From: Actinomycetes bacterium
GTDB lineage: Bacteria > Actinomycetota > Actinomycetes > Nanopelagicales > Nanopelagicaceae
DNA length: 49,130 bases
Direction: 5' to 3'
Assembly (NCBI GenBank): GCA_919902125.1
Contig: CAKKQM010000075.1
Coordinates: 1-49,130 of the forward strand
Positions 1 to 49,130 of this stretch are shown here, piece after piece. Numbering within the stretch: the first letter of the stretch is position 1; each line of letters begins with the position of its first letter. A model generated the notes under the pieces. That model was not told where the DNA came from. It did no database searches and saw only the letters and a list, made by a program, of their open reading frames with translations. The position numbers and the translations under genes were made by a program.

Positions 1-7
1 CCAACAT

Positions 8-886
8 CTATGGACGCCTTGGGAATTTCCCAAAATCTGGCGGGCGCTTCTCTTTGTATGCATCGCGACCTTCTTGACCTTCTTGTGTCATATAAAAGAG
101 CAAGGTTGCATCTCCTGCAAGTTGTTGCACGCCGGCTAAACCATCATCGGCAGCATTTAAACTTGCTTTCAAAAGTCGTAGCGCCATTGGGGAATTACGT
201 AACATTTCACGGCACCACGAAACTGTTTCCGCTTCCAGTTCTGCAACTGGTACGACAGTATTCACTAGCCCCATCTGCAACGCCTCTTGCGCATCATATT
301 CACGAGTTAAGAACCAGATCTCGCGCGCTTTCTTCTGCCCCACATGCGCAGCAAGAAGCCCTGCGCCATAGCCGCCATCGAATGAACCGACCATCGGCCC
401 GGTCTGACCAAACTTTGCGTTATCAGCCGCGATAGTTAAATCGCAGACCACGTGCAACACATGGCCGCCGCCAATTGCCCAACCCGCAACCATTGCAACT
501 ACTGGTTTTGGTGTGCGTCGAATCTGCACTTGTAAATCTAAAACGTTAAGCCGACCGATACCTTTCTTGGCCAGCGAATCATCGCCAAGGTAACCATCGT
601 CACCACGTACATTGATATCTCCGCCCGAACAGAATGCTTCAGTGCCTGCTCCCGTGAGAATGATGACACCAACTTCTTCTTCATCACGCGCTAGCGAAAA
701 AGCACTCTGCAATTCAATGATTGTTTGTGGACGAAACGCGTTACGTACCTGCGGACGGTTGATGGTGATTTTGGCGATGCCTTCGGCCATCTCATAAATA
801 ACATCGGTAAAACCCGCACCGCCGACTGCTATTTTCCATTGCGGAATAGCGCGACTACCGAACTCACGCTTAATTGGTCTGCTCAC
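8..886 (-). CDS. menB: 1,4-dihydroxy-2-naphthoyl-CoA synthase (crotonase family)
   Basis: Complete ORF; crotonase motifs ([58 protein letters not shown]); adjacent to menE/menA. Confidence 0.95.
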
Positions 887-921
887 ATTTCCTCCTGCAC
901 GGGTACGACCGATAGCCTACG

Positions 922-2025
922 GTGGCAATGGATAAATCGACAGAACGGGAGTTGCTGCGCGTAAGCGCAGCGTGCTCCATCGCAGAGGTCATGGCTGATT
1001 TAGCCAAGGCTCTGGCAGGGGATGGCCCAGCCTTAGGTTTTGGCGACCTACAGAGCACTCATGTTCCCAAACGTGTGGCAGTAGTGATTGGCACCAGTGG
1101 ATCCACTGGCGCTCCGAAGGAAGTCGGACTCTCTACTACTGCCCTTCTTGCATCAGCCAGAGCATCTAACCAATATCTGGGCGCTGATTTTGGTCAGACC
1201 TGGTCGCTCTTACTTTCCTTGACGCATATTGCCGGTGTAAATGTTCTCGTGCGTTCATTGGAACTCGGAACAATGCCTATTGATCTTCGAAACACGGATG
1301 AATATCCCAAAGCCGACTTCACGGCTATCGTCCCGACTCAACTCTTTCGCGCCCTCAATGGTGATGCGCTATTGCTTGAACATCTCAAAAATTGCCGCGC
1401 TGTACTGATTGGCGGAGCCGCTCTTCCAGATGGCATTGGCAAGCAGGCGAATGATTTAGGAATCACGATTGTTTCAACCTATGGAATGACCGAGACCAGT
1501 GGTGGCTGCATTTATGATGGCATACCTCTTGATTGCGTAGATGTTGAGATAACAACGGAAGGTCGGATTAAAATTAGGGGTCCAATTCTAGCCTCGGCCT
1601 ATCTCAATGACCCCACTGGCTGGGAACGCGCCCTTGTAGATGGTTGGTTTGTTACCAATGATCTTGGAGTTTTTGACTCTGGCAAATTAAAGATCCAAGG
1701 AAGAGTTGATGATGTCATCGTTAGCGGCGGTGAGAAAATTTCTTTAAATGCAGTTGAGTTGGCTTTGAATTCACATTATGCCAATAGTGAATTTGCTGCT
1801 TTCGCGATTGCCGACCCAGAATGGGGATCAGCGCTATATGTGGCAATTGCTGGCACTCCAATGATTTCTACAGATGAGATCACCTTGTATCTCGCACAAT
1901 CTTTAGGAAACGTGGCAAAACCAAAAGGGTTTCTCGCACTGCCAACACTTCCATTAATTGGTGTCGGAAAAGTTGATCGAAAAGCGTTAGCGCAATTAGC
2001 TATCCATGAAAGGCAGATACGATGA
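922..2025 (+). CDS. menE: o-succinylbenzoate-CoA ligase (short actinobacterial form)
   Basis: AMP-binding signatures (IGTSGSTGAPKEV, STYGMTETSGGCIYDG, GWFVTNDLG, GRVDDVIVSGGEKIS); start at GTG 922 or ATG 928. Confidence 0.9.
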   Translation: MAMDKSTERELLRVSAACSIAEVMADLAKALAGDGPALGFGDLQSTHVPKRVAVVIGTSGSTGAPKEVGLSTTALLASARASNQYLGADFGQTWSLLLSLTHIAGVNVLVRSLELGTMPIDLRNTDEYPKADFTAIVPTQLFRALNGDALLLEHLKNCRAVLIGGAALPDGIGKQANDLGITIVSTYGMTETSGGCIYDGIPLDCVDVEITTEGRIKIRGPILASAYLNDPTGWERALVDGWFVTNDLGVFDSGKLKIQGRVDDVIVSGGEKISLNAVELALNSHYANSEFAAFAIADPEWGSALYVAIAGTPMISTDEITLYLAQSLGNVAKPKGFLALPTLPLIGVGKVDRKALAQLAIHERQIR

Positions 2026-2879
2026 CTCGGGTTCGCATATGGATCCAAGGTGCCAGACCACGAACGCTACCCGCCGCGATTGCGCCGGTTCTCGTGGCAA
2101 CCGCATTGGCCAAAAGCGATGCAATCCCCGGGCGGGCAATCCTGGCTTTGATCGTCAGCCTTTCACTCCAAATCGCGGTTAACTACGCTAATGACTACTC
2201 AGACGGTGTGCGAGGTGCTGATGCCGATCGCGTCGGACCAATCCGCATAGTTGCAAGCGAACTTGCTAGCGCTGCTGCGGTCAAGCGCGCTGCATATCTT
2301 TCGTTCTTAGTTGCCGGTATCGCAGGCCTAATTCTCGCCGCCATGACTACCTGGTGGTTAGTTGTCATTGGCGCTATCTCGATCTTTGCAGCTTGGGCCT
2401 ATACAGGCGGCAAGCGTCCATATGGATATAGCGGATATGGCGAAATATCTGTCTTCATTTTCTTTGGCATCGTGGCAACAATGGGTTCCTATTATGTGCA
2501 AACGCAGACTCTGACCTGGGAAGGTTTTATCGTCGCAGTTCCAATTGGCACCCTCTCCTGTGCCATCCTTGCAATCAATAACATCCGTGATCGTGCAAAA
2601 GATGTCATTGTGGGTAAGCACACTCTGGCCGTTCGATTAGGCGATCGTGGCAGTCGCAATTTCTTCTTCGCCCTCTTACTAACGGCGCACGCAACCGTAC
2701 TCTTAACGCTCACACCGTGGGCGCTACTTACTCTCGGGTTATTGCCACTCACGCTTCGCCTTGGTCGTTTAGTCCGCAACGGAGCAGATGGCCTCGCCCT
2801 TATTCCACTGTTGGCAAAAACTGGACAGCTCCAGCTCTTATTCGCAGCCCTGTTAGCAATCGCACTCTGGCTCTCCTAA
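2022..2879 (+). CDS. menA: 1,4-dihydroxy-2-naphthoate polyprenyltransferase
   Basis: UbiA-family membrane protein with NYANDYSDGVRGAD and NNIRDRAKD motifs; ATGA overlap with menE. Confidence 0.95.
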   Translation: MTRVRIWIQGARPRTLPAAIAPVLVATALAKSDAIPGRAILALIVSLSLQIAVNYANDYSDGVRGADADRVGPIRIVASELASAAAVKRAAYLSFLVAGIAGLILAAMTTWWLVVIGAISIFAAWAYTGGKRPYGYSGYGEISVFIFFGIVATMGSYYVQTQTLTWEGFIVAVPIGTLSCAILAINNIRDRAKDVIVGKHTLAVRLGDRGSRNFFFALLLTAHATVLLTLTPWALLTLGLLPLTLRLGRLVRNGADGLALIPLLAKTGQLQLLFAALLAIALWLS

Positions 2880-2899
2880 TATAGGGTTAGACTTAAATC

Positions 2900-3151
2900 A
2901 TGCGTTACTTACTTATCTTGCTACCAATTATTTTTGCTATTTATACTCTGGTCGATTGCGCTGGCACTGATTCATCAGAAATCCGTAATCTTCCTAAGTG
3001 GGCTTGGATTCTCATCATTATTCTCCTTGGCACCATCGGACCTATCGCTTATTGGATTGCTGGTCGCCCACGCCGACCTAGACTAGGTCGCGGCGGGCAG
3101 CGACGCATTCTTCCACCCGATGATGATCCAGATTTCTTACGCAATCTTTAA
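2900..3151 (+). CDS. PLDc_N-domain small membrane protein
   Basis: 83 aa, two TM segments, pattern IYTLVDCAGTDSSEIRNLPKWAWILIIILLGTIGPIAYWIAGRP. Confidence 0.8.
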   Translation: MRYLLILLPIIFAIYTLVDCAGTDSSEIRNLPKWAWILIIILLGTIGPIAYWIAGRPRRPRLGRGGQRRILPPDDDPDFLRNL

Positions 3152-3158
3152 TTTATAA

Positions 3159-4073
3159 TTAAAGCCCTGAGTAAGTGTGTTTCCCTGTCCCCCAAATATT
3201 GATGTACACATAGTTAAAGAGAAATGTAGAGCCTGCAAATAAGCAGAGCCAGGCTGCTTTGCGTCCACGCCAACCAACGGTTACACGTGCATGCAAGTAG
3301 GCCGCATAAGCAACCCAAGTAATGAAAGCCCATGTTTCTTTGGGATCCCAACCCCAATATCGACCCCATGCATGCTCAGCCCAAATTGCGCCAGCAATGA
3401 CAGCAAAAGTCCAGAGTGGGAAAACAAATGCAACAAGTCGATAAGAGAGTTGATCAAGAACTTCCAAACTCGGTAAACGCTTAGCCCATGTTTTGCGTTC
3501 GCCTCTTTGTTCCATTGAATCGAGGTAAAGATAAGCCGCTGCGATGATGTTAGCGAGAAGAAATACCCCGCCAGAAACTATCGCTGCCGAAACGTGAATG
3601 ATTAACCACGTTGATTTAAGCGCTGGGACCAAAGGCGCGCTGGGGCGATAAAGGAGGGTAATTGCCGTACCAAGCGTTAATAAAACTGCAATAGATACCA
3701 ACAAACCAAGCCAGCGCAGATCATATTTGCGTAACGTAAATAAATAAGCACCGCAGAACGCAAGAGCGCCTGTGATCGAAAATTCGTACATGTTTCCCCA
3801 AGGCACGCGCCCCGCTGAAATTCCACGGGCGACAACGCCGATAAAGAGAAGTAGAAAACCTAAAATCATAAATGCGGTGGCAACGCGCGCAACTTTCTCA
3901 GTGCGTTTGTAATCGAAAGTCTTAACCAAGAGATTGCCGCCAGGTGCATCAACTTCAGGGGCGCGCACTGCCCATGCAGTTTCGTAAGCATGTGCAAAGA
4001 AGGCCAGGGTATAAACAGCCATTGCTGAGTACACCAAATAGTTTGAAAGATATGCCCAGGATGAGTCTGTCAT
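3159..4073 (-). CDS. ccsB: cytochrome c biogenesis protein CcsB/CcsA
   Basis: WGxxWGWDPKE tryptophan-rich motif (WGRYWGWDPKETWAFITW), multi-TM; overlaps resB. Confidence 0.93.
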   Translation of the reverse strand: MTDSSWAYLSNYLVYSAMAVYTLAFFAHAYETAWAVRAPEVDAPGGNLLVKTFDYKRTEKVARVATAFMILGFLLLFIGVVARGISAGRVPWGNMYEFSITGALAFCGAYLFTLRKYDLRWLGLLVSIAVLLTLGTAITLLYRPSAPLVPALKSTWLIIHVSAAIVSGGVFLLANIIAAAYLYLDSMEQRGERKTWAKRLPSLEVLDQLSYRLVAFVFPLWTFAVIAGAIWAEHAWGRYWGWDPKETWAFITWVAYAAYLHARVTVGWRGRKAAWLCLFAGSTFLFNYVYINIWGTGKHTYSGL

Positions 4074-5548
4074 TCCCCTACCTTCCGTAAGTGCGCAATT
4101 AATAGTCCAATTTCATTTTCCAAACCAGGCGCACTGTTCTTCGCCAGTCCTGCTACTTCAACTTCTCCACTTGTATTGCTGCGAATCCAGATTCGGCGGC
4201 TACGAGTGAAGAGAGAGGCAAGTAAACCTAGGAGCGCCACAATACCGCCAAAGAGTGCGTATATCTTTCCTGGATCTCTCACGACTTGTAGGTTCACCCA
4301 TGGAACAAATCCATCAAATGTGATGGAGCCCTCCGCGAAGGTATACGTTTCTCCAACCTTTAATGATTTCAGAGCAATCTTCTGCATTTTCGAGGTATCA
4401 ATGCGATAGACCGATTGCGGAACGCCGCGATCAAGACCCAGGTCGCCTCGCCACACTGAAAATAGAAGTTTGGGATCGAGAGCTTCCGGAAATACTGAAA
4501 TTGCGCCGCGCACCTTATCCCGCGAAGCAGTGGGGAGGAAAGCGGAGACAAATCCCAGTTGTGGATCAGAATCGGGAACTTTGATTGCTCCTATTGATGT
4601 GAGATTTCCATCTTGTGGCAAAAAGGGCGTAGGGCCTTGCAACACAATTGCTCCAGTTCTATCTCGCACGCTCACTATTGGCGAATAGCCATTGGCTTGC
4701 AAATAAACATTTGTACTTCCAAAACTCAATGGACTATTTACCTTAATGATCCGCTTCACAGGCGTGGCCCCTGGTTTTTCTGTAACAGTAACTTGCAGGG
4801 TGTAATCCTGGGGCGCATTGGTCAGAGGGCTATATTTCGCCTCAAAGTTATCAATAGTTAATGAAAATAGCGGCAACGACTGGTCGCGAAATAATTTCCC
4901 ATAACTCAAAGAATCATAAGTTGTTGGAATATTTATAAACCGCTCGCCCACGTTAACGATCGCCTCGCCTCTCATCCCGAATAACGCGCCAAAACTGACG
5001 CCGATGAGAATCAGAATCAGAGCAAGGTGGAAGAAAAGATTTCCTGTTTCGCGCAAATATCCTTTTTCAGCAGAAATGGCTCCGTCAAATTCACGAATTC
5101 GAAAACGCTTACTTACTAACCATGACCTCCCAAGATCAAGTTCGTCTCCACTGCCTGACCATCTGTGATGAAACTCCATCCGATCTAGGTTCTTGGGTGT
5201 TATTGGCGGTAAAGCACGGGCGACCTTTAGGTGCTCGAAGGAACGCGGAAGCACGCAACCAATCAGTGAGATAAAGAGCAGAATATAAATTGCGCTAAAC
5301 CAGGCAGAGCCATAGACATCAAAGAGTGATAAACGATCCATCCAAGTGGCAAGCGTTGGATCATTCACAAAATACTCACGGACTCTCATGGGATTCTGAG
5401 TTCGTTGCGGGATTAATGATCCCGGGATCGACACAACCCCCAATAAGAGCAGCAGTATCAAAGCAGTACGCATGCTGGTGAGTTGACGCCAAGCGAAACG
5501 GAAAGAACTGACTATTCCTAACTCGGGTACTTCCATCTGGTCGCTCAT
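4070..5548 (-). CDS. resB: cytochrome c biogenesis protein ResB
   Basis: ResB-like N-terminal TM region and large extracytoplasmic domain; between ccsB and ccdA. Confidence 0.92.
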   Translation of the reverse strand: MSDQMEVPELGIVSSFRFAWRQLTSMRTALILLLLLGVVSIPGSLIPQRTQNPMRVREYFVNDPTLATWMDRLSLFDVYGSAWFSAIYILLFISLIGCVLPRSFEHLKVARALPPITPKNLDRMEFHHRWSGSGDELDLGRSWLVSKRFRIREFDGAISAEKGYLRETGNLFFHLALILILIGVSFGALFGMRGEAIVNVGERFINIPTTYDSLSYGKLFRDQSLPLFSLTIDNFEAKYSPLTNAPQDYTLQVTVTEKPGATPVKRIIKVNSPLSFGSTNVYLQANGYSPIVSVRDRTGAIVLQGPTPFLPQDGNLTSIGAIKVPDSDPQLGFVSAFLPTASRDKVRGAISVFPEALDPKLLFSVWRGDLGLDRGVPQSVYRIDTSKMQKIALKSLKVGETYTFAEGSITFDGFVPWVNLQVVRDPGKIYALFGGIVALLGLLASLFTRSRRIWIRSNTSGEVEVAGLAKNSAPGLENEIGLLIAHLRKVGE

Positions 5549-6274
5549 TTAGATCACCGGGATGAAGTTTGAAATAAGAGAGCGCAAGGAATTCATAATT
5601 TCGCTCCAAAACCCAAAAATTTGCATTAAACCAATAAGGATTAATAGCGCTCCGCCGACATTTGTAATTACATTTCCGCGGCGCGAAATTAGACGGCGCA
5701 ACTTCGCTGAGCGATCAAGGAAAAGCCCAGAGAGAATAAAAGGTGTGCCCAGGCCGATGCAATACCCAAGAGACAAGGTTGCCCCACGCACTGCGCTTGC
5801 TTCTTCAAATGCGAGGGTCATAACCGCAGCGAGTACTGGGCCAATACAAGGAGTCCAACCAACTCCGAAGAGAAAGCCAAGAATAGGCGCACCAACTAAG
5901 CCGCCCACTACTGAAATTTTTGGCTTATAAATTGGCATCATTGGGAACTTACCCATAAAAATAAGACCCAGAATTATCATAAAGATTCCTAAGATCCGTG
6001 TAATCACACCTTCATGAACCAAGATCTTCGAACCAAGACCGCCGAAGAGGGCGCCATAGGAAACAAATAGCGCAGTGAACCCTGAAACAAAGAGCAATGA
6101 TCCGACAAATACGCGACCACGGCCAGATGAGATACCCGCTGCAAATGAAAGATATCCAGGAACTAGCGGCAAAACACATGGCGAAAGAAAGGAAATCAAA
6201 CCAGCAATAATTGAGATAGGAAATGCGGTGACCAACATCCCATCAAAGATTTGATTTACGAAAAAATCTTTCAT
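5549..6274 (-). CDS. ccdA: cytochrome c biogenesis protein CcdA (DsbD-like TM protein)
   Basis: SFLSPCVLPLVPGYLSF and GVGWTPCIGPVLAA motifs with conserved cysteines. Confidence 0.95.
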   Translation of the reverse strand: MKDFFVNQIFDGMLVTAFPISIIAGLISFLSPCVLPLVPGYLSFAAGISSGRGRVFVGSLLFVSGFTALFVSYGALFGGLGSKILVHEGVITRILGIFMIILGLIFMGKFPMMPIYKPKISVVGGLVGAPILGFLFGVGWTPCIGPVLAAVMTLAFEEASAVRGATLSLGYCIGLGTPFILSGLFLDRSAKLRRLISRRGNVITNVGGALLILIGLMQIFGFWSEIMNSLRSLISNFIPVI

Positions 6275-6819
6275 TCGGCAATTACCCGTTCAATGAGGTC
6301 GGTTAAGGAGGCGACAGTGACTTCACCAGAAATCCGTGCCGCCACTCTGCCATGCTTGTCCACGATAATGGTTGTGGGGATTGCATTTGCAATCAATGAA
6401 GCGTGAAAGCCAATAAGAATTGCATCATCAGTCAGGGTTGGATAGCCAATTGCAAAACGCTTGACAAAGGCGCTTGCTGCTGCTGGATTGTCGCGCGTTA
6501 ATATGCCAACAAAACTCACGTCAGGAAACTTCTTCGAAAGTGCGGCAAGCGTGGGCGCCTCCGCACGACATGGCGCACACCATGATGCCCAGACATTAAC
6601 AACTGCAACCTGCCCAGGTGCCAATTGAAAGGTTCCACCACCTAAAGTTGAGCCTTCAATCCGTGGCGCCATTATGCGACTGCCAGAGTTAATAAAAGTT
6701 ACAGCACCATTTCCTGCGATAAAACTCTCAGAGCCATTAGATGAGGCTCCCCCTCCGCAACCGACCAACAGAAGGGAAAGTGCAAACCCCAATGAAATCA
6801 AACGTTTTGAAACGTTCAT
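6271..6819 (-). CDS. TlpA/ResA-family thiol-disulfide oxidoreductase lipoprotein
   Basis: Lipobox LLVGCGGG; thioredoxin motif VVNVWASWCAPCRAEAP. Confidence 0.92.
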   Translation of the reverse strand: MNVSKRLISLGFALSLLLVGCGGGASSNGSESFIAGNGAVTFINSGSRIMAPRIEGSTLGGGTFQLAPGQVAVVNVWASWCAPCRAEAPTLAALSKKFPDVSFVGILTRDNPAAASAFVKRFAIGYPTLTDDAILIGFHASLIANAIPTTIIVDKHGRVAARISGEVTVASLTDLIERVIAE

Positions 6820-7442
6820 TACTTCTTCACTGGGAGTAAATGGCGCGCGGGTTCGGAGTATGAAATCCCTGAAATCATATTCTCATCATCGAAATGAATA
6901 CTGGTGACTGAAGCGAGCGTGCATTCGCGTTTGCGTGGGTCATGAATCAAGTGCCGACCTTCAATAGCACTACGCAATATCCAAATCGGGAGTTGATGTG
7001 AAACACAGATAGCATCTTTGCCATGTGCGGCATCATGCGCTGTAAAAATAGCAGCAAGCATGCGATTAACCTGTTCGACATATGGCTCACCCCACGATGG
7101 TCGCCATGGATTCAAGAGGTGGCGCCATGCTGCTGGATGACGCAGGGCGCCATCGCCGATACCAAATGGCTTGCCTTCAAAAATGTTGGCTGCTTCAATC
7201 AATCGCTCATCGGTTGTAATTGCTAGATTATGTGCTGCCGATATTGGAGCGGCAGTTTCTTGAGCTCGTTGTAAAGGAGATACATGAAGAGCCCCCAGGT
7301 CTACAGATTTTGACCAATCAGCAACTGCTCTAGCCATTTCTTGTCCACGATCTGATAACTGCCAACCAGGTTGACGACCATAGAGAATCTTCTTCGGATT
7401 ATCTACTTCGCCGTGCCGAATTACGTGAACGCTCGAAGCCAT
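6819..7442 (-). CDS. histidine phosphatase (phosphoglycerate mutase family)
   Basis: VIRHGEVDNP and SPLQRAQETAAP motifs; start refined to ATG 7442 (ORF track extends to 7463). Confidence 0.88.
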   Translation of the reverse strand: MASSVHVIRHGEVDNPKKILYGRQPGWQLSDRGQEMARAVADWSKSVDLGALHVSPLQRAQETAAPISAAHNLAITTDERLIEAANIFEGKPFGIGDGALRHPAAWRHLLNPWRPSWGEPYVEQVNRMLAAIFTAHDAAHGKDAICVSHQLPIWILRSAIEGRHLIHDPRKRECTLASVTSIHFDDENMISGISYSEPARHLLPVKK

Positions 7443-7492
7443 GGATAAAGCATAAAGCGTCAAAGAGCAGCCTTAATCGCTAAGGTAGGAAC

Positions 7493-8269
7493 ATGGCGCC
7501 CACCCGCAAACGCGCGGCATTTTTCGATGTCGATAACACGCTCATTAGGGGCTCCACCCTCTATTTCCTCGGGCGGGGTATGTATCAGCGCGGGTTCTTC
7601 AGCAAAACAGATATCTCTCGCTTCGTCCTTGCAAACTTGCGATTTAGACTAACTGGCAAAGAGAACCCTGAAGAAATTAAGCGTTGGCAGGATGCTGCCA
7701 TAGATTTTATTGGTGGTCATAATGTCAAAGATATTGCCGCGATGGGCCAAGAGGTTTACGACGAATATGTATCGCCCGCCTTATGGCAGGGCACGATTGA
7801 TATTGCACAGACGCATTTGAGTCATGATGAAGAGGTCTGGCTTGTTACCGCAGCCCCGGAAGATATGGCCAATTTAATATCTGAGAGATTGGGTTTCACT
7901 GGTGCGCTAGGCAGTAAAGCCGAAAGTAAAGATGGGACTTACACAGGTCAGATGTTAGGTAATCTGCTGCACGGAAAAGAGAAAGCAATTGCAATAAAGG
8001 AGTTGGCACGGCAACGTGGTTTTGATCTGGGTGATTGCTACGCATACTCAGATAGCCATAACGATCTTCCGCTTTTACTGGCGGTTGGCCACCCAAGCGT
8101 GATAAATCCAGATGCCATCTTACGTATCCGCGCCCTCCGCGAGGGGTGGCCTATCCATGATTTCCGGCGTGCGCGCGTCCTCAATCGACTTCTTGGGCCA
8201 GTTGTGAGTCGTATTGCCGCTTTAGGTGCTCTTGCAACCCCTCGCTGGGGGCGCTCTAAAGAACGGTAA
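7493..8269 (+). CDS. HAD-IB family hydrolase (SerB1-like)
   Basis: AAFFDVDNTLIRGST, YAYSDSHNDLPLLLAVGHP. Confidence 0.88.
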   Translation: MAPTRKRAAFFDVDNTLIRGSTLYFLGRGMYQRGFFSKTDISRFVLANLRFRLTGKENPEEIKRWQDAAIDFIGGHNVKDIAAMGQEVYDEYVSPALWQGTIDIAQTHLSHDEEVWLVTAAPEDMANLISERLGFTGALGSKAESKDGTYTGQMLGNLLHGKEKAIAIKELARQRGFDLGDCYAYSDSHNDLPLLLAVGHPSVINPDAILRIRALREGWPIHDFRRARVLNRLLGPVVSRIAALGALATPRWGRSKER

Positions 8270-8305
8270 GCACACAACTCAATCTGGCACTAATGTAAGC
8301 AAGTT

Positions 8306-10501
8306 ATGGAAACACGTTCATTTACTGATTACCTTCGCGGATTGGATGATGCCGCTTTACTTTCGCTCTTCGCGCTTAGACCAGATTTAATCTCACCAGT
8401 CCCACCAGAACTCTCATCCCTTGGCATTCGTGCCAATTCTGCTCCAAGTCTGGCTCGCGCCGTTGACTCTCTTAATGAATGGCAATTCCAAGTCCTAGAG
8501 GCATGCGCAGCGCTCAGCGAGCCCATGAGCGAAAAAGAGATCATTTCGGTTACCGATACTTCTGCCAAATTTGTCATTCCACATCTGATGAATTTGGCAC
8601 TTGCCTATAAATCAAAGGATGGGATCCGCCTGCCTAATTCACTCCGTGAAGTACTAGGAAATGAACCTGCCGGACTTGGCCCGGTGTCGATGGCAAAACC
8701 CTCGATGAAAAAACTTGATGAGGCACCTGAATCTTCTAAAAAAGTACTCGAACGCTTAACTTGGGGCCCACCGCGTGGAAGTGTTGGGGACATTCGCAAC
8801 CCCGGTCCTGGTATCGCCTGGCTACTGAAGGAAAACTTCTTGGTTCCACTCGACCAACGCACAGTTGCCTTACCACGAGAAATAGCCATCCACTTGAGAG
8901 GTGGAAAAGTACAGAAAAACCCGCAGCCTAATCCGCCAGTGGTGACGGGAGAGAAAATTGATCAAAAAATTGTTGATCGCGCAGCGATCGCAAATATCAC
9001 AACAGTTCTGCAATGGTGTGAAGAAATATTGAATTTCTGGTCCGAAGAACCTCCCAATGCACTACGTGCTGGGGGTTTAGGCGTCCGAGATCTTAAAGCT
9101 GCTGCCGAACATCTTGGAGTTGATGAAAATTGCGCCGCTTTCATCTCAGAGTTGGTTTATTTGGGTGGGCTGGTAGTTATTGATGCAGATGATCGAATAT
9201 TGCCAACGCACGCCTTTGATCTTTGGTTGACACTGAGCCCACAAGTGCGCTGGCGTACTTTGACTTCTGCCTGGCTAGTGACATCGCGAGTCAGCGGTTT
9301 AGTTGGGCGGGCCGACTCCAAACACGTTGCGGCCTTAGGGCCTGAATTAGATCGCGTCAATGCTGCGACCACCCGAAAACTCACGCTGGAAATTCTGGGA
9401 CTCAATCCATACTTCTCGCCAGAGATTGATTCTTTCTTGGCTCTCATCAAATGGCGGGCGCCGGCCCGAAGAAACCCGGGATTACAAAGCGAATTGGTGC
9501 GTTGGACCTTGCGCGAAGCTGAATGGCTTGGCATTACCGGGCAAAGGGCGCTTTCGAAATATGGTGCCGCCTTCGTGCAAGTTCGTGAAGACCTAAACAT
9601 CGGCGCAGATCTACCTAAACCAGTTGATCACATCTTGATCCAGAGCGATAACACCGCCATCGCGCCAGGTCCACTAGAGATTGAAGTTGCTCGAAATCTT
9701 GATTCCATTGCCGATATCGAAAGCCGCGGTGGAGCAACAGTTTATCGCTTCAGCGAAACATCGATCAGGCGCGGCTTAGATCATGGCAAGACTGGCGAAG
9801 AGATCAAAGAGTTTCTGCGCCGAACATCGAAGACACCAATGCCGCAACCATTGGAATATCTCATTACCGATGTTTCAAAACGTCATGGGCGTCTACGTGT
9901 TGGCAATACAAGTGCTTACATTCGATGCGAAGACCCAACTCTTATCACACAGATCCTTAGCGATAAAAAGGTTGATGATCTTCCATTGCGCCGAATTGCA
10001 CCAGAAGTACTTGTCTGCGAACTTGAAGCAAATGAAGTGATCACCGTATTACGTGCAGCGGGATATATGCCTGCTGCAGAATCTGGTTCTGGAGTATTAC
10101 TCACTGCTCGTCGACTTAATCGCGCAAAGTCCAGACCTCATCCACCGCGCATCGTCGGTGAAATCGAAGTCCCAACTGATGAAACTTTGGCTGCGGCTTT
10201 ACGTGCGCTACGTGCTGGTGAGCGCTCCAGCCATAAACAAAGTTCCTTGCGCGAAATTGCCGCAAATGCTCTGGGCTCGCTTCCACGGACAACCGCAAAT
10301 GAGACCATGGATATTCTCAATAAATTTATTAAAGAACAGCGCACACTTTCAATTGGCTATGCAGATAACAATGGTTCGGCTACACATCGAATCATTGACC
10401 CCTTGAGCATCAGCGCCGGCTCGCTTATTGCGCGCGACCACGGAACCGGTGAAGTGCAGACCTTCCGTATCCCGCGCATAACTGGGGTTGCACCGCTATG
10501 A
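8306..10501 (+). CDS. helicase-associated domain protein (actinobacterial, Rv0862c-like)
   Basis: 731 aa; N-terminal winged-helix-like region and C-terminal region with LEYLITDVSKRHGRLRVGNTSAYIRCEDPTL; located just upstream of an XPB helicase as in other Actinobacteria. Confidence 0.8.
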   Translation: METRSFTDYLRGLDDAALLSLFALRPDLISPVPPELSSLGIRANSAPSLARAVDSLNEWQFQVLEACAALSEPMSEKEIISVTDTSAKFVIPHLMNLALAYKSKDGIRLPNSLREVLGNEPAGLGPVSMAKPSMKKLDEAPESSKKVLERLTWGPPRGSVGDIRNPGPGIAWLLKENFLVPLDQRTVALPREIAIHLRGGKVQKNPQPNPPVVTGEKIDQKIVDRAAIANITTVLQWCEEILNFWSEEPPNALRAGGLGVRDLKAAAEHLGVDENCAAFISELVYLGGLVVIDADDRILPTHAFDLWLTLSPQVRWRTLTSAWLVTSRVSGLVGRADSKHVAALGPELDRVNAATTRKLTLEILGLNPYFSPEIDSFLALIKWRAPARRNPGLQSELVRWTLREAEWLGITGQRALSKYGAAFVQVREDLNIGADLPKPVDHILIQSDNTAIAPGPLEIEVARNLDSIADIESRGGATVYRFSETSIRRGLDHGKTGEEIKEFLRRTSKTPMPQPLEYLITDVSKRHGRLRVGNTSAYIRCEDPTLITQILSDKKVDDLPLRRIAPEVLVCELEANEVITVLRAAGYMPAAESGSGVLLTARRLNRAKSRPHPPRIVGEIEVPTDETLAAALRALRAGERSSHKQSSLREIAANALGSLPRTTANETMDILNKFIKEQRTLSIGYADNNGSATHRIIDPLSISAGSLIARDHGTGEVQTFRIPRITGVAPL

Positions 10502-11598
10502 CCGCCCTGGTTGAGGATAAATACGGCAGAATTGAGTCTATGCTCACCGCCCTTGAAGCACTCGTCCGATGTGAATCCCCAACGGAAGATCTCGACGCAT
10601 GCCGCGATGTCGTAAAACTGGCAAGTGATATCGCAACCCAAATTCTTGGAGTTCCTGCCCATACCCGCGAAGTTAACGGCCGTCCAGTTTTCTGGTGGGG
10701 CAATGAAAACCCGCAGATTGTTCTCTTAGGGCATCTCGACACCGTCTGGCCAAAGGGCTCTTTCACACCACTCTGGGATGTCGATGGCGACGTTGCTCGT
10801 GGTCCTGGAATTTTCGACATGAAAGCTGGTTTTACTCAGGCCCTCTTCGCACTTAAGGGAATCTCCGGCTCTGTTGCGCTGGTTGCTACGACCGATGAAG
10901 AAACAGGTAGCGAAACTTCGCGCGAGTTAATTAAAGAACTCGCAGAAGGTGCCAAGGCGGTATTGGTTTTGGAAGCCGCCGTTGATGGGAAAGTTAAGAC
11001 TGGGCGTAAGGGCACATCTATGTATCAAGTGAATGTGCATGGTCGTGCTGCACATGCAGGACTCGAACCAGAAAAAGGGATTAATGCAACAGTTGAGATT
11101 GCAGAGATAATTCTGCAATTGGCATCGCTAAAAAATGCTGAACATGGCACCACGGTTGTTCCAACCCTTTTGCGCTCTGGAAATACCACCAACACAGTTC
11201 CTGATCACGCGGTACTTGATATTGATGCTCGTTCATTTTCGCAGGCGGAGTTGGTCCGAGTCGATGGCGCAATACGCGCCCTGCAGCCAGTTAATTCCGA
11301 AGCCAGAATCGAAATCTCTGGTGGGTTAAATCGTCCGCCACTCGAATTAAGCGCAACTAAAGATTTATACCAACGGGCCGAGAAAGTGGCCTCACAATTG
11401 GGTATGACTCTTGGCCATGCGTCAGTTGGTGGAGCAAGCGATGGCAACTTTGCTGCTGCCGCAGGTGCCAGAGTTCTGGATGGACTGGGAGCGGTTGGAG
11501 CAGGTGCTCACGCTAAGAATGAATGGGTTAGCGTAAAAGCTCTACAGGAGCGAAGTGAATTTCTCCATGCCTTCATTGAGGAACTACTCAATGACTGA
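10498..11598 (+). CDS. M20-family metallopeptidase (carboxypeptidase-like)
   Basis: LLGHLDTVWPKGSF, GPGIFDMKAG, TTDEETGSETSRELI, GRAAHAGLEPEKGINA. Confidence 0.9.
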   Translation: MTALVEDKYGRIESMLTALEALVRCESPTEDLDACRDVVKLASDIATQILGVPAHTREVNGRPVFWWGNENPQIVLLGHLDTVWPKGSFTPLWDVDGDVARGPGIFDMKAGFTQALFALKGISGSVALVATTDEETGSETSRELIKELAEGAKAVLVLEAAVDGKVKTGRKGTSMYQVNVHGRAAHAGLEPEKGINATVEIAEIILQLASLKNAEHGTTVVPTLLRSGNTTNTVPDHAVLDIDARSFSQAELVRVDGAIRALQPVNSEARIEISGGLNRPPLELSATKDLYQRAEKVASQLGMTLGHASVGGASDGNFAAAAGARVLDGLGAVGAGAHAKNEWVSVKALQERSEFLHAFIEELLND

Positions 11599-13240
11599 TG
11601 GACCTTTGATTGTCCAGAGCGATAAAACATTACTCCTTGAGATTGATCACCCTTTAAGTACGGAGTGTCGCCGAGCAATCGCACCATTCGCCGAACTCGA
11701 GCGCTCACCTGAACATATCCATACATACCGCTTAACCTCATTGGGCCTCTGGAATGCTCGCGCTGCCGGCCATGATGCAGAACAAGTCATTGATACCTTG
11801 TTGAAGTATTCACGCTACGCCGTCCCGCATTCAATCTTGGTAGATATAGCAGAAACGATGTCGCGCTACGGTCGTTTGCGCTTGGAAGCCGATCCCATTC
11901 ATGGCCTTGTACTAATTACTACTGATACTGCCGTACTTGAAGAAGTAATTCGCGCCAAGAAGATTGCGCCCCTGCTGGGACCACGTATCGATCCTGAGAC
12001 AATCGCTGTGCATCCCAGCCAACGCGGACAGATCAAACAATCACTCCTGCGCTTGGGGTGGCCCGCCGAGGATTTTGCAGGTTACGTCGATGGCCAGCAC
12101 CACGAAATTGCATTGGTAGAGGATGGTTGGAAAATCCGTCCTTATCAAGAACTCGCAGCCGAAGGCTTCTGGCACGGTGGCTCTGGCGTAGTTGTACTGC
12201 CGTGCGGTGCAGGAAAAACAATCGTTGGCGCGGCAGCAATGGCGCATGCAAAAGCGACCACACTCATTCTTGTTACCAACACTATTGCAGCCCGCCAGTG
12301 GCGCGAAGAACTTTTGCACCGTACAACTCTTAAAGAAGATGAAATTGGTGAGTACTCTGGAGCAAAGAAAGAGATCCGCCCGGTAACTATCGCTACGTAT
12401 CAAGTCATGACAAAAAAGAAGAACGGTGCATACGCGCATCTTGATCTCTTTGATACTCATGACTGGGGCTTGATTATTTATGACGAAGTGCATCTACTCC
12501 CCGCGCCAATTTTCCGTTTTACCGCCGATATCCAATCGCGCCGCCGTTTGGGTTTAACTGCCACTTTGGTACGTGAAGATGGTCTAGAAGGTGAAGTCTT
12601 TTCGCTGATTGGTCCAAAACGTTATGACGTTCCATGGAAAGAGATTGAAGCGCAGGGCTATATCGCTCCAGCTGAATGTATTGAAGTTCGTGTGACGCTC
12701 ACTGAAAATGAACGGCTGGCTTATGCAACAGCAGAACCTGAGAATCGGTACCGTCATTGTGCGACCACCATGACCAAGCGCAAGGTTGTAGAAGAATTGG
12801 CTAAACACCATGCTGACGATCAAGTTCTTGTTATTGGCCAATACATCGATCAACTCGATGAATTATCAGAAATCTTGAAAGTACCGATAATTAAAGGTGA
12901 TACTCCGATTAAGGAACGCGAGCGCCTCTTTAATCTTTTCCGCAGGGGTGAAATTAAATGTCTCGTGGTCTCAAAGGTTGCTAATTTTTCTATTGACCTT
13001 CCTGACGCCACGGTCGCAATTCAAGTATCGGGGGCATTTGGTTCGCGCCAAGAAGAGGCTCAGCGCTTAGGACGTATCCTGCGCCCCAAGGCAGATGGTC
13101 GAACTGCGCGTTTTTACTCAGTTGTCTCGCGAGACACGATCGATCAAGATTTTGCTCAAAACCGTCAACGCTTCCTGGCCGAACAAGGATATTCGTATCG
13201 AATTATCGATGCTGACGACGTCTTTCAAGGGAAGATCTAA
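11591..13240 (+). CDS. XPB/Ssl2-type DNA repair helicase
   Basis: Walker A LPCGAGKTIVG, DEVH box, RRLGLTATLVREDG, QRLGRILRPK; start ATG 11591 overlaps the M20 stop. Confidence 0.93.
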   Translation: MTDGPLIVQSDKTLLLEIDHPLSTECRRAIAPFAELERSPEHIHTYRLTSLGLWNARAAGHDAEQVIDTLLKYSRYAVPHSILVDIAETMSRYGRLRLEADPIHGLVLITTDTAVLEEVIRAKKIAPLLGPRIDPETIAVHPSQRGQIKQSLLRLGWPAEDFAGYVDGQHHEIALVEDGWKIRPYQELAAEGFWHGGSGVVVLPCGAGKTIVGAAAMAHAKATTLILVTNTIAARQWREELLHRTTLKEDEIGEYSGAKKEIRPVTIATYQVMTKKKNGAYAHLDLFDTHDWGLIIYDEVHLLPAPIFRFTADIQSRRRLGLTATLVREDGLEGEVFSLIGPKRYDVPWKEIEAQGYIAPAECIEVRVTLTENERLAYATAEPENRYRHCATTMTKRKVVEELAKHHADDQVLVIGQYIDQLDELSEILKVPIIKGDTPIKERERLFNLFRRGEIKCLVVSKVANFSIDLPDATVAIQVSGAFGSRQEEAQRLGRILRPKADGRTARFYSVVSRDTIDQDFAQNRQRFLAEQGYSYRIIDADDVFQGKI

Positions 13241-13520
13241 ACCGATCAGGATCCACGCGCCAGAAATCATGATGCTCGCCGTCAATCTGTATTACTGGAA
13301 TCTGTTCCCCGTACTTCTTCTCTAACTCCTCATCGCCATCAATAAAGAGTTTCTCTAAATCAAAATCTAACTCCCCTTGCAAAGAAGTTAGCGTCTCAAA
13401 AGCCACATCACATAGGTGGCAGCCATGGCGAGAATAAACAGTGACGAGATTGCGCTTAGAGCTCCCTGTGAAGTCCGTAATTGGGGACCTGGTGGGAAGA
13501 TCATCACTATTAGAGGTCAT
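13203..13520 (-). CDS. glutaredoxin-family protein (DUF836-like)
   Basis: VTVYSRHGCHLCDVAFETL CxxC active site, QIPVIQIDG; convergent 38-bp overlap with the XPB helicase. Confidence 0.85.
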   Translation of the reverse strand: MTSNSDDLPTRSPITDFTGSSKRNLVTVYSRHGCHLCDVAFETLTSLQGELDFDLEKLFIDGDEELEKKYGEQIPVIQIDGEHHDFWRVDPDRFRSSLERRRQHR

Positions 13521-13555
13521 TGTCAGATCATCTCACCCTGATACCGTTTGACCAT

Positions 13556-15937
13556 ATGCAGACCCAACGCCTCCACTCACTTCGCACCAGCATCGCCCTA
13601 GTTGCGGTTCTTGCTGGGCTTTTATTCTCACCTGATGCCAATGCATTATCAGTTGTACGCGAGCGCCCTTCAACAATCTGGGGACATGTATATGCCGGAC
13701 CAACCGGCAAGAGCGCCTTGGCAACAACAGCTGGCGGCGCGCATCTTGAGGCAAAGAGTCGCTTCGTTGTGAATTACAATAACTTTCCTGACTGGGCCAA
13801 GAGCGATATCCAGGCAGCGATTGATATCTGGGCAGCGAACTTTGCATCTAATACGCCAATCACGGTTGAAGCTAGTTGGGGACGTTCTGCCACTTACGGA
13901 GTCCTCGGAAGTGCCCGTCCTGGCAATTACTTCTCCAACTTTACTGCTGCCCCGGATCCAACCCTCTGGTATCCATCTGCGTTGGCTAATGCACTAGCTG
14001 GGCAAGACCTCGATAAGAGCAACCCGGAGATTGTTATTCAAGTTAACTCCGCAGCTAACTGGAATCAACGCAATGATGGCCAGCCTACGGCAGTTGAATA
14101 TGATCTTAAGTCGGCATTCATTCATGAACTCGGACATGGGTTTGGTTTTCTATCAACTGATTCTTATGAGACGTTCTTTAAATATGGAAGCATCGAACAA
14201 CCCGCTGTCTTTGACGCTTATGTGCAAACTCCCGATGAACGTCGTCTTTCAGACTTGCCATCACCCTCCCTAGAACTTGGCCAAGTCCTCACCAATACTT
14301 TGGTCTGGTCGGGCCCGCTAGGGATCAAAGCAAATAACGGCATCAAGCCTCTGCTTTACACACCGGCACCTTATGAAAACGGATCCTCCATTAGCCACTT
14401 GGATGAAAAAACCTTCTCATCCGCAGGATTAGATTCGGTAATGACGCCCAACCTTAATGCTGGTGAAGTCTTCCAAGGGCCAGGTCCACTGTTGCTGGCA
14501 ATGATGGAGGACTTGCGTAATAAACCACCTGCTGGAATTGCTATTGCTCTGCCACAAGCACCACGCAATGCAATGGCACTTGTTGGAGATCGCTCCGCAG
14601 TCATTTCCTTTGATCCGCCAGCTAACGTTCGTAGTGCCCAAATTATCAATTACGCTATTAGAAACAATAAGACGGGCGAAGAAATCAGCGCATCAACCAG
14701 CCCTGCATCTATATCGGGTTTGAAAAATGGCACCAGCTATACGTTTTCCATCGTTGCGAATAATTCTCTGGGGCAATCCGAGGCTGCAGTAACTAATTCA
14801 GTAGTACCACAAGCTGTTTGGAATACAAAAGTTTTTGATTCACTCGTTGATGGAAAATATCTCGCCTCTACCTCTTTTAGAAATCAATCAGCCATCGTTT
14901 ACACCGACAGTACACGCGGAGATCTCAAATTGGCTTTATGGACCGGCAAGGTTTGGCGTAAAACCACGGTTGATGGGCGAGGTGGCAGCGCTGGCCGAAC
15001 ATCCCACAATGTCTCAGGCCCGCTCTCGGTCTGCGTGAGTGGAGCCGGAACAAAAGAGATCATGCATATCTTCTATTCTGATCTCGTTGATAAAGATCTA
15101 CACCACACAGCTTACAACGGCATTAATTTTAAATTTGAAATTGTCGATGGAAACGGCGCAACAGTACAACCATACGATCAAGCAGAACGGGTTCGCACAG
15201 CCAGCGATGTCGTTGTAAGTAATGCGTGCGCCGTTACTGCAGCTGGAATACAGGTTTTCTATCGCGATGAGAGCCAAGGAATTCTGCTCGGTGCAGTTAA
15301 AGGTAGCAGTGGTAAATGGGCCTATGAGATAGTTGATGGCGACCGCAAGACCGATAACCGCACGACTGGGGATGTTGCGTTTCATTTGCGTGCCGTTGCA
15401 GTGGGATCGAAAGTCTCCGTAATTTACGATTCTGTCTTAGCTGTGAATCATCAGAGGCAAGTTACTGCGGGAGAAATGCGGCTGGCTACCCGCTCCACTA
15501 CCTCGCCAAAAGGCTGGAGCTACCGAACCTTAGATACTCCAAGTCCTGGTATCGCAGTTGTCGGTTATGAAGTATCGCTCAACAAAACCGCTGCTGGAGT
15601 GATTGCAGGTTGGCTAGCAGCAACTAGTATTTCTCTTTCAAAACCAAATCAGCTTCGTTGGGCAAACCTAACCAAACCTGATGTAATCGTCACTGTTACC
15701 TCAGAAAATTTTGGCACGCCAGGCGCACCTCTTAGCGTTAATAACAGGACTATGACCTTCGGATGCGAAGGTCGGCTCTGCTCATTGGATCTCAACGCTC
15801 AATTGGCCAAACCGGTAATTAAATTGATTTCCAATTCAAGAAATACCGATCGTCTCCAAAGTGCCTGGGTCACCATAAATAAAGTGCGCTATGCCGTTGC
15901 AACTGTTGCTGGAAAATTAACGCTGTTTAAACCTTAA
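13556..15937 (+). CDS. secreted zinc-metalloprotease-like protein with fibronectin III and propeller-like C-terminus
   Basis: Signal peptide (SIALVAVLAGLLFSPDANA); zincin motif FIHELGHGFGF; FN3-like segment (ARSAQIINYAIRNNKTGEEISASTSPASISGLKNGTSYTFSIVANNSLGQS); repeated EIVDG-type blades. Start refined to ATG 13556. Confidence 0.7.
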   Translation: MQTQRLHSLRTSIALVAVLAGLLFSPDANALSVVRERPSTIWGHVYAGPTGKSALATTAGGAHLEAKSRFVVNYNNFPDWAKSDIQAAIDIWAANFASNTPITVEASWGRSATYGVLGSARPGNYFSNFTAAPDPTLWYPSALANALAGQDLDKSNPEIVIQVNSAANWNQRNDGQPTAVEYDLKSAFIHELGHGFGFLSTDSYETFFKYGSIEQPAVFDAYVQTPDERRLSDLPSPSLELGQVLTNTLVWSGPLGIKANNGIKPLLYTPAPYENGSSISHLDEKTFSSAGLDSVMTPNLNAGEVFQGPGPLLLAMMEDLRNKPPAGIAIALPQAPRNAMALVGDRSAVISFDPPANVRSAQIINYAIRNNKTGEEISASTSPASISGLKNGTSYTFSIVANNSLGQSEAAVTNSVVPQAVWNTKVFDSLVDGKYLASTSFRNQSAIVYTDSTRGDLKLALWTGKVWRKTTVDGRGGSAGRTSHNVSGPLSVCVSGAGTKEIMHIFYSDLVDKDLHHTAYNGINFKFEIVDGNGATVQPYDQAERVRTASDVVVSNACAVTAAGIQVFYRDESQGILLGAVKGSSGKWAYEIVDGDRKTDNRTTGDVAFHLRAVAVGSKVSVIYDSVLAVNHQRQVTAGEMRLATRSTTSPKGWSYRTLDTPSPGIAVVGYEVSLNKTAAGVIAGWLAATSISLSKPNQLRWANLTKPDVIVTVTSENFGTPGAPLSVNNRTMTFGCEGRLCSLDLNAQLAKPVIKLISNSRNTDRLQSAWVTINKVRYAVATVAGKLTLFKP

Positions 15938-15947
15938 AGTCGGAAAA

Positions 15948-16049
15948 TTACTTCTTGGCGTTACGACGCTGAATACGGGTCTTCTTTAGAAGTTTCTTAT
16001 GCTTCTTCTTAGCCATCCGCTTGCGTCGCTTCTTGATTACTGAACCCAT
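15948..16049 (-). CDS. 33-aa bS22-like ribosomal protein (AURKAIP1/COX24-domain type)
   Basis: Manual translation [33 protein letters not shown]; near-identical in style to the 33-aa mycobacterial protein encoded near proC; AAAGGAGAT ribosome-binding site upstream of ATG. Confidence 0.93.
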
Positions 16050-16100
16050 ACGCCACGATCTCCTTTTACAGTTAGGGCAACAAGCCCCAAGGAGGTTAGG

Positions 16101-17333
16101 TTACCTTGGAAGAGCATGAAAAATCGAAACGCCTATCGCACCCGAACCGAGGACCACAAGACCTAAATCACGGCTATACCCCATCGCTATAGGGGTCTGG
16201 ATCGCGGTTGCTCTATATGCCCCTGTAAGCACCCCTTTGCCATCAAAGATCAACGCTAACACTTGGTCTTTACTTGGCTTCCAGCCCTTAACCCCTTTTA
16301 TCGCGCCAATTGGTGAGAATGCCATCACATGCGATCTTGCAGAAATGCTAAAGGTAAAGGCGGGACCCTTCGCAGAAAATCGTGTTGTCCAAGTCGGCAC
16401 GATGGCGGAGGAGAATTTGGTTACCACCGCTTCTATCTTTCCATTCAATACGGCATCGCCTCCAAAAAAAAGTGAATTTGTCGCACTCTGCCATGATCGA
16501 ACACTTTTTGAATTTGAACTTCGAACCAGTGAAGTTAGTTTTCCTTTTGCCGAGACCGAGGCAATGATTCCATCGCGAGCGCCCTGCAAGACTTTGCCGC
16601 TTATCGTCTCGGTACTGCTTCCAAGAACAACTAAGGAACCATTGGATTTCTTGGCGAGAGCATTTACTTCAGTATCTGACTTGCCAATAAGGAGTGGTTT
16701 GGCAAATGTCCCAGTGAAATCAGATTGAAGAACAAAACCAGCGTTGCCTGAAACCGTAGAGATTATGCCGACGAGCGCGATCCCGGTTGAAGTTGCAGTA
16801 ACTGCGCGCACAAGTACTGGATGGGCTAAATCAGAAATATATGTTGCAAGAAGAACGCCAGATGCTGAAACTTTCCAGATAACCACTGTAGTGAGATCGT
16901 TACGAAGTGGTAGTTCGGGGTCAAGTGTTACGCCATCTGGGTTGAGAATTGATGATGACGGCGAAGCAGATGGTGACGATACATTGGTGACCAACTTTGC
17001 AGTTGAGCCAACCACCCAGATATTTCCTGATGTATCCCGAGTTGCAGTTGTGGCAATATCATCTGCTCCAGTATCGAGCGACAAAGACCACTGCGTTGCA
17101 CCTTCTCCATCAATCGTGCGCACAAATCCATCAGTTCCCTGCTCCCCACTTACGGTTCCAAAAAGATAGATAATCTTGCCATTGACTAACATTCCTGAAA
17201 CTTGCTCCGCATCAGACAGAGTTGCCAATCGTGTCATCGTCTTAACGTAGATGGTTTTAGTCGCTGATTGGGCAAGAGCGGGAAATATCAGTGCGAGAAC
17301 TAATGGGATGAGTAAGAATCGGAATCGTTTCAC
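16101..17333 (-). CDS. secreted hypothetical protein, probable beta-propeller-like repeats
   Basis: Signal peptide (FLLIPLVLALIFPALAQSA); repeated segments of the form GTVSGEQGTDGFVRTI / GSSTETISGKVLQGARDGIIASV. Confidence 0.65.
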   Translation of the reverse strand: MKRFRFLLIPLVLALIFPALAQSATKTIYVKTMTRLATLSDAEQVSGMLVNGKIIYLFGTVSGEQGTDGFVRTIDGEGATQWSLSLDTGADDIATTATRDTSGNIWVVGSTAKLVTNVSSPSASPSSSILNPDGVTLDPELPLRNDLTTVVIWKVSASGVLLATYISDLAHPVLVRAVTATSTGIALVGIISTVSGNAGFVLQSDFTGTFAKPLLIGKSDTEVNALAKKSNGSLVVLGSSTETISGKVLQGARDGIIASVSAKGKLTSLVRSSNSKSVRSWQSATNSLFFGGDAVLNGKIEAVVTKFSSAIVPTWTTRFSAKGPAFTFSISARSHVMAFSPIGAIKGVKGWKPSKDQVLALIFDGKGVLTGAYRATAIQTPIAMGYSRDLGLVVLGSGAIGVSIFHALPR

Positions 17334-17342
17334 TGCAGTATC

Positions 17343-18155
17343 TCAAGCTAATTCCTGTGAACGATCGCGGGCTGCAATCATTGCGTTCTTCACAATCCGT
17401 GCAAGATCTGCTGAATTAAATGAGGCAATCGCAGCAGCGGTGGTGCCATTTGGGCTAGTAACATTTTCGCGGAGTATGGTCGCGCTCTTGTCGGAGGTGG
17501 CCAACAACTTCGCTGCTCCTACTATTGTCTGAACAGTCAATTCTGTAGCCACCTCGTTGGAGAGTCCCAACTCAGTACCCGCCTTCACCATCGATTCAAC
17601 GAAGTAAAAGAAATAGGCAGGACCTGAACCACTGACCGCGGTTACTGCATCTTGTAGATCTTCGGTGACCTCGACTACTCGGCCCGTTGCTGCCAAGAAG
17701 CCGCGAACGAATTCAGATTGTGCTAAAGAAACTCCTGGGCCAATAGAGATTGCGGCCATACCTTCACCCACCAAAGTCGGCGTATTGGGCATAACGCGAA
17801 TCACTGGATTTGAGCCGCCCAGATGTGAGCTGATGAATTGAATATGTTTACCGGCAGCAAAAGAAATGATAAGTGTGTCAGGCTTAATTGATCCCCTTAT
17901 TTCAAGTAAAACAGCGGCCATATCCTGTGGTTTCACAACAAGTAATATGGCATCGCTGGTTGCTACATTCTGCGCAAGGTCAACACGGCTCACGCCATAT
18001 CGACTCACTAGTTCAAGTGCACGATCTTTTCGCTTCTCGGAGATAGTGATTGAACTAGGCGTAACACCCGCTGCGATGAGAGCGCTAATTAGAGCTTCAC
18101 CCATTACACCAGCACCGATAACACCGATTGCTACAGGTTTGCCTTTACTGATCAT
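17343..18155 (-). CDS. proC: pyrroline-5-carboxylate reductase
   Basis: IGVIGAGVMGEALISAL; VIRVMPNTPTLVGEGMAAI; AVSGSGPAYFFYFVESM; NVTSPNGTTAAAI. Confidence 0.96.
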   Translation of the reverse strand: MISKGKPVAIGVIGAGVMGEALISALIAAGVTPSSITISEKRKDRALELVSRYGVSRVDLAQNVATSDAILLVVKPQDMAAVLLEIRGSIKPDTLIISFAAGKHIQFISSHLGGSNPVIRVMPNTPTLVGEGMAAISIGPGVSLAQSEFVRGFLAATGRVVEVTEDLQDAVTAVSGSGPAYFFYFVESMVKAGTELGLSNEVATELTVQTIVGAAKLLATSDKSATILRENVTSPNGTTAAAIASFNSADLARIVKNAMIAARDRSQELA

Positions 18156-18216
18156 GAGTCAAGGTTACCTGTAACTGATGTGCGTAATCAGAGAATAACC
18201 CGTAGGCTTTCGCACT

Positions 18217-19026
18217 ATGTCTGAAGTGAAGCCAGGTTTTGCCCGCGATTGGATTGAATTCACGGATCCCAACGATGAGGCCGAAATTTTTAAGTGCGAT
18301 CTGACTTGGTTGACCTCATATTGGAGTTGCATCTACGGAAATGGCTGTAAAGGCGTCTTCGCTGACCGCCCAAATGATGGATGCTGCACCGAGGGCGCAA
18401 TGTATTCAGATGAAGATGATGAGGCACGAGTTCTTAAAGCGGCCGCGGATCTCACACCAGAAATGTGGCAGTTCTTTGATGAAGCAAGACCAAAGCACCT
18501 TGGCGGGAAATTGCAGATCAGCGATAAAGATGAAGATGGCGAGCGCAAAACACGGACCATTAAAGATTCGTGCATTTTCTTAAATCGCAAGGGTTACTCA
18601 GCAGATGGCTTCACGGGTTCTTTCGGTTGCGTGTTACATCACTTGGCGCAGAAAGAAGGCCGCCACTTTGTAGATACCAAGCCAGATGTATGCTGGCAAC
18701 TGCCTTTGCGCCGCAGCTTTGAAACTCGCGAAGTTGGCGAACGCGAATATTCAATTACCGTCATCGGTGAATATGAACGCCTTGCGTGGGGCGATGGTGG
18801 CGATGATTTTGATTGGTACTGCACCAGCAATACTGAGGCTCACGTTGGCATTGAGCCCGTCTACATCTCCAACCGCACTGAACTCATCGCACTCATGAGC
18901 CAGGATGCCTATGACATCTTGGCCCGTCATTGCGACGGGCGAACTGCGGCGATTAAAGAATTAGATAAGCGCAAGCTGCCGCTCTTCGTGATCCAACACC
19001 CAGCCTCTCTTGCGGCAGAGCGATAG
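18217..19026 (+). CDS. cysteine-rich conserved hypothetical protein (possible metal-binding, YkgJ/DUF3109-like)
   Basis: Intact 269-aa ORF with clustered cysteines (SCIYGNGCKGVFADRPNDGCCTEGA ... FGCVLHH ... DVCWQLPLRR). Confidence 0.65.
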   Translation: MSEVKPGFARDWIEFTDPNDEAEIFKCDLTWLTSYWSCIYGNGCKGVFADRPNDGCCTEGAMYSDEDDEARVLKAAADLTPEMWQFFDEARPKHLGGKLQISDKDEDGERKTRTIKDSCIFLNRKGYSADGFTGSFGCVLHHLAQKEGRHFVDTKPDVCWQLPLRRSFETREVGEREYSITVIGEYERLAWGDGGDDFDWYCTSNTEAHVGIEPVYISNRTELIALMSQDAYDILARHCDGRTAAIKELDKRKLPLFVIQHPASLAAER

Positions 19027-19052
19027 TCAGACCCACGCTCTAGGCTGTACCC

Positions 19053-20420
19053 ATGGCTAAGCCCGAAAAAGATCCATATCGCTGCAATGAATGTGGCTGG
19101 ACGACCAATAAATGGGTAGGTCGCTGCGGTGAATGTCAGGTGTGGGGCAGTGTTGAAGAGATTGCGGCCCCAAAACGTCTCTCGCTTGTTCCTGGCGCCG
19201 TTACCCATGCTGCCAGACCAATCGGTGATGTTGATTTATCTGGTGCTGCTGCGCGATCAACTGGGGTCACCGAGCTAGATCGAGTACTTGGTGGTGGGCT
19301 AGTTCCTGGCGCAGCAATACTTTTAGCGGGCGAACCTGGTGTTGGTAAATCCACCCTTGCCCTTGCCGTCGCAGCACAGAGTGCTTCACGTGGCATTCGC
19401 GCGCTCTATATCAGCGGCGAGGAATCTGCTTCGCAAGTACGTTTACGAGCCGAACGAATTGGTGCTATTGATCCGCTTCTCTGGCTCGCTTCAGAGAACG
19501 ACCTGGGCGCGCTCATCTCGCATATAGATACAGTAAAACCTGAGCTCCTCATTATTGACAGCATCCAGACCATGAGCAGTGAGGCTGCCGATGGGGCATC
19601 CGGTGGCGTTACGCAAGTTCGAGAAGTGGCAAGCGCGCTCATTCGTATTACTAAAGAGCGCGACATAACTCTGCTTCTTGTTGGTCATGTCACCAAAGAT
19701 GGCTCAATCGCCGGCCCCCGCCTACTCGAACATGTCGTTGATGTAGTCCTGCAATTTGAAGGAGAACGTCATTCACGCCTTCGTTTAATTCGCGCAACCA
19801 AGAACCGCTTTGGCGCTAGCGATGAAGTGGGGTGTTTTGATTTACATGACGGTGGCATTGAAAGCGTGGCTGATCCAACTGGCTTATTCACGACACGTCA
19901 TGCCGAACCAGTCCCTGGCACATGCGTCACGGTGACCCTGGAAGGACGTCGCCCTTTACTTGCCGAAATTCAAGCCCTCGTTGGTTTAGGTCGCGATAAC
20001 GATTATGGCAATGCTCGGCGCGTGACCAGCGGCCTTGATGCAGCACGCACATCGATGACTCTGGCCGTTTTAGAACTCCGTGCCAATATCCGCGTTGCAG
20101 GTCGCGATGTTTATGCGGCAACTGTCGGCGGTATGAAGATGACCGAACCTGCTGCAGATTTAGCACTGGCACTTGCAGTTGCATCTGCCGCAAAAGGCTT
20201 AGCCCTTCCTAGTGATTTAGTGGCAATCGGAGAAGTTGGACTAGCTGGAGAGATTCGAAAAGTTAGTGGCGTTAATCGCCGCTTAACTGAAGCTCATCGC
20301 CACGGATTTAAACGTGCCTTGGTACCGCAAGGCAGCGATACCAAGATTGAGGGCATGGAAATCGTCGAAGTCTCTCGCTTAGATCAAGCCTTAAGTCGGG
20401 TGAAGATCACTGGAGAATGA
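19053..20420 (+). CDS. radA: DNA repair protein RadA
   Basis: C4 zinc finger YRCNECGWTTNKWVGRCGECQVWG; Walker A GEPGVGKSTL; KNRFGASDEVG; Lon-like C-terminus. Confidence 0.97.
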   Translation: MAKPEKDPYRCNECGWTTNKWVGRCGECQVWGSVEEIAAPKRLSLVPGAVTHAARPIGDVDLSGAAARSTGVTELDRVLGGGLVPGAAILLAGEPGVGKSTLALAVAAQSASRGIRALYISGEESASQVRLRAERIGAIDPLLWLASENDLGALISHIDTVKPELLIIDSIQTMSSEAADGASGGVTQVREVASALIRITKERDITLLLVGHVTKDGSIAGPRLLEHVVDVVLQFEGERHSRLRLIRATKNRFGASDEVGCFDLHDGGIESVADPTGLFTTRHAEPVPGTCVTVTLEGRRPLLAEIQALVGLGRDNDYGNARRVTSGLDAARTSMTLAVLELRANIRVAGRDVYAATVGGMKMTEPAADLALALAVASAAKGLALPSDLVAIGEVGLAGEIRKVSGVNRRLTEAHRHGFKRALVPQGSDTKIEGMEIVEVSRLDQALSRVKITGE

Positions 20421-20427
20421 TAGGTAT

Positions 20428-21306
20428 TCACTGCCTCGCTAATTCAGCGGCTCGAGTTGCCGACCTAATATTTGAAACTCGCACTTGCGCGCCTAATTTA
20501 CGATTAAGCGCTTGCAATAGCGGGTTATTCTCCGTGCTAAGTCCGCCTGCAAAAACTACTGGTTTACCCTCCATACCTAAGTTCTTTTCCAGTCGCCATA
20601 CTAAGTCCGCTAAGTAGCCAGCTGCTTCTTGAAGAATTTCTAACGCCGTACCATCGCCTTCCTGCGCCAATTCAATAACATGTTGAGCGATTGACGCCAT
20701 CTTGGATCTCTCATGTGAATACACGAACGACTTAATATCTTTCCAATCCAGGCAATCCATAAAAATGAGAATCCGCTCCTCAAAAGAGTTGGGAGCAATA
20801 GGCGATTGGCTTTCAATGCGAAATAAGACTTTGCGAATTGCTTCGCGTCCTATCCAATAACCGCCACCTTCGTCACCCAACAAATAACCCCAACCACCCG
20901 CACGAATTATCTCCCTGTTCTTATTGATATGTAATGCAATTGAACCAGTACCCGCATAAAGGAAAATCCCTTCTCCAAAATCAAGATGTGTTCGGTAACC
21001 AAGTTCAATATCGGTTACAAGTTCAAGACGGGCTCTGCCAAAGACGCTCCGAAAGATTTCAACAGTTGCTGCTGCGCCCTCCACTGTTTCGGAGATCCCG
21101 GTGATTCCTGCATAAATTGCCGTCACCTTTTGAGGATGTGCGACAGCCTCAATCTCTTTTAAGACGGCGATCATGCGGGTTTTAGATTCTTCACGGTTGA
21201 TGTGGCCATCCATTGATAATGATGTGCCTTCTTTAACCGTGCCTTCACTATCTAGTAAGGCCCACTTTGTTGATGAGGCCCCAGCGTCAATTCCTAAATA
21301 GAGCAC
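20428..21306 (-). CDS. BadF/BadG/BcrA/BcrD-type ATPase, N-acetyl-amino-sugar kinase (GlcNAc/MurNAc kinase, MurK-like)
   Basis: YLGIDAGASSTKWALLDSEG; LYAGTGSIALHIN; GGWGYLLGDEGGGYWIGREAIRKV; context with sugar ABC genes, RpiR, murQ. Confidence 0.85.
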   Translation of the reverse strand: MLYLGIDAGASSTKWALLDSEGTVKEGTSLSMDGHINREESKTRMIAVLKEIEAVAHPQKVTAIYAGITGISETVEGAAATVEIFRSVFGRARLELVTDIELGYRTHLDFGEGIFLYAGTGSIALHINKNREIIRAGGWGYLLGDEGGGYWIGREAIRKVLFRIESQSPIAPNSFEERILIFMDCLDWKDIKSFVYSHERSKMASIAQHVIELAQEGDGTALEILQEAAGYLADLVWRLEKNLGMEGKPVVFAGGLSTENNPLLQALNRKLGAQVRVSNIRSATRAAELARQ

Positions 21307-21309
21307 GCC

Positions 21310-22134
21310 TTAGCCTTTCACAGCACCTGCAGTAAGTCCCTTAATGAACTGCTCAGAAAGGATGAGGTAGAGCAAAATCAATGGAAGCGCCGCCATTGTC
21401 AGACCTGCGAAAAGAATCCCCCATTGCGAGGAATATTGACCAAAGAAGACTGTAAGGCCTTGCATGATGGTCTTCTTCTCGGGAGATTGCAGAAAGACAA
21501 GGGGTAAGAAGAAATCATTCCAAATCGGTATTGCGCAGTAAATACCCACAATCGCCAGACCGGGACGTACCAGAGGCGTGAGTATGCTCCGCAACAACTG
21601 GAATTCAGAAGCTCCGTCAATTCGTGCCGCGTTATCAATGTCAGAAGGCAGGGATTTGAAGAATCCAGTCATGATGAAAATCCCAGCAGGAAGTGCCCCT
21701 GAGGTGTAAACCAGAATCAATCCCAAATGAGAATCCAATAGATGCAGCCATTTAAGTTCGATAAATAACGGCACGATTGCCAATTTCGCAGGGATAAGCA
21801 TGCCTGTTAAAACGAAGCCATAAACGAGTGAATTACCTCGAAAGTTGTAGCGACCCAACACAAACCCAGCAAGGGTCGAGAGAAAGAGAATAAGCACGAG
21901 CGAAAATCCCGTCACGATCAAAGAATTCTTGAGGTAAGTAGCAAAAGCGCCATTTGACCAAACCTCAGTGAAGTTTGCCCATTTTGGGGAAGAGGCAAAT
22001 TTAAATGGAGCAGTGACAAATTCATTGGAATCGCGGAGTGAGGAATTGAAGAGGAAGAGAACTGGGATCAGTACTCCTACAGCATTGGTAATTAAAAGCG
22101 CACGGAAGAAGAGTTTGGAGGAAAAAGTTTTCAT
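21310..22134 (-). CDS. carbohydrate ABC transporter permease (MalG-like)
   Basis: Multi-TM permease with EAA-like motif DIDNAARIDGASEFQLLRSILTPLVRPG. Confidence 0.92.
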   Translation of the reverse strand: MKTFSSKLFFRALLITNAVGVLIPVLFLFNSSLRDSNEFVTAPFKFASSPKWANFTEVWSNGAFATYLKNSLIVTGFSLVLILFLSTLAGFVLGRYNFRGNSLVYGFVLTGMLIPAKLAIVPLFIELKWLHLLDSHLGLILVYTSGALPAGIFIMTGFFKSLPSDIDNAARIDGASEFQLLRSILTPLVRPGLAIVGIYCAIPIWNDFFLPLVFLQSPEKKTIMQGLTVFFGQYSSQWGILFAGLTMAALPLILLYLILSEQFIKGLTAGAVKG

Positions 22135-23054
22135 TACTGCTCCACCTCCCGTCGACGCATTACGTTCGAGCCAACTGCGGCGCCGATTCCCACAATTGAA
22201 AAGATGATCACGCCAAGGGCAGACCCAACGCCAATTTCATTCGCTCCAGAATCAGCAGTGCCGAAAGCCAATCGATAGAACATGAGCGCCAAGGTATCGG
22301 TGGCCCCTGCTGGGTTTCCGCTTACTCCTCCCAATACAAACGGAATGTCAAACCATTCAAAGGCACCGATAAATGTCAGAATTGAAATGACGGTCATCGA
22401 TGGTGCAAGTAATGGGAACATAATCTTTCTAAAGACTTGCCCTTCAGTTGCTCCATCGATGCGGGCAGCTTCCAAATACTCAGTGCTGATCGCATTGAGG
22501 CCTGATAGGAAAATGATCGCTGGAAAACCGACCCAGCGCCATAAATTAATAAAAGCCATGGTCGGCAGGGCAGTGGTCGAACTACCTAGCCATGGCTTGG
22601 CCAAGAAATCCAAACCAAGATTATTGAGAAGCTGGTTAATCGGCCCAAAGTAAGGATCTAGGAAAGACTGCCACATATATCCAACAACAACGAGAGAGAA
22701 AATTACAGGCAAGAAAGTCACTGTTCGAAAGAATCGCTGCCCACGTTTGAGACGGTACAGAGCATATGCAAGAAGAATTCCAAGCGCAGTTTGCGTAATA
22801 AAGATGCCAATAAATACCAGTGTGTTATGGCGTAGTGCCATTAAAAATTGATCCCGAAACGGAAAAGAAAAAAGCCTTCGAAAATTATCTAACCCAGCAA
22901 AGCCTTCCTGATGAAATCCTGTCCAACGAAAGAAGGCGTAACTCAGCGTTGTCAGCGCCGGAATCGTCGTAAAAGCAACAATTGTCAATAAAGCTGGCGT
23001 CAAGAAGAGAAAGATGTATTTATTCTGCTCGCGCTTTAGACCCTTGGCCGCCAC
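22134..23054 (-). CDS. carbohydrate ABC transporter permease (MalF-like)
   Basis: EYLEAARIDGATEGQVFRKIMFPLLAPS EAA loop; adjacent to the second permease and an SBP. Confidence 0.92.
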   Translation of the reverse strand: MAAKGLKREQNKYIFLFLTPALLTIVAFTTIPALTTLSYAFFRWTGFHQEGFAGLDNFRRLFSFPFRDQFLMALRHNTLVFIGIFITQTALGILLAYALYRLKRGQRFFRTVTFLPVIFSLVVVGYMWQSFLDPYFGPINQLLNNLGLDFLAKPWLGSSTTALPTMAFINLWRWVGFPAIIFLSGLNAISTEYLEAARIDGATEGQVFRKIMFPLLAPSMTVISILTFIGAFEWFDIPFVLGGVSGNPAGATDTLALMFYRLAFGTADSGANEIGVGSALGVIIFSIVGIGAAVGSNVMRRREVEQ

Positions 23055-23087
23055 TTAATTCTCCGATGTATTGAAATGAAATAAGAA

Positions 23088-23120
23088 AACTGGGCGCAGA
23101 GATTCCCCCTGCGCCCAGTT
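23088..23120 (-). terminator. intergenic hairpin between sugar SBP and permease genes (partial terminator/mRNA stabiliser)
   Basis: 12-bp perfect stem AACTGGGCGCAG / CTGCGCCCAGTT followed on - strand by TTCTTATTTC. Confidence 0.75.
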
Positions 23121-23128
23121 TTTGTTCC

Positions 23129-24415
23129 TTAGGACTTACCTGTTTGTGGCTTGTACCAGGAGGCAATACCTGCCTGTACATCCTTAGCAAGTTGTTCTGG
23201 CGTTGTCTTTCCAACAATCAGGTTTTGGAAACCTGATTGCAAGATTGCTGAACCAGTTGGGGTCTTATAACGGAAGCCCACCAACATGAGATATGGAGTA
23301 CCGAATTGCTGGATTCCCTTATTGATCGCCTTGACCGCTGAATCTTTGACTACGGTTCTAGGAGTTGTTGAGATGAAGGCCAATTGATCCAATAGCGCTT
23401 GACCAAATGTCTTGGACGCCATGAAGTTTAAGAACTTCAAAGCCTCAGCCTTGTGCGCGGTCTTGGCATTAATTGCATAACCACCATCTGCCCAAGAAGA
23501 AACATACTTCTTTGCACCTTGCTTTGCTGCCGGTGCTGGAATCCAACCTAACTGCAAGTCCTTGTTAAGACTCTTGAAATAGCCAATCTCATAGTTACCG
23601 CCGATATAGAACGCTGCTTTTTCATTGGCAAAGAGAGCGCGTGCTGCATCATAGGTAAGACCTTCATAGCCTGCTGGCATATAGGCAGAAATATCTTTCA
23701 TGGCCTTAAGGCTGGCAACAAAGTTCTTGTCAGTGAATGTCTTGGTTCCCGCTACAACATCATCATAAAAATCGGTGCCCCCATAGAAAGTTGGTCCGAT
23801 TGCGCCCCACAATTGCTCAAGAGCTGGGCCGTTTCCGCCGCCATTTCCAAGCGGCAAAATTCCCTTGCCCTTTACTCGATTTAAGACACCCAGGAAGGAA
23901 CTCCATGTTGTTGGAAGTTGTCTAACTCCAGCTTTGGCAAGAAGCTTTGGGTTGTACATGACACCCAGCGCCGATACGGCGTATGGAAGACCGAAGACAG
24001 ATCTGTTTTCGAATCCGCGGGCTCCCGTAACGATGCCTGCTGGAATTTTTGCTAGAGCAGGAACATCTTTTGTAGTCAACGGCAATAAATACCCGGCATC
24101 GGAAAGGCCAGCACCTGCGCCATAAGCACGTAATTGAAGAAGATCTGGGCCTTTTCCTGCGGTAAGGGCAGTGGAAAGGATTGCGTTGTAATCAGTATTC
24201 AAGTACGGGGTGAATTTGATTGTGATTCCTGGATTTGCTGCTGTGAACTTAGCGGCCATGCTTTCATAGAAAGCCTTGTCCTCTGTTCTCCAGCTCCAGA
24301 ACGAAAGTTCTACTGCAGCACTTGCTGGTAGTGCAGAAATTGCAGGTACAGCAATTGCTGTGACTGCAAGAACTGCAGCAACCAGGCCGCGAACGCGGCG
24401 TTGCGTATTTCTCAC
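23129..24415 (-). CDS. extracellular solute-binding protein, sugar ABC transporter
   Basis: Signal peptide; family-1 SBP pattern (LSFWSWRTEDKAFYESMAAKFTAANPGITIKFTPY; YIGGNYEIGYFKSL). Confidence 0.92.
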   Translation of the reverse strand: MRNTQRRVRGLVAAVLAVTAIAVPAISALPASAAVELSFWSWRTEDKAFYESMAAKFTAANPGITIKFTPYLNTDYNAILSTALTAGKGPDLLQLRAYGAGAGLSDAGYLLPLTTKDVPALAKIPAGIVTGARGFENRSVFGLPYAVSALGVMYNPKLLAKAGVRQLPTTWSSFLGVLNRVKGKGILPLGNGGGNGPALEQLWGAIGPTFYGGTDFYDDVVAGTKTFTDKNFVASLKAMKDISAYMPAGYEGLTYDAARALFANEKAAFYIGGNYEIGYFKSLNKDLQLGWIPAPAAKQGAKKYVSSWADGGYAINAKTAHKAEALKFLNFMASKTFGQALLDQLAFISTTPRTVVKDSAVKAINKGIQQFGTPYLMLVGFRYKTPTGSAILQSGFQNLIVGKTTPEQLAKDVQAGIASWYKPQTGKS

Positions 24416-25386
24416 TTGTTTCCTCCTCGAGAGCGGGTGGGGGTTAAGTTTGAGTGAATTCCTTCGTCCTCACTCATTTTCTTTCCAGAACGACTACCAA
24501 TAGCCGCTCTGGATTGATCCAGAGCAGATTTGGTCCCGCTCCAATCTCTCTGCGCTAAAGCAACACAGAGACAATCAACCACTGTTAATTGAGCAATGCG
24601 ACTTGCAGTTGCTCCGCTGCGGAAGGTGGTTTCCCGAGCCGATGTGTAAAGAACTAGATCCGCAATCGCTGTCGATGGACTACGCAGAGTGTTAGTAATT
24701 AAGACAATCGTTACGCCACGCTCTTTGAATTCTGCCATAACATCCACGACATCAACCGTGGTACCACTATGGCTAATTGCAACCAACACATCATTTGCGC
24801 CGAGTAGTGAAATAGAAGTGAGCGCGGTATGTGCATCGCGCCAAGCAACACAGTGTTTGCCTAGACGGTTTAATTTCAACTGCAAGTCCATCGCGACATA
24901 GCCACCAGAGGCAACACCAAGGATTCCAATTGTTTTCGCTGCTATCCATGCATCAACCGTTGCCACAAAATTCTTTACATCTAATCTCTCTGCCGTTGAT
25001 TGAATTGCCCGTGCATCGGCTTGGGATATCTTTCTAATTACTTCTGATGCTGAGTCATTGACTGTTATTCCGCCATCTAATTCTGATGTCTCTAAACCTG
25101 AGTGTGCGAGACGACTGAGTTCGCTGACTAGGGCCATGCGAAATTCTGGGAAACCTTTGTAACCCACTGCCTTACTAAACCGAACAACCGAGGCGACCGA
25201 AGTGGAACTAAAACTTGCCAACTGGGAAATATTCATCTGAGCTACATGCTCAGGATTATCCAGAATTGCATGCGCAATAGCTGCTTCACTGGCGTGAAAA
25301 GAGGGGAAGGAGTTTGCAATTTCACCAAGAAGATCTCGGTAATTCCTACCGACTACCTGTAGGTTGGGTTCAGTTTCAGCCACCAT
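24412..25386 (-). CDS. RpiR/MurR-family transcriptional regulator (HTH + SIS domain)
   Basis: N-terminal HTH (SQLASFSSTSVASVVRFSKAVGYKGFPEFR) and SIS domain (DVLVAISHSGTTVDVVDVMAEFKERGVTIVLITN). Confidence 0.92.
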   Translation of the reverse strand: MVAETEPNLQVVGRNYRDLLGEIANSFPSFHASEAAIAHAILDNPEHVAQMNISQLASFSSTSVASVVRFSKAVGYKGFPEFRMALVSELSRLAHSGLETSELDGGITVNDSASEVIRKISQADARAIQSTAERLDVKNFVATVDAWIAAKTIGILGVASGGYVAMDLQLKLNRLGKHCVAWRDAHTALTSISLLGANDVLVAISHSGTTVDVVDVMAEFKERGVTIVLITNTLRSPSTAIADLVLYTSARETTFRSGATASRIAQLTVVDCLCVALAQRDWSGTKSALDQSRAAIGSRSGKKMSEDEGIHSNLTPTRSRGGNK

Positions 25387-25401
25387 GCCTCCTCAGTTTC
25401 A

Positions 25402-25416
25402 TGAAAAAATCCTTCA
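25402..25416 (-). promoter_or_regulatory. candidate operator upstream of rpiR operon (TGAAGGATTTTTTCA on - strand)
   Basis: Near-identical 15-mer (1 mismatch) at 33760..33774 at the same distance from matching -10/-35 boxes. Confidence 0.6.
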
Positions 25417-25438
25417 AAAATTTTGGCTGTAGGCGAAA

Positions 25439-25467
25439 ATTATTGCCAAAGATCCTGAGGTAGTCAA
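25439..25467 (-). promoter_or_regulatory. putative sigma70-type promoter of the rpiR-SBP-permease-kinase operon (TTGACT-N17-AATAAT)
   Basis: -35 at 25462..25467, -10 at 25439..25444, 17-nt spacer; correct side of the rpiR ATG. Confidence 0.6.
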
Positions 25468-25492
25468 GCCTTTAAGGAGAGAATTTCTTGGC

Positions 25493-26605
25493 TTATCCAT
25501 GAAGCACTTGGTGAATTGCGTTCATCACTGGTTGCCAGAGCTCCTCGGTTGAGGTTGGCACTCCCTCCACGTGAAGCCGGTTTGTCAGCAAAACAACAAC
25601 ACAATTATGAGATGGTGCAGAAGCAAAGACGGTTCCTGGAAAACCTGTATGGCCAATGAATTCCGTGGTGCATCCATTATAAGTATCCGACCAACTTCTA
25701 AACCCTAAGCGCTGTCCCACATCAGGACCAACCGCAAAAAAATCCTGCGCTACTGATTGAGAGAAAATTCCTTCTCCTTTAAGACTGGAATTTAGCGCTT
25801 CGCCAAATTGCAAAAGATCTTCCGCCGAAGCAAATAAACCGGCATGACCAGAAACACCACCAAAGATGTGGAAAGCATTTCCATCATTTACCTCACCGAC
25901 TAGAACATGACTTCGCCATTTACTAAAATTTTTCGCATCCTCTGGAACTGGATACGGAACTTTACTTTCCACCATCTGTTTTTCAATTAAATCGCCAAAT
26001 GAGGTCGCCGCAACTGGAGAATTTGCAATTGGTTGAGCAAATTGAGTCCTGCGCATCTGGAGGGGCTCAAATACAAGTGTGCTGGCTGTAGTACGTAGGC
26101 TCTCCCCCGCTACTGTAGTAAGAATCTGACCTAGGGAAATAAAACCAAGATCTGAGTAATGACGACCTTGATTAACCAAATACCGAAGGGGCATTGCAGC
26201 AATCTGCTTTATAACCTCTGCCGGATCTTGAACATTAATATAGAGCGGTCGCCACTCCCATAAGCCACTTCGGTGTAATAATAAATCTTTAATTACGATC
26301 TCTTCTTTATCGGTGTCAGACCATTCTCCTAAAAACTTGGAAACTTTGTCGCCTAAGGAAATTCCTCCACTATCAATTAAGCGCATTAAACTTGCGGTAG
26401 TTGCTAAAACCTTGGTAATCGAACCTAAATCAAAAGAAGTGTCGGCTGTCATTGGTAAAGCAGAATCAACACCGAAAAGCTGTCGGTCGCCAAGTGCAAT
26501 AATCTTTCGTTCCCCTTTAATGGAGAGACCAAAAACTAAACCCGGGGGTGATTGCTGGCCTTGGTTAAGAAGTCGATCTAGAGCACTACTAATTAGTTCA
26601 TTCAT
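25493..26605 (-). CDS. beta-lactamase-family (class C/PBP4*-like) serine hydrolase, no evident signal peptide
   Basis: SxxK motif in FDLGSITKVLATTASLMRL, YSD motif in GRHYSDLGFISLGQIL, HTG in FIGHTGFPGT. Confidence 0.88.
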   Translation of the reverse strand: MNELISSALDRLLNQGQQSPPGLVFGLSIKGERKIIALGDRQLFGVDSALPMTADTSFDLGSITKVLATTASLMRLIDSGGISLGDKVSKFLGEWSDTDKEEIVIKDLLLHRSGLWEWRPLYINVQDPAEVIKQIAAMPLRYLVNQGRHYSDLGFISLGQILTTVAGESLRTTASTLVFEPLQMRRTQFAQPIANSPVAATSFGDLIEKQMVESKVPYPVPEDAKNFSKWRSHVLVGEVNDGNAFHIFGGVSGHAGLFASAEDLLQFGEALNSSLKGEGIFSQSVAQDFFAVGPDVGQRLGFRSWSDTYNGCTTEFIGHTGFPGTVFASAPSHNCVVVLLTNRLHVEGVPTSTEELWQPVMNAIHQVLHG

Positions 26606-26676
26606 ATTAATTGCACCTCCCCACCCCTATATTCAATACCTTCATCCGCAACGCAATAAACCCAGAATAGAGAGTA

Positions 26677-27192
26677 TTGAGTAAAGTACTTCTCGTGAAG
26701 TTATCAATTCGCCCAGGTAGGCCAGCGGATATCGACGCAATTGTGCGAATTTTTCGCGCCTGTTGGCAGGTGTCGTACCGGAATTTACTTAGCGAAGAAG
26801 TTCGAAGCGCTATGACGCAAGAGAGGGCGTATGAACTCTGGTCGCCCACCACGCAGAACGATCGCGAAACTCTAATTGCAGAAATTGAATCTGGCCCTGT
26901 CGGCATGGCTCGAATCGGCTCTGATCCAGATTTTCCTAACCGCGGCCATCTTTTTTCCTTATATATCCATCCAGAGGACGCCGGAAAGGGGTTCGGTAAG
27001 GCGCTGCTCACTGCCGCTCTTGCAGAGTTAAAAGAGCGTAATTTCATTGAAATTTCACTCTGGGTCTTCCAAGAGAACCTTGGTGCGCGGGGTATTTATG
27101 AAAAAATGGGATTTGTTCCAACCGGCAGGCAGCGCATGGATATTCGTTGGCAGAGCTTGGAGATCGAGATGCTCCATAGTCAGATTAATTAA
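26677..27192 (+). CDS. GNAT-family N-acetyltransferase
   Basis: IRPGRPADIDAIVRIFRACW; LFSLYIHPEDAGKGFGKALL; start TTG 26677 or GTG 26695. Confidence 0.88.
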   Translation: MSKVLLVKLSIRPGRPADIDAIVRIFRACWQVSYRNLLSEEVRSAMTQERAYELWSPTTQNDRETLIAEIESGPVGMARIGSDPDFPNRGHLFSLYIHPEDAGKGFGKALLTAALAELKERNFIEISLWVFQENLGARGIYEKMGFVPTGRQRMDIRWQSLEIEMLHSQIN

Positions 27193-28354
27193 CTACTCTA
27201 ATTCGCGTTGGTTTAATTTTACTTACGGCAGGCACTTGCAGGGGATGGGCACCGGGCGTTAACGAACCAAGCAATCTTTCACCATTGGCACCTGTGCAAC
27301 TTGGGATTTGGCCCGGTAGACCGTGTAGCGTTAAAAATCCAATTAGTGCAACCGTTAAAGATTCTTTCGCACGGGGATCAATGCCGAGTTCAGAAATTGA
27401 AAGAATTGCACATTGCCTAAGGCGATCTTGCATACGTTTCATCATCACAGGATTCGCTGATCCACCACCGGCGATATAGAGCTTGCTTAAAGAATTCTTC
27501 TCTACTTCTTGTGCAACCGTTTCAACAGTGAGCTCGAGCAAGGTCGCCATAAGATTTTCGATATTCCAAGAATGAACTGGGCCAGTTCGTTCAATTAGAT
27601 AGGGAAGATGAAATAACTCTTTCCCGGTCGATTTAGGTGCAGGTAACGAGTAATACGGTTCATTAAGAAATACATTGAGAAGATCTGTGTCCACAGTTCC
27701 TGCAGCAGCCAATTTTCCATCTTCGTCAAAGGAAACTTTGCCATTTGAATATGCGTAAATCGCAGCATCGAGAAGTCCATTTGCAGGTCCAATGTCGTAC
27801 GCCATCGGAATGATTGATTTACCAGCAATGGTGATATTGGAAATTCCACCCAAATTAAGCGCGCCCTCTGGTTTATCACTATGCCCTAAGAGCAGTTGAT
27901 CCAAAATACTTACCAATGGGGCACCATGGCCACCAGCAGCAACATCTCGTGAGCGAATATTAGAAAGTACTGGCGTACCCGTGGCTTCCGCAATCCATGA
28001 AGGCTCACCTAATTGCAAAGTGCCCTTAGCTCTATGATTGCTATCAATCCAATGGAAGAGAGTTTGGCCATGCGAGACAATCAAGTCGGGTTGAAATGAA
28101 AACTCCGAAATCGCCGCTTGAGCTGCTTTAGAAAAGGCTTGACCGATCAAAGTATCAAGTACACAAACTCGTTCCATGTCAATCGAACGTGGGGGCATCG
28201 AATCAGCAATCATTTGATGCAAGTAGGGCGAATATTCGAGCGAATTAAATCCAATCTGTTTTACTTCAATCACGTCATCGATTTGTATAAAGTCACAACA
28301 GGCAACATCAATACCATCAAAAGATGTTCCTGAAATCATTCCAATAATTTTCAT
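27185..28354 (-). CDS. anmK: anhydro-N-acetylmuramic acid kinase
   Basis: GMISGTSFDGIDVACCDF; VSHGQTLFHW; LQLGEPSWIAEATGTPVLSNIRSRDVAAGGHGAPLVSILD; NLGGISNIT; YIAGGGSANPVMMKRM. Confidence 0.96.
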   Translation of the reverse strand: MKIIGMISGTSFDGIDVACCDFIQIDDVIEVKQIGFNSLEYSPYLHQMIADSMPPRSIDMERVCVLDTLIGQAFSKAAQAAISEFSFQPDLIVSHGQTLFHWIDSNHRAKGTLQLGEPSWIAEATGTPVLSNIRSRDVAAGGHGAPLVSILDQLLLGHSDKPEGALNLGGISNITIAGKSIIPMAYDIGPANGLLDAAIYAYSNGKVSFDEDGKLAAAGTVDTDLLNVFLNEPYYSLPAPKSTGKELFHLPYLIERTGPVHSWNIENLMATLLELTVETVAQEVEKNSLSKLYIAGGGSANPVMMKRMQDRLRQCAILSISELGIDPRAKESLTVALIGFLTLHGLPGQIPSCTGANGERLLGSLTPGAHPLQVPAVSKIKPTRIRVVN

Positions 28355-29304
28355 GATTTAACCTCCGGACAGGCTACCAAATGCTCAGGTGACATTTCTA
28401 AAAGTACTGGAACTCTCTCTGAGCATGCGCCCACGGCAATAGAACAGCGCACGTGGAAAGCACAACCTGTTGGTAAATTCGCTGGATCGGGCACTTCGCC
28501 TTGCAGGGTTTTTGCAAGTGTTTCAGGATTGCCAATAATGCTGTGATCGGGCATTGCAGCAATAAGTGCCTGTGTATAGGGATGCATAGGTCTTTCAATG
28601 ATTTGTTCCCAATTACCATATTCAACGATCTTGCCAAGATACATCACGGCAATGACGTCGCTGATGTAACGGATCATTCCCAAGTCGTGGCTGATAAAAA
28701 TATAAGTAAGGCCGAACTTGGATCGCAAATCAATAAGCAAGTTCATTACTTCAGCGCGCACTGATACATCTAGGGCTGAAACTGGCTCATCAAGAATGAG
28801 TAACTCCGGTTCAGATGCCAATGCTCGAGCGATACTTACACGTTGTCTTTGACCACCAGAGAGTTGGGGCGGATAGCGATGTTTAAGATCAGGCGTTAAA
28901 CCCACAATCGATAAGAGCTCGTCGACGCGGGTTTCGATTTTATCTTTTGTGACCAATTTATGGACACGGAGAGCCTCCGCGATTGATTCGCCAAGTTGTT
29001 GCCTCGGATTTAACGACGAATATGGATCTTGGAAAACTAATTGCACCTTTGAGTGATGTGGGCGCCAATGATTTTTGGCTTTGTCCTTTATCTTTTCATT
29101 TGCCCAAGTTACGGTTCCAATAGTCGGTTTCTCTAATCCTGAAACTACACGCGCAAGAGTTGACTTACCACAACCACTCTCGCCAACGATTCCGAGGGTT
29201 TGTCCTTTCCTAAGTGTCACCGAAATGCCGTTCAACGCATTAATCACAGTTCCGGTTGCCAGAATTTTGTACTGTTTTTCTATGTTTGAGATGACAAGAC
29301 TCAT
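28351..29304 (-). CDS. oligopeptide/dipeptide ABC transporter ATP-binding protein (OppF/DppF)
   Basis: Walker A GESGCGKSTLARV; LSGGQRQRVSIARAL; C-terminal oligopeptide/dipeptide extension GCAFHVRCSIAVGAC. Confidence 0.94.
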   Translation of the reverse strand: MSLVISNIEKQYKILATGTVINALNGISVTLRKGQTLGIVGESGCGKSTLARVVSGLEKPTIGTVTWANEKIKDKAKNHWRPHHSKVQLVFQDPYSSLNPRQQLGESIAEALRVHKLVTKDKIETRVDELLSIVGLTPDLKHRYPPQLSGGQRQRVSIARALASEPELLILDEPVSALDVSVRAEVMNLLIDLRSKFGLTYIFISHDLGMIRYISDVIAVMYLGKIVEYGNWEQIIERPMHPYTQALIAAMPDHSIIGNPETLAKTLQGEVPDPANLPTGCAFHVRCSIAVGACSERVPVLLEMSPEHLVACPEVKS

Positions 29305-30275
29305 CAGAGAGCTCCCATCGGATGAAAACAGGCAACACTCTTTTCAAGGTTTCCCACCAAATGTGGAATCTGCGTTCGGCACTCTGGTTGCACCTTGAAA
29401 CAACGCGGAGCAAAAGCGCACGATTGCCCAACTAACCACGGCTTCTGCGGAACACCAGCGATGGATGTCAGACGTTTGCGACTCTTATCCGCCGTAGTTG
29501 GTAATGATGAAAGTAAGCCAGCAGTGTAAGGATGCTGCGGATTTGTGAATATTTCTTTCACGGTCCCCGATTCAACTATCCGCCCAGCATACATGACGAT
29601 CAATCTGTCAACGAGGTTGGCAACTACACCTAAATCATGGGTAATCCAGAGCATTGACATATTTCGCTTCTGTCGTTGCTCGGCAACCAACGAAAGAATC
29701 TGTTGTTGAATAGTTACATCTAAAGCAGTGGTGGGTTCATCGGCAATTAGTAATTTTGGTGAAAGCAGAAGAGCCATTGCAATCATGACCCGTTGGCGCA
29801 TGCCGCCCGAGAACTCGTGCGGATAACTCTGCATAGCGCGTGCTACATCGGGAATACCAACTTCTTTCAATGCATCGCGTACTCGTTGATCTGAATTCGC
29901 ATCAAGCTTTTCATGTGACTCAATAACTTCAAGAAGTTGCTTGCCGATCTTCATGACAGGATTTAGGGCAGTCATTGGATCCTGATAGACCATCGATATC
30001 GCAGAGCCCCGCAGTTCTCGTATCTGTTGAGGCGAAGCTGTGGTGAGGTTCATTCCGTTGTAATTAACCGACCCGGCAGTAACTGCAACACCCCGTGGCA
30101 ATAAACCCAGAATAGAGAGGGATGTAAGCGTCTTACCTGAACCGCTTTCACCAACAACGCCAACCGCTTCACCTGCATGTATCTCGAAAGTCACGTCATT
30201 GATAAGAGTCCGTGGATCTTGAACGGTGGAGATTCCAAGATTTTCGACCAAAAGCAGCGGCTTGAGTTGGCTCAT
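29304..30275 (-). CDS. oligopeptide/dipeptide ABC transporter ATP-binding protein (OppD/DppD)
   Basis: [50 protein letters not shown]. Confidence 0.94.
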
Positions 30276-31132
30276 GAGTTTCTCCGAGCTGGATCCATGG
30301 CATCGCGAAGTCCGTCACCAACAAGATTTAATCCCACAACAACAATGGTGATAAAGAGTGAAGGAAATGCCAATGTCCACCAAGCAAAAGCAGCTAAAGA
30401 TTGCGCATCAGCGACCATCAAGCCAAGAGACGCATCAGGAGGCTGGGTGCCCAAACCTAAGAAACTTAAACCTGATTCAGTAAGAATGGCCCAAGAAAGT
30501 GAGAGAGCAATTTGCACAACGATTGGTGCAGTCACATTAGGGAGAATATGTTTGATGAGAATACGCGGTGACGAGTACCCCAAGATGCGAGAAACTTTGA
30601 TGTAATCCATCTCTTTGGCAGTCAGAACAGGACCGCGCGCAACACGGATAAAGATAGGGGTGTAAACAATTGCAATAGAGAGTGCGGTGTCAACCCATGA
30701 ATTACCTAAGCTGCTCACAATCGCCAGAGCCAGAAGAATTGCCGGAAAAGCAAAAACTGCATCGCTGAGGCGAGTTATCAATAGATCAAACCACTTACCT
30801 AAGTAACCACCCAAAATGCCAAGAGTGACGCCGACCAGGGTAGCGATAGAAACAGCAACAATTGAGATAGTCAGCGAGCGTCGCATTCCATCAAAAGTAC
30901 GGGAAAAAATATCTCGACCGAATTGATCGGTCCCAAACCAGTATTTCCCGGAAGGACCTTTTAAAACCTCATCAACGTTCTGGTCTAACGGATTGTGCGG
31001 CAACCAACCAAAGGCAGCGCATAGTGATGCCACAACCATAAAAAGGAGCAAGATCGCACCGATGATGCCGCTGGTGCTTTGCAAGTAGTAATGCAATCCG
31101 CCTTTGACGATTTTATCTTTGCGTCTCATCAT
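30272..31132 (-). CDS. oligopeptide/dipeptide ABC transporter permease (OppC/DppC)
   Basis: FGTDQFGRDIFSRTFDGMRRSL; SGLSFLGLGTQPPDASLG. Confidence 0.94.
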   Translation of the reverse strand: MMRRKDKIVKGGLHYYLQSTSGIIGAILLLFMVVASLCAAFGWLPHNPLDQNVDEVLKGPSGKYWFGTDQFGRDIFSRTFDGMRRSLTISIVAVSIATLVGVTLGILGGYLGKWFDLLITRLSDAVFAFPAILLALAIVSSLGNSWVDTALSIAIVYTPIFIRVARGPVLTAKEMDYIKVSRILGYSSPRILIKHILPNVTAPIVVQIALSLSWAILTESGLSFLGLGTQPPDASLGLMVADAQSLAAFAWWTLAFPSLFITIVVVGLNLVGDGLRDAMDPARRNS

Positions 31133-32109
31133 TTAATCCGTGGATCTATTTTACGATAAATCAGATCAGTAAGAACGTTTATCGTGACAAACATAATTGC
31201 AAAAATCATGACGCTGCTTTGGACGGTAGCATATTCGCGCTTGGTAATTGCATTCAATACCTGGCGGCCCATACCAGGTAAAGCAAAAATTTGCTCCACA
31301 ATGACTGCGCCACCGAGCAAATAACCAAATTGAATGCCAGTCATTGTGACAATCGGAATTAATGAGTTACGTAAAATATGGCGGTACTGGACTTTGCGGG
31401 GCGCCACGCCTTTTCCGTGTGCGGTGCGGACGAAATCCTTATCCACTGTCTCCAATAATGCAGAACGTGTCGTTCGCATGACGGGCGCTGCCACGGCAAT
31501 GCCAAGAACGAGCCCCGGAAACATCATCTGCTGGAAATTGGTCCAAGGATTTTCCCAGGGTGGCATATATTCCAAACCATTAGGAAAGTAGTGAAACTTA
31601 TTTGCCATAATCGTCACAATTGCAGTACTTAATACAAAACCAGGTATCGCCAATGCCAAGAGCCCAAATAATTGCCCCGCGAAATCCCGAAAACTTCCTG
31701 GTTTACGGGCACTAAACATCCCAATTGCGATGCCGATGACTACCCCAAGGATGGTGCCAATCAGCGCGAGTTCAACTGTGACGGGAAGTGCAGATTTTGT
31801 TAACTTCAAAACCGAGACACCGGTTGAAAAAGAATAGCCAAGTTGTCCGCTTAAGAAACTCTTCATCCATGACAGGTATTGAAGAAGTAATGATTGATCA
31901 ATGCCGTAGTAATGACGTAACTGAGCGATTTGATCTGGCGTGAGTACGCCTGTTTCAATTCCAAAAGAACCTGTGATTGTGTCGCCAGGAATCACTCGCA
32001 AGACAACAAATACGAAGATGGAAATTCCAAAAAGTGTGGAGAGGACGCTGAAAATTCGCAAAATAGTGGGAGAAAATATAAACCGCCGCAGCCTAGACAC
32101 GACCTGCAT
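31129..32109 (-). CDS. oligopeptide/dipeptide ABC transporter permease (OppB/DppB)
   Basis: VVLRVIPGDTITGSFG; RTAHGKGVAPRKVQYRHILRNSLIPIVT; GGAVIVEQIFALPGMGRQVLNAI. Confidence 0.94.
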   Translation of the reverse strand: MQVVSRLRRFIFSPTILRIFSVLSTLFGISIFVFVVLRVIPGDTITGSFGIETGVLTPDQIAQLRHYYGIDQSLLLQYLSWMKSFLSGQLGYSFSTGVSVLKLTKSALPVTVELALIGTILGVVIGIAIGMFSARKPGSFRDFAGQLFGLLALAIPGFVLSTAIVTIMANKFHYFPNGLEYMPPWENPWTNFQQMMFPGLVLGIAVAAPVMRTTRSALLETVDKDFVRTAHGKGVAPRKVQYRHILRNSLIPIVTMTGIQFGYLLGGAVIVEQIFALPGMGRQVLNAITKREYATVQSSVMIFAIMFVTINVLTDLIYRKIDPRIK

Positions 32110-32159
32110 CGCGATTTACCCCCCTTTACATAAATACAGAATATTTAAATCAAGAAAAA

Positions 32160-32197
32160 CGGGACGGTGTGTAGATGTACATCTGCACACCGTCCCG
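32160..32197 (-). terminator. strong intergenic hairpin between oppA-type SBP and oppB
   Basis: 38-nt near-perfect palindrome CGGGACGGTGTG-T-AGATGTACATCT-G-CACACCGTCCCG, followed on - strand by TTTTTCTTGATTT. Confidence 0.85.
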
Positions 32198-32203
32198 GCC
32201 TAA

Positions 32204-33715
32204 CTATTTGAGATCGGCTTTACGCAACTCAATCAATGAGCCTGTTGCTAGTGGAACAAAGCCAGTCAAACTCTTGGAAGTGACGCGGTACTCATATGGG
32301 GCAAAGAGCCAGATCCAAACAGCATTATTTTCTAGTTCCTCGGATATAGCCCTGTATGCAGCTTTGCGTTCTGCAACTTTGCTAGTTGATTTGCCCTTAA
32401 TAAAGAGCGCATCAAGGGTTGCTGATGAATAACCAGCAACCTTGTTTAAGTTACCAGTTGAGGTGAAGTAACGGGTGTACATCGTGTCCGGATCAATACG
32501 ACCACCATTATTAGCAATGGCGGTAGCAAAATCGGCGGCCAACCAACGAGATATGAACGTTGAGTCATCAACCAACTCGAGTTCCAAGGTAATGCCAGCC
32601 TTTGCCAACTGAGACTTCAGACTCTGAGCAATTGCAGATGCAGTCGCAAATTGAGTTGGAGCTACTATCGACTTGATGGTTAAACCCGTTGCGTAACCAG
32701 CATTGGCAAGGTACTTCTTCGCCTTCGCAATATCTGCATTTGGGCACGGACGATCATTTGGATTTGACCTGTAGGCAGGACTGGTAATTGGGCCGATAAT
32801 AGAAGCTTCGCCTGACTGTGCAGTTTTCACAACTTCTGATCGGCTAATTGCGCACTGAATGGCAAGACGGACGTTGACGTCATTCAAAGGCGCTTTCCTT
32901 GCGTTTAACTGAAGCACCATATAAGCCAACCCGGGAGTTTTGTACATTTTTAGATTCTTACCGACCTGCTTCGCAATCAATGGATCAGTGATGACTGCGA
33001 ACTGAACTGTTCCCGCATTTAACGCTGAAAGTACTGAGGCTTCGCTAGGGATAACGCGAAAAGTGACTGTGTCCAACTTCGGAGCCTTGCCCCAGTAGGT
33101 GGCATTTTTCTCTAACTTGACCGATTGACCTGGTTCCCATGAAACGAACTTAAATGGACCGGTTCCGTTTACGCTCTTGCCAATCTTGCCAGCCTTAATA
33201 TCATCGCTAGAAAGCATCGCCATATTCACGCCATCAAGTGCAGCAAGAATTGGAACGTTTGGGGTTGAAAGGTGGAGGGTGACATCAAGACCAGATGTGG
33301 TAATTGACGTAATCGTCAACAAATTTGCACGCGCTGCTGCCTTGGTGGCAGGGTCGAGAATTCTCTCTATAGATGCCTTCACATCTTGGGCATCAAAGGT
33401 TGACCCATCGTGGAACTTCACACCTTTACGAATGTGTAAACGCAACTGGGTTCCAGCGGCGTTAAATCCCCACGAGGTTGCCAGACCTGGGCGAATATCG
33501 AGTTTTGGCCCAACTTCCACCAAACTGCCATAAACAACTCCAAGTGCGCGCACTGTTGCAAAACTTGTTGCGGCTTGTGGGTCTAACTTGTCAATATCAA
33601 GAGTGATGCCCACAACAAGATCCTTACTTACAGCTTGAGCAGGTGCTATAAGCACCACACTTGCTACGAGTGCCGTGGCTACGCCAACGACTGCAATCTT
33701 CTTTCTCAATCTCAT
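32204..33715 (-). CDS. ABC transporter substrate-binding protein, peptide/oligopeptide (OppA/DppA, family 5)
   Basis: Signal peptide after MRLRKK; family-5 SBP patterns (LRLHIRKGVKFHDGSTFDAQDVKASIERILDP, GTGPFKFVSWEPGQSVKLEKNATYWG); start refined to ATG 33715. Confidence 0.93.
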   Translation of the reverse strand: MRLRKKIAVVGVATALVASVVLIAPAQAVSKDLVVGITLDIDKLDPQAATSFATVRALGVVYGSLVEVGPKLDIRPGLATSWGFNAAGTQLRLHIRKGVKFHDGSTFDAQDVKASIERILDPATKAAARANLLTITSITTSGLDVTLHLSTPNVPILAALDGVNMAMLSSDDIKAGKIGKSVNGTGPFKFVSWEPGQSVKLEKNATYWGKAPKLDTVTFRVIPSEASVLSALNAGTVQFAVITDPLIAKQVGKNLKMYKTPGLAYMVLQLNARKAPLNDVNVRLAIQCAISRSEVVKTAQSGEASIIGPITSPAYRSNPNDRPCPNADIAKAKKYLANAGYATGLTIKSIVAPTQFATASAIAQSLKSQLAKAGITLELELVDDSTFISRWLAADFATAIANNGGRIDPDTMYTRYFTSTGNLNKVAGYSSATLDALFIKGKSTSKVAERKAAYRAISEELENNAVWIWLFAPYEYRVTSKSLTGFVPLATGSLIELRKADLK

Positions 33716-33759
33716 TATTTTCCCTTTCCCAAGGTGGAATCGACTTGACTCCACGGCGG

Positions 33760-33774
33760 TGAAAAAAACCTTCA
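33760..33774 (-). promoter_or_regulatory. candidate operator upstream of oppA-anmK operon (TGAAGGTTTTTTTCA on - strand)
   Basis: Matches the 25402..25416 element at 14/15 positions, same geometry to promoter. Confidence 0.6.
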
Positions 33775-33796
33775 TAGATTCTGCCCAACTGTGGAA

Positions 33797-33825
33797 ATCA
33801 TTGCCTTATTTAACCCCTAGGTCAA
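33797..33825 (-). promoter_or_regulatory. putative sigma70-type promoter of the oppA-oppBCDF-anmK operon (TTGACC-N17-AATGAT)
   Basis: -35 at 33820..33825, -10 at 33797..33802, 17-nt spacer; aligned without gaps to the rpiR promoter. Confidence 0.6.
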
Positions 33826-33852
33826 GCGGTGCTAGAAGTAAAATTTGGCGAG

Positions 33853-34770
33853 TTACTCGGTTGTTAGTGCTTCCCGTACGCGATTGGAGGAAGTTCGTAA
33901 GCGTTCGCGGGCCAGATCTGCATCAATTCCCAGCAAGAGCATCAAAATGGCAACTTTAACTTCGTGGCCCGAGTCCGCCAGCGCCTTCTCTGCTTCCAAC
34001 CGAGAAGTTCCGGTGGCTTTTTCAATGATTCGAAGGGCTCTATCTTGGAGTTTTTCATTAGTGATCTGTAGATCCACCATCAAATTCCCAAAAGTCTTAC
34101 CTAAGCGGACCATTGTGATTGTCGAGATCATATTGAGAACTAATTTCTGGGCGGTGCCGGATTTAAGACGGGTGGACCCAGCCAACAATTCAGGACCTGA
34201 GTCAATCTCAATCGGATGATCAATCTCCTTGGATATCTCAGAATTTGGGTTGGAAGTTAAGCCAACGGTAAGAGCGCCCACTTTTTTAGCATAAGCCAGT
34301 GCGCCAAGAACGTAAGGAGTGCGACCACTGGCGGCAATACCAACAACTGCATCGACTGAAGTTAGATGAGCTGATTTCAATTCGTTCTCGCCGGCTGCAA
34401 AATCATCTTCTGCGCCTTCAACTGCATGCTTAAGGGCTCGATCGCCACCAGCAATAAAAGCGAGAACTTGATCATCTGTCACAGAAAATGTCGGTCCGCA
34501 CTCTGCAGCATCTAGAACACCTAAGCGGCCAGAGGTGCCAGCGCCAATATAAATAAGTCTCCCGCCTTGGCGCATGCGATCAACAATGGCATTAATAGCG
34601 CTCTCGATTTTGGGTAGCGCAATGGCAACGGCCTTTGGGACTTCAGCATCGCTTTCATTCATTGCTTGCAGTAATTCAGATACTGACATCACATCCAATA
34701 GGTGGAACTTGGAATCAACCTCTTCGGTACGGAGCAAGCCAAGCGTTGAATCATCGGTACTGCTACTCAT
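33853..34770 (-). CDS. murQ: N-acetylmuramic acid 6-phosphate etherase
   Basis: GGRLIYIGAGTSGRLGVLDAAECGPTFSV; GIAASGRTPYVLGAL; GPELLAGSTRLKSGTAQKLVLNMIST. Confidence 0.97.
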   Translation of the reverse strand: MSSSTDDSTLGLLRTEEVDSKFHLLDVMSVSELLQAMNESDAEVPKAVAIALPKIESAINAIVDRMRQGGRLIYIGAGTSGRLGVLDAAECGPTFSVTDDQVLAFIAGGDRALKHAVEGAEDDFAAGENELKSAHLTSVDAVVGIAASGRTPYVLGALAYAKKVGALTVGLTSNPNSEISKEIDHPIEIDSGPELLAGSTRLKSGTAQKLVLNMISTITMVRLGKTFGNLMVDLQITNEKLQDRALRIIEKATGTSRLEAEKALADSGHEVKVAILMLLLGIDADLARERLRTSSNRVREALTTE

Positions 34771-34850
34771 GGAGACCCTTCTCTTTGGATAAAGGATAAG
34801 CCTGCTGAGGTTTCATTGGAAACCAGGCCCAAGCGCCCTAGGCTAAAGCA

Positions 34851-35408
34851 GTGACCAACTATCTATTGGCAGTATTGGTGATCTTTGGCGCAAATATTAT
34901 GCCTGCATTTGCACCACCGACCTGGTCAATACTCGTTTATTTTACACTTCGATATCAGATAAATCCGATTGGGTTGGTTCTTCTCGGCGTCGCAAGCGCA
35001 ACCCTAGGACGTAGCGTACTGGCTTTAACTTTTCGCAAGCTGCGCTCTTGGTTGCCTAAAGGGTATGTAGCAAATATGGAAAGACTTGGAATTTACATTG
35101 CCAGAAATTCTCGCCGGACAATTGGATTGCTCGTGCTCTTCTTTCTCTCTCCCATATCTTCAGCCCAACTCTTTGAGGCTGCCGGAATCATCAAGCAGAT
35201 TGCCCTCAAACCGCTGCTCATAGCCTTTGCGGGCGGACGTCTCGTGAGTTACTCGATTTATGTCTCAAGCGCTACCGTGCTGAAATCAACTTCCCTCGGT
35301 GAGGTCATCACGAAAGAACTTACCTCACCAAAAGCGATCGTCCTCCAAGTGGCACTTATCCTGGGCCTCATTGCCCTTGGCAACGTGAAATGGAAAGTGA
35401 AGGGGTAA
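34851..35408 (+). CDS. conserved integral membrane protein, function unknown
   Basis: 185 aa, several hydrophobic segments, GTG start; weak resemblance to VTT/DedA-type proteins only. Confidence 0.6.
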   Translation: MTNYLLAVLVIFGANIMPAFAPPTWSILVYFTLRYQINPIGLVLLGVASATLGRSVLALTFRKLRSWLPKGYVANMERLGIYIARNSRRTIGLLVLFFLSPISSAQLFEAAGIIKQIALKPLLIAFAGGRLVSYSIYVSSATVLKSTSLGEVITKELTSPKAIVLQVALILGLIALGNVKWKVKG

Positions 35409-35437
35409 ATCCATACAGCCCACTCAAAACTTAAACT

Positions 35438-37945
35438 CTAGGGTTTGACGGTCGGGGTTTCAGTTAGATCGCTAGGTGAATCTGGCATCAGCACTTTAGG
35501 TGAACCGGTAAAGGTGAACTTCGCATCGGTGCCTTCACCTTCGACATCAACCACGATAATGTCACCAGCTTTAAGCTCACCAAAGAGAATCTTCTCGGAC
35601 AAACTGTCCTCGATTTCACGTTGAATAGTACGACGCAATGGTCGTGCACCCAATAATGGATCGTAACCACGTTGGGCCAAAAGATCTTTGGCAACGGCAG
35701 TGAGTTCGATACCCATGTCCTTTGCCTTCAAACGATCTTCCAGGTTGGCAATCATCAGATCGACAATTTGAATGATGTCATCCTTGGTTAACTGATGGAA
35801 GACGATGATGTCATCGATACGGTTGAGGAATTCAGGACGGAAATGTGTCTTGAGTTCGTCAGTGACTTTTGCTTTCATGCGCTCGTAATTACTGATTGCA
35901 TCTTCGGAATTAGCAAAGCCAAGACCAGCGCCTTTAGAAATATCACGTGTACCAAGGTTGGTGGTCATGATGATGACGGTATTCTTAAAATCTACCAGGC
36001 GGCCTTGCGCATCTGTAAGGTGCCCATCTTCAAGAACTTGAAGCAATGAGTTGAAAATATCTGGGTGTGCCTTTTCGATTTCATCGAAAAGGACAACAGA
36101 GAATGGTCGACGACGTACTTTCTCTGTGAGTTGACCGCCCTCGTCGTAACCAACATATCCGGGAGGTGCCCCAAAGAGTCGTGATGCAGTGTGACGTTCG
36201 GAATATTCGGACATATCAAGTTGGATCAGCGCATCTGCATCGCCAAACAAAAATGCCGCAAGAGTGCGCGATAGTTCGGTCTTACCGACACCAGAAGGAC
36301 CGGCAAAGATAAATGAGCCGCCCGGACGACGTGGATCTTTAAGACCTGCACGGGTACGACGGATCGCTTGAGAAAGCGCTTTAATCGCTTGATCTTGGCC
36401 GATGACACGACGATGAAGTTCGTCTTCCATGCGGAGCAAACGAGCTGTCTCTTCCTCGGTCAACTTAAAGACTGGAATACCTGTAGCGGTTGAGAGAACT
36501 TCAGCAATGAGTTCTTCATCAACTTCAGTAACGACATCGAGGTCGCCGGCTTTCCATGTCTTTTCACGCTCAGCCCTTTCGTTCATCAAATTCTTTTCAG
36601 TATCGCGAAGGGAGGCAGCTTTTTCGAAATCCTGACCATCAATAGCGGATTCTTTTTCGCGGCGAACATTGGCGATTTTCTCGTCAAATTCGCGTAGCTC
36701 CGGTGGCGCGGTCATACGACGGATGCGCAGACGTGAACCGGCCTCATCAATTAAGTCAATCGCTTTATCTGGCAAGAAACGGCCAGAAACATAGCGGTCG
36801 GCAAGAGTGGCTGCAGCAACAAGGGCGGCGTCAGAAATTGAAACACGGTGATGTGTCTCGTAACGATCGCGGAGGCCTTTAAGAATTTCGATGGTGTGCG
36901 CAAGTGACGGCTCGGCAACTTGAATTGGTTGGAAGCGGCGTTCAAGGGCTGCATCCTTTTCGAGGTGTTTGCGGTATTCATCAAGCGTCGTAGCCCCGAT
37001 TGTCTGGAGCTCGCCACGGGCCAACATCGGCTTCAAAATGCTGGCGGCGTCAATTGCACCTTCAGCAGCACCAGCGCCAACCAGAGTATGAATTTCATCA
37101 ATGAAGAGGATGATGTCACCGCGCGTACGGATCTCTTTCAAAACTTTCTTTAACCGCTCTTCGAAATCACCACGGTAACGACTGCCCGCAACGAGGGCGC
37201 CCAGATCGAGAGAGTAGATCTGCTTATCCTTTAATGTCTCAGGGATATCACCCCTGACAATTGCTTGGGCAAGGCCTTCAACCACGGCAGTTTTACCGAC
37301 ACCTGGCTCGCCAATCAGAACTGGATTATTTTTAGTCCGACGTGACAACACCTGCATGACGCGTTCAATCTCTTTTTCGCGGCCGATAACCGGATCAAGT
37401 TTTCCTTCGCGGGCAGCCTGAGTTAGGTTGCGGCCAAATTGGTCAAGCACGAGCGAAGTTGACGACGTGCCCTCTGCCGGGCCGCCCGCAGTAACTGTTT
37501 CTTTACCTTGGTAACCAGAAAGGAGTTGAATAACTTGCTGACGGACGCGTGGGAGATCAGCGCCGAGTTTCATTAAAACTTGGGCAGCAACGCCTTCGCC
37601 TTCACGGATAAGACCTAGCAAAATATGCTCGGTGCCGATGTAATTATGGCCCAGCTGTAATGCCTCACGGAGTGAGAGTTCAAGCACTTTCTTAGCACGT
37701 GGAGTGAATGGAATATGCCCACTTGGAGCTTGCTGACCTTGGCCAATAATCTCTTCGACCTGTTGGCGTACTGCTTCAAGTGAGATACCAAGGGATTCAA
37801 GGGCCTTGGCTGCAACGCCTTCGCCCTCGTGAATCAGTCCAAGGAGGATATGTTCGGTGCCGATGTAATTGTGATTGAGCATCCGTGCTTCTTCTTGAGC
37901 TAGCACAACAACGCGCCTGGCTCGGTCGGTAAAGCGCTCAAACAT
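35438..37945 (-). CDS. clpC: ATP-dependent Clp protease ATP-binding subunit ClpC
   Basis: Duplicated Clp_N repeats ([13 protein letters not shown] x2), [31 protein letters not shown], UvrB/C-type linker; ATG at 37945. Confidence 0.97.
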
Positions 37946-38129
37946 CAATAAACTCCTCTGCTTGTACTCTCTCGCCTGATAAGCCTAATACCAAGCAGGG
38001 CTGCACTGCGAGGTGGGGCTTTGGTCCTGCCTTATGGAACACTAGATCTGGGCTATTTATGCCCGCCAAACCGAGCACTTTACAGGATAAATCTACAGAA
38101 TTTTGACCTAGTTTCGCGTGCTCAAATTC

Positions 38130-38624
38130 TTACAGAATTTTGAGCATGCGGGTATTTCCCAGAGTATTGGGCTTGACGCTCTCCAAGTCGAGAAATTCTG
38201 CAATACCAGTGTCGTATGAGTGAAGTAATTGCGTGTAGACCTCGGAATCAACTGGCGTCCCTTGAATCTCTTCAAAACCGTGCCTGCCAAAGAAATCTGT
38301 TTCAAAGGTGAGGCAGAAAATTCGTTTAACGCCAATTTCGCGCGCACGATCTACGATTGCTTCGAGTATGCGATGACCAACACCTTGACCTCGCAAATGC
38401 TGCGCCACTGCCACTGTACGAACTTCCGCCAGATCTTCCCAAAGAACATGCAGAGCACCGCAGCCGACAACTTCGCCATCTTCAACAGCAACAGTAAATT
38501 CTTGAACGCTTTCGTAGAGCGTGACAGTTTCTTTCGAAAGCAGACGACGTTGCGGGGCATAGGTATCTATTAATTTGCGTATGCCTTTAACATCTGTAGC
38601 TTTTGCTGGGCGAATTTCAATCAT
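38130..38624 (-). CDS. GNAT amino-acid N-acetyltransferase (ArgA-like)
   Basis: IEIRPAKATDVKGIRKLIDTYAPQRRLL; LAEVRTVAVAQHLRGQGVGHRILEAIVDRAREIGVKRIFCLTFETDFFGRHGF. Confidence 0.88.
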   Translation of the reverse strand: MIEIRPAKATDVKGIRKLIDTYAPQRRLLSKETVTLYESVQEFTVAVEDGEVVGCGALHVLWEDLAEVRTVAVAQHLRGQGVGHRILEAIVDRAREIGVKRIFCLTFETDFFGRHGFEEIQGTPVDSEVYTQLLHSYDTGIAEFLDLESVKPNTLGNTRMLKIL

Positions 38625-38626
38625 TT

Positions 38627-40135
38627 TTAATCAATCTCTGGCTTAACAAGCGGAAAGAGAATTGTTTCGCGGATACCAAGTCCAGTAAGGGCCATCAGTA
38701 AGCGATCAACACCCATTCCCAAGCCACCCATAGGTGGCATGCCGAATTCCATTGCGCGTAAGAAATCCTCATCAACGCTCATTGCTTCGAGATCACCCTT
38801 TGCGCCAAGGCGAGCCTGCTCGACCAATCGTTCACGTTGAATAACAGGATCGACGAGTTCGGAGTAACCGGTGGCTAATTCGAAACCATCCACATAAAGA
38901 TCCCATTTCTCTACAACACCAGGGATATCGCGATGTGCTCGGACGAGGGGGGCGTTATCGACGGGATAACCCATCACAAATGTTGGCTCATTGAGTTTGC
39001 CAACCGAGATATGCTCAAAAATTTCCTCTGCAAGTTTGCCTGAGATCCAATTGGGATCAATCTTCAACCCAATCTTTCTCGCAATTTTCTTTAACTCATT
39101 GTACGGCGTTAACGCAGTAACCGACTCTCCAACGCCCTCAGAAATCGCGTCATAGAGAGAGATCTCCTTCCATGTTCCGCCTAAATCAGATTCGCGTCCA
39201 TCATGGTGATGAGCAACATGTGATCCATAAATTGCCATCGCTGCATCTTGAACCAGAGCCCGACTCAAGTCAGCAGTTGTGCGCCAATCACCATATGCTT
39301 GATAACTCTCAATCATGGCAAATTCTGGTGAATGACTGGAATCAGCGCCTTCGTTACGGAAGTTGCGATTGATTTCAAATACTCGTTCAATTCCACCAAC
39401 TACGCAACGCTTAAGGAATAGTTCAGGAGCAATGCGTAAGAAAAGTCCCATGTCATATGCATTGCTATGAGTTTTAAAGGGTCGCGCTGCAGCACCACCA
39501 GGTTGTACTTGCAACATGGGAGTTTCAACTTCTAAATAGTCGCGTGAGTGAAAAGTTTCGCGTAATGAGCGCATAACAGCTGGGCGCATGCGAGCATTAA
39601 TGCGAGCTTCAGGGCGCACAATCAAATCCACGTAACGCATCCGGACGCGAGTTTCCTCAGACATCGGCTTGTAATCGTTAGGTAGGGGGCGTAATGATTT
39701 TGCAGCTAAGGCCCAATCATTGGCAAGAATAGAAAGTTCACCACGTTTGGAGGTGATAACTTCGCCAGTCACGCTGACGATGTCACCCAGATCGATATCG
39801 CTCTTCCATGAATCAAGTAATATCTCACCAACTTTGTCAAGTGAGAACATGGCCTGTAATTCCGTGCCATCGCCTTCACGCAAGGTTGCAAAACATAATT
39901 TGCCTGTATCGCGCTTAAAAATAATCCGCCCAGTAACGCTTTCGATATCGCCGGTTGCGACATCAATTGCAAGATCAGCATACTTAGTACGAATCTGTTT
40001 AAGAGTTGCGGTACGTGGAACTGCTACTGGATACGGTTCAACACCTTGCTCAATAAGCGCGCTCCGCTTATCACGGCGGATACGCAATTGCTCTGGAACA
40101 TCGTCTTCAGTTTCAATAATCGGGTTCTCAGCCAT
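38627..40135 (-). CDS. lysS: lysyl-tRNA synthetase, class II
   Basis: Class II motifs ([60 protein letters not shown]). Confidence 0.97.
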
Positions 40136-40154
40136 AATGTAGTGAGTCTACCGA

Positions 40155-40922
40155 TTAGGCATTTTTCTCGTGAATCAGACGCAAACCAATTAGGGTCAGA
40201 TCGGGTTCGTGATGATTGATGGTTTCAGCAATTCCCAGCACTAGTGGAGCAAGTCCCCCTGTGGCAATTACGGTTGGTTGGCCCGGATAAGACTGGTGTA
40301 GTTCAGTAGTAATTCGGTTGACGAGACCATCAACTTGGCCCGCAAATCCATAGATCGTGCCAGATTGCAGCGCTTCAACCGTGTTCTTCCCAATCACTGA
40401 ACGTGGGCGCACCAACTCCACTTTCCTCAGTTGGGCCGCGCGAGCCGCAAGGGCATCAACGGAGATTTCGATACCAGGTGCCAACGCCCCGCCCAGAAAT
40501 TCACCCTTGGGAGAGACGACGTCGAAACTTGTTGAGGTACCAAAATCAACAACAATTGCAGGGCCGTTGGGGTACAAGGTATGTGCCGCCAAAGTATTAA
40601 CGATTCGATCGGCGCCAATTTCCTTTGGATTATCAACCAACAATGGCACGCCAGTCTTAATCCCAGGTTCAACAATCGTGATTCGAATATCTTGGAAATA
40701 GTCGTTGATCATGGTGCGAAGTTCGCGCAAGATGGCCGGAACAGTGGAACAAACTGCCAGAGCGGTGACCTCATAATCCATAGTTAGCGCTCTAAACTGC
40801 AACCACAATTCGTCAGCAGTATTGCGCGGATCGGTCTTTACTCGCCATGATCGAACTAATTTCTTGTCGGCAAATACACCTAGGACAGTATTGGTATTTC
40901 CCACATCAATAGTAAGTAACAT
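40155..40922 (-). CDS. coaX: type III pantothenate kinase
   Basis: LLTIDVGNTNTVLGVF; VVDFGTSTSFDVVSPKGEFLGGALAPGIEIS. Confidence 0.96.
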   Translation of the reverse strand: MLLTIDVGNTNTVLGVFADKKLVRSWRVKTDPRNTADELWLQFRALTMDYEVTALAVCSTVPAILRELRTMINDYFQDIRITIVEPGIKTGVPLLVDNPKEIGADRIVNTLAAHTLYPNGPAIVVDFGTSTSFDVVSPKGEFLGGALAPGIEISVDALAARAAQLRKVELVRPRSVIGKNTVEALQSGTIYGFAGQVDGLVNRITTELHQSYPGQPTVIATGGLAPLVLGIAETINHHEPDLTLIGLRLIHEKNA

Positions 40923-41813
40923 TTAGATCTCCGCCTTTAGGTCAAGTCCGATATCCAAAATTGGTGCCGAATGTGTAAGTGCGCCAACTGCTAAGTAATC
41001 AACGCCAGTAGCCGCATAAGCTCTGGCATTTTCCAGTGATAAACCGCCAGATGCCTCTAACTTGATTCTCCCTTGAATAATCCCAACAGCCTCTCGGCAC
41101 TGATCGATACTCATATTGTCCAGCAGAATGAGATCTGGGTTGAACACAATGATTTCTTTCAATTGCTCTAAAGTATCTACTTCGACTTCTATCTCAATGG
41201 CTGGGTAACGCGATCGCGCGCATTTGAAAGCTTCAACAACACCGCCAGCAGCCGCAATGTGATTATCTTTGATCAAAACTGATTCACTAAGTGACATTCG
41301 ATGATTTGTGCCACCCCCAATACGTACGGCATATTTTTCCAATTGACGCATACCTGGCGTTGTTTTACGAGTATCGCGGATCTCAGTTCTGTATTGGGAA
41401 ATTTCATCAACCCAAGTGCGAGTTAATGTTGCAATCCCACTAAGGTGACCAAGGAAGTTAAGCGCGGTGCGTTCAGCAAGAAGTAGCGCACGCGTATTTC
41501 CACGAGCAGTCAGCAAGACCGTGCCAACTTCAACTCGATGCGCACAATGAATACTCACTTCGATCTCTGTGACACCAACTAATTCCAAGGCGGCTTTGAC
41601 CACTCCGATACCAGCAACAACTCCAACTGCACGGGTACGGAATTCGCCAATGGATTGGTGTCCAACCGGGATCGAGGCGACAGAAGTGAGGTCTTCGCCA
41701 CCTTCTAAATCCTCTTTATACGCTCTTAATATAAGTTCAACTACTTGCTCAGGATCCAATGAAACCCCCCGCAAGTCTTGTCGAGTTTGGGAAGAGATCT
41801 CCGCAAATTTCAT
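40923..41813 (-). CDS. nadC: nicotinate-nucleotide pyrophosphorylase (carboxylating)
   Basis: ERTALNFLGHLSGIATLT; RDTRKTTPGMRQLEKYAVRIGGGTNHR; LEASGGLSLENARAYAATGVD. Confidence 0.97.
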   Translation of the reverse strand: MKFAEISSQTRQDLRGVSLDPEQVVELILRAYKEDLEGGEDLTSVASIPVGHQSIGEFRTRAVGVVAGIGVVKAALELVGVTEIEVSIHCAHRVEVGTVLLTARGNTRALLLAERTALNFLGHLSGIATLTRTWVDEISQYRTEIRDTRKTTPGMRQLEKYAVRIGGGTNHRMSLSESVLIKDNHIAAAGGVVEAFKCARSRYPAIEIEVEVDTLEQLKEIIVFNPDLILLDNMSIDQCREAVGIIQGRIKLEASGGLSLENARAYAATGVDYLAVGALTHSAPILDIGLDLKAEI

Positions 41814-43426
41814 CCAGTCACCGTCACTTCTTGATAATCAGTACTCCAATTTCCTTGCCTGTCTAGCTGCTGCAAAATTCTGCGTAACCACTTATCTGAC
41901 TCTTGCGGAAAATCTTCGCGCCAATGCGATCCGCGAGTCTCCTCACGCAGCAACGCCGAGCGGACAATTGCCTGAGCTAATTGATAAAGATTGGTTGTTT
42001 CCCATGCTTCGACGCACGGCTGGGAACTTAGGTGAGCGCCGATAGCAATCAACTCTTCCTGGGTTGCCATGAGAGAACTCGCTGATCGCAGAACACCAGC
42101 TCCACGACTCATACTTGCTTGCAAATCTTTCCGCGCCTTTGGATCAAGTAAGAATGCAGGTTCTTCGACTACAACAGGCTCTGTGAATTCAGGCGTGTTG
42201 GCAGCAATATCAGCGGCAATGCGAGCGCTAAATACCAAGCCTTCGAGTAGAGAATTAGATGCAAGACGATTGGCACCATGTACTCCCGAACAAGCCGTCT
42301 CACCACATGCATAAAGCCCAGCAACGTTCGTGTGGCCATTGAGATCAACACGGACTCCGCCCGATGCGTAATGCGAAGCAGGAGCAACCGGTATGAGCTC
42401 TGCTAGCGGATCGATACCATGTGCCAGACATGATGCGTAAATCGTTGGGAAGCGCTCGATAAATCCATCAATATTTCTCACATCTAACCAGACATGCTCT
42501 GCGCCAGTTTCATTCATGTGACGCATAATTGCTTTTGATACAACATCGCGGGGTGCTAATTCAGCCAGCGGATGCACGCCAACCATAAATCGAACACCGT
42601 TGTCATCTACTAAATGCGCACCTTCACCGCGGACTGCTTCGCTTATCAGCGGTTGCTGTCCTTGCGAACTATTGCCGAGCCACAAAACTGTGGGATGAAA
42701 TTGAATGAACTCAACATCTGCAACATGGGCCCCGGCACGGAGTGCAAATGCAACACCATCACCCGTTGAGACTGATGGATTAGTTGTCTGCGCAAATACC
42801 TGTCCTAATCCACCAGTTGCAAGAACTACCGCACGTGCCATGGCTTGCCCCACACCATCACGGGTTCCTGCACCAATTACATGTAGCGTGACGCCGCAGA
42901 CTGCGCCAGAATTATTTTTTAGTGCATCCAAAACAAGAGCGTTCTCAACTACTTCAATTTCAGGGTCATTCCGTACTGCGGCCAGGAGTGCACGTGAGAC
43001 TTCAGCACCGGTTGCATCACCACCTGCATGCAAAATCCGATTACGCAGATGCCCGCCTTCGCGAGTCAAAGCAATCTCACCAGAGGCTTCTTTATCGAAA
43101 ATAGCACCCCGCACAATTAACCTCCGTACCGCTTCAGGGCCTTCAGAGACAAGAACTTTCACCGCTGCGAGATCACATAAGCCAGCACCTGCGACAAGAG
43201 TGTCTTTCTCATGTTGATCTGGTGAATCACCAGGTCCTAGCGCTGCAGCAATTCCACCTTGCGCCCATTTTGTGGAACCTTCGTCAACACTTGCTTTTGT
43301 TACAAGGAGGACTGAAAGACCATAGGTTCTAATTTGCAGAGCAGTTGTAAGGCCAGCAACGCCAGAGCCGACGACAATGACATCGGCTTGCGCGCTCCAA
43401 CCAGGACTTGGCGCGAGTAGTTTCAT
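41810..43426 (-). CDS. nadB: L-aspartate oxidase
   Basis: VIVVGSGVAGLTTAL; KWAQGGIAAALGPGDS; PVAPASHYASGGVRVDLNGHTNVAGLYACGETACSGVHGANRLASNSLLEGLVF. Confidence 0.96.
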   Translation of the reverse strand: MKLLAPSPGWSAQADVIVVGSGVAGLTTALQIRTYGLSVLLVTKASVDEGSTKWAQGGIAAALGPGDSPDQHEKDTLVAGAGLCDLAAVKVLVSEGPEAVRRLIVRGAIFDKEASGEIALTREGGHLRNRILHAGGDATGAEVSRALLAAVRNDPEIEVVENALVLDALKNNSGAVCGVTLHVIGAGTRDGVGQAMARAVVLATGGLGQVFAQTTNPSVSTGDGVAFALRAGAHVADVEFIQFHPTVLWLGNSSQGQQPLISEAVRGEGAHLVDDNGVRFMVGVHPLAELAPRDVVSKAIMRHMNETGAEHVWLDVRNIDGFIERFPTIYASCLAHGIDPLAELIPVAPASHYASGGVRVDLNGHTNVAGLYACGETACSGVHGANRLASNSLLEGLVFSARIAADIAANTPEFTEPVVVEEPAFLLDPKARKDLQASMSRGAGVLRSASSLMATQEELIAIGAHLSSQPCVEAWETTNLYQLAQAIVRSALLREETRGSHWREDFPQESDKWLRRILQQLDRQGNWSTDYQEVTVTG

Positions 43427-44250
43427 CGTGCATCACCAGCCATCCCAGTCATAGGCATATTGTCGATCAAACGGACCCCATTTACCCAACCAGCAACCAG
43501 CGCACGCTTGGCAAAGGTCCTATCTGACGCTAGTTCAAAATTACTCTCGTCAATAATTGCAGCGTAGTCGCGATTAAATCCCACTTCGCTAGCCAAGGTT
43601 TCATCAAGAGCCTTGCGCATATCCGCGATATTTGTGGCTTGCGATGCATTCGTGAGCGCTCGTGAAATAACAAGAGCCACTTGGCGATCAACTTCATTCA
43701 AACGAACATTGCGCGAAGAGATGGCTAAACCATCACTTTCGCGCACCGTTGGCACCGGGATAATCTCAATCCCTAATCCTAGCTCGCGCACCATCTGTTG
43801 AATTAAGAAAAGTTGCTGAAAATCTTTCTCTCCAAAGAGCGCCCAATGCGGTTGGACTAAATCAAAGAGGCGTTTTACCACCGTGAGCACCCCGTCAAAA
43901 TGACCCTTGCGATGTACGCCTTCGTAGATCGCTCCGATTGCACCGGCCGAGATTTGCTCAACAGCACTTGGATAAATCTCGCTTGATTGCGGGAGCCAGA
44001 GAATTGTGGCACCGGCGCGCTGGGCAATTTCTATATCGACTTGCGGGGTACGAGGGTATCTCTCTAAGTCATATGGATCATCAAATTGCAATGGGTTGAC
44101 AAAAACACTGACAACTACCTGATCGCAAAGTTGCCTTGCTTGGCGGATTAAAGTGGCATGACCTTCGTGGAGTGCACCCATAGTCGGGACGAATGCAATT
44201 TTTCCCGCACTAATCTTCCGTAAGTCCGCTACCTCTGTACTTATCTGCAT
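43423..44250 (-). CDS. panC: pantoate-beta-alanine ligase
   Basis: VPTMGALHEGHATLIRQAR; SVFVNPLQFDDPYDLERYPRT; FGEKDFQQLFLIQQMV; LAISSRNVRL. Confidence 0.97.
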   Translation of the reverse strand: MQISTEVADLRKISAGKIAFVPTMGALHEGHATLIRQARQLCDQVVVSVFVNPLQFDDPYDLERYPRTPQVDIEIAQRAGATILWLPQSSEIYPSAVEQISAGAIGAIYEGVHRKGHFDGVLTVVKRLFDLVQPHWALFGEKDFQQLFLIQQMVRELGLGIEIIPVPTVRESDGLAISSRNVRLNEVDRQVALVISRALTNASQATNIADMRKALDETLASEVGFNRDYAAIIDESNFELASDRTFAKRALVAGWVNGVRLIDNMPMTGMAGDAR

Positions 44251-44291
44251 TGGCTCCAGTCCTTTCAGGGTACCGGGCTGAGAAGGAAAGA

Positions 44292-44747
44292 TTACTCGGC
44301 AGGTGGTAATTGCGCCAAAATCTCACAGATTGGGCCATGAGTTGGCAATACTGCATAAGGATCAATCTCTGCCCAAGGTTCGAGTACGAAGCGACGTTCG
44401 TGAGCCTGCGAATGTGGCAAGGTCAATTCTTTATCTTTACTCAACAGTGCACCATAACTAATAAGGTCTAGATCAATGACGCGCGGTCCCCAATGTTGAG
44501 TACGCACCCTACCCATACTCTTTTCAACACCTTGCAAAAGATGGAGTAATTCGAGAGCAGGCAATTCGCTATCAATGATGCAGACTGCATTTACATAGTC
44601 AGGTTGTGGCGGTCCGCCTACTGGTCGAGTGAGATGAAGGGAGGAAACCGCAATAAGATTAGTTGCTTCCCCAAGCAATGCGATCGCAAGTTCAATTGCC
44701 GCTTTTGGATCATCTAAATTTGCACCAAGTGCTACAACTGCTTTCAA
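44292..44747 (-). CDS. folK: 2-amino-4-hydroxy-6-hydroxymethyldihydropteridine diphosphokinase
   Basis: VALGANLDDPKAAIELA; HWGPRVIDLDLISYG; LPHSQAHERRFVLEPWAEI. Confidence 0.95.
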   Translation of the reverse strand: MKAVVALGANLDDPKAAIELAIALLGEATNLIAVSSLHLTRPVGGPPQPDYVNAVCIIDSELPALELLHLLQGVEKSMGRVRTQHWGPRVIDLDLISYGALLSKDKELTLPHSQAHERRFVLEPWAEIDPYAVLPTHGPICEILAQLPPAE

Positions 44748-45106
44748 TGCGTACGCTCAATCGTTACTGCAATATCAAGGACTTCAACATTCACGGGCGC
44801 CTGTGGTTTATGGACTGTAACAAGTACTGATTTTAATGGCGGATATTTTGCTAATAGCAAATCGCCAATCTGACCGGCAAGTTTTTCGATAAGAGATACT
44901 GGTGGCCTAGAAATCTCAGCAACTACCAAATCACAGACTGCACCGTAATTAATAGTGTCCGTAAGTGCATCACTACGCGATGGGATAGATAAATCCAACT
45001 CCAAGACTACATCAACATAAAAATCTTGGCCGTTTTTCTGCTCGTGCTCAAAAACCCCGTGGTAACCAAAGCCGTGAATCCCAGTAAGTTGAATCTGATC
45101 CCTCAT
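44744..45106 (-). CDS. folB: dihydroneopterin aldolase
   Basis: IQLTGIHGFGYHGVFEHEQKNGQDFYVDVVLELD; INYGAVCDLV; LIEKLAGQIGD. Confidence 0.95.
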   Translation of the reverse strand: MRDQIQLTGIHGFGYHGVFEHEQKNGQDFYVDVVLELDLSIPSRSDALTDTINYGAVCDLVVAEISRPPVSLIEKLAGQIGDLLLAKYPPLKSVLVTVHKPQAPVNVEVLDIAVTIERTH

Positions 45107-45921
45107 TAAAATCTCCCTGCAACAGCGATGGCATCCCGATGTGGTTTCACGCTATGGACTCTAACTCCCCATGTACCCCGTTGCGCAAGTAAACTCGTGA
45201 GTGCGATGGTTGCGGCTTCTCGCTCATCTGGCGTATCAGCGCCAACGAGTACCCCAAGAAAACGCTTTCGTGAGGCGCCAATCAGGATAGGAAAACCTAA
45301 AGTTTCTAGTTTCTCTAGATTGTTCAAGAGCGCCCAATTGTGTTCTGATTCTTTTGCAAAACCTAAACCTGGATCAAGAATGAGATTTTCTGCTGCTATA
45401 CCAGCGGCGAGTACTGCTTCCACTCTATCGATGAGTTCAGAGATAACCTCTTTCACAACATCGTTATAAAGCGCACGGGCTTGCATATCTTTTGATTCAC
45501 CACGCGAGTGCATCGCAATATATGGACAAGAAAGAGCCGCAACCATAGGCAACATCTCGCTATCGGATAAACCTGCACTTACATCGTTAATAATTCGGGC
45601 TCCCATTTGGATACCCTTTTGCGCAGTCTGTGCCCGCACAGTGTCGATACTGATGATTGCACCAGCCTTGGCTAACGCTTCAATAACTGGCAGAACTCGT
45701 CTCTGCTCTTCCTCAAGTGAAACACGCTGCGCACCAGGTCGGGTTGATTCTCCACCGATATCAATAATATCGACGCCTTCTTCCAACATTACAAGACCCC
45801 GCTCGATAGCGGTCTCTCTCTTTTCATATTGTCCACCATCGGCAAATGAATCAGGTGTGACATTTAAAATCCCCACGACGATCGTGCGATCGGTCGGTAA
45901 TCCAAGAGCAGATAATGACAT
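45106..45921 (-). CDS. folP: dihydropteroate synthase
   Basis: GILNVTPDSFADGGQYEKRETAIERG; DIIDIGGESTRPGAQRVSLEEE; LILDPGLGFAKESEHNWALL; GASRKRFLG. Confidence 0.97.
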   Translation of the reverse strand: MSLSALGLPTDRTIVVGILNVTPDSFADGGQYEKRETAIERGLVMLEEGVDIIDIGGESTRPGAQRVSLEEEQRRVLPVIEALAKAGAIISIDTVRAQTAQKGIQMGARIINDVSAGLSDSEMLPMVAALSCPYIAMHSRGESKDMQARALYNDVVKEVISELIDRVEAVLAAGIAAENLILDPGLGFAKESEHNWALLNNLEKLETLGFPILIGASRKRFLGVLVGADTPDEREAATIALTSLLAQRGTWGVRVHSVKPHRDAIAVAGRF

Positions 45922-45927
45922 CAGGAT

Positions 45928-46539
45928 TTATCGGTTAGTGATGAGACTCATTGCTTCAGCGCGAGTTGCGGCATCGCGTAATTTCCCACGCACCGCGCTC
46001 GTCACCGTCCGAGCCTGTGTTTTACGCACTCCGCGCATTGACATGCAGAGATGTTCGCATTCAAGAATGACAATCACTCCTGCTGGTTCAAGAATTTCAA
46101 CCAACGCATCAGCAATTTGTGAGGTCATACGCTCTTGCACTTGTGGGCGCCGCGCGAAAAGATCAACCAACCTCGCAATTTTCGATAGCCCTGTAATACG
46201 GCCAGATGGAATGTACCCAACGTGCGCCATGCCGTGAAAGGGCGTGAGGTGATGTTCGCAATGCGAGAAGACATCAATATCGCGGATAATGACCAATTCT
46301 TCATGTCCGATATCGAAAGTCGTTGTTAAAATCTCCTCTGGGGACTGCCAGAGTCCAGCAAAGTTTTCACCCCAGGCTCGTGCAACACGAGCTGGCGTTT
46401 CACGGAGACCATCACGTTCTGGGTCTTCTCCAAGGGCTAGAAGTAATTCTTTTACAGCGCGCTCGGCACGTGCTTGATCATAAGGATGTGCTGCGCGCCC
46501 ATCCTGCGGACCCATTGATACAGAATTTATATCACTCAT
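45928..46539 (-). CDS. folE: GTP cyclohydrolase I
   Basis: [53 protein letters not shown]. Confidence 0.97.
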
Positions 46540-48550
46540 TTGTTTTCTTCGATCTCCGTACTTTCTTCACGGGCGCTTCTTCCGTCTTATCGTCTCCATT
46601 GCGATTTGCCGGGCGCGTTGGAATGGGGGGAAGTGATGACGGCTTGCGCGTTGGCGAACCAGTCCAAGCCGGACGCGCAGGATAAGGTTTTACCTTTTCA
46701 AAGATCTGGGCAATCTCTTCTTTGTTTAAGGTTTCCGTCTCCAATAATTGTAAGACCATTTCATCGAGAATCACACGATTATCAGCCAAGATATCAAAGG
46801 CTTCCTGATGGGCATTTTCAATCAGAGTGCGAATCTCTTGGTCTACAACAGCTGCAATACTTTCCGAGAAATCGCGAGTGTGGCCATAGTCGCGACCCAT
46901 AAATGGTTCAGTAGCATCGGTACCTAACTTGATTGCACCAATTGCTTCGGTCATGCCATATTGCGTAACCATGGCGCGTGCCAAGGCAGTTGCTTTTTCG
47001 ATGTCGTTGCTAGCGCCAGTTGATGGATCATGGAAGATCAATTCCTCGGCGGCACGGCCGCCAAGTGCGTAAGAGAGTTGATCGAGTAATTGATTGCGGG
47101 TGGTTGAGTACTTGTCTTCATCTGGCAAGACCATTGTGTAACCAAGTGTCCGACCACGTGGCATGATCGTAATTTTATGAACAGGATCGGTGTGCGGCAA
47201 TGCGTGCGCAACAAGAGCGTGACCTGCTTCGTGATACGCGGTAACGCGACGCTCTTCCTCGCTCATTAAACGACTCTTGCGTTGAGGTCCTGCCATGACA
47301 CGATCAATTGCTTCATCAAGGGAGGAATTAGTAATAACTTTCTTATTTTCACGCGCTGTTAGAAGCGCCGCTTCATTAAGAACGTTTGCTAAATCAGCGC
47401 CAGTAAAACCAGGAGTGCGACGAGCATATGCCAAGAGTTCAACATCTTTGCTGATCGGTTTTCCTTTGGCATGCACTTTAAGAATAGCCTCACGCCCCTT
47501 AAGATCAGGGCGCTCTACCGGAATCTGTCGATCGAAACGACCAGGACGCAATAAGGCTGGATCTAGAACATCAGGTCGGTTGGTGGCCGCAATTAAAATC
47601 ACTGAACTATTGCTTTCGAATCCATCCATCTCAACTAGTAATTGATTGAGCGTCTGTTCGCGTTCATCATGTCCACCACCCAGACCTGCACCACGTTGGC
47701 GACCAACAGCATCGATTTCGTCAACGAAGACAATTGCAGGAGCATTCTCTCTTGCTTGTTTGAAAAGATCACGAACTCGTGAAGCTCCAACACCTACAAA
47801 CATTTCTACGAAGTCAGAACCAGAGATTGAGTAGAAAGGGACGCTGGCTTCACCAGCAACCGCACGAGCAAGGAGGGTCTTGCCTGTTCCAGGAGGGCCG
47901 TACAAGAGAACGCCCTTGGGAATCTTTGCTCCGAGAGCCACATATTTAGGCGGGTTATCGAGGAAATCTTTGATTTCTCTCAACTCTTCAACCGCCTCTT
48001 CGGCGCCAGCAACATCAGCGAACGTAATCTTTGGGACATCGCTGTCTTGCAACTTTGCGCGCGAGCGACCGAATGAAAAAGCACGGGATCCACCCTGGGC
48101 TTGGCTCATCATAAAGAAGAAGAGGAAACCAATTATCAAAATTGGTGCAAAAGAGAAGAAGAGTGAGACCAAGAGCGATTGTGTTGCCACCTTTACAGAC
48201 CAGGAGTGTGGTGGTGGATTGCTTACAAGTGCATCAATCAGTGTTGGTTCCTGACCGGTGATATAGGAAGCCTCAACTTTGGTTGCCCCTTTTATCGTGG
48301 ATCCAGATTTAAGAATGGCTTGAATCTTCTGCTCTTTATCAATCAGAAGTACGGAGTCAACTTGGTTCTGGGAAATAGCAGCCAAGATCTCTGCTGTCTT
48401 TACCTGGGTGTACTGCTTACCAGCACTTGAGATCTGACCAAAAATCGTAACGCCGATAATTGCAGCAATAATCCAGAACAGCGGTCCGCGCAACAAACGC
48501 TGGAAACGTGTTTGCGTTTTCTTGCGAGGTTCTTTCTTTTTCTCTGCCAT
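46532..48550 (-). CDS. ftsH: ATP-dependent zinc metalloprotease FtsH
   Basis: [34 protein letters not shown]. Confidence 0.98.
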
Positions 48551-48570
48551 GGTTTAGAGGGTCTCTTCTC

Positions 48571-49122
48571 TCAAGAGTACATATGTTTGGCGAGGACGCC
48601 AACAAATGGGAGGTTGCGGTATTTCTCGTTATAGTCCAAACCATAACCAACTACGAAATCTGGTGGAATGTCGAACCCTACATACTTCACAGGGACATCC
48701 ACTTTGGCCGCATCGGATTTGCGCAAGATCGCAAGAATTTCAACGCTTTTTGCGCCCCGTGATTCAAGGTTCGATTTCAACCATGAAAGCGTCAGCCCAG
48801 AGTCGACGATATCTTCAACGATCAATACTTCGCGCCCTGTAATGTCACGATCTAGATCTTTAAGAATGCGAACAACACCGCTGGACTTGGTGCCAGAGCC
48901 ATAAGAAGAGACTGCCATCCAGTCCATCTCAACGTTACGTTGCAACGCCCGAGCTAGATCAGCCATCGCCATTACTGCGCCTTTAAGAACACCAACCAAT
49001 AAAAGATCGCGATCACGATAATCAGAATCAACGCGAGCCGCCAACTCTTTAATCTTTGCTTGTAGGTCTTCTTCGGTAACGATCACTCGTTCAATATCGT
49101 CGCCAACTGCTGATAGATTCAC
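48571..49122 (-). CDS. hpt: hypoxanthine phosphoribosyltransferase
   Basis: [40 protein letters not shown] start with GAGG upstream; next to ftsH. Confidence 0.95.
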
Positions 49123-49130
49123 GATGCCTC

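Follow-up and report, generated by a model that had tools for sequence, protein, structure and literature searches.

The window analysed here, a stretch of 49,130 nucleotides, carries a cell-wall salvage cluster composed of murQ, opp genes, anmK, a beta-lactamase-fold gene, rpiR and sugar-transport genes, and two of its operons start with promoters of the same layout. This raises the question what the common layout stands for and which regulator may act on it. The first-pass annotation had proposed a 67-bp unit with a single operator downstream of the promoter, at which the RpiR-family protein encoded nearby would stop elongating RNA polymerase. The layout stands, but the unit was incomplete, because half of the operator, a second box over the -10 and start region, had been overlooked.

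Two promoter-operator units in a salvage cluster

All genes and sites described for the window lie on the minus strand unless noted otherwise. The gene murQ (33853–34770), which encodes a MurNAc-6P etherase and matches TIGR00274, is located directly upstream of unit 2. The opp operon under unit 2 (25493–33715) comprises oppA-B-C-D-F, anmK (498.6 bits against a cutoff of 440) and a PBP4B/AmiE-like beta-lactamase-fold gene. Translation of oppA likely starts with the ATG at 33715, because the signal peptide begins there; the start of the longest open reading frame at 33775 is misleading. The second operon begins with rpiR (24412–25386), which codes for a MurR/RpiR-family regulator with HTH_6 and SIS domains, the predicted binder of the boxes, and continues (20428–24415) with genes for a sugar-binding protein, two permeases and a BadF-type amino-sugar kinase. 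In relatives, anmK and the beta-lactamase-fold gene are separated by an epimerase-like gene (L-Ala-D/L-Glu), for example at L104:13138–14166. The corresponding interval of the window (26606–27184) contains only an antisense GNAT gene (26677–27192, plus strand); a minus-strand open reading frame of 146 aa (26607–27047), for which no family match was obtained, is probably spurious.

Unit 1 lies upstream of rpiR in the short intergenic gap that separates it from the beta-lactamase-fold gene (25387–25492), and unit 2 lies upstream of oppA in the short gap after murQ, which ends at 33853. Re-reading of the minus strand gave the sequences and spacings as first annotated, identical in both units: a near-consensus -35 element (TTGACT at 25462–25467 in unit 1 and TTGACC at 33820–33825 in unit 2), 17 nt, a -10 element (AATAAT at 25444–25439 and AATGAT at 33802–33797, respectively), 22 nt and a 15-mer, here called box B (TGAAGGATTTTTTCA at 25402–25416 and TGAAGGTTTTTTTCA at 33760–33774). 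Box B has the form TGAA-N7-TTCA, is the stronger and more symmetric of the two boxes and, in unit 1, is predicted to occupy positions +17 to +31. The second box, box A (TGGCAATAATTTTCG at 25434–25448 and AGGCAATGATTTCCA at 33792–33806), is a degenerate copy, GGCRATRATTTYCRC, of box B that includes the -10 element and lies over the -10 and start region, exactly 32 bp upstream of box B; box A, spacer and box B (15 + 17 + 15 bp) together span 47 bp. The -35 elements were read from the sequence, box B of unit 2 from sequence, genome scan and conservation, and box A of unit 1 from conservation, an offset test and an exact genome scan.

The exact 15-mer TGAAGGWTTTTTTCA occurs twice in the whole genome (1,628,632 bases), both times at the unit promoters. 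Many unrelated genomic matches, which would speak against an operator, did not turn up: the pattern TGAARRWTTTTTTCA has two exact copies in the 1.63-Mb genome and one further copy with one mismatch. The pattern of box A is likewise present in two exact copies in this genome, which belong to the same two units. With up to three mismatches, the 15-mer was found 7 times in the window against 4.9 expected occurrences, which is unremarkable, and therefore the motif alone proves little.

Distribution of the unit among related genomes

Of 296 genomes of the family, 38 contain murQ, and 35 of these, but no others, also hold an rpiR orthologue. The two genes are linked in one cluster; in the three genomes with murQ and no rpiR, murQ was seen on short contigs. 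A sequence-only profile of the unit, trained on 26 units and run over the 296 genomes, gave 46 matches of at least 31 bits. These came from 36 of the 38 genomes with murQ, whereas the best score among the other 258 was 23.2 bits. Many of the positive matches are training sequences, while the negative side, comprising the 258 genomes, is non-circular; co-occurrence of the unit with murQ has a Fisher p of ~3e-44, a statistic that ignores the relatedness of the genomes. This large search used stricter filters, at the loss of weak matches. A third profile match in the genome of the window (C48:17995–18034, 20.5 bits) is partial, has no proper box B and was taken as a chance match. The shared promoter-operator layout is real and well above chance, and its restriction to murQ genomes upholds the earlier idea of one regulon.

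The same layout recurs upstream of family rpiR orthologues, so that the conservation expected at orthologous loci was found. The unit also precedes oppA in eleven other genomes and, in G008, a sugar-binding (sugar-transporter) gene that is split from rpiR there; across the family it co-occurs with rpiR and murQ regardless of gene order. In most family genomes murQ stands just upstream of a unit, yet a convincing box upstream of murQ itself was not found in the family loci (one candidate in L129). In another genome (L175, G064:C188), a unit is situated near a contig end, right after the beta-lactamase-fold gene and with its downstream gene beyond the assembly; rpiR lies elsewhere in that genome, with its own unit. 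The host family looks like freshwater-type actinobacteria, because the names of five relatives, all metagenome-assembled actinobacteria, mention groundwater, Lac Pavin, Lanier and Kiruna.

A class-wide search for murQ gave loci of one genus, g35, which is streptomycete-like in its genome size (6–11 Mb), its G+C-rich sequence and its rpiR-murQ pair. These loci were absent from the training set of the profile. All 13 rpiR-murQ loci examined carry TTGAC, followed by CGAAAATATCTTTCA or a close variant over the -10 and, 16–17 bp downstream of this box A, TGAAGGAAATTTTC(A/G) or a close variant. The box spacing is 31 in 10 loci and 32 in 3 loci, and box A is nearly a full palindrome of the TGAA-N7-TTCA type. 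In L201, the pair agrees at 16 of 16 fixed positions, whereas none of 300 shuffles exceeded 12. In other actinobacterial families, four rpiR loci (L047, L049, L050, L051) lack the full box pair; at one of them, L049, a single box-like half overlies the -10.

A second box in register with the first

Across 43 distinct units, two islands besides the -35 element (TTGAC in 38 of 43) are conserved, namely box B and the block GGCGATAATTTTCAC, which spans the -10 and extends to the predicted start. The bases of the inter-box spacer are unconserved and its length is fixed to within one. Identity to box B within the units is highest at an offset of 32 bp, with 8.1 of 15 positions against at most 6.3 at the other offsets tried, and 74% of the units have both the G and the C that correspond to the outer palindrome positions. 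Part of the conservation of box A is promoter conservation, because the box overlaps the -10; background promoters in the fetched loci were uninformative as a control, giving only 3 strict-pattern matches, one of them an uncollected unit. Box A could also be read as a 16-bp palindrome of even length, GGYGAWAATTTTCACC, but box B is matched better by the 15-bp register at offset 32. Outside the genus of the window, the -35 element is often 2 bp closer and the register of the -10 may differ; the spacing between box A and box B is kept.

If RpiR acted by a pure roadblock, as first annotated, a dimer on box B alone would stop the elongating polymerase, and box A would be mere promoter sequence. The greater strength and symmetry of box B and its position downstream of the predicted start fit such a mode, as do a few genomes that keep box pairs without a recognisable -35, where read-through is all that could be blocked. 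In five rpiR units (L118, L119, L121, L122 and L126, most clearly in the first two) TTGAC has decayed and both boxes are recognisable; these pairs are candidates for natural internal operators that block read-through. However, conservation continues past the -10, where CAC is kept at 84–91% in register with box B, and in the streptomycete-like loci box A itself forms a palindrome of the TGAA-N7-TTCA type. A single downstream site acting as a pure roadblock is the less probable reading. Box A overlaps the -10 and start at a constant distance of 32 bp from box B, so exclusion of RNA polymerase by a repressor on the two boxes has at least the same probability as a pure roadblock.

Probable repression by a MurR-type regulator

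We consider it probable that the neighbouring RpiR is a MurR-type autorepressor that bridges both boxes, from about -16 to +31, and releases them on MurNAc-6P. Each 67-bp segment would then be a sigma-70-type promoter with a two-box operator, in which box B would be the strong site and box A, whose sequence the -10 constrains, a weaker copy about three helical turns (32 bp) upstream. By analogy to E. coli MurR, an RpiR tetramer lying across the putative start site would block polymerase binding or opening as well as elongation. MurNAc-6P would be made by AnmK and the kinase and removed by MurQ, and its build-up would release the repressor and switch on the operons for uptake and salvage of muropeptides and amino sugars. 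We infer physical binding by RpiR from sequence comparison: co-occurrence of the unit with murQ and rpiR, the site in front of rpiR itself and the recurrence at streptomycete-like rpiR-murQ loci support the link that the first-pass annotation had suggested.

Alternatively, RpiR might be an activator working through the boxes, as reported for pneumococcal NanR (SpNanR), for which use of a degenerate second half-site has been suggested (PMC12713135). The SpNanR sites precede the -35 by about 55 bp, whereas the boxes described here lie over the -10 and start, in the position of a repressor, and the other reported RpiR regulators are repressors (PMC12713135), which makes activation very improbable. 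Even less credible is that the boxes serve another regulator or an RNA leader element and that RpiR is associated by mere linkage: RpiR binding is a prediction and box B would fall within the leader RNA, but the unit tracks rpiR and murQ across the family in any gene order, rpiR itself carries the site, an Rfam scan of 20000–36000 gave no RNA element match, and the leader shows no conservation between the boxes.

Repression from both boxes has its closest model in E. coli MurR, which is reported to bridge, as a tetramer, two sites 17 bp apart over its promoter, 47 bp in all (PMC12713135). Both proteins are RpiR-family regulators linked to murQ and a PBP4B-like gene, with MurNAc salvage as their established or predicted role, and both operators have two sites, a 17-bp separation, a total of 47 bp and a 32-bp period; in the murR-murQ gap of MG1655, the single direct repeat of at least 8 bp, ATGATTCC, has a period of 32 (L176:5690–5729). 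In contrast to the TGAA-N7-TTCA boxes, the E. coli operator consists of such repeats, and its sites lie over the -35 and -10 with murR divergent from murQ, whereas the pair in the window spans the -10 to about +31 and murQ has no box. A streptomycete MurR-like/MurQ pair, SCO4308/SCO4307, was named previously (PMC5061867). There, too, rpiR adjoins murQ, and the streptomycete-like loci have two boxes at 31–32 bp over the -10 and leader, but an attached opp/anmK cluster is missing and box A is more palindromic. No operator for SCO4308 or for RpiR and MurNAc in Streptomyces was found in the literature searched. Pneumococcal NanR shares a TGAA...TTCA-type site (consensus TCTGAAACTACTTTCAAA) and a proposed degenerate second half-site reached by the tetramer (PMC12713135), but differs in its 14-bp core spacing, its function as activator from sites far upstream of the -35 and its sialic-acid target genes. 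Pseudomonas RccR/HexR have 15-bp pseudopalindromic RpiR operators as well, with two copies at the aceE promoter, but TGTAGT/ACTACA half-sites, a 68-bp separation, KDPG as effector and central-carbon targets (PMC5489143).

The kind of system is already known, while the operator sequence, its pairing with the -10 region, the actinobacterial regulon and the extension to streptomycete-like genomes appear to be new; an earlier description of a TGAA-N7-TTCA operator pair was not found in the literature searched, the coverage of which is incomplete, and may exist elsewhere. The unit provides a concrete candidate operator and regulon for MurNAc and muropeptide salvage in uncultured freshwater-type actinobacteria, and the same motif extends the candidate operator to streptomycete-like genomes, in which MurR-like proteins have already been named. 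Judging from our comparison, MurR-type control may rely generally on operator pairs with tetramer spacing. More tentatively, the MurR operator might be a device conserved in its geometry, a pair of boxes separated by the reach of one tetramer (31–32 bp, 47-bp span), which enterobacteria, streamlined freshwater-type actinobacteria and streptomycetes have all retained even though the sequence recognised has diverged. The actinobacterial version would sit astride the start, combining occlusion and roadblock, in some operons it would outlast the decay of the -35 as an internal roadblock, and MurQ, which destroys the presumed inducer, would be outside its control.

The RpiR protein of the window scores above the cutoffs for an N-terminal Pfam HTH_6 domain (59.6 bits) and a C-terminal SIS domain (70.6 bits). 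We use the label MurR-type and do not call it a MurR orthologue because its score against the NCBIfam MurR equivalog (PRK15482), 109 bits, is far below the cutoff of 408. It matches SIS-domain structures of E. coli MurR with E 3.7e-19, and its best match among solved structures is the sialic-acid NanR-type protein 4ivn. An SxSG loop and an ETxxRS stretch are common to the window RpiR and E. coli MurR; ETxxRS is present in every full-length family RpiR orthologue examined, and the streptomycete-like proteins have ESxxRP. One family genome (L058, G015) encodes a second, 30%-identical RpiR paralogue that lacks the ETxxRS stretch, and the region upstream of its gene contains TTGACA together with a TGATATTTTCCGC block.
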